A DNA stretch of 24,410 bases from a virus: the IMG/VR virus record IMGVR_UViG_3300032278_000116, positions 1 through 24,410 of that record. One strand, written 5' to 3'. Position 1 is the stretch's first letter. Each line of letters starts with the position of its first letter. This document shows, piece after piece, positions 1 through 24,410 of the stretch. The notes below the pieces were generated by a model. The model saw only the letters and a program-made list of their open reading frames with translations, searched no databases and was not told where the DNA came from. The translations under genes were made by a program, and so were the position numbers.

Positions 1-968
1 CTGGCTCTCGTTGGCTTGACTCTATTATTTGTCGCGGCAAATTAGCGGGAGTTCCAGTGGGCAAGATTGTAGAGATCGCTGGACTGGAGTCTTCGGGTAA
101 GTCATACATGGCGGCACAGGTTGCAGCAAACGCTCAGAAGATGGATATCGATGTTGTATATTTCGACAGCGAATCCGCTATTGATCCGACGTTCTTGGAG
201 CGAGCAGGCTGTGACTTAGAGAACTTATTATATGTCCAGGCTCAGTCCGTAGAATTCGTTTTACAAACCATCGAGGATCTTCTGAATGGTGGCAACAAGT
301 ACCTCTTCATTTGGGATTCGCTTGCCCTGACCCCAGCAATTTCCGACGTCGAGGGGGATTTCAACCCTCAGTCATCGATGGCGATGAAGGCTCGCATCTT
401 ATCGAAGGGAATGTCGAAGCTGACAGTTCCGATTGCTAATTCTCAGAGTACATTTCTGGTGCTGAATCAGCTTAAGGCAAACATCACGAGGTCTCCTTCC
501 GAGGCTATGACCACGCCCTATATGACACCGGGTGGCAAGGCTATGATTTATTCCTACTCTTTGAGGATTTGGTTAACTAGGCGGAAGGCGAAGGCATCAT
601 TTATTAATGACGAGAACGGTTTCCGAATAGGCAACGAGGTGAAGATTAAATTAGAAAAGTCTCGGTTCGGAACGCAAGGACGCCAGTGTAATTTTAAGAT
701 TATGTGGGGTGACGAGATCGGGGTGCAAGACGAGGAGAGTTGGTATGATGCCATTAAGGGCTCTGAGAATATCAAAGCCTCCGGTGCTTGGTGTTCATTA
801 ATATACGAGGACGGGACGGAAGAAAAGTTCCAGCCATCCCGATGGAAAGAGAAGATTCAAAGTCAGAAGTTCCGCTCGCGGGTTTTGGAACTTATGGATA
901 GGGAAGTTATATTGAAGTTTGATAATCGGGAAGGTGAGGCGGCTAGTTTTTATGAAGAAGAGGAATAG
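1..968 (+). CDS. RecA/UvsX-type recombinase (5' end outside window)
   Basis: Strand-exchange recombinase expected to form filaments on single-stranded DNA during phage recombination and recombination-dependent replication. The reading frame is open from the first complete codon at base 3 and already shows the family's pre-Walker segment (LDSIICRGKLAGVPVGK), so the GTG at 57 is an internal valine and the true start lies upstream. Walker A (GLESSGKS) is at 81-104; a Walker B-like strand (YLFIWDSLA) follows at about 300-325. The stretch LNQLKANI and later TPGGKAMIYSY fit the DNA-binding loop region and the strand after it in RecA/UvsX proteins. The C-terminus is acidic (EGEAASFYEEEE), as in many RecA proteins. 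The 3' end overlaps the next gene by 17 bases. Family assignment is secure; UvsX versus bacterial-type RecA is not resolved. Confidence 0.9.
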   Translation, partial: GSRWLDSIICRGKLAGVPVGKIVEIAGLESSGKSYMAAQVAANAQKMDIDVVYFDSESAIDPTFLERAGCDLENLLYVQAQSVEFVLQTIEDLLNGGNKYLFIWDSLALTPAISDVEGDFNPQSSMAMKARILSKGMSKLTVPIANSQSTFLVLNQLKANITRSPSEAMTTPYMTPGGKAMIYSYSLRIWLTRRKAKASFINDENGFRIGNEVKIKLEKSRFGTQGRQCNFKIMWGDEIGVQDEESWYDAIKGSENIKASGAWCSLIYEDGTEEKFQPSRWKEKIQSQKFRSRVLELMDREVILKFDNREGEAASFYEEEE

Positions 969-1923
969 GGTTTTAATCATTGACGCCTTGAATATGTATT
1001 TCAGGGCATATATTGTGGACCCCTCACTCTCCTCCAATGGTCAGCCCATAGGAGGGATGAAGGGGTTTCTGAAGATCTTTCAGAAGACGATTCGGGAAAC
1101 GAAACCGGATCGTATTATTATAGCTTGGGATGGTGCCGGTGGTTCTCGCAAGAGGAAGACCATTAATAAAAGTTATAAAGAGGGTCGCAAGCCTATCCGC
1201 CTGAATCGTGACATTCGAAACCTGTCCGAGAACGAGGAGATCGAGAATAAGGTTTGGCAGCAAACGAGGTTGGTAGAGTATCTGAACAACATGCCTATCT
1301 CTCAGATTATGTTGCCCGAGATCGAAGCGGACGATGTTATTGCCTATGTGACACAGATGCCTTCGTTGAAGGATTGGGATAAGGTCATTGTCTCGAACGA
1401 TAAAGATTTCTTTCAGTTATGTGACGAGAGGACAGTCCTTGTGAGACCCACTCAGAAGGTGGTGCTCAATGAAAGCCGCATAGTAGGAGAGTACGGTATT
1501 CACCCCCTGAACTTTGCAATGGCGCGAGCCATAGCAGGCGATAAGAGCGACAACCTGCCGGGTGTACCGGGCGTAGGCTTGCCCACCATAGCCAAGAGAC
1601 TTCCGTTTTTAGCGGACGGTAGAAGCGTGTTTATCGAGGAAATTTTAGAATTTTGTGAGAACACCGAAAACAAATTAAAGGTACATACAAGTATCTTAGA
1701 GCACGAGGAAATAATTCTGGAGAATTATCAAATCATGCAGTTGTACGCACCGATGATGTCTCCCCAGGCAAAGAACAAAACGCGCTTTGCCATCGATTCA
1801 GCAGAACACGAATTCAATAAGACAGAGATCATTAAGATGATGGCAGAAGATGGATTCGGAGATTTTAGCTGGACGGATTTATTTTCCAGAATGAAAAAAA
1901 TTGTAGTTGACAGCGCCAGCTAA
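952..1923 (+). CDS. 5'-3' exonuclease / flap endonuclease (T5 FEN, Pol I N-domain type)
   Basis: Structure-specific 5' nuclease that would remove RNA primers and flaps during phage replication. From ATG 952 the product is 323 residues. Metal-binding acidic residues sit where the family has them: D11 (VLIIDALNMY), D60 (IIAWDG), E125/D127/D128 (EIEADDVIAYV), D150/D152 (VSNDKDFFQL) and D197/D200 (GDKSDN). A helix-three-turn-helix DNA-binding segment follows (LPGVPGVGLPTIAKRL). A Lys/Arg-rich arch-like region (GGSRKRKTINKSYKEGRKP) lies at about 63-81. ATG 952 is preferred over the upstream in-frame ATG at 919 because GAAGGTGAGG lies just upstream and the protein then begins directly at the first conserved strand. 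It overlaps recA by 17 bases, which suggests translational coupling. Confidence 0.9.
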   Translation: MKKRNRVLIIDALNMYFRAYIVDPSLSSNGQPIGGMKGFLKIFQKTIRETKPDRIIIAWDGAGGSRKRKTINKSYKEGRKPIRLNRDIRNLSENEEIENKVWQQTRLVEYLNNMPISQIMLPEIEADDVIAYVTQMPSLKDWDKVIVSNDKDFFQLCDERTVLVRPTQKVVLNESRIVGEYGIHPLNFAMARAIAGDKSDNLPGVPGVGLPTIAKRLPFLADGRSVFIEEILEFCENTENKLKVHTSILEHEEIILENYQIMQLYAPMMSPQAKNKTRFAIDSAEHEFNKTEIIKMMAEDGFGDFSWTDLFSRMKKIVVDSAS

Positions 1924-1936
1924 TCCATGCTAGTTT
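1907..1936 (+). promoter_or_regulatory. Possible weak promoter before the helicase gene
   Basis: A perfect -35-like TTGACA (1907-1912) inside the end of the nuclease gene is followed after 18 bases by TAGTTT, a poor -10. The stretch TTGACAGCxCCxxCTAATxC also occurs at the much better promoter at 21979, which is the main reason to list it. It may be chance, since TTGACA here encodes protein. Confidence 0.25.
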
Positions 1937-1956
1937 CTAATAAATAAAGAGGGAAC

Positions 1957-3351
1957 ATGAATCATCACGAAGCCGGGGCGATTGACTTCTCAACATACGG
2001 GAAGTCTTTTCAAGAGGGCTTGGCACAATTAATCTTGGTTGACAGAGCCTTTTCGGAACAAATTCAGGAGGTGCTGGCGATTGATTTTTTCGAACTCAAG
2101 TATCTTCGGCTTTTTGTTTCAAAGATCTTTGACTATCGTGAACAGTACCGGACTCACCCCAGTATGAAGACAATGCTTTCAGTTTTGCGGGCTACCTTGG
2201 CTGGCGAGAACGAGGCAACGATAAAGCAGACCAGGGATTTTTTTGCGAGAATCTATAAGTCTGAACTATCGGTAGATGGAGAGGAGTTCATTAAGGATAC
2301 TGCACTTGATTTTTGCCGAAAGCAGAAGCTAAAGGAGGCCATGTTAAAATCGGTCGGGCTTCTGAAAAACTCCTCGTTTAATGAGATTAGCGACGTAATT
2401 AATTCAGCGCTCAAGTTGGGCTGTAGCTGTGATTTTGGATACGATTATAAGATTGATTTTGAGAGAAGGTTTGAACTTCAAGCACGGAATCCGGTGTCAA
2501 CGGGCTGGCGTATACTTGATGATCTTCTGAAGGGCGGGCTGGGGTCTGGAGAACTGGGCGTGGTGATCGCACCAACCGGTGCGGGTAAATCTATGGTTCT
2601 GGTTCACCTCGGTGCAGCAGCCCTCAAGCTGGGTAAGACGGTGGTACATTACACGTTGGAGCTTGCGGATACTGTGGTCGCGACAAGATATGATAGCTGC
2701 CTGACTGGCATACCGCTGCAGAAGGTGTTTCTGAGCAAGGACGAGATTTATGATAGTCTTAAAAATATTGAAGGTGATTTGATTATTAAGGAATATCCAA
2801 CCAAATCCGCTACACCTCAAATGATACACAACCACCTTGAAAGGCTAAGGCTGAGAGACATAGATGTGGACTTGGTTCTTGTTGACTACGGCGATCTTTT
2901 ACGACCGAATATCGTAAGAAAAGAAAAGAGGCACGAGCTAGAAACAATCTATGAGGATTTGCGGGCTATAGCACAAGAATTTGAAGTGCCCCTTTACACG
3001 GCGTCCCAAACAAATCGTGCCGGTCTCAACGCAGAGGTCATTACGATGGAATCAATCTCCGAAGCGTTTAATAAGTGCTTCGTTGCGGACTTTATTTTTT
3101 CCATCTCTAGAACAATCGAGGACAAGGCTTCCAATACTGGTCGGGCGTTTATTGCCAAAAATAGAAATGGTCCAGACGGCTTAGTGTACCCAATATTCAT
3201 GGACACTTCGGCAGTTAATATAGAAGTGCTCCCTTCTCAGGGGGAGACCGTCACCAGTGTGATCACAGAGAGTACCAAGAAACAGAAGGACCTACTTACC
3301 GAAAAATATAGAAAATTTAAGGAGACCGACAACAATGACAAAAAACAATGA
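1957..3351 (+). CDS. dnaB: DnaB-type replicative DNA helicase
   Basis: Hexameric 5'-3' helicase of the RecA/DnaB ATPase superfamily that would unwind the phage fork. The 464-residue protein has a helical N-terminal region (about 1-160), a linker, then a C-terminal ATPase: the pre-Walker segment TGWRILDDLLKGGLGSGEL, Walker A APTGAGKS (205-212), a catalytic-Glu strand (HYTLEL), a Walker B strand (VLVDYGDLL) and the sensor-like SQTNRAG. The order and spacing match DnaB/gp41-type helicases. AGAGGGA lies just before ATG 1957. The last 17 bases overlap the reductase start. No primase domain is fused and no separate primase gene is seen in the window. Confidence 0.9.
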   Translation: MNHHEAGAIDFSTYGKSFQEGLAQLILVDRAFSEQIQEVLAIDFFELKYLRLFVSKIFDYREQYRTHPSMKTMLSVLRATLAGENEATIKQTRDFFARIYKSELSVDGEEFIKDTALDFCRKQKLKEAMLKSVGLLKNSSFNEISDVINSALKLGCSCDFGYDYKIDFERRFELQARNPVSTGWRILDDLLKGGLGSGELGVVIAPTGAGKSMVLVHLGAAALKLGKTVVHYTLELADTVVATRYDSCLTGIPLQKVFLSKDEIYDSLKNIEGDLIIKEYPTKSATPQMIHNHLERLRLRDIDVDLVLVDYGDLLRPNIVRKEKRHELETIYEDLRAIAQEFEVPLYTASQTNRAGLNAEVITMESISEAFNKCFVADFIFSISRTIEDKASNTGRAFIAKNRNGPDGLVYPIFMDTSAVNIEVLPSQGETVTSVITESTKKQKDLLTEKYRKFKETDNNDKKQ

Positions 3352-5212
3352 ACGAGTTGCGACAGACATTTTATCGGATATCACAGTGCACATGAAGTAC
3401 GCAAGATTTTCCGAAGAGGAGAACCGTCGAGAGACGTGGGCCGAATTGGTCACTAGAAATAAAAATATGCACAAGAAGAAGTATCCTCACTTGTCTGCCG
3501 AGATTGAGCAGAATTATAAGCTGGTATACGACAAGAAGGTTTTGCCGTCGATGAGATCTATGCAGTTCGGTGGCAAGCCCATTGAAGTCGCACCTAATCG
3601 TATTTATAATTGTGCTTTTTTGCCGATTGATGATTGGCGCTCGTTCGGAGAAGCCATGTTTCTCCTACTTGGGGGCACGGGCGTTGGTTATTCCGTGCAG
3701 AAACACCATGTTGAAAAGCTGCCAGAAATTCAAAAGCCCACGTCAAGGAGATCGAAGAGATATTTAATAGGCGACTCCATTGAGGGCTGGGCAGATGCAG
3801 TTAAGTCGCTCATCCGTTCATATTTTTTTGGAGGCGCACCGCTCCGATTTGACTTTAGTGACATTCGCTCCAAGGGGGAGCCGCTGGTGACTTCCGGTGG
3901 CAAGGCTCCCGGTCCACAGCCGCTCAAGGAGTGCTTGCTTAAGGTCGGGGGAATCTTTGAAACAAAGTCTAACGGTGACAAGCTCACGTCTATTGAAGTA
4001 CACGATATAGTTTGTCACATTGCCGACGCCGTCTTAGCCGGGGGGATTCGAAGGGCGGCACTCATTTCGCTGTTTAGCGCGGACGATGATGAGATGCTTT
4101 CAGCTAAGGCGGGGAGTTGGTGGGAGAAGGATCCGCAGAGAGGTCGTGCAAATAATTCTGTTGTGCTCCTTCGTCATCGAGTAACCAAGGAATTCTTTAT
4201 GGATCTCTGGGAGCGAGTTCAAGCCTCTGGCGCTGGGGAGCCTGGATTTTATTTCTCCAACGATAAAGACTGGGGGACCAATCCTTGTTGTGAGATCGGA
4301 TTGCGACCATATCAGTTTTGCAATCTCACCGAAGTCAACGTATCGGACGTGGAGAGCCAGAGCGATCTGGAAGAGAGATCCCGCGCCGCCGCTTTTATTG
4401 GAACTTTGCAGGCTGGGTATACCGACTTCCATTATTTGAGAGATGTGTGGCAGCGAACGACGGAGAAGGATGCATTGATTGGGGTTAGCATGACGGGCAT
4501 CGCATCGGGGCGAATTTTAGAAGATGGGATTAACTTGACTAGCGCAGCCAATGAAGTGCAAAAGGAAAATACCAGAGTCGCCAGTTTGATTGGTGCTCGA
4601 TCTGCAGCCAGGGTGACTTGCGTGAAGCCCGCCGGTACGACGTCGTTGGCCCTGGGAACCTCTAGTGGTATTCATGCGTGGCACAGTGAACATTACATTC
4701 GGAGAATCAGGGTTGGCAAGAATGAGGCGATATATGCACACCTGCTGGAGGAGCACCCCGAGCTATTGGAGGACGAATATTTCCGCCCCCACGACACGGC
4801 TGTAATTTCAGTACCCCAGCGAGCACCGGATGGAGCTATTCTTCGCACTGAAAGTGCTCTGCAGTTGCTCAAGAGGATCGCCAAGATTACGAGTGAGTGG
4901 GTTAACCCCGGTCATCGAACGGGACAAAACACTCATAACGTATCTGCAACAATTTCTGTAAAAGATGCGGAATGGGTTGACGTGGGCGAATGGATGTGGG
5001 AGAATAGGGATATATATAACGGGCTGAGTGTTCTGCCCTATGACGGGGGGAGTTATAAGCAACCCCCCTTTGAGGCTTGTTCAAAGGAAACTTATGAAGC
5101 AATGTTAAATTCTTTGAATAGAGTGGACCTGACCCAGGTCAAAGAGAATGACGACAATACTAATTTGTCGGGAGAGTTGGCATGTGCCGGTGGCACTTGC
5201 GAAATCTTTTAA
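3335..5212 (+). CDS. nrdJ: Adenosylcobalamin-dependent ribonucleoside-triphosphate reductase (class II, monomeric)
   Basis: Reduces ribonucleoside triphosphates to dNTPs using B12 to generate the thiyl radical. The 625 residues resemble the monomeric RTPR type: YNCAFLPI carries the first active-site Cys, NPCCEIGL holds the radical-bearing Cys, FCNLTEVNVS carries the second redox Cys and catalytic Asn/Glu region, and TCVKPAGTTSLALGTSSGIH is the typical phosphate-binding loop region. The C-terminus CAGGTCEIF supplies the CxxxxC swinging-arm pair that needs thioredoxin or glutaredoxin for recycling; candidates are at 11472 and 23694. No ATP-cone and no NrdB-like subunit are visible. It needs no oxygen but does need host cobalamin, so the host is inferred to make or import B12. 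Confidence 0.93.
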   Translation: MTKNNERVATDILSDITVHMKYARFSEEENRRETWAELVTRNKNMHKKKYPHLSAEIEQNYKLVYDKKVLPSMRSMQFGGKPIEVAPNRIYNCAFLPIDDWRSFGEAMFLLLGGTGVGYSVQKHHVEKLPEIQKPTSRRSKRYLIGDSIEGWADAVKSLIRSYFFGGAPLRFDFSDIRSKGEPLVTSGGKAPGPQPLKECLLKVGGIFETKSNGDKLTSIEVHDIVCHIADAVLAGGIRRAALISLFSADDDEMLSAKAGSWWEKDPQRGRANNSVVLLRHRVTKEFFMDLWERVQASGAGEPGFYFSNDKDWGTNPCCEIGLRPYQFCNLTEVNVSDVESQSDLEERSRAAAFIGTLQAGYTDFHYLRDVWQRTTEKDALIGVSMTGIASGRILEDGINLTSAANEVQKENTRVASLIGARSAARVTCVKPAGTTSLALGTSSGIHAWHSEHYIRRIRVGKNEAIYAHLLEEHPELLEDEYFRPHDTAVISVPQRAPDGAILRTESALQLLKRIAKITSEWVNPGHRTGQNTHNVSATISVKDAEWVDVGEWMWENRDIYNGLSVLPYDGGSYKQPPFEACSKETYEAMLNSLNRVDLTQVKENDDNTNLSGELACAGGTCEIF

Positions 5213-5239
5213 ATAAGGTGTTCGAACGAAAGGAACAAA

Positions 5240-5488
5240 ATGATCATTAACAAAAAAGAAGATCACATCACCAACTACATTAAATCACTTGCTCAGATTG
5301 AGGATGAGATGGAACCGTATAAGGAGCACAAGCGTGATCTCAAGAAGAACTATGTTGACAATGGCTGGCTTGATCGGGAAGAGATCAGCGTGGCAGTCAA
5401 GGCTTATCGCCTAATGAGAGACAATGTTGACATCGAGCAGTTAATGGACTTTTACAACAGAGTCACTAAGACTGTAAAGGGTCTGTAG
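5240..5488 (+). CDS. Small helical protein, weakly GapR/DUF2312-like
   Basis: Eighty-two residues, predicted almost wholly helical and highly charged. The pattern of a first amphipathic helix with an E..KRDLKKN run, a break at NGWLD, then a second helix (EISVAVKAYRLMRDN) and a third (DIEQLMDFYNRV) resembles the GapR/DUF2312 small DNA-binding proteins, but the match is by eye and no motif is diagnostic. GAAAGGAAC precedes ATG 5240. It sits between the reductase and the GroES-like gene and ends one base before the latter's start codon, so they are probably co-translated. A DNA-associated role is possible; the function is otherwise unknown. Confidence 0.7.
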   Translation: MIINKKEDHITNYIKSLAQIEDEMEPYKEHKRDLKKNYVDNGWLDREEISVAVKAYRLMRDNVDIEQLMDFYNRVTKTVKGL

Positions 5489-5489
5489 C

Positions 5490-5771
5490 ATGGAGATACA
5501 ACCCTTTAACCGCTACATCTGGGTTCGAAAGGAGGAGGGATCCGAGGAGGACGAATCAGAAGTTCTTTTACCCGACGGATACCAGACCACACGCGGTCCT
5601 GAATTCGTCGTGGTAAAGGTTGTAGATATAGCTGACGATGCTCCCGATTTGGATTTCTGTTGCGGGGACTCAATAATAGTTCGCAACTCCATGATTGAGT
5701 CGGTGAGCGTTCCGTCTGGCAATTTCGATATAATTCTAGCCAACCACATTGTGGGAAAAATAGTTGAGTGA
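5490..5771 (+). CDS. groES: GroES-like co-chaperonin
   Basis: A 93-residue protein with the GroES (cpn10) strand order: PFNRYIWVRKEE at the N-terminus (family: PLxDRVLV), a Ser/Glu-rich stretch where the mobile loop lies, VLLPDGY, VVVKVVDIADDAPDL, CGDSIIVRNSM and the ending ILANHIVGKIVE (family: ILxEDILAxIE). Seven such heptamerising subunits would cap a GroEL ring, and a GroEL gene is in the same window at 20342. The mobile loop is short and acidic and diverges from host GroES, as in T4 gp31-like proteins. The start codon is one base after the preceding stop; the end overlaps the next gene by 8 bases. The assignment rests on the pattern and on the presence of GroEL. Confidence 0.72.
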   Translation: MEIQPFNRYIWVRKEEGSEEDESEVLLPDGYQTTRGPEFVVVKVVDIADDAPDLDFCCGDSIIVRNSMIESVSVPSGNFDIILANHIVGKIVE

Positions 5772-6612
5772 GCGCGGTGTAGTCATAGGTTCGGGTCTGG
5801 CTCCTGCGCTTTACGCGCTAATAAACGATCACGTATTAATTCAGAATGTGATAGAATCGCCACATCGCTTTGATTTTCTAGATCCGGGGGATCTCACAGA
5901 GCCCCTTGGTATCGTGAATGAGGTTGTCAGCTTGGTGGGTGAACATGGTCTTCGAACCGTCGGAGTTCAGAAGTCGGCTCTATGGCGGCGAGTTCTGTTT
6001 GTTCTGTCAATGCGCGGCTCACTTCCGTTTGCGGACAAAGTTGACTCGATTCGTCTTCACGCAGAAAACAAATTATCGGTGATGACAACTGGAAATAAAA
6101 AGTACGAGATCGACTTTGACCACCTGCGAATATTTGATTCCAGACACGTCGAGGGGCTTGAGTTTTGCGACTCACTGCCGCAACGCCATGACAAGAAGCT
6201 TGTCCTCGACTGGTTCAATGTCCGGTCTGGTTGTGTTCATCGTTTCGATATCCTCCATTATCCGGGGGATTTTGTCAGAGAGGTTCATTTTTATCCCAGC
6301 GATAGAATTGCTGGCAACCATGACAAGAAGGATCTAGTGTCCTTTTCCTATTTGACCGAAGAAGAGTATAGAAGTGCAGAGTACTCTAGCGTTCTCACCA
6401 AATATAAAATCTTAAACTGGATGAAGGACACAGGAATTAGGGGTCAGAGTAATGGTCGTGATCCAAACGACCCAACAAAAAAGAAGCATTACGCCATACG
6501 GATTGAGCACGCTCGCAGACAAGTAATCGATGTGCCTTGTGATGCTGGAGAAATTAAAGAGATGCTACAAGTTCTGTCTGAGGAGTCCTATGGAACCGAA
6601 ACATATAAGTGA
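5764..6612 (+). CDS. Unknown protein with N-terminal dinucleotide-binding-like motif
   Basis: A 282-residue protein starting at TTG 5764, which directly follows an in-frame TAG, so no earlier start is possible. The N-terminus VVIGSGLAPALYALI has the GxGxxP/A glycine pattern with flanking hydrophobic strand and helix seen in FAD/NAD(P) Rossmann folds. The remainder is not recognised: mixed alpha/beta with conserved-looking aromatic patches (LDWFNVRSGCVHRFDI, LRIFDSRHVEGLEF). A full FAD oxidoreductase would usually be longer, so a catalytic role is uncertain. The gene overlaps groES by 8 bases and the next gene by 23 bases, so it is probably translated together with the putative nucleotidyltransferase. 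An enzyme modifying or sensing a nucleotide-sugar or DNA base is possible but unsupported. Confidence 0.75.
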   Translation: MSERGVVIGSGLAPALYALINDHVLIQNVIESPHRFDFLDPGDLTEPLGIVNEVVSLVGEHGLRTVGVQKSALWRRVLFVLSMRGSLPFADKVDSIRLHAENKLSVMTTGNKKYEIDFDHLRIFDSRHVEGLEFCDSLPQRHDKKLVLDWFNVRSGCVHRFDILHYPGDFVREVHFYPSDRIAGNHDKKDLVSFSYLTEEEYRSAEYSSVLTKYKILNWMKDTGIRGQSNGRDPNDPTKKKHYAIRIEHARRQVIDVPCDAGEIKEMLQVLSEESYGTETYK

Positions 6613-7468
6613 AAAGGCTTTTCATCTGGCTGGAGTTGTGCCAGTAGCTGGCCAGCCTTTGGATTTTAATTTTCCATGGCACGATTGCTTGATGCCTGTT
6701 GCTCCAGACTACTTGGCTGTAGAGAGGGCTGTGGTGGAGTGTGCCTGGGCAGGCTGTGAAACTATTTGGCTGGTCTGCAACGACGATATGAAGCCACTGA
6801 TAAGGCACCGTCTGGGAGACTACATTCAGGATCCGGTTAGCGTTGGTCGGACATATGCTAATCATGCGACCGAGAAGAGGGAGATACCGATATTTTATGT
6901 ACCAGTTCACCCAAAGGACAGGAATAAGCGGGACTGTTTAGCGTGGAGTGTGCTGCATGGTGCGCTATCGGCATACCACATCAGCAAAAGAATTAGTAAG
7001 TGGGTCACACCAGACAAATATTACGTCGCCTTCCCGTATGGAGTTTACAATGCTCAGGTTTTGAGAGATCACAGGAAAGAAATATCATCCAGGCGCAATG
7101 TGTTTCTGGAACACAACGGCTTTACGGTTAAGGATGGACACTACCTTGGATTTACTTTTGGTCCAGAGGAGTACAAGGAATACGTTCGAACGGTCAGGGG
7201 GCTTGGGACGGGAATTAAACGCCCCGGTCAGTCTGGTATTCCGACAGAAAAGCTGCCACCCTCAGAGCGATACTCTGCTAGGTTTTTTGATCTGGAGACA
7301 GTGTTTCAATCCGCCGATGTGAATCGCTCCAAAACGATCGAGGTGAACTGGTATCACCCATTGGATTCCTGGGAGAGTTATTGTGATTTTATTTCATCAC
7401 CTCAGCGCATTTCAGTTTCCAAGCCATACCACCTTTCCGGGGGGAAGTTTAATAAATGGGTTTCTTAA
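6590..7468 (+). CDS. Putative nucleotidyltransferase-like (GT-A fold) protein
   Basis: A 292-residue protein from ATG 6590, chosen because GAGGAG lies just upstream and the conserved-looking part begins soon after; an in-frame ATG at 6530 lies deep within the preceding gene. The N-terminal part runs LAGVVPVAGQPL, then a probable substrate segment (FPWHDCLMPV), then AVERAVVECAWAGCETIWLV and DDMKPLIRHRLGDYI. That order (beta strand, Gly-rich turn, 'initial value' LMPV segment, helix with ECA-AGC, then strand) resembles sugar-phosphate nucleotidyltransferases, though the usual GxGxRxxPLT loop is not present. The C-terminal half, including KYYVAFPYGVYN and LEHNGFTVKDGHYLGF, is unrecognised. It closes the first gene block; a new promoter follows. 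Function is inferred from fold-like pattern only. Confidence 0.7.
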   Translation: MEPKHISEKAFHLAGVVPVAGQPLDFNFPWHDCLMPVAPDYLAVERAVVECAWAGCETIWLVCNDDMKPLIRHRLGDYIQDPVSVGRTYANHATEKREIPIFYVPVHPKDRNKRDCLAWSVLHGALSAYHISKRISKWVTPDKYYVAFPYGVYNAQVLRDHRKEISSRRNVFLEHNGFTVKDGHYLGFTFGPEEYKEYVRTVRGLGTGIKRPGQSGIPTEKLPPSERYSARFFDLETVFQSADVNRSKTIEVNWYHPLDSWESYCDFISSPQRISVSKPYHLSGGKFNKWVS

Positions 7469-7477
7469 AAAATCCTC

Positions 7478-7506
7478 TTGACTGGGACCGGGAAACACTA
7501 TATGAT
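7478..7506 (+). promoter_or_regulatory. Sigma70-type promoter for the polymerase operon
   Basis: TTGACT (7478-7483), a 17-base spacer, then TATGAT (7501-7506): five of six matches in each hexamer with ideal spacing. It lies in the only sizeable gap (58 bases) between block 1 and the polymerase gene, so transcription would start at about 7513, leaving a very short leader. Host RNA polymerase should read it without a phage factor. Confidence 0.8.
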
Positions 7507-7526
7507 GGGGTATATTTTGTTTTGAA

Positions 7527-10500
7527 ATGGAGAACAAGTTGAAAATGGAACAGAAAATTCCCTTTGTGAATTTACATGGACACAGTTGTTTTAGCATTTT
7601 TGATGGTCTGGGCTACCCTCAAGAGCATATGGACTTTGCGTTTAGCAATGGCTCCGATGCCCTGGCGCTAACGGATCACGGAAATATGAATGGACTGGCA
7701 TATCAGGTCTTGCACGCTAAGAAGATGCGTGCCGAGGGTAAGAATTTTAAGCCGATTTAAGGCATCGAAGCGTACTTCGTTAAGTCCCTAAGTGAATGGC
7801 GTAGAACCTATGAGAGCCTACAAGAGGTCAAGAAGAAAAAGCGGGCGGCTCAGTCAGCAGCTACAGTTGAAGACGAGGGCGAGACCAAGAGCGGAGAGAA
7901 GGATTTTATTAAGCGTAGGTCTCACTTGATCCTGCTTGCGAAAAATCAAACAGGGTTGAGCAACCTTTTTCAGATTGTCTCCAAATCATATAAGTCGGAG
8001 AACTTTTATCGCTATCCGAGAATCGACTTCGAAATGTTGCGTGAGCATAGCGAGGGGGTGATTGTATCTTCTGCTTGCATGGGCGGCGTTTTGTCACAGG
8101 ACTATTGGATGAGTCGTGACTTCGGAGACGAGGCGATACAGATGGCAATGCAAGAAACGGTCGAACAGTTTCAGGATATTTTCGGTGATGACTTTTTTGG
8201 AGAGTTGCAGTGGAGCAAGACCCCGGAGCAGCATGAGATTAATAAAAATATTATTGCAGTTTCCAAGAAGACCGGGCTCAAACTTATTTCCACGGCTGAC
8301 AGTCACTACCCTAATCCTGATGCGTTCAAGGATAGGGAACTGTATAGGCAACTGGGGTGGCTAGGACGCGCCAAGCCCGGTTACGCGGAAGATGCCCTCC
8401 CGAGTTCCAGAGAAGGATTGGCGTATGAACTCTATCCAAAAAATGGCGACGAGATGTGGGAGGCGTATAAGCGATATTCTTCAGCCGTCGGTGTTGAGTA
8501 CGATGACGAGCTTGTCAGAGAGAGCATTACCATTACTCACAAGATTGCCCACGAACTTATTGAAGACTTCTACCCGGAGACGGCAGTGCGCCTTCCCAAC
8601 TTTGTGGTGCCCGATGGTGATAATGAGACCAGTGCCCTGACAAAGCTTTGCCTTGCGGGTCTCAAGAGTCAGCAGCTTGACGGAAAGCCGCAGTATGTGT
8701 CGAGACTCAAAGAGGAGTTGGACGTTATTAGCGAGCGTGGGTTTAGCAAATACTTTTTAACGATGAAGGCAATAGCAGACAAGGCTACGGGAGTTCAACT
8801 AACCGGCGCTGGTCGAGGTTCCGCTGCGGGTTCGTTAGTAGCATACGTTCTCGGCATCACACAGGTTGACCCGATCAAGTATGGGCTCTTGTTCAGTCGC
8901 TTCTTGCGCAGGGACGCAAAAGACTATCCAGATATTGATTATGACGTTTCGGATCCAATGGCACTTAAGGAACTCTTGATAGAGGAATGGGGAGAGAACA
9001 CAGTGGTTCCAATAACGAATTGGAATACGCTCCAACTTAGATCCTTGGTTAAGGACATCTCAAAGTTCTATGGTATTCCCTTTACCGAGGTGAATCAGGT
9101 AACGGGCAAGATGCTCAAAGAGGCGACACCGAAAGCGAAAAAGAAACATGGGATTACAGCCGGTGTCTACAGCCCGACATTCGAAGAGTTGATGGAATAC
9201 TCTGAATCTCTTCAGAAATTCCTGCGAAAATATCCACAGGTGAAGACTCATGTTAATGCCCTTTACGGACAGGTCCGTTCAGCCTCCAGACATGCTGGCG
9301 GCGTTGTGATCGCAGACGACCTACACAAACACATGCCGTTGATTAATTCGGGCGGCGTGCGTCAAACACCCTGGAGCGAAGGGCAAAACGTCAGACACTT
9401 GGAGCCTCTTGGTTTTATTAAATTTGATATTTTGGGGCTAGCTTCATTGAGGATGGTCGAAGGGTGCATTAGGCAGATATTACAAAGGCATCACGGAGTT
9501 CAGGAGCCGACGTTCGAGGAGATTAAAAAGTATTATGAGGAAAGGCTGCACCCGGATACAATTAATTTTGATGATCAAGATGTGTACGAGAATGTCTTTC
9601 ATCGGGGACGCTGGGCTGGCATCTTTCAGTTTACGGAGAAGGGGGCACAGGGATTCTGCAAGCGAGCGAAGCCGACTTCCATAATTGACTTGGCGGCAAT
9701 TACCTCAATATATCGTCCCGGTCCTTTATCCGCCAATGTACATGATATGTATGTGGGCGCTAAAGAGAACCCCGTTAATATTAAATATGTCCACCCGGTC
9801 GTTGAAGAGGTCACCAATGAAACTTTTGGTTTTCTAATTTTTCAGGAACAGATTGCCCTGCTGGCACATAAGCTGGGCAAGAATCTTTCATTGGACGAGG
9901 GGAATAAACTTCGAAAGCTCTTAACCAAGAAGGGTACGGGCAAAGGGCACGAAGAGAAGACGGCGATTTATGATAAATTTATCGCTGGGTGCCTTGAGAA
10001 GGGTATGATACGTCATCAGGCAGATGGTCTGTGGAGAACTTTTGAATATTTTTCGGGCTACGGGTTTAATAAATCTCATGCCGTTAGCTATAGTATTCTT
10101 AGTTATCAGTGTGCTTGGTTATTCAATTATTATCCTTCCGAGTGGATGGCTGCTTTTTTGGATAAAGAACCAGAGTCCCGCAAAGAGAAAGCGATTGGGA
10201 TCGCCAAGAACATGGGGTTTGACGTCCGAGGGGTCGATATAAATCTTTCGAGCAACACCTGGGACATAGATCCGGGGGACTCAAAAACGCTAGTTCAACC
10301 TCTTAGCTCCATTAAGGGTCTGGGTGAGAAAGCGATAGAACAGATTGTCAATAATAGACCCTTCAACTCGGTAGATCAGTTGTTGTTCAGTGATGGCATT
10401 TCGTATTCGAAGCTGAACAAGAAAGCCCTTGATGTGTTGTGTCGCAGCGGCGCATTGAAAAGCCTAATAGACGACAGGTTTTCAGGGGCGAAACATTTTT

Positions 10501-10955
10501 GGTCAGCGGTAGCGGTTGACAGACCGAAGAGTAAAAAGAAGTTTGAGGATAACATCGATCTTTATGAGCCAGAGGGCAACTTTACAAACGAAGAGTTGGT
10601 TGAAAACTTGGTTAGCCTGACGGGAATTTTTCCCATGCACATGATCATGCGGGACTCCATCAAAGAAAGTCTGGAAGAGAATTGCGTGCCACCTTTGGGT
10701 GAGTGGGATGAGGACATTAACGTGGCTTGGTTTGTACCCAGAGAGGTTCTGGTTAAGAAGACTGTTCGTGGCAGACCATATTATATTATAAAGGTCATAG
10801 ACTCGACGTCTAAGATGAATTCGATTAAGTGCTGGGGCGTCCAGCCAGGGAAGGACAATGTCTTTCTAAATCACCCCTACATGGCTAGGCTTGACTACGA
10901 TGAGCAGTGGGGCTTTAGCGCAAAAGGGCTGAAGAATTTTCGGCTCCTGGGTTAA
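7527..10955 (+). CDS. dnaE: DNA polymerase III alpha subunit (family C), interrupted by in-frame TAA
   Basis: Replicative family C polymerase; 1142 codons including one internal TAA at 7758-7760 (codon 78). Before the stop: the PHP domain start with NLHGHSCFSIFDG (H17, H19) and ALTDHGNMNG (D50, H51). After it, in the same frame: GIEAYFV, RRSHLILLAKNQTG and STADSHYPNPDAF, completing the PHP metal site. The palm has GAGRGSAAGSLVAY and PDIDYD (8928-8945), and the third catalytic Asp lies in KFDILGLASL. STYRPG-like SIYRPGPLS, FQEQIALLA and the GYGFNKSHAVSYS fingers region are all present. A helix-hairpin-helix (IKGLGEKAIEQIV) and an OB-like end follow. The intact HxH/DH/E/DxH PHP ligands suggest proofreading activity within this chain. 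No SD precedes ATG 7527; GGAG at 7529-7532 could serve TTG 7539 or ATG 7545. Without readthrough, TTG 7926 is the first in-frame start after the stop, which would lose the PHP metal ligands. Confidence 0.92.
7758..7760 (+). other. In-frame TAA within the polymerase PHP domain
   Basis: The TAA lies exactly where family members read KPI-x-GIE-Y: the frame gives FKPI, stop, GIEAYFV. The reading frame is unbroken for 55 codons between this stop and TTG 7926, and those codons are conserved in kind. TAA also ends about half the genes in this window, so general recoding of TAA is not plausible. A nonsense mutation, sequence error or local readthrough remain possible. Confidence 0.9.
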
Positions 10956-10978
10956 AATAAGAAACGGAGAAATATTTT

Positions 10979-11470
10979 ATGACTATCAGATATCCCTCAA
11001 GGCATAAGCCCTACCCAACCTTGAAGGTTTTTAGGATTAGGGAGGGTGCAAAGTTGCCAGTACGAGCACACCCATCGGACGCGGGCATGGATTTGTTTTA
11101 TTGTCCGAATGACAGTGCCTCCAGAGAGGTTAATTTTATGCCAGGACAGAATTGGGTTTTGCCAACGGGCTTAAAGATTTCAATTCCAGAGGGTTTTATG
11201 TTGCAGATTATGAACAAGTCAGGGATTGCCAGCAAGAAGACTTTGGTGACTGGTGCATGTGTCGTTGACAGCGGTTACGATGGGGAGGTTTTTATAGATC
11301 TCCACAACATTGGCAACGACAACCAGAGGGTCGTAGAGGGTCAGAAAATTGCACAGGCTGTTTTGGTTCCCATTGTTGTACCCAGCCTTGAAGAGATCGA
11401 GGAAGATAATATTTACGGGAAGTCTACCGTCCGAGGCGCAGGTGGCTTCGGCTCCACGGGAGACACATGA
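10979..11470 (+). CDS. dut: dUTPase (deoxyuridine triphosphatase)
   Basis: Hydrolyses dUTP to dUMP, which keeps uracil out of DNA and feeds thymidylate synthesis. The 163 residues contain all five motifs of trimeric dUTPases in order: SDAGMDLF, NKSGIASKKTL (the usual Arg-Ser-Gly is Lys-Ser-Gly here), VVDSGYDGEVFIDLHN, GQKIAQAVLVPI and the C-terminal arm RGAGGFGSTG. GGAGA precedes ATG 10979 at a normal distance. It is 23 bases after the polymerase gene and one base before the thioredoxin-like gene, so it is part of the same operon. An N-terminal extension of about 15 residues precedes the family core. Confidence 0.93.
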   Translation: MTIRYPSRHKPYPTLKVFRIREGAKLPVRAHPSDAGMDLFYCPNDSASREVNFMPGQNWVLPTGLKISIPEGFMLQIMNKSGIASKKTLVTGACVVDSGYDGEVFIDLHNIGNDNQRVVEGQKIAQAVLVPIVVPSLEEIEEDNIYGKSTVRGAGGFGSTGDT

Positions 11471-11471
11471 T

Positions 11472-11858
11472 ATGATTAAGAAAATTGAAGAGTCTAACTT
11501 TAATAGTGAAATAATGGATACGGCGCAGCCGAGTGTCTTGTTGTTCAAGAATGAAGATTGTCATTGGTGTAGTGCTCTGGACCCGGTATACAAGAGTCTG
11601 TCGGGTAAGTATAAGAAGATCTTTGCGTTTTACGAAACAGATTATCGAGCCAATATGGGACTGGCGGAACTCTTGGAAGCGGATGGCTCGCCAACTATTT
11701 TTATTTTTACTGACGAGCCGTATGGAGAAGGCGAAGATCGAAGCCGCAATGTCGTAGAGGTTCCATTTCCAGAGGAGCCCCCCGAAACTGGTTACTCGGC
11801 TGAGATACTGGAAGAATATTTGGATTACTGTGCCCCCATGGAGGATAATAATGGATAA
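11472..11858 (+). CDS. Thioredoxin-like protein with CHWC active site
   Basis: A 128-residue protein from ATG 11472, one base after the dUTPase stop; the longer in-frame ORF from 11349 would run inside dut. The thioredoxin fold is indicated by the strand SVLLFKNEDCHWCSAL with a CxxC redox pair at the head of a helix, a second strand (KIFAFYETDY), and GSPTIFIF carrying the cis-Pro after a Ser. CHWC is intermediate between thioredoxin (CGPC) and other oxidoreductases such as DsbA-like or glutaredoxin-like proteins. There is no signal peptide, so it acts in the cytoplasm and may recycle the class II reductase's C-terminal thiols. The acidic tail is not part of the usual fold. Confidence 0.82.
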   Translation: MIKKIEESNFNSEIMDTAQPSVLLFKNEDCHWCSALDPVYKSLSGKYKKIFAFYETDYRANMGLAELLEADGSPTIFIFTDEPYGEGEDRSRNVVEVPFPEEPPETGYSAEILEEYLDYCAPMEDNNG

Positions 11859-12315
11859 GACAACGCAAAATTTAATGTTCAGTTCAAAGAGTTCGGAGTG
11901 GGAGACGCCCGGTGATTTCTTTCGCAGGCTTGATGAAAAGTACAACTTTAATTTGGATCCGTGTGCGTCACCCGCTTCGGCAAAGTGTTCAAATTATTAT
12001 ACCAAGAGCGATGATGGCTTGTCGAGGGATTGGGGCGGCAGTGTCGTCTTTATGAATCCCCCGTATGGCCGGGAGATTAAAAGCTGGCTTAGGAAGGCGT
12101 GGGAAGAGGGATGCAAACCGAAGACAACCGTTGTGTGCCTGATCCCCGCCAGGACTGACACGAAATGGTGGCATGAGTATTGCATGAAAGCCGAGAAGAT
12201 TTATTTTGTGAAGGGAAGGTTGAAGTTCGGAAATTCAAACAACTCTGCACCGTTTCCTTCTGCCGTGGTGGTATTCAATTCGAACACCAAGCCACCTTCC
12301 ATGGGCACGATATGA
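11851..12315 (+). CDS. dam: Phage-type DNA N6-adenine methyltransferase (Dam family)
   Basis: A 154-residue protein from ATG 11851, with GAGG ten bases upstream. It matches the compact phage Dam family (PF05869 type): the opening SSEWETPGDFFRRLDEKY, then NLDPCASP, then the catalytic NPPY in VFMNPPYGREIKSWLRKA, followed by TTVVCLIPARTDTKWWHEY, and FVKGRLKFGNSNNSAPFPSAV, all in the usual order. The enzyme would use S-adenosylmethionine to methylate adenine, possibly GATC, to protect phage DNA from restriction or to mark it. No partner endonuclease is adjacent. It overlaps both neighbours, by 8 and 4 bases. Confidence 0.9.
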   Translation: MDKTTQNLMFSSKSSEWETPGDFFRRLDEKYNFNLDPCASPASAKCSNYYTKSDDGLSRDWGGSVVFMNPPYGREIKSWLRKAWEEGCKPKTTVVCLIPARTDTKWWHEYCMKAEKIYFVKGRLKFGNSNNSAPFPSAVVVFNSNTKPPSMGTI

Positions 12316-13313
12316 ATAAGGCTTACACCTACGACGACGTGCTGTTGATTCCTCAGTATTCTGATATTAGAACCAGATCGGAGGTGGATATTTCGGGTCG
12401 CCTGGGGGACATACCCCTGGACATTCCAATAATTTCTAGTCCCATGGACACGGTCACCGAGGTTTCAATGGCTACGGCAATGCGGACCAATGGCGGCACC
12501 GGGGTTATACATCGGTATAACAGTATTCCCGACCAGTGCGATATGGTCTTCGATGCGCAACCGAATGTTGGCGCGGCTGTCGGGGTCACTGGAGATTTTC
12601 TGGAAAGGGCTTTAGCTTTGTGCGATGCTGGTGCTAATTTTATATGTGTCGACGTGGCACATGGTCATCACATCTTAATGAAGGAGGCTCTAGGGGTACT
12701 TAGAACAAAGTTGCCCGTGGGTTATCATATCATGGCAGGCAACGTCGCGACCCTGGAGGGCTTTAACGACTTGGCTGATTGGGGGGCAAGCTCTATAAGG
12801 TGTAATATCGGCGGCGGTAGCATATGCACAACTAGAGTTCAGACAGGTCATGGCATGCCAGGGCTTCAGACGATACTTGAGTGCGCGAGATCAGATAGGT
12901 CCGCGCAAATTATTGCAGACGGTGGTATAAAGAATGCGGGTGATGCCGTCAAGGCGTTAGCTGCAGGTGCTGACTTTGTAATGCTGGGCTCTCTCTTGGC
13001 GGGAACGGACGAAGCACCCGGTGTGACTTTTGAAACTACAGCAGGCAGGAAATATAAACAGTACCGTGGGATGGCTTCGAAGGAGGCGCAGCATGACTGG
13101 CGGGGAAGAGCCGCCAGCATGGAGGGTGTGGCGGCAACCATTGATTACAAAGGTCCCGTCCGTAATATACTTGCCCTGTTGAAGAATAATATTCTTAGTG
13201 GACTCTCTTATTCGGGAGCTAGAAATATTAAAGAGCTACAAGCTTATGCGAAATTCATCGTTCAAACGGGTGCATCTCAAGTCGAGAGCACAAGTCATAT
13301 TTTGTTGAGATAG
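12312..13313 (+). CDS. IMP dehydrogenase / GMP reductase family enzyme, no CBS domains
   Basis: A 333-residue TIM-barrel enzyme of purine nucleotide interconversion, starting at ATG 12312 in an ATGA overlap with dam. It opens with [20 protein letters not shown]; the mobile catalytic loop is GGGSICTTR with Cys172 (the family usually has GPGS). [27 protein letters not shown] binds phosphate. The regulatory CBS pair normally inserted after residue 100 is absent. The segment YRGMAS resembles IMPDH, but the flap after it is short ([19 protein letters not shown]) and has no Arg-Tyr dyad, more like GMP reductase. Either making XMP for GTP or turning GMP to IMP is possible; context in a dNTP module fits both. 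I place it at family level only. Confidence 0.88.
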
Positions 13314-13316
13314 ACG

Positions 13317-13643
13317 ATGGCTTGTGGCAAGGATACAAAAAAAGTAGTTTTTTATGAGAACGAAAAAAGGCACGCCGATTTTAAGATTAGATTACACTAT
13401 GATGGTTTAGGTCAGTCGGAATTTTTTCGAGCTATCATTGCTGGCTACATCAATCAGGATGAGGGTTTGCTAAATTATATTGCAAGGTATCAGGAAGAGC
13501 ACGGTAAGCACAGCAAGGCGAAGAGGGCTGAATCAAAAAAGCTTTTGGCGACTGGTGCCGAGGTGTCTAAAAAGTTTGGACTAGAGAAGCGAGACATAGA
13601 AAATATATTTGATTTATTGGAAAAGGAGAATCCTGATTTATGA
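13317..13643 (+). CDS. Possible ribbon-helix-helix DNA-binding protein
   Basis: A 108-residue protein. KKVVFYENEKRHADFKIRLH reads as a beta strand followed by DGLGQSEFFRAIIAGYINQD, a helix-turn-helix with the spacing seen in ribbon-helix-helix (MetJ/Arc) folds. The remainder is helical and Lys/Glu-rich, ending with a KFGLEKRDIENIFDLLEK helix. The Ser-Phe-Phe-Arg helix plus short strand is suggestive, not diagnostic. It lies in an ATGA overlap (stop TGA at 13641-13643) with the sigma region 4-like gene, so the two DNA-binding candidates are probably made together. Transcriptional regulation of phage genes is the leading guess. Confidence 0.75.
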   Translation: MACGKDTKKVVFYENEKRHADFKIRLHYDGLGQSEFFRAIIAGYINQDEGLLNYIARYQEEHGKHSKAKRAESKKLLATGAEVSKKFGLEKRDIENIFDLLEKENPDL

Positions 13644-13915
13644 AGTGTGTGAAAGAATGTAAAAGTACGGGGACATCGTGTACCCAAAAAGAGTGTAGGT
13701 ACTGGATTGATTACGACGATGATCGTAATTGTACCATGATCGCAATTGAGTCTAGCCAGGGTGGTATGACCCTACGAGAGGTGGCTAAGAGAATGCAGAT
13801 TAGTTTTGTGCGAGTCAAACAAATAGAAGATGCGGCTTTGGTTAAGCTGGCAAAGCGGCTTAGTGCGGATTGCAATGTTCCCCTTAGTGAGTTGAAGAGT
13901 TTATTGTGCCCTTAA
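13640..13915 (+). CDS. Small Cys-rich protein with sigma70 region 4-like helix-turn-helix
   Basis: A 91-residue protein. Residues 43-74 match region 4.2 of sigma70 factors closely: MTLREVAKRMQISFVRVKQI, then EDAALVKLAKRL, the pattern that reads the -35 element and contacts the RNA polymerase flap. The N-terminus has five cysteines (C3, C7, C14, C19, C31) in about 30 residues, which could bind zinc or an iron-sulphur cluster. There is no region 2, so it cannot open promoters alone; it could redirect host polymerase or act as an anti-sigma or appropriation-type factor. The start at ATG 13640 overlaps the previous stop. It ends the polymerase operon. Confidence 0.85.
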   Translation: MKCVKECKSTGTSCTQKECRYWIDYDDDRNCTMIAIESSQGGMTLREVAKRMQISFVRVKQIEDAALVKLAKRLSADCNVPLSELKSLLCP

Positions 13916-14030
13916 AGGTTCCTTTTTCGATATTACTAGCTACTTAGTATGAAGCTGCAAAACGGGTCATTTTTTCCATTTTGGGTTTCTAATGACTATT
14001 TAAAGTACCATGGTATAAGGAGATTACAAA
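13916..14030 (+). other. Intergenic stretch of 115 bases
   Basis: No gene. AT-rich, with a weak inverted repeat TACTA...TAGTA near 13932-13950 and pyrimidine runs at 13921-13926 and 13970-13976. No hairpin good enough for an intrinsic terminator and no convincing pair of promoter hexamers. TGGTATAAGGAG just before the next gene holds its ribosome binding site (AAGGAG). Confidence 0.5.
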
Positions 14031-14522
14031 ATGGGCAAGAAGACGAGATTAGACGAAGTTACTGTACGTCGGTTTATGAAGCTTGCAGAGCTAGACCGCG
14101 TTGTCGCAGAGAAGTTTTTTAGTGAACAGGAAGAGGAGGAGGTACCCGTCGAGGATCCTGCCGCCGAGGAGGTACCCGTCGAGGATCCTGCCGCCGAAGA
14201 TCCTGCCGCTGAAGAAGCCCCTGCCGAAGGCGAGGCTGGACCTGAAGAGGTGGAAATGGCTGAGCGTGTGGCGAGTGCCGTGATGGTTGCTCTTGAAGAC
14301 GAGCTTGGAGTTAGCACCGACGTTGCCGTTCCCGAGGAGGGCGGTGAGGAAGAGGTTGCTGTTGAAGAGCCACCCGTCGAAGAACTCCCAGGTGAGGAAG
14401 AGATTGCTCCCGAGGAGGATCTTCCACTACAGGAGCGAGTTGTTAACGAGGTGACTCGTCGAGTTGCGCATCGCCTGCTTAAACTCAAGAAGGGCAAGAC
14501 GAAACGACGCTCCAGGCGATAA
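14031..14522 (+). CDS. Acidic Glu/Pro-rich protein, possible head or scaffold protein
   Basis: A 163-residue protein with three parts: a basic/amphipathic head (LDEVTVRRFMKLAELDRVV), a long acidic, Pro/Ala/Glu-rich middle (about 37-140), and a strongly basic tail (LLKLKKGKTKRRSRR). Its middle includes the decapeptide EEVPVEDPAA twice, made by a perfect 30-bp tandem repeat, and a third partial copy (EDPAA). Acidic middle plus basic end recalls prohead core or internal head proteins of T4-type phages, but no homology is visible. AAGGAGATTACAAA precedes ATG 14031. The very different base composition of the acidic part reflects the Glu/Pro codons. Function unknown. Confidence 0.78.
   Translation: MGKKTRLDEVTVRRFMKLAELDRVVAEKFFSEQEEEEVPVEDPAAEEVPVEDPAAEDPAAEEAPAEGEAGPEEVEMAERVASAVMVALEDELGVSTDVAVPEEGGEEEVAVEEPPVEELPGEEEIAPEEDLPLQERVVNEVTRRVAHRLLKLKKGKTKRRSRR
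14136..14195 (+). repeat. Perfect 30-bp tandem repeat, two copies
   Basis: The units at 14136-14165 and 14166-14195 are identical and in frame, each encoding EEVPVEDPAA. A partial third unit (EDPAA) follows with a few base differences (14196-14210). Exact identity over 30 bases suggests a recent duplication by slippage. Confidence 0.95.
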
Positions 14523-14551
14523 GTATCCCCGCCGAAGAGAGAGTTTATATA

Positions 14552-14581
14552 TTGAAAGCCGTTTTGATTCCGTGTTATAAT
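14552..14581 (+). promoter_or_regulatory. Sigma70-type promoter before the membrane protein gene
   Basis: TTGAAA (14552-14557), an 18-base spacer, then perfect TATAAT (14576-14581). It lies in the 95-base gap after the acidic protein gene, 36 bases before ATG 14618. It would drive the cluster to about 20278. Confidence 0.72.
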
Positions 14582-14617
14582 GAGGATTGAGGCGGCTTCT
14601 TTTATGTGAGGTGAAAC

Positions 14618-15013
14618 ATGAGCGAGATAATTGTGGCGGGGTTGTGGTTTTTGGCAGGAGCTTTGCTTTACAAGGGCTTCAGTTACATGATAGACTTGGG
14701 CGCTCGTGCGTTGTTCGCGAAGGCTCTTCTTGTAGATGCCTTGCAACTAGCTCTTATTATGGTAGAAGATGTTTCCACTGCGCGAGCACTGAAGTACTCG
14801 CAGATGGAGGGGGCAAACCTCGATGAAAAAGATATTAAGTTAGTCAAGGCATTCGACGAAGCGGCGATGAAAAGCTGGCAAACGGCAGTTATTCGTAAAA
14901 TAATTGCAACCTTCCCTAAACAATACAGCGGACTAATTACTTTTGATGATTGGCAGGGTGCAATGGACACCTTGAACAAGGAAGTCAAAAGAGGAGAAAC
15001 GAAATGGACTTAG
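14618..15013 (+). CDS. Small protein with one N-terminal membrane segment
   Basis: A 131-residue protein. Residues 4-20 (IIVAGLWFLAGALLYKG) form a probable transmembrane or membrane-inserting helix directly at the N-terminus, followed by further amphipathic helices (ALFAKALLVDALQLALIM) and a charged helical C-terminus. It could be a single-pass protein with a cytoplasmic C-terminal part. GAGGTGAAAC gives a good ribosome binding site. The end overlaps the next gene by 10 bases. It is not recognised; a role in virion structure, membrane anchoring or lysis is conceivable, and the presence of an endolysin three genes later does not settle it. Confidence 0.72.
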   Translation: MSEIIVAGLWFLAGALLYKGFSYMIDLGARALFAKALLVDALQLALIMVEDVSTARALKYSQMEGANLDEKDIKLVKAFDEAAMKSWQTAVIRKIIATFPKQYSGLITFDDWQGAMDTLNKEVKRGETKWT

Positions 15014-16305
15014 ATGAACTTAGAAAATTGATTAGCGAAGCGTGGAGAAAGAATGATATTTTACTTGAGTCCCCAGACCTTCTCGGTGAAAGACTCGACG
15101 GAAAGTATCTATTCAAGGCCTTGTTTGTTCTAGGTCCAGCGGGATCGGGCAAGACTTACCTTATCAAAAATAGATTGAATGTTCCCTTCAGCCCGAAGGG
15201 AAGTAATACTGGCAACTCTTTCGCCCTCAGAAATCCAGATGAAACGATTGAAGAGAAGTTTCCAGAGGTGGGCTTGTCGATGAAATTCATTAATGATACC
15301 TATGACCCCGCAGATACCGCTACGCAGATGCTCGGAAAAGAGCAGCTAAAATATGCCCAACAGATGTCTAGAAGAGTTATTCAGCAGGGACAGCGAAGTC
15401 ACACTGCTAATTTGGTTGCTGTTGGTGCGCCGCTCCTGTTTGATACCACGGGTGAGAACGTCGGAAAGATGACACCACGGATGAATCAACTCACCCAACT
15501 TGGATACGATGTGGGGATCTTTTTAAACATGGTCCCCGAAGAGGCTTCCGTCGAGAGAGACGACAAGAGGGATAGGACCGTTGGAGCAGGTATTACCACA
15601 GCCATTCATCAGCAATATGCTGAAGAGGTGGTGCGGCTGAAGGGGTTTGCCGACTCTGCCGCTGGGAACGAGCATGTTACTGTTTTTGGTGGTGGAGAGG
15701 TTTACTGGAATGTTTTTGACGATGACGGGGCTCTCCTCCAAAAGCCGACAGTTGTAACCCCCGAGATGTTGCCGGATGAAATTAACCCAGAGAAGAATCC
15801 CGAAGCACCCGCCAAGTATAAAGCAATTCTTGACACAGCAAAGGGTGAAATCCAGTCCTTCGTCGGCGGCGCGGAGCCCAACAACCCAAAGGGCAAGACT
15901 CTCTTATCAGCAATGAAAAAGCTCAATGATGCGTCCAATGGGGTACTGGGTCGGAACATGTTTGATCTGGGGACAGCCGTTCTCTTGGGAGATCCCTATA
16001 TTAATGATGATGTCATCATGAGCGGCGTTGCCGTCCTTGAGGCTGCGGGCGGCGTGGAATTATCTCAGAACATGAAAACGGGGGAAGCAGCGGCAGCTAG
16101 CGCCCCCGACCAGCCTGCAGTTGAACCAGCATTAAGGGGCAAGAAGGATACCAAAAAACATACGGTACGAGGCTTGGCTCGCGGCGTCGGCTCCGACGTC
16201 GGACCAGCAGGTGCAAAGCCAGAAGGTGGCAGAATGACCGAATCTGAGTTAGCTAATATGATTGCCAATGAGATTTTTGAGGTAATATATGGGTCTGACT
16301 CCTGA
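15004..16305 (+). CDS. P-loop kinase-like (AAA_33/zeta-toxin-like) protein with terminal targeting-like helices
   Basis: A 433-residue protein from ATG 15004, preceded by GAGGAG; it overlaps the previous gene by 10 bases. Residues 41-51 (FVLGPAGSGKT) are a Walker A loop. LLFDTTGENVGK fits a Walker B strand, and VPEEASVERDDKRDR resembles the lid Arg-rich segment of zeta-toxin and polynucleotide kinase-like enzymes. A phosphorylating role on a small or macromolecular substrate is inferred, but the substrate is unknown. The N-terminus MDLDELRKLISEAW contains IxE followed by Ala, like a T4 prohead-protease site, and the C-terminus (MTESELANMIANEIFEVI) carries a related helix. A Lys/Pro/Ala linker lies between about 350 and 405. 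Confidence in the P-loop is high, in the kinase class moderate. Confidence 0.78.
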   Translation: MDLDELRKLISEAWRKNDILLESPDLLGERLDGKYLFKALFVLGPAGSGKTYLIKNRLNVPFSPKGSNTGNSFALRNPDETIEEKFPEVGLSMKFINDTYDPADTATQMLGKEQLKYAQQMSRRVIQQGQRSHTANLVAVGAPLLFDTTGENVGKMTPRMNQLTQLGYDVGIFLNMVPEEASVERDDKRDRTVGAGITTAIHQQYAEEVVRLKGFADSAAGNEHVTVFGGGEVYWNVFDDDGALLQKPTVVTPEMLPDEINPEKNPEAPAKYKAILDTAKGEIQSFVGGAEPNNPKGKTLLSAMKKLNDASNGVLGRNMFDLGTAVLLGDPYINDDVIMSGVAVLEAAGGVELSQNMKTGEAAAASAPDQPAVEPALRGKKDTKKHTVRGLARGVGSDVGPAGAKPEGGRMTESELANMIANEIFEVIYGSDS

Positions 16306-16567
16306 CGAAGAGATAAAGCGGAAAGAGATCGTAGATTGGGCTTTGAAGCAGGACGGAACTCTGGTTAGGGACGGCAATTCGATTTCCGCTGAAAGACTTT
16401 TCTTGGCAAATTCTGTTATTATATGGTGTATCAAAAAAATGCGAGACGAAGAGCTTAAGCCCGCTGAGGCACAAGGCTACGTTTTTTTTATGAAAAAATA
16501 TATTCTCGGAGCCCTTGACTTATTCTGGGAAAGTGGTATATTGTATGTGAGCGCAGTCGATGAATAA
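16289..16567 (+). CDS. Unknown small protein
   Basis: Ninety-two residues starting at ATG 16289, overlapping the end of the P-loop gene by 17 bases, with GAGG upstream. It is mostly helical: a charged N-terminal helix (TPDEEIKRKEIVDWALKQ), a hydrophobic centre (ERLFLANSVIIWCIKKM) and aromatic-rich end (GYVFFMKKYILGALDLFWES). It has no transmembrane helix that is clearly long enough, no Cys motif and no recognised family. Its start and end overlap with neighbours, so it is co-translated with them, but no function can be inferred. Confidence 0.65.
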   Translation: MGLTPDEEIKRKEIVDWALKQDGTLVRDGNSISAERLFLANSVIIWCIKKMRDEELKPAEAQGYVFFMKKYILGALDLFWESGILYVSAVDE

Positions 16568-16572
16568 GGAGG
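16566..16572 (+). promoter_or_regulatory. Strong ribosome binding site fixing GTG 16581
   Basis: AAGGAGG, matching the 16S rRNA anti-SD core, sits 8 bases before GTG 16581. It overlaps the stop codon of the previous gene, coupling translation of the two. Confidence 0.8.
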
Positions 16573-16580
16573 AAGCTAGC

Positions 16581-16922
16581 GTGAGAGCCATTGCATGGAG
16601 AGAACCAAAAAGTGAAGAGGGTTATGTTTATCGAATTCAAGTCGATGGGCTTTCCACTAGGACGGAGAAGAAAATTTTACGAGTCTGCGGTGAAGCTGAT
16701 TGGATTCACGCAGGAGGAGGCTGGGATCCGAAAAGGAAGAAGTCAATTCTAATCCTCAGTAGGGAATTTCCAACAGAGGATGAGTGGATTACCTGGGCGA
16801 GAGAGTTCCCGTACCCACTAAAGGAACAGAATAGCAAGGGCGGGTATAAATCGATTAAGCTTGGCACAGACTCTAAGAATGTGCGACGAGGTCGCCCGAG
16901 AAAGGAAAGAGGACGTGCCTAG
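16581..16922 (+). CDS. Unknown protein with C-terminal AT-hook
   Basis: A 113-residue protein. GTG 16581 is chosen over ATG 16560 because the strong AAGGAGG at 16566-16572 lies 8 bases before the GTG, whereas the ATG has no ribosome binding site. The body is an alpha/beta domain (YVYRIQVDGLSTRTEKKILR, then a Trp-rich stretch, then ILILSREFPTEDEWITWAREF). The C-terminus, NVRRGRPRKERGRA, contains the core RGRPRK of an AT-hook, which binds the minor groove of AT-rich DNA. The last 8 bases overlap the peptidase start. DNA binding is inferred from the hook only; the folded part is not recognised. Confidence 0.75.
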   Translation: MRAIAWREPKSEEGYVYRIQVDGLSTRTEKKILRVCGEADWIHAGGGWDPKRKKSILILSREFPTEDEWITWAREFPYPLKEQNSKGGYKSIKLGTDSKNVRRGRPRKERGRA

Positions 16923-17583
16923 AAAAAAGAAGACAGACATTGAGATAGAGACAGTAACACCAGAGGAGTTGACGGACGAGGAAACTTTTCAGTTGGTTAA
17001 CCTTATTAGTTCGGTCTCTGGTCCCTCCGAGAGATCTTCGAAGCCTCGCATCGTATCCCTTTATGGAGAGATCGATGAGGAGCAGTGCGCCGAGGTGGCA
17101 TTTACGCTGCTGGCTCTCAGTGAAATGGGTGTGCAGGTTGAGCCAGAGGTAGAGGGTGGTCCCATGGGAGAAGCGATAAAGCTTTTGATTTCTACCGCAG
17201 GGGGATCTGCCTCGGACATGCTTGCTGTTTATGACGCCATTCGGATGGTCAAGCCCGCGTGTCCTGTGGAAACCGTCGGGCTTGGCAAGGTGATGTCCGC
17301 AGGGGTCTTGTTGCTTGCTGCGGGCACCAGGGGTAAGAGGCGCATAGGTCAGAACTGCAGGGTGATGATCCACGGTGTAGCTGCTGGAGCCGGGGGTGCC
17401 GTCTATAGTCTTGAGAATGAGCTTGAGGAGATCAAGCACACCCAGGACCAGTACATTAAATTACTTGCCCGCGAAACAGATATGACCGTTTCCTACATCA
17501 AGAAGCTAATTAATAGGAAGCTCAATGTATATTTGACAGCGAGTGAAGCCGTTGAACTTGGTATAGCTGATGAGGTTGTATGA
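16915..17583 (+). CDS. clpP: ClpP-type peptidase (S14) with Asn in place of catalytic Asp
   Basis: A 222-residue ClpP-fold protein from GTG 16915, which has AAAGGAAAGAGG upstream; longer starts at 16861 or 16879 have none. SLYGEIDEEQ and KLLISTAGGSASDMLAVYDA are the typical central strands. The nucleophile is Ser128 (GKVMSAGVLLLAAG) and the general base His153 (RVMIHG), both in their usual settings. Family members have R-D before FxSAxEA; here the matching residues are Leu203-Asn204 (RKLNVYLTASEAVELG), so the third triad member is lost. The N-terminus adds about 40 residues, basic then acidic. It may degrade host proteins with a Clp ATPase or process proheads; either is inference. The stop is immediately followed by the next start. 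Confidence 0.85.
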   Translation: MPRKKKTDIEIETVTPEELTDEETFQLVNLISSVSGPSERSSKPRIVSLYGEIDEEQCAEVAFTLLALSEMGVQVEPEVEGGPMGEAIKLLISTAGGSASDMLAVYDAIRMVKPACPVETVGLGKVMSAGVLLLAAGTRGKRRIGQNCRVMIHGVAAGAGGAVYSLENELEEIKHTQDQYIKLLARETDMTVSYIKKLINRKLNVYLTASEAVELGIADEVV

Positions 17584-18495
17584 ATGTCTGATTTTTATAA
17601 TAGAGCCAGCGCACATAAGTTGGGCTGGAATCCTTCATGGTTTGATGCAACCGAATTCGATGAAGAGCTTGCTGAAAAGGTTCGTGAATTCCAAAAGCTG
17701 ATGAACATCGAGCCCGATGGGCTCTGTGGTCCCCTGACCTTCGCTCGTGCGATGACAGAGAGGGAAGCAAAATATCACCAGACAATGCAGCGCCTTGGAG
17801 TTCATGCCAAGCCAGACAATGTAAAATATTTTATTGCGAACGGCAAGAAAGTTCCCATCGAGTGGGATAAATTTGTTTCGCTCAAGGATCCTGACAACCT
17901 TGCCCTCCCAAGCAATTGTTTCAGGTGGGAGATAAAGCGACAGCCCATGATGATTGTGACCCACTGGGATGCGGCACTGTCAGCCAAGTCTTGCAGGAGC
18001 ATCCTAGAGAGGCGGGGGATCTCCAGCCACTTTGTCATCGACAACGACGGCACCATTTATCAGATGGTCGACACGTCTTGTGTGGGCTGGCATGCCGGGA
18101 ACAGGAGAGTTAATAATAGATCGATTGGAATAGATTTCAGCAACGCTTTTTATAAGAAGTATCAGGGTCACTATGTCAAGAAGGGATTTGGCGAGCGACC
18201 CCTTATAACAGACAGCCACGTTCACGGTGTCAAGCTTGAGGATCACCTTGGCTACTACCCCGTGCAGATAGAGGCATACAAGGCTTTACTTCGGGCCTTG
18301 ATGAGCCATTACCCCATCCCCGCAGAATATCCTTGCAAGGGAGAGACAGATAAGTTATTGTTAGGTGTAGATCCCGACGCTGCCAGTGCTAAGTTCAGCG
18401 GAGTCGTGAGCCACTACCACATTACGAGGAGAAAGATTGATTGTGCGGGTCTGGAATTAGATAAAATTATCAAGGAGTTACGAGATGAGTCTTAA
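17584..18495 (+). CDS. Endolysin: peptidoglycan-binding domain plus N-acetylmuramoyl-L-alanine amidase
   Basis: A 303-residue cell-wall hydrolase that would cut the amide bond between MurNAc and the peptide stem. Residues 26-52 (DEELAEKVREFQKLMNIEPD, then GLCGP) are a PG_binding_1 motif at the N-terminus. Residues 120-290 form an amidase_2/PGRP domain: MMIVTHWDA with zinc-ligand His127, SSHFVIDNDGTIYQMVD, GWHAGNRRVNNRSIGIDFSN, and SHYHITRRKIDCAG with the probable His277/279 and Cys287 ligands as in T7 lysozyme-type amidases. No signal peptide, so release would need a holin; a holin is not identifiable here. The C-terminus LDKIIKELRDES is helical. It overlaps the next gene by 11 bases. Confidence 0.9.
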   Translation: MSDFYNRASAHKLGWNPSWFDATEFDEELAEKVREFQKLMNIEPDGLCGPLTFARAMTEREAKYHQTMQRLGVHAKPDNVKYFIANGKKVPIEWDKFVSLKDPDNLALPSNCFRWEIKRQPMMIVTHWDAALSAKSCRSILERRGISSHFVIDNDGTIYQMVDTSCVGWHAGNRRVNNRSIGIDFSNAFYKKYQGHYVKKGFGERPLITDSHVHGVKLEDHLGYYPVQIEAYKALLRALMSHYPIPAEYPCKGETDKLLLGVDPDAASAKFSGVVSHYHITRRKIDCAGLELDKIIKELRDES

Positions 18496-20278
18496 GTTTG
18501 AAGAATTAGTGAAGCTGGTCGAAGAGGTCAGCACAAATTATCAGAAGTCAGATAGGATCAAGAAGCACGCAACCAAACGCTTGTCCACTAAGGGCAAGAA
18601 GAACAAGGACGGCACACCATACTCCCAGGATCCACCAACCGCGAGAGCGAAGAGCGCACCTCCAGGCGCTGGCTTCACAATGGAAGAGCTTTATAAATTA
18701 ATTGATGAGGCACTGGAAGAGCAGCCTTGGGAGTCCGACGAGGAGGAGGATATTTACGGGTCGCTCCCCGATCCCGATGCCGAGAGCATGGTCGATGCTG
18801 CGCTCGATGGCGATGTACTCACCGCCATCAAGGCAAAAATGTTAGAAATGGGGGAAGTTCCGCAGGGCAAGAACATGGAAAGGCTTGAAGTTGTCTTGGT
18901 GCCCCCCGGTAAAAGAAAATCTTATCCCGAGCGAGACAAAAAGGTGATGGTCCCAGAATACCTCAGAAGCGAACCGCAAATGCTTGAAGTCCTTAAACAA
19001 GCCATGCTCAGTCAATTCCCCGAGCCCGAGCATACCTTCTCAGAGTATGTGTCTCCTCGTACTGGAAATCCGCAAGGGTGGCTGGTGAGTAAACAGGTGG
19101 GCACCACCAAGGGTGGCAAGCCGAAGGTCGCGGTCGTCTCTAAGTACTACTTTAAGCCTTCGGGTAGGTCGTCATTGAATCAGGGCGATGTTGCAGAGGG
19201 TATACTCGGAGCAGGATTATACGCCAAGTTTTTGAATCCAGCCGCGACAATTAATGAGGGGCACATTCACACAGTTCTTGAAAAAATCAAGGCGGCCGCC
19301 CCCGAAGATTCCGGCGGGAAAAATACAAGAGCGGAGATCACCAAGGTGAGCAAGCGTAAGGGTGGTGCAGATGAGGTCACGCTTACCATTGCCCTGGCGA
19401 AAGCCAACTTTGACGCATTGGTAGATCCAAAATGGCACGCAGAGTTAAAAGGAAAGTATAAATCCGTCTTAGCTTATTTGGCTGGTGAAAAAATATTAGA
19501 GGGAACTCAAGAGGAGGCGGTGGACAAGAAAAAGTCTAAGATAGAAATAATTTCTGATGGCGTCGGTGACCAGAAAGGTACAAAGGTAGATGTGAAGGTG
19601 ATAATTGATAATCAGCCGACAACTCTGGGTCAAATCTCCCTAAAGGCGGGCTCTAAACAGTTGGGGCAAGTTGGTAGCGGCTCTTGGGATCTGATTTCTG
19701 GCGGCGACGGATTCTTTGCTGACGTACTTACGGTGCAACCCGCCCCGAGCCTGGAAGAGGCCTGGCGAAAGGCTTGGGAGGAAAAGAACGGTGTCGAGTT
19801 GAACAAGCTGGGGCACACCATGTACAAACAAATGGCAAAAGAAGTAAAAGCTCTCAGGGGGACAGACGACGACGGCGATACCGAGGCAGCATTTATAACG
19901 AGAATGGTTAAGGGCATACGACAAGCTGCAGCAGGTTACACCGTCGCCACGGACGAAAAAACCGGCGAAAAGACCAAACAGCCCATAGAGGGCGTAAAAG
20001 TTCTCGACTTCGACCGGGGTGATTATAAGATTTTAGATTTTGATCTGCTGTCTGTGGTGTTGGACGCTGCGGATATTGATCTGGTCTGTGAATACACTAA
20101 GGAAGACCGCCCAAAAATTATTATCCGCGACAAGAACGGTGCTGGAAGCCTGATATCCATCAGAATGAGGTTCGAGGGGGAAGTCGCGAGGGGGAAGGAG
20201 ATTTCTAATCTTCGCCACTACGTTGAAAAAGAGCCTCTTCTTTCCAAGCTTATTAATATTGCGACCCCTAAGAATTAA
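18485..20278 (+). CDS. Large protein with targeting-like N-terminal helices; possible nuclease-like core
   Basis: A 597-residue protein, not matched to a known family. Residues 3-16 (LKFEELVKLVEEVS) and 64-77 (FTMEELYKLIDEAL) are two copies of a short amphipathic helix with V/IxE, resembling T4 capsid-targeting/prohead-cleavage signals, joined by a basic Lys/Pro-rich linker. An acidic patch (ESDEEEDIYG) follows. In the core, QGDVAEGILGAGL (E238), KVDVKV (D369) and ISLKAGSKQLGQ (S385, K387) have the order of PD-(D/E)xK nuclease elements, with SxK instead of (D/E)xK. That fold is a weak suggestion. DFDLLSVVLDAADIDL and IRMRFEGEV near the end are unassigned. It is the last gene before the GroEL promoter. 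Confidence 0.75.
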   Translation: MSLKFEELVKLVEEVSTNYQKSDRIKKHATKRLSTKGKKNKDGTPYSQDPPTARAKSAPPGAGFTMEELYKLIDEALEEQPWESDEEEDIYGSLPDPDAESMVDAALDGDVLTAIKAKMLEMGEVPQGKNMERLEVVLVPPGKRKSYPERDKKVMVPEYLRSEPQMLEVLKQAMLSQFPEPEHTFSEYVSPRTGNPQGWLVSKQVGTTKGGKPKVAVVSKYYFKPSGRSSLNQGDVAEGILGAGLYAKFLNPAATINEGHIHTVLEKIKAAAPEDSGGKNTRAEITKVSKRKGGADEVTLTIALAKANFDALVDPKWHAELKGKYKSVLAYLAGEKILEGTQEEAVDKKKSKIEIISDGVGDQKGTKVDVKVIIDNQPTTLGQISLKAGSKQLGQVGSGSWDLISGGDGFFADVLTVQPAPSLEEAWRKAWEEKNGVELNKLGHTMYKQMAKEVKALRGTDDDGDTEAAFITRMVKGIRQAAAGYTVATDEKTGEKTKQPIEGVKVLDFDRGDYKILDFDLLSVVLDAADIDLVCEYTKEDRPKIIIRDKNGAGSLISIRMRFEGEVARGKEISNLRHYVEKEPLLSKLINIATPKN

Positions 20279-20283
20279 AACCC

Positions 20284-20312
20284 TTTACACCTCCACAAAA
20301 CAATTATAAAAT
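20284..20312 (+). promoter_or_regulatory. Sigma70-type promoter for groEL
   Basis: TTTACA (20284-20289), a 17-base spacer, then TAAAAT (20307-20312). It fills the 63-base gap before groEL; ribosome binding site GAGAGGA is at 20331-20337. There is no CIRCE-like inverted repeat, so host HrcA control is unlikely. Confidence 0.68.
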
Positions 20313-20341
20313 AAGATATACGTTTCACACGAGAGGATTCA

Positions 20342-21919
20342 ATGAGCAAGGTATACGAGAACGATCATTCACTGCATGAGAAAATCATTGCAGGTGTCAA
20401 CAAATTGGCGGATAATGTCGCCAGCACTCTAGGACCGAGAGGTCGAAATGTGTTGCTCCAAGAACATGGCAAGCGACCAATCATCACAAAGGACGGCGTG
20501 ACCGTCGCTAATTTTATAGACTTTGAAGACCCGTTTGAAAACGCTGGTGCTCAAATTCTCAAGCAGGCTGCTGATCAGACCAACGAGAGAGCAGGGGACG
20601 GCACAACAACTGCCACAGTCCTGGCTCGCGACATGTTGATTAAGGCACAACGACACATCACCGCAGGCTGCTCACCCGTTGAGCTTAAACGGGGGATGGA
20701 CAAAGCCACTGAGGCAATCATCGAGCAGCTTAAGAACATGGCAACCCCGGTCAACGAACTGGGTCACATCGAGCACGTTGCAACGATCTCAGCCAACAAC
20801 GATAAACATATCGGCAAGCTGATTGCCACGGCAGTCGACAAGGCGGGCAAGGACGGTGCTATCAACGTCGAAGAGGCACGTTCTATGGAGACCACCCTGG
20901 ACTTGGTGGAGGGCTTTGTATTTGATTCAGGATACATCTCTGCGCAATTTATTAATAATGAGCGCCGTGGCTCTGTCTCGTATGAGAACCCTTTAATTCT
21001 TATTACAGACCACAAGATTGAGCAGGTGGAAGAGATGCTTCCCATTCTGGAGATCGTGGCACGCGACGGTTCACCCCTGTTAATCGTAGGCGAAGAGGTC
21101 GCAGGGCAAGCCCTGGCAGCACTCATCGTTAACGTCGTCAGGGGGACCATGAAGATTGCAGCAGTGAGAGCACCGCGCTATGGCGAGGAGAGAAGAAATT
21201 CCCTCAAGGACTTGGCACTGGCAACGGGCGGAACCTTCGTTAGCCGGGAATCTGGCTTAGCCCTCAAGGACGTTAAGCTCAAGAACCTGGGCAGGGCCCA
21301 ATCGGTGAACGTCACCAAGGTGACCACAACCATCGTGGGTGGTGACGGCAACCCGAAGGAGATTGAAAAAAAGATTGATGCCATCAAGACGGAGATAGAG
21401 CAGACCGACTCAACGCAAGAGGCGGAGTTCTTGGCACAACGCATCACTCGGCTGGCTTCGGGTGTCGCAATCATCAAGGTGGGTGCCGCAACAGAGGTCG
21501 AGATGATTGAAAAAAAGCACCGCATAGAGGACGCTCTAGAGGCTGTTAGGGCAGCGCAGACAGAGGGTATCGTACCGGGCGGCGGAATTGCCCTCCTGCG
21601 GGCTTTAAGGGGGGCTCAATTAGACGTTGACAACCCCGACCAGCGTATGGGTGCTAGCCTAGTGTTCGATTCACTGACTGCCCCCATACGACAGATGGCA
21701 AAGAACGCTGCAGTCTCACCTGACATCGTGGTGAGCGTGGTGACCTCAGAGGAGATAGACGAGAACACTGGATATGATTTTGCAACTGATCGTGTGGTAG
21801 ATATGTTCGAAGAGGGTATCATCGATCCGGTGAAGGTGACATGCATAGCATTAGCCAACGCATCTTCTGTTGCGGGCGCACTAATTACTACAAACCATGC
21901 GATCGTGGAAAACGGGTAG
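20342..21919 (+). CDS. groEL: GroEL-type chaperonin (phage-encoded)
   Basis: A 525-residue group I chaperonin forming ATP-driven folding rings. It opens with the family's equatorial segments ([39 protein letters not shown]) and ATP-site [14 protein letters not shown]. The apical segment [15 protein letters not shown] follows, as does [10 protein letters not shown]-like [37 protein letters not shown] contains the catalytic-Asp region. [13 protein letters not shown] and the ending [13 protein letters not shown] are typical. The C-terminal GGM-repeat tail of bacterial GroEL is missing; the protein stops at AIVENG. With the GroES-like gene at 5490 it makes a phage chaperonin pair, perhaps for capsid or polymerase folding. 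It is translated from a clear ribosome binding site behind its own promoter. Confidence 0.96.
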
Positions 21920-22037
21920 GCGCAATTTTTTTTTCGGGGAATATTTTCAGATTTTTTGAAAAAAAGTGTCGAATTCGCTTGACAGCACCCCCTAATTCCA
22001 CTAATATATAAGTGTAGGGTGAGAGAGGAGCTTAGTC
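21920..22037 (+). other. Intergenic stretch of 118 bases with T- and A-tracts
   Basis: A T9 run at 21926-21934 follows the groEL stop, but no stable hairpin precedes it, so a terminator is not supported. A T6/A7 pair at about 21951-21965 lies upstream of the promoter at 21979 and could serve as an AT-rich UP element. Confidence 0.55.
21979..22007 (+). promoter_or_regulatory. Strong sigma70-type promoter of the last block
   Basis: Perfect TTGACA (21979-21984), a 17-base spacer, then TAATAT (22002-22007). Transcription would start at about 22014, 24 bases before the TTG start at 22038. An A-tract precedes the -35. This is the best-matching promoter in the window. Confidence 0.8.
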
Positions 22038-22832
22038 TTGTCACGTAGTAAGTTGAGACCACGGTTGGAAAATCTGACCACAAACGTCAACCTTTCCCAA
22101 AGGGACCGCGAATTCGCTGAGTCCCTATTGGTACATTACAACAGGAAAGGTAGTCTGACTGCCGGCCGCCGCGTCTGGGTGGATAAACTTGAGGCTCGCG
22201 CCGAAGAGAACAGGAATTCGCCCCCTGAGACCGACGTGCCGCTCACGGCTCGCATCGAGCACGTCCTTGGCGTTGCCGAGGCTGGCTCCTGGGACGTTCG
22301 ATTTTCAGAAAGCCTCAAAGAACAACTTAAGTTTCGCGGCTCTCTGAGCCCACGTCAGATGGAGATCTTTGAACAAATCGAGGAGCGACATTCGCCAGTC
22401 GCCTTGACTGCCCGCGCCACTTGGTCTGAGACCTATCTCAGCGAGGGTCTAAAAGAAAAGGCGGAAATTTGTGCCCATTACTACTTGGCGAATCCGCCTT
22501 ATTTCAGCGGACTCGCTCGTAGGGTCATTCAGCGTTCCGGGGGTGAAGAGGTTAATATCCCCTCTCAGAGCGAATACAAAAAGATGTGCGAAAACAAGTA
22601 TGCCCTCCGAGTAATTGAGGAGACCTTGCGCGACCCGACTTATAATGTCGGTCAACTGGTCCAGTTCCGAGCCCGCCACCGCACAAGCGGAAAGATGGCA
22701 AGCGTTTTACAGGTAATGCCCGAGCCTGTCACATCTGCCGCCAAGGGTGCCAAGAAATACTTGGTCATTCCCTTCGGCGGAACTAAGCCTCTCACTGTAG
22801 AGGAGCGGGACATTAAAAAGTACAGAGGATAA
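22038..22832 (+). CDS. Unknown protein with three helical repeats and a possible SH3-like end
   Basis: A 264-residue protein starting at TTG 22038; GAGAGGAG lies 7 bases upstream and no ATG fits. Three related segments repeat: residues 21-52 (DREFAESLLVHYNRKGSL then a WVDKLEAR end), 84-116 (WDVRFSESLKEQLKFRGSLS then FEQIEER), and a looser third at 129-165 (ETYLSEGLKEKAE). The pattern FxESLxxxxxxxGSLSxxQ is a helical hairpin seen, from memory, in assorted phage proteins. The C-terminal 60 residues (VGQLVQFRARHRTSG ... YLVIPFGGTKPLTVEERDIKKY) look like a small SH3/KOW-type beta domain. Function unknown; it is the first gene of the last operon. Confidence 0.75.
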   Translation: MSRSKLRPRLENLTTNVNLSQRDREFAESLLVHYNRKGSLTAGRRVWVDKLEARAEENRNSPPETDVPLTARIEHVLGVAEAGSWDVRFSESLKEQLKFRGSLSPRQMEIFEQIEERHSPVALTARATWSETYLSEGLKEKAEICAHYYLANPPYFSGLARRVIQRSGGEEVNIPSQSEYKKMCENKYALRVIEETLRDPTYNVGQLVQFRARHRTSGKMASVLQVMPEPVTSAAKGAKKYLVIPFGGTKPLTVEERDIKKYRG

Positions 22833-22835
22833 AAT

Positions 22836-23186
22836 ATGAAAGTTATATTAAATCTTCCATGCGAATTGGAAGAAGTACAAAAAAAATTATTTTTGCTGGC
22901 TCAGTCCGACTGGCACTCTTTGAGTCGCAAAGTCAGTGAAGAATTCTACGACAAAGACGGCGAGCTGTCAGCACCGGAGCTTTTTAAGCTAATCGGTATG
23001 ATTCGCGGGTCTCTGGTGGAGCTTGACACCAAGCTGGACCAGTACGTGGAGTTGCTTAAGGAACAGCAAGCTACGCTTCTGGGCATTGGTGCATCTGAAG
23101 CAGCAGAAACTCCAGCCCCCGAGCTGGCGCAGGAAGCCCACGATAATTATCATGACGGCAACGGCTTACCGACCGGGTCGGAGTAA
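22836..23186 (+). CDS. Unknown helical protein, possible coiled coil
   Basis: A 116-residue protein starting three bases after the previous stop, with AGAGGA upstream. A short strand (MKVILNLP) precedes a helical region, and ELDTKLDQYVELLKEQQATLL has a heptad-like hydrophobic spacing consistent with a short coiled coil. The end is low-complexity Ala/Glu/Pro then Gly/Asp (ETPAPELAQEAHDNYHDG). No family is recognised. It belongs to the operon led by 22038. Confidence 0.68.
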   Translation: MKVILNLPCELEEVQKKLFLLAQSDWHSLSRKVSEEFYDKDGELSAPELFKLIGMIRGSLVELDTKLDQYVELLKEQQATLLGIGASEAAETPAPELAQEAHDNYHDGNGLPTGSE

Positions 23187-23191
23187 TTCAA

Positions 23192-23428
23192 ATGACTCTC
23201 AAGAAGGGTGAATTGGTGTATGTACCTGCAGGAGTAACACTTCATCAGGATGATCCCGAATTCCTTGGCGTGGTCGCGAATCATGTCTGCCTAGAAGAAC
23301 CAAGATACCTACTTTGTCTCGGTGACGTTAAACCGAATAAGGTTGCGGTAGTGTATGAGGGCGCAAAATGGCTAGCTAAGGAACGAGATATTTATCAAGT
23401 AAGCGAAAGGGAAGATTATGATCGTTAA
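23192..23428 (+). CDS. Small SH3-like beta-barrel protein
   Basis: A 78-residue all-beta-looking protein: KKGELVYVPAGVTL, then EFLGVVANHV, YLLCLGDV, KVAVVYEGAKWLAKERDIYQV. The opening KGELVYVP and closing EGAKWLAKERDIY fit a recurrent small phage family with a KOW/SH3-type barrel, recalled and not searched. Its last part parallels the C-terminal domain of the 22038 product (FGGTKPLTVEERDI). The end overlaps the next gene by 11 bases. Function unknown. Confidence 0.72.
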   Translation: MTLKKGELVYVPAGVTLHQDDPEFLGVVANHVCLEEPRYLLCLGDVKPNKVAVVYEGAKWLAKERDIYQVSEREDYDR

Positions 23429-23690
23429 ATTTACCGAGGTTTATTCGAATACAACGACAACCTTCAAGTTAAGGGAGGTGGGCGTTAACCCGTCCTTCGT
23501 CGTTTGTACAAGGATGGATGATACCATGTTGGGAAACCTGAGAGAGGGGCGACTTCCCGAGGGGCTAGATGAAAGACAGGAGTTCACCAAGATCATCCTA
23601 GACAGAGGTCACGGATATAGTATTACTGTGGTGGGTGATACAGAAACAGTGAATAAACAGCTAAGCAAAAAAGTCTTACTTAAGGGGTAA
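23418..23690 (+). CDS. Unknown small protein
   Basis: A 90-residue protein from ATG 23418 with AAAGGGAAGA upstream, starting inside the previous gene. Alternating hydrophobic stretches (IVKFTEVYSNTTTTFKL, PSFVVCTR, GYSITVVGD) suggest a mostly beta fold, with a central acidic loop (EGRLPEGLDERQEF) and a Lys-rich end. No family or motif is recognised. It ends three bases before the glutaredoxin gene and its stop region holds that gene's ribosome binding site (AAGGGG). Confidence 0.68.
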   Translation: MIVKFTEVYSNTTTTFKLREVGVNPSFVVCTRMDDTMLGNLREGRLPEGLDERQEFTKIILDRGHGYSITVVGDTETVNKQLSKKVLLKG

Positions 23691-23693
23691 ACA

Positions 23694-23987
23694 ATGGCAC
23701 ATTCTTATTTTCATATATACGGCAAGCAGAGATGTAAATTTTGTAGCAAAGCCAAGAAACTTCTCAAGGACGAATCCGTGGAGTTTATTTGGTCTGACAT
23801 GACCAGAGCCAAACCAACATTGGAGATTCTTAAGGGCTGGACAACTTGGGAGACCGTACCACTGGTATTTCATATTCTGGGCGAAAAGCAATATTTTGTT
23901 GGCGGCTGCTCTGAACTGGAATCTTATTTGCGAGGAGAAGAGAGTGAAGAAGTCGAAGAAGTCGAAGAAAAATCCCCCGAAGAGTGA
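23694..23987 (+). CDS. Glutaredoxin
   Basis: A 97-residue cytoplasmic thiol-disulphide oxidoreductase. YFHIYGKQRCKFCSKAKKLL carries the CxxC (CKFC) at the N-terminus of helix 1, TVPLVF is the cis-Pro loop that binds glutathione or the partner, and FVGGCSELESYL is the GG-x-dL segment of the family. It is a plausible electron donor for the class II ribonucleotide reductase, whose C-terminal cysteines need recycling. The C-terminal 20 residues are acidic (EESEEVEEVEEKSPEE) and lie in the part that overlaps the next gene by 44 bases in another frame. Confidence 0.92.
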   Translation: MAHSYFHIYGKQRCKFCSKAKKLLKDESVEFIWSDMTRAKPTLEILKGWTTWETVPLVFHILGEKQYFVGGCSELESYLRGEESEEVEEVEEKSPEE

Positions 23988-24410
23988 GGAGGGATTGAAC
24001 GGAGTTCCCTGTGAATTCCGACAAATTCAAGAATGGGTTTCACTGCCCGCCTCCGATAGTGAAAAAAAGAGAGCAGGTAGATATTCGGGGAGCGTTCATC
24101 GCATTCCCGGCTTCGGGCATAAGAAGTGGGTTGTGCTGGCATACCTAGATATTCCAGATTTACCTCTTCGTATGGCTCAGGGAACCACGGAGAGGGAGGT
24201 GCTGGAAGGGTGTGTTGAGTTCCTGAACCAGCCGCCTCCACGTCAAAAATATCAGAGGCGTAATCGGAAGCCACTTTACGGAATTTTGGAGTTGTTGTCA
24301 TATAAGTTTATTGACAAGGGTGACGACAGAGTTTGTTGCGTGAGCCTCGTGACAGATCAGAGAAAAAACAAGAACTTTTGGGGTGCCGGTCAAACTGCCA
24401 TAGGCAGGGC
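23944..24410 (+). CDS. Unknown protein, 3' end outside window
   Basis: Open frame from GTG 23944 to the window end with no stop (155 complete codons). GAGGAG at 23932-23937 gives a good ribosome binding site 6 bases before the GTG. The first residues are very basic (KKSKKSKKNPPK), followed by a mixed domain: REFIQEW-like FRQIQEWVSLPASD, YSGSVHRIPGFGHKKWVVL, then EVLEGCVEFLNQPPPRQKYQRR and a beta-rich end (DRVCCVSLVTDQRKNKNFWG). The Arg/Lys-rich composition suggests a nucleic-acid-binding protein, but no family is recognised. It overlaps glutaredoxin by 44 bases. Confidence 0.7.
   Translation, partial: MKKSKKSKKNPPKSEEGLNGVPCEFRQIQEWVSLPASDSEKKRAGRYSGSVHRIPGFGHKKWVVLAYLDIPDLPLRMAQGTTEREVLEGCVEFLNQPPPRQKYQRRNRKPLYGILELLSYKFIDKGDDRVCCVSLVTDQRKNKNFWGAGQTAIGR
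23946..23972 (+). repeat. GAAGAAGTC repeat shared by two overlapping genes
   Basis: Two exact 9-base units (23946-23954, 23955-23963) and a degenerate third lie in the overlap. Read in the glutaredoxin frame they give acidic EEV repeats; in the downstream frame they give basic KKS repeats. Confidence 0.85.

Follow-up and report, generated by a model that had tools for sequence, protein, structure and literature searches.

Terminal helices of a kinase and a nuclease-like protein as probable capsid-targeting tags of a second class in a marine T4-type phage

Two proteins encoded by one viral DNA, a kinase and a nuclease-like protein, carry similar short helices near their ends, and this raises the question of whether these helices direct the proteins into the phage head. 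The window, which is the whole stretch of 24,410 nucleotides analysed here, is a 24.4-kb piece of a marine T4-type phage genome. To our knowledge, the phage proteins that enter the bacterium with the DNA are mostly undescribed beyond T4 and a few jumbo phages. In T4, the capsid-targeting sequence (CTS) of IPI, IPII, IPIII and Alt, which works with gp21, is, as here, a short N-terminal helix on unrelated proteins, and it has (L/I)xE before a small residue; IPIII MKTYQEFIAE/A and gp24 MAKINELLRE/S are propeptides of the same form (the slash after Glu marks the cut or, in the phages studied here, the presumed cut). Sites of this kind in the window are ISE/A, LLE/S and IDE/A, and the motif of (L/I)xE before a small residue is not discriminating by itself. 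The helices are probably capsid-targeting sequences, with the kinase and the nuclease-like protein packaged in the head.

Two classes of tag are distinguished. Class II is the helix L-x-x-[LI]-I-x-E-E/A, which ends in E or A and is exemplified by MDLDELRKLISEAWRKNDILLES, and class I is T4-CTS-like, MKLIMENWRKFLNE. The kinase has the following features:

15004 to 16305, plus strand: tagged kinase of 433 amino acids with a P-loop fold of the PNK / zeta-toxin / AAA_33 type, from a structure match
15010 to 15051, plus strand: N-terminal class II tag helix, residues 3-16, LDELRKLISEAWRK, from the structure model and about 31 homologues
15061 to 15072, plus strand: LLE/S at residues 20-23, where a prohead protease may cut; the alignment shows it to be more strongly conserved than ISE/A
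15133 to 15156, plus strand: P-loop GPAGSGKT, residues 44-51, GPAGxGK being invariant in 20 homologues
16240 to 16290, plus strand: C-terminal class II-like helix, residues 413-429, from the structure model, preceded by a disordered linker

The product begins with MDLDELRKLISEAW, its N-terminal helix reads DELRKLISEAWRK and its C-terminus is ELANMIANEIFEVI; these and the other peptides quoted in the earlier note are all found in the two translations. The P-loop recognised there lies in a kinase fold, with VIA matches to polynucleotide kinase 4gp7 (Z 11.4, 164 amino acids, rmsd 3.1) and to zeta toxin 1gvn (Z 9.6). Fold and P-loop are thus shared with zeta toxin and bacterial PNK, from which the protein differs in being tagged at both ends and in its sequence matches, to AAA_33 and Zeta_toxin, which both fall under the Pfam cut-off. 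AlphaFold2 places helices at residues 3-16 and 413-429, joined by low-confidence linkers. The N-terminal helix is kept in essentially all of the roughly 31 homologues, and the C-terminal one is conserved in position but not strictly in sequence. Not every helix follows ELxxLIxEA, as had been proposed: the kinase C-terminus (ELANMIANE) departs from it, although a similar helix is conserved there in the family. Cleavage at ISE/A is likewise not supported, as the residue after the tag Glu varies in the family (A, E, V, S or Y). About 10 residues further on, LLE/SP is better conserved in one clade, whose alignment has [LIV][LI]E followed by S/A/R/M/E-P; the second clade lacks this site. Processing by gp21 at both ends is known for T4 Alt (PMC9026906), which provides a precedent for a doubly tagged kinase.

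The nuclease-like protein carries its tags in tandem, within an N-terminus that is disordered for the most part:

18485 to 20278, plus strand: tagged nuclease-like protein of 597 amino acids, PHROG 3560 family
18497 to 18538, plus strand: tag helix 1, residues 5-18, FEELVKLVEEVSTN, from the structure model; the same slot in relatives has helix 1 of a tandem tag
18680 to 18721, plus strand: tag helix 2, residues 66-79, MEELYKLIDEALEE, from the structure model; aligns with LVDIIREVIREE of a syntenic relative
19178 to 20260, plus strand: restriction-endonuclease-like domain, residues 232-592, with invariant E238, D369 and S385-x-K387

Residue 5 opens FEELVKLVEEV and residue 66 opens MEELYKLIDEAL, and AlphaFold2 predicts helices at 5-18 and 66-79 with low-confidence linkers. 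E238, D369 and S385-x-K387 are invariant across 28 homologues and form a putative active site, an acidic residue with an x-K pair. For the nuclease core that had been suspected here, the best VIA match is HinP1I 1ynm (Z 6.1, which is below 8; rmsd 4.4; 204 residues aligned; next row 3.9), and a nuclease-type fold is plausible, but Foldseek of the model gave nothing significant. A PDB profile search with the family returned zero matches. The protein is a HinP1I-like PD-(D/E)XK candidate, resembling HinP1I in the fold match and in a putative active site of the D...x-x-K type; it differs in having S385 ahead of x-K and in its phage tags, and the similarity is weak. A match to PF08858 was under the cut-off and was set aside as a chance match to the letters IDEAL.

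The earlier note had described the helix on these two proteins; it is far more widespread. A segment of 10-20 N-terminal residues is common to otherwise unrelated proteins of the phage group, and related phages bear the same cargo with either a class II helix or a class I tag. SAM lyases provide the clearest series: class I is found as IWRKFISE/SSLSR (L068, L081) and FINE/SSISR (L085), and class II as LCSLIEEV...KLIKE/SSLSR (L059) and LKGLIHEA...LTE/SSYNR (L032). These SAM lyases all match PF23780, L032 and L013 under its cut-off. The [LIF]xE/SS junction is present in all 11 SAM lyases seen (11/11, with Phe at P3 in one), which include those of Mel-JY01, S-CREM2, marine virus AG-345-L05, and Alishewanella, Campylobacter and Lak phages. 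That of AG-345-L05 starts MKTFKEFLEE/SSLSR, and its first seven residues are those of T4 IPI. In Mel-JY01, which is the closest isolate bearing class II tags, the SAM lyase (L005:2405) combines an N-terminus resembling class I with a C-terminal helix resembling class II.

The family of the nuclease-like protein behaves likewise. Class II tags are present in the window, L132, L135 and L136, and the member in L163 has the class I tag MKLLMETWRKYLKEAEEF, its gene lying in the same slot, directly after an amidase gene; cyanophage members have no tag. In this amidase-adjacent slot, the tandem helical tag is constant and the cargo varies, unrelated cargo included: L205:5859 and L024:20146 resemble L132 and L135 only over about the first 33 residues. 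The tags are swappable modules of a genome-wide tagging system in the phage group, reaching far beyond two proteins.

The exchange bears on another reading, in which the helices serve for docking or oligomerisation and recruit the enzymes to a cytoplasmic phage complex, for replication or host take-over, and not to the prohead. Terminal amphipathic helices on flexible linkers, as modelled here, are typical of docking elements, and the kinase gene at 15004 to 16305 lies amid replication and metabolism genes; published virion data on tagged proteins cover class I of S-CREM2 only, which also suits this reading. Against it, one kind of cargo bears class II in some phages and T4-CTS-like class I in others, joined at an [LIF]xE/S junction, and class I-tagged proteins, a SAM lyase among them, are in the S-CREM2 virion. 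Docking is therefore unlikely.

The virion data come from mass spectrometry of S-CREM2, in which class I tags are found on SAM lyase gp6, kinase gp14, Cas9-like gp12 and cytidylyltransferase gp154 (PMC10665884). By Table 3 of that paper, 7/8 proteins with a class I motif in the first 30 amino acids are virion proteins, versus 36/178 of the other proteins (p = 1.6e-4), and the authors caution that non-structural proteins are possibly contaminants. A loose class II regex matches four S-CREM2 proteins, none with a stereotyped tag, and 0/4 are in the virion as given there. A clear tag was not found on the HTVC008M cytidylyltransferase. The S-CREM2 virion enzymes (SAM hydrolase, APH/ChoK-like kinase, cytidylyltransferase and Cas9-like nuclease) share the SAM lyase family and the class I tag with relatives of the present phage; S-CREM2 differs in its hosts and in being without stereotyped class II tags, and the paper, in the part available, names no targeting tag.

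Is the machinery for such packaging present? Head genes are lacking from the window, itself a genome fragment, and gp21 and gp23 are therefore visible in relatives only. Single-sequence searches of IMG/VR with the kinase, the nuclease-like protein and ClpP gave no matches, and the IMG/VR relatives were recovered through a DnaE route and profiles instead. They match Peptidase_S77 (1.7e-35), Gp23 and Portal_T4. The gp21-like protease called for by a T4-like mechanism is found in relatives, as an S77 prohead protease in G002, G003, G004, G006 and Mel-JY01. Their gp23 N-termini conserve ...ENQAK(E/Q)L(L/I)(R/S)E/A, so that the propeptide ends in L(L/I)xE/A. Together with the swaps onto orthologous cargo, this upholds the T4-CTS-like role first proposed. 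Packaging is likely because the tag swaps, the relatives' protease and gp23 site, and the class I proteins of the S-CREM2 virion all point to it.

Two neighbouring genes had been linked to head assembly:

14031 to 14522, plus strand: acidic protein, prohead-core candidate, with the conserved N-terminus LxExxVRRFMxLAxL
16918 to 17583, plus strand: ClpP-type S14 peptidase, syntenic neighbour (Pfam CLP_protease 1.5e-33; PHROG 94 1.3e-20)

The N-terminus of the acidic protein is kept in four relatives and its acidic remainder is variable. ClpP was rejected as prohead protease: it is not needed for head assembly, because in addition to ClpP the relatives encode a true prohead protease of the S77 type.

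The tags could also serve another destination in the virion, such as the neck, the baseplate or the tail tube; alternatively, the products could be head proteins retained in the capsid and not injected. Virion proteomics cannot separate head from tail, and in Mel-JY01 a protein with IRKIIREE helices (L007:12463) is encoded next to the tail lysozyme gene. However, the T4 CTS, with which class II is swapped, is a scaffold-core signal (PMC9026906, PMC3012670), and the putative cleavage site fits the gp23 propeptide. Only a slim chance is given to either possibility.

A last alternative is chance or inherited likeness: acidic phage proteins rich in Leu could resemble one another in an unremarkable amphipathic helix at the N-terminus. 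The motif is short. The regex [EDK][LF]..[LM][IV].E[AV] has 3 matches in 7,673 amino acids of window ORFs versus 1 in about 251,000 of six related genomes, which speaks against chance, but the count is descriptive, since the expression was derived from those window matches themselves (N = 3). A generic class II peptide found one weak record among isolates. In held-out related contigs, with the kinase and 18485 families removed, the general class II motif is over-represented at residues 4-13 (24 observed versus 12.6 expected, p = 0.003), a modest excess beyond those two families; class I enrichment at N-termini is 8 versus 0.5 (p = 8e-8). The regexes were picked after inspecting related genomes, the held-out contigs being part of the data only. 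The class I figure, the family-wide conservation, the tag swap and the cargo swap limited to about 33 residues make chance highly improbable.

If the helices are capsid-targeting sequences, the class II amphipathic end-helix would bind the prohead scaffold core and pull its enzyme inside, the kinase by a tag at each end and the nuclease-like protein by a tandem tag. Cleavage by the gp21-type (S77) protease would follow, behind [LI]xE; the mature enzyme would then remain with the DNA inside the head and enter the host upon infection. Class I would serve the phage group likewise, the two classes being interchangeable, and class II presumably works as class I does. Once injected, both enzymes would most likely act in counter-defence or early host takeover.

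What is probably new is that T4-type capsid-targeting tags come in a second class, which is interchangeable with the first and carries cargo not seen before; no report of a second CTS class, or of a CTS in cyanophages, was found in the openly accessible literature. Class II L..[LI]I.E[EA] differs from T4 MKTYQEFIAE, occurs in tandem and is used alongside class I, and the cargo consists of enzymes (kinase, nuclease-like protein, SAM lyase, NUDIX, guanylate kinase) in place of the small inhibitors of T4; S77 protease and gp23 are common to T4 and to the relatives. PhiKZ and SPN3US head propeptides are also cut after Glu and direct head entry, but are mostly long, with an S/A-x-E or A-x-E motif and a more distant protease.

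Slightly favoured is the wider reading that a large marine T4-type phage group has a modular genome-wide packaging code, in which two interchangeable end-tag classes, used singly, in tandem or at either end of one protein, load swappable enzymes (zeta-type kinase, restriction-type nuclease, SAM lyases, NUDIX hydrolases, guanylate kinases) into the head for delivery at infection. Injected effectors would therefore be readable from sequence alone, and for many uncultured marine phages a list of injected proteins could be drawn up; it would already hold SAM lyases, which act against restriction, together with a kinase of the zeta type and a nuclease-type protein. The tags would also be a new means to load enzymes into phage heads.

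As a separate observation, gp53-57 of Atu_ph07, of which gp53 is a kinase-domain homologue, have MRWEQLTE/MKWNDLNE starts in common, and many genes of the cluster around them encode virion proteins.

The helices lie on two proteins, both on the plus strand:
15004-16305 (+), 433 residues, kinase-like
18485-20278 (+), 597 residues, nuclease-like

The four peptides quoted in the earlier note, which ascribed a shared helix of form ELxxLIxEA to both proteins, were all found in the translations. In AlphaFold2 models, low-confidence linkers attach predicted helices at residues 3-16 and 413-429 (15004 product) and at 5-18 and 66-79 (18485 product). The C-terminal peptide of the 15004 product is not a strict match to the motif, yet throughout the family this end carries a short Leu/Ile helix. 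A motif regex matched three times in 7,673 residues of window ORFs and once in ~251,000 residues from six related genomes, counts that are descriptive because the regex was fitted to its own matches. After the first tag helix, residues 22-62 of the 18485 product form a linker also conserved in loci L132 and L135, reading RLSTKGKKxxxGxPxxxDPPxxRxKSAPxGxG in this family.

Two kinds of N-terminal tag turn up repeatedly in related genomes, on proteins large and small that are unrelated to each other. Class I (consensus M-K-L-I-M-E-N-W-R-K-F-L-N-E) is similar to T4 MKTYQEFIAE, and class II (M-K-I-T-x-x-x-L-x-x-I-I-x-E-E) is the helix of the earlier note. With the two window families removed, and using definitions drawn up while part of the data was in view, class I occurred at N-termini in held-out contigs 8 times against 0.5 expected (p = 8e-8) and class II 24 times against 12.6 (p = 0.003). 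In genome G004, all six small neighbouring proteins at 56683-59731 start with a class II tag, close to several class I-tagged genes at 61-78 kb. Further tagged cargo (L054:22081, L125:253-759, L101:1113-1520, L067:5602) comprises a guanylate kinase, two NUDIX hydrolases (class I) and a DUF3293 protein (class II).

On sequence comparison, the tag is a module. SAM lyases (PF23780) of marine T4-type phages carry class I in L068:1901, L081:1911 and L085:5745 and class II in L059:3666, L032:6374 and L013:3391 (L005:2405 is also tagged), and tags of both classes end at [LI]xE/SS (outside brackets, a slash marks the proposed cut point). Mel-JY01, S-CREM2, AG-345-L05, Alishewanella, Campylobacter and Lak phages have the same kind of junction; the AG-345-L05 tag, MKTFKEFLEE, is identical to T4 IPI in its first seven residues. 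The tagged SAM lyases of the L loci above are likely to be injected anti-restriction enzymes. Members of the 18485 family have class II in the window, L132, L135 and L136. The L163 member has class I in the matching genomic position behind the amidase, and cyanophage members are untagged. Relatives retain a tandem helical tag in the amidase-GroEL slot (MPDWNKLIEEQW...LVEMVEKV, MSNLDNLIKEHY...LIEEVM, METNWDLLIENHF...LVEMVEETL), and in several the cargo does not match the nuclease-like family. BLAST similarity of L205:5859 or L024:20146 to L132/L135 lies essentially only within the first ~33 residues.

In the T4-like cyanophage S-CREM2, seven of eight proteins with the class I motif in their first 30 residues belong to the published virion proteome, against 36/178 others (p = 1.6e-4). 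They include a kinase, a cytidylyltransferase and a Cas9-like nuclease, as well as the tagged SAM lyase gp6, for which 19 peptides were detected. All five matches starting at residue 4 are virion proteins; those further inside gp71 (not virion) and gp122 (virion) are probably chance. The parts consulted of the proteome paper (PMC10665884) mention no targeting tag, and its authors caution that such virion-detected proteins might be contaminants.

The window is a virus fragment of 24,410 bases. Its RNR and helicase are nearest to those of Microcystis phage Mel-JY01, whose annotation lists a T4-like capsid protein, a prohead protease and a gp19-type tail tube. For the window's DnaE, IMG/VR contains 178 relatives (80 kept, 63-94% identity). 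Among them is G006 (93 kb), syntenic with the window and encoding Peptidase_S77 (E 1.7e-35), the Gp23 major capsid protein, Portal_T4 and a terminase. A gp21-like protease, which the earlier note proposed looking for, is represented by S77 in relatives. No head genes, gp21 included, were seen within the 24.4-kb fragment. From the Mel-JY01 affinity and the G006 head genes, the window phage is very likely of T4 type, with its own head genes beyond the fragment. The gp23 of relatives has a conserved ENQAK(E/Q)L(L/I)(R/S)E/A, a site of the kind that the tags carry. A small protein encoded near S77 or immediately downstream of it (G006 6511, G004 157239, G003 83316, G002 171143) has the conserved N-terminus M(K/D)KxELKxxLKPLIKxCIKEVIFEEG, with a helix like class II; it may be a core protein that class II-like tags bind or derive from. 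Acidic, variable proteins (window 14031-14522, G006 53691, G004 21130, G003 131831, L054 15499) share a conserved N-terminus, LxExxVRRFMKLAxL...FL, together with a basic helix at the C-terminus. They might be prohead core proteins or bear a third kind of end-tag.

The T4 capsid-targeting sequence brings proteins into the scaffold core, ten IPIII residues being enough, and is cut off by gp21; in Alt, both termini are processed (PMC9026906, PMC3012670). Because class II can stand in for class I on a given type of cargo, we infer that it would likewise bring enzymes into the core before removal by gp21. The enzymes would then be injected and act on the host. T4 internal proteins block restriction (PMC12373910) and SAM lyases would too, and therefore our first guess for the role of the whole set is counter-defence.

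The predicted fold of the 15004 product is that of a P-loop kinase, of polynucleotide kinase/zeta toxin type (VIA Z 11.4 to 4gp7, 9.6 to 1gvn). It has relatives at 32 IMG/VR loci, and essentially all with a readable start have the N-terminal helix (for example MNIDDLRKLIQEV, MKLNYETLRKLVLEEY, MQLKDIKQLIKEEV). The earlier note took ISE/A as fitting the gp21 cleavage pattern; LLE/S (residues 20-23) may be the site instead, because one of the clades keeps LLExP more faithfully. In clade 2, LQE/A stands in its place. Agrobacterium phage Atu_ph07 gp53-57 (L003 405-6584) are five adjacent proteins starting MRWEQLTE, MRWEQLNE or MKWNDLNE, of which gp53 has a related kinase domain; they are partly paralogous, so their common start is not independent.

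The 18485 product falls in PHROG 3560 and has relatives at 65 IMG/VR loci. Foldseek gave no significant match to it. The family invariants (E238, D369, S385-x-K387) and the match to the HinP1I endonuclease fold (Z 6.1 over 204 residues; next row 3.9) make a putative PD-(D/E)XK nuclease the best guess.

Elsewhere in the window, 5490-5771 and 20342-21919 encode phage GroES-like and complete GroEL-like chaperonins. The DNA polymerase III alpha gene (7527-10955) has an in-frame TAA at ~7758-7760 (FKPI*GIEAYF), read as a nonsense mutation or base-call error because the 94%-identical relative L008 has FKPIYGIEAYF there.
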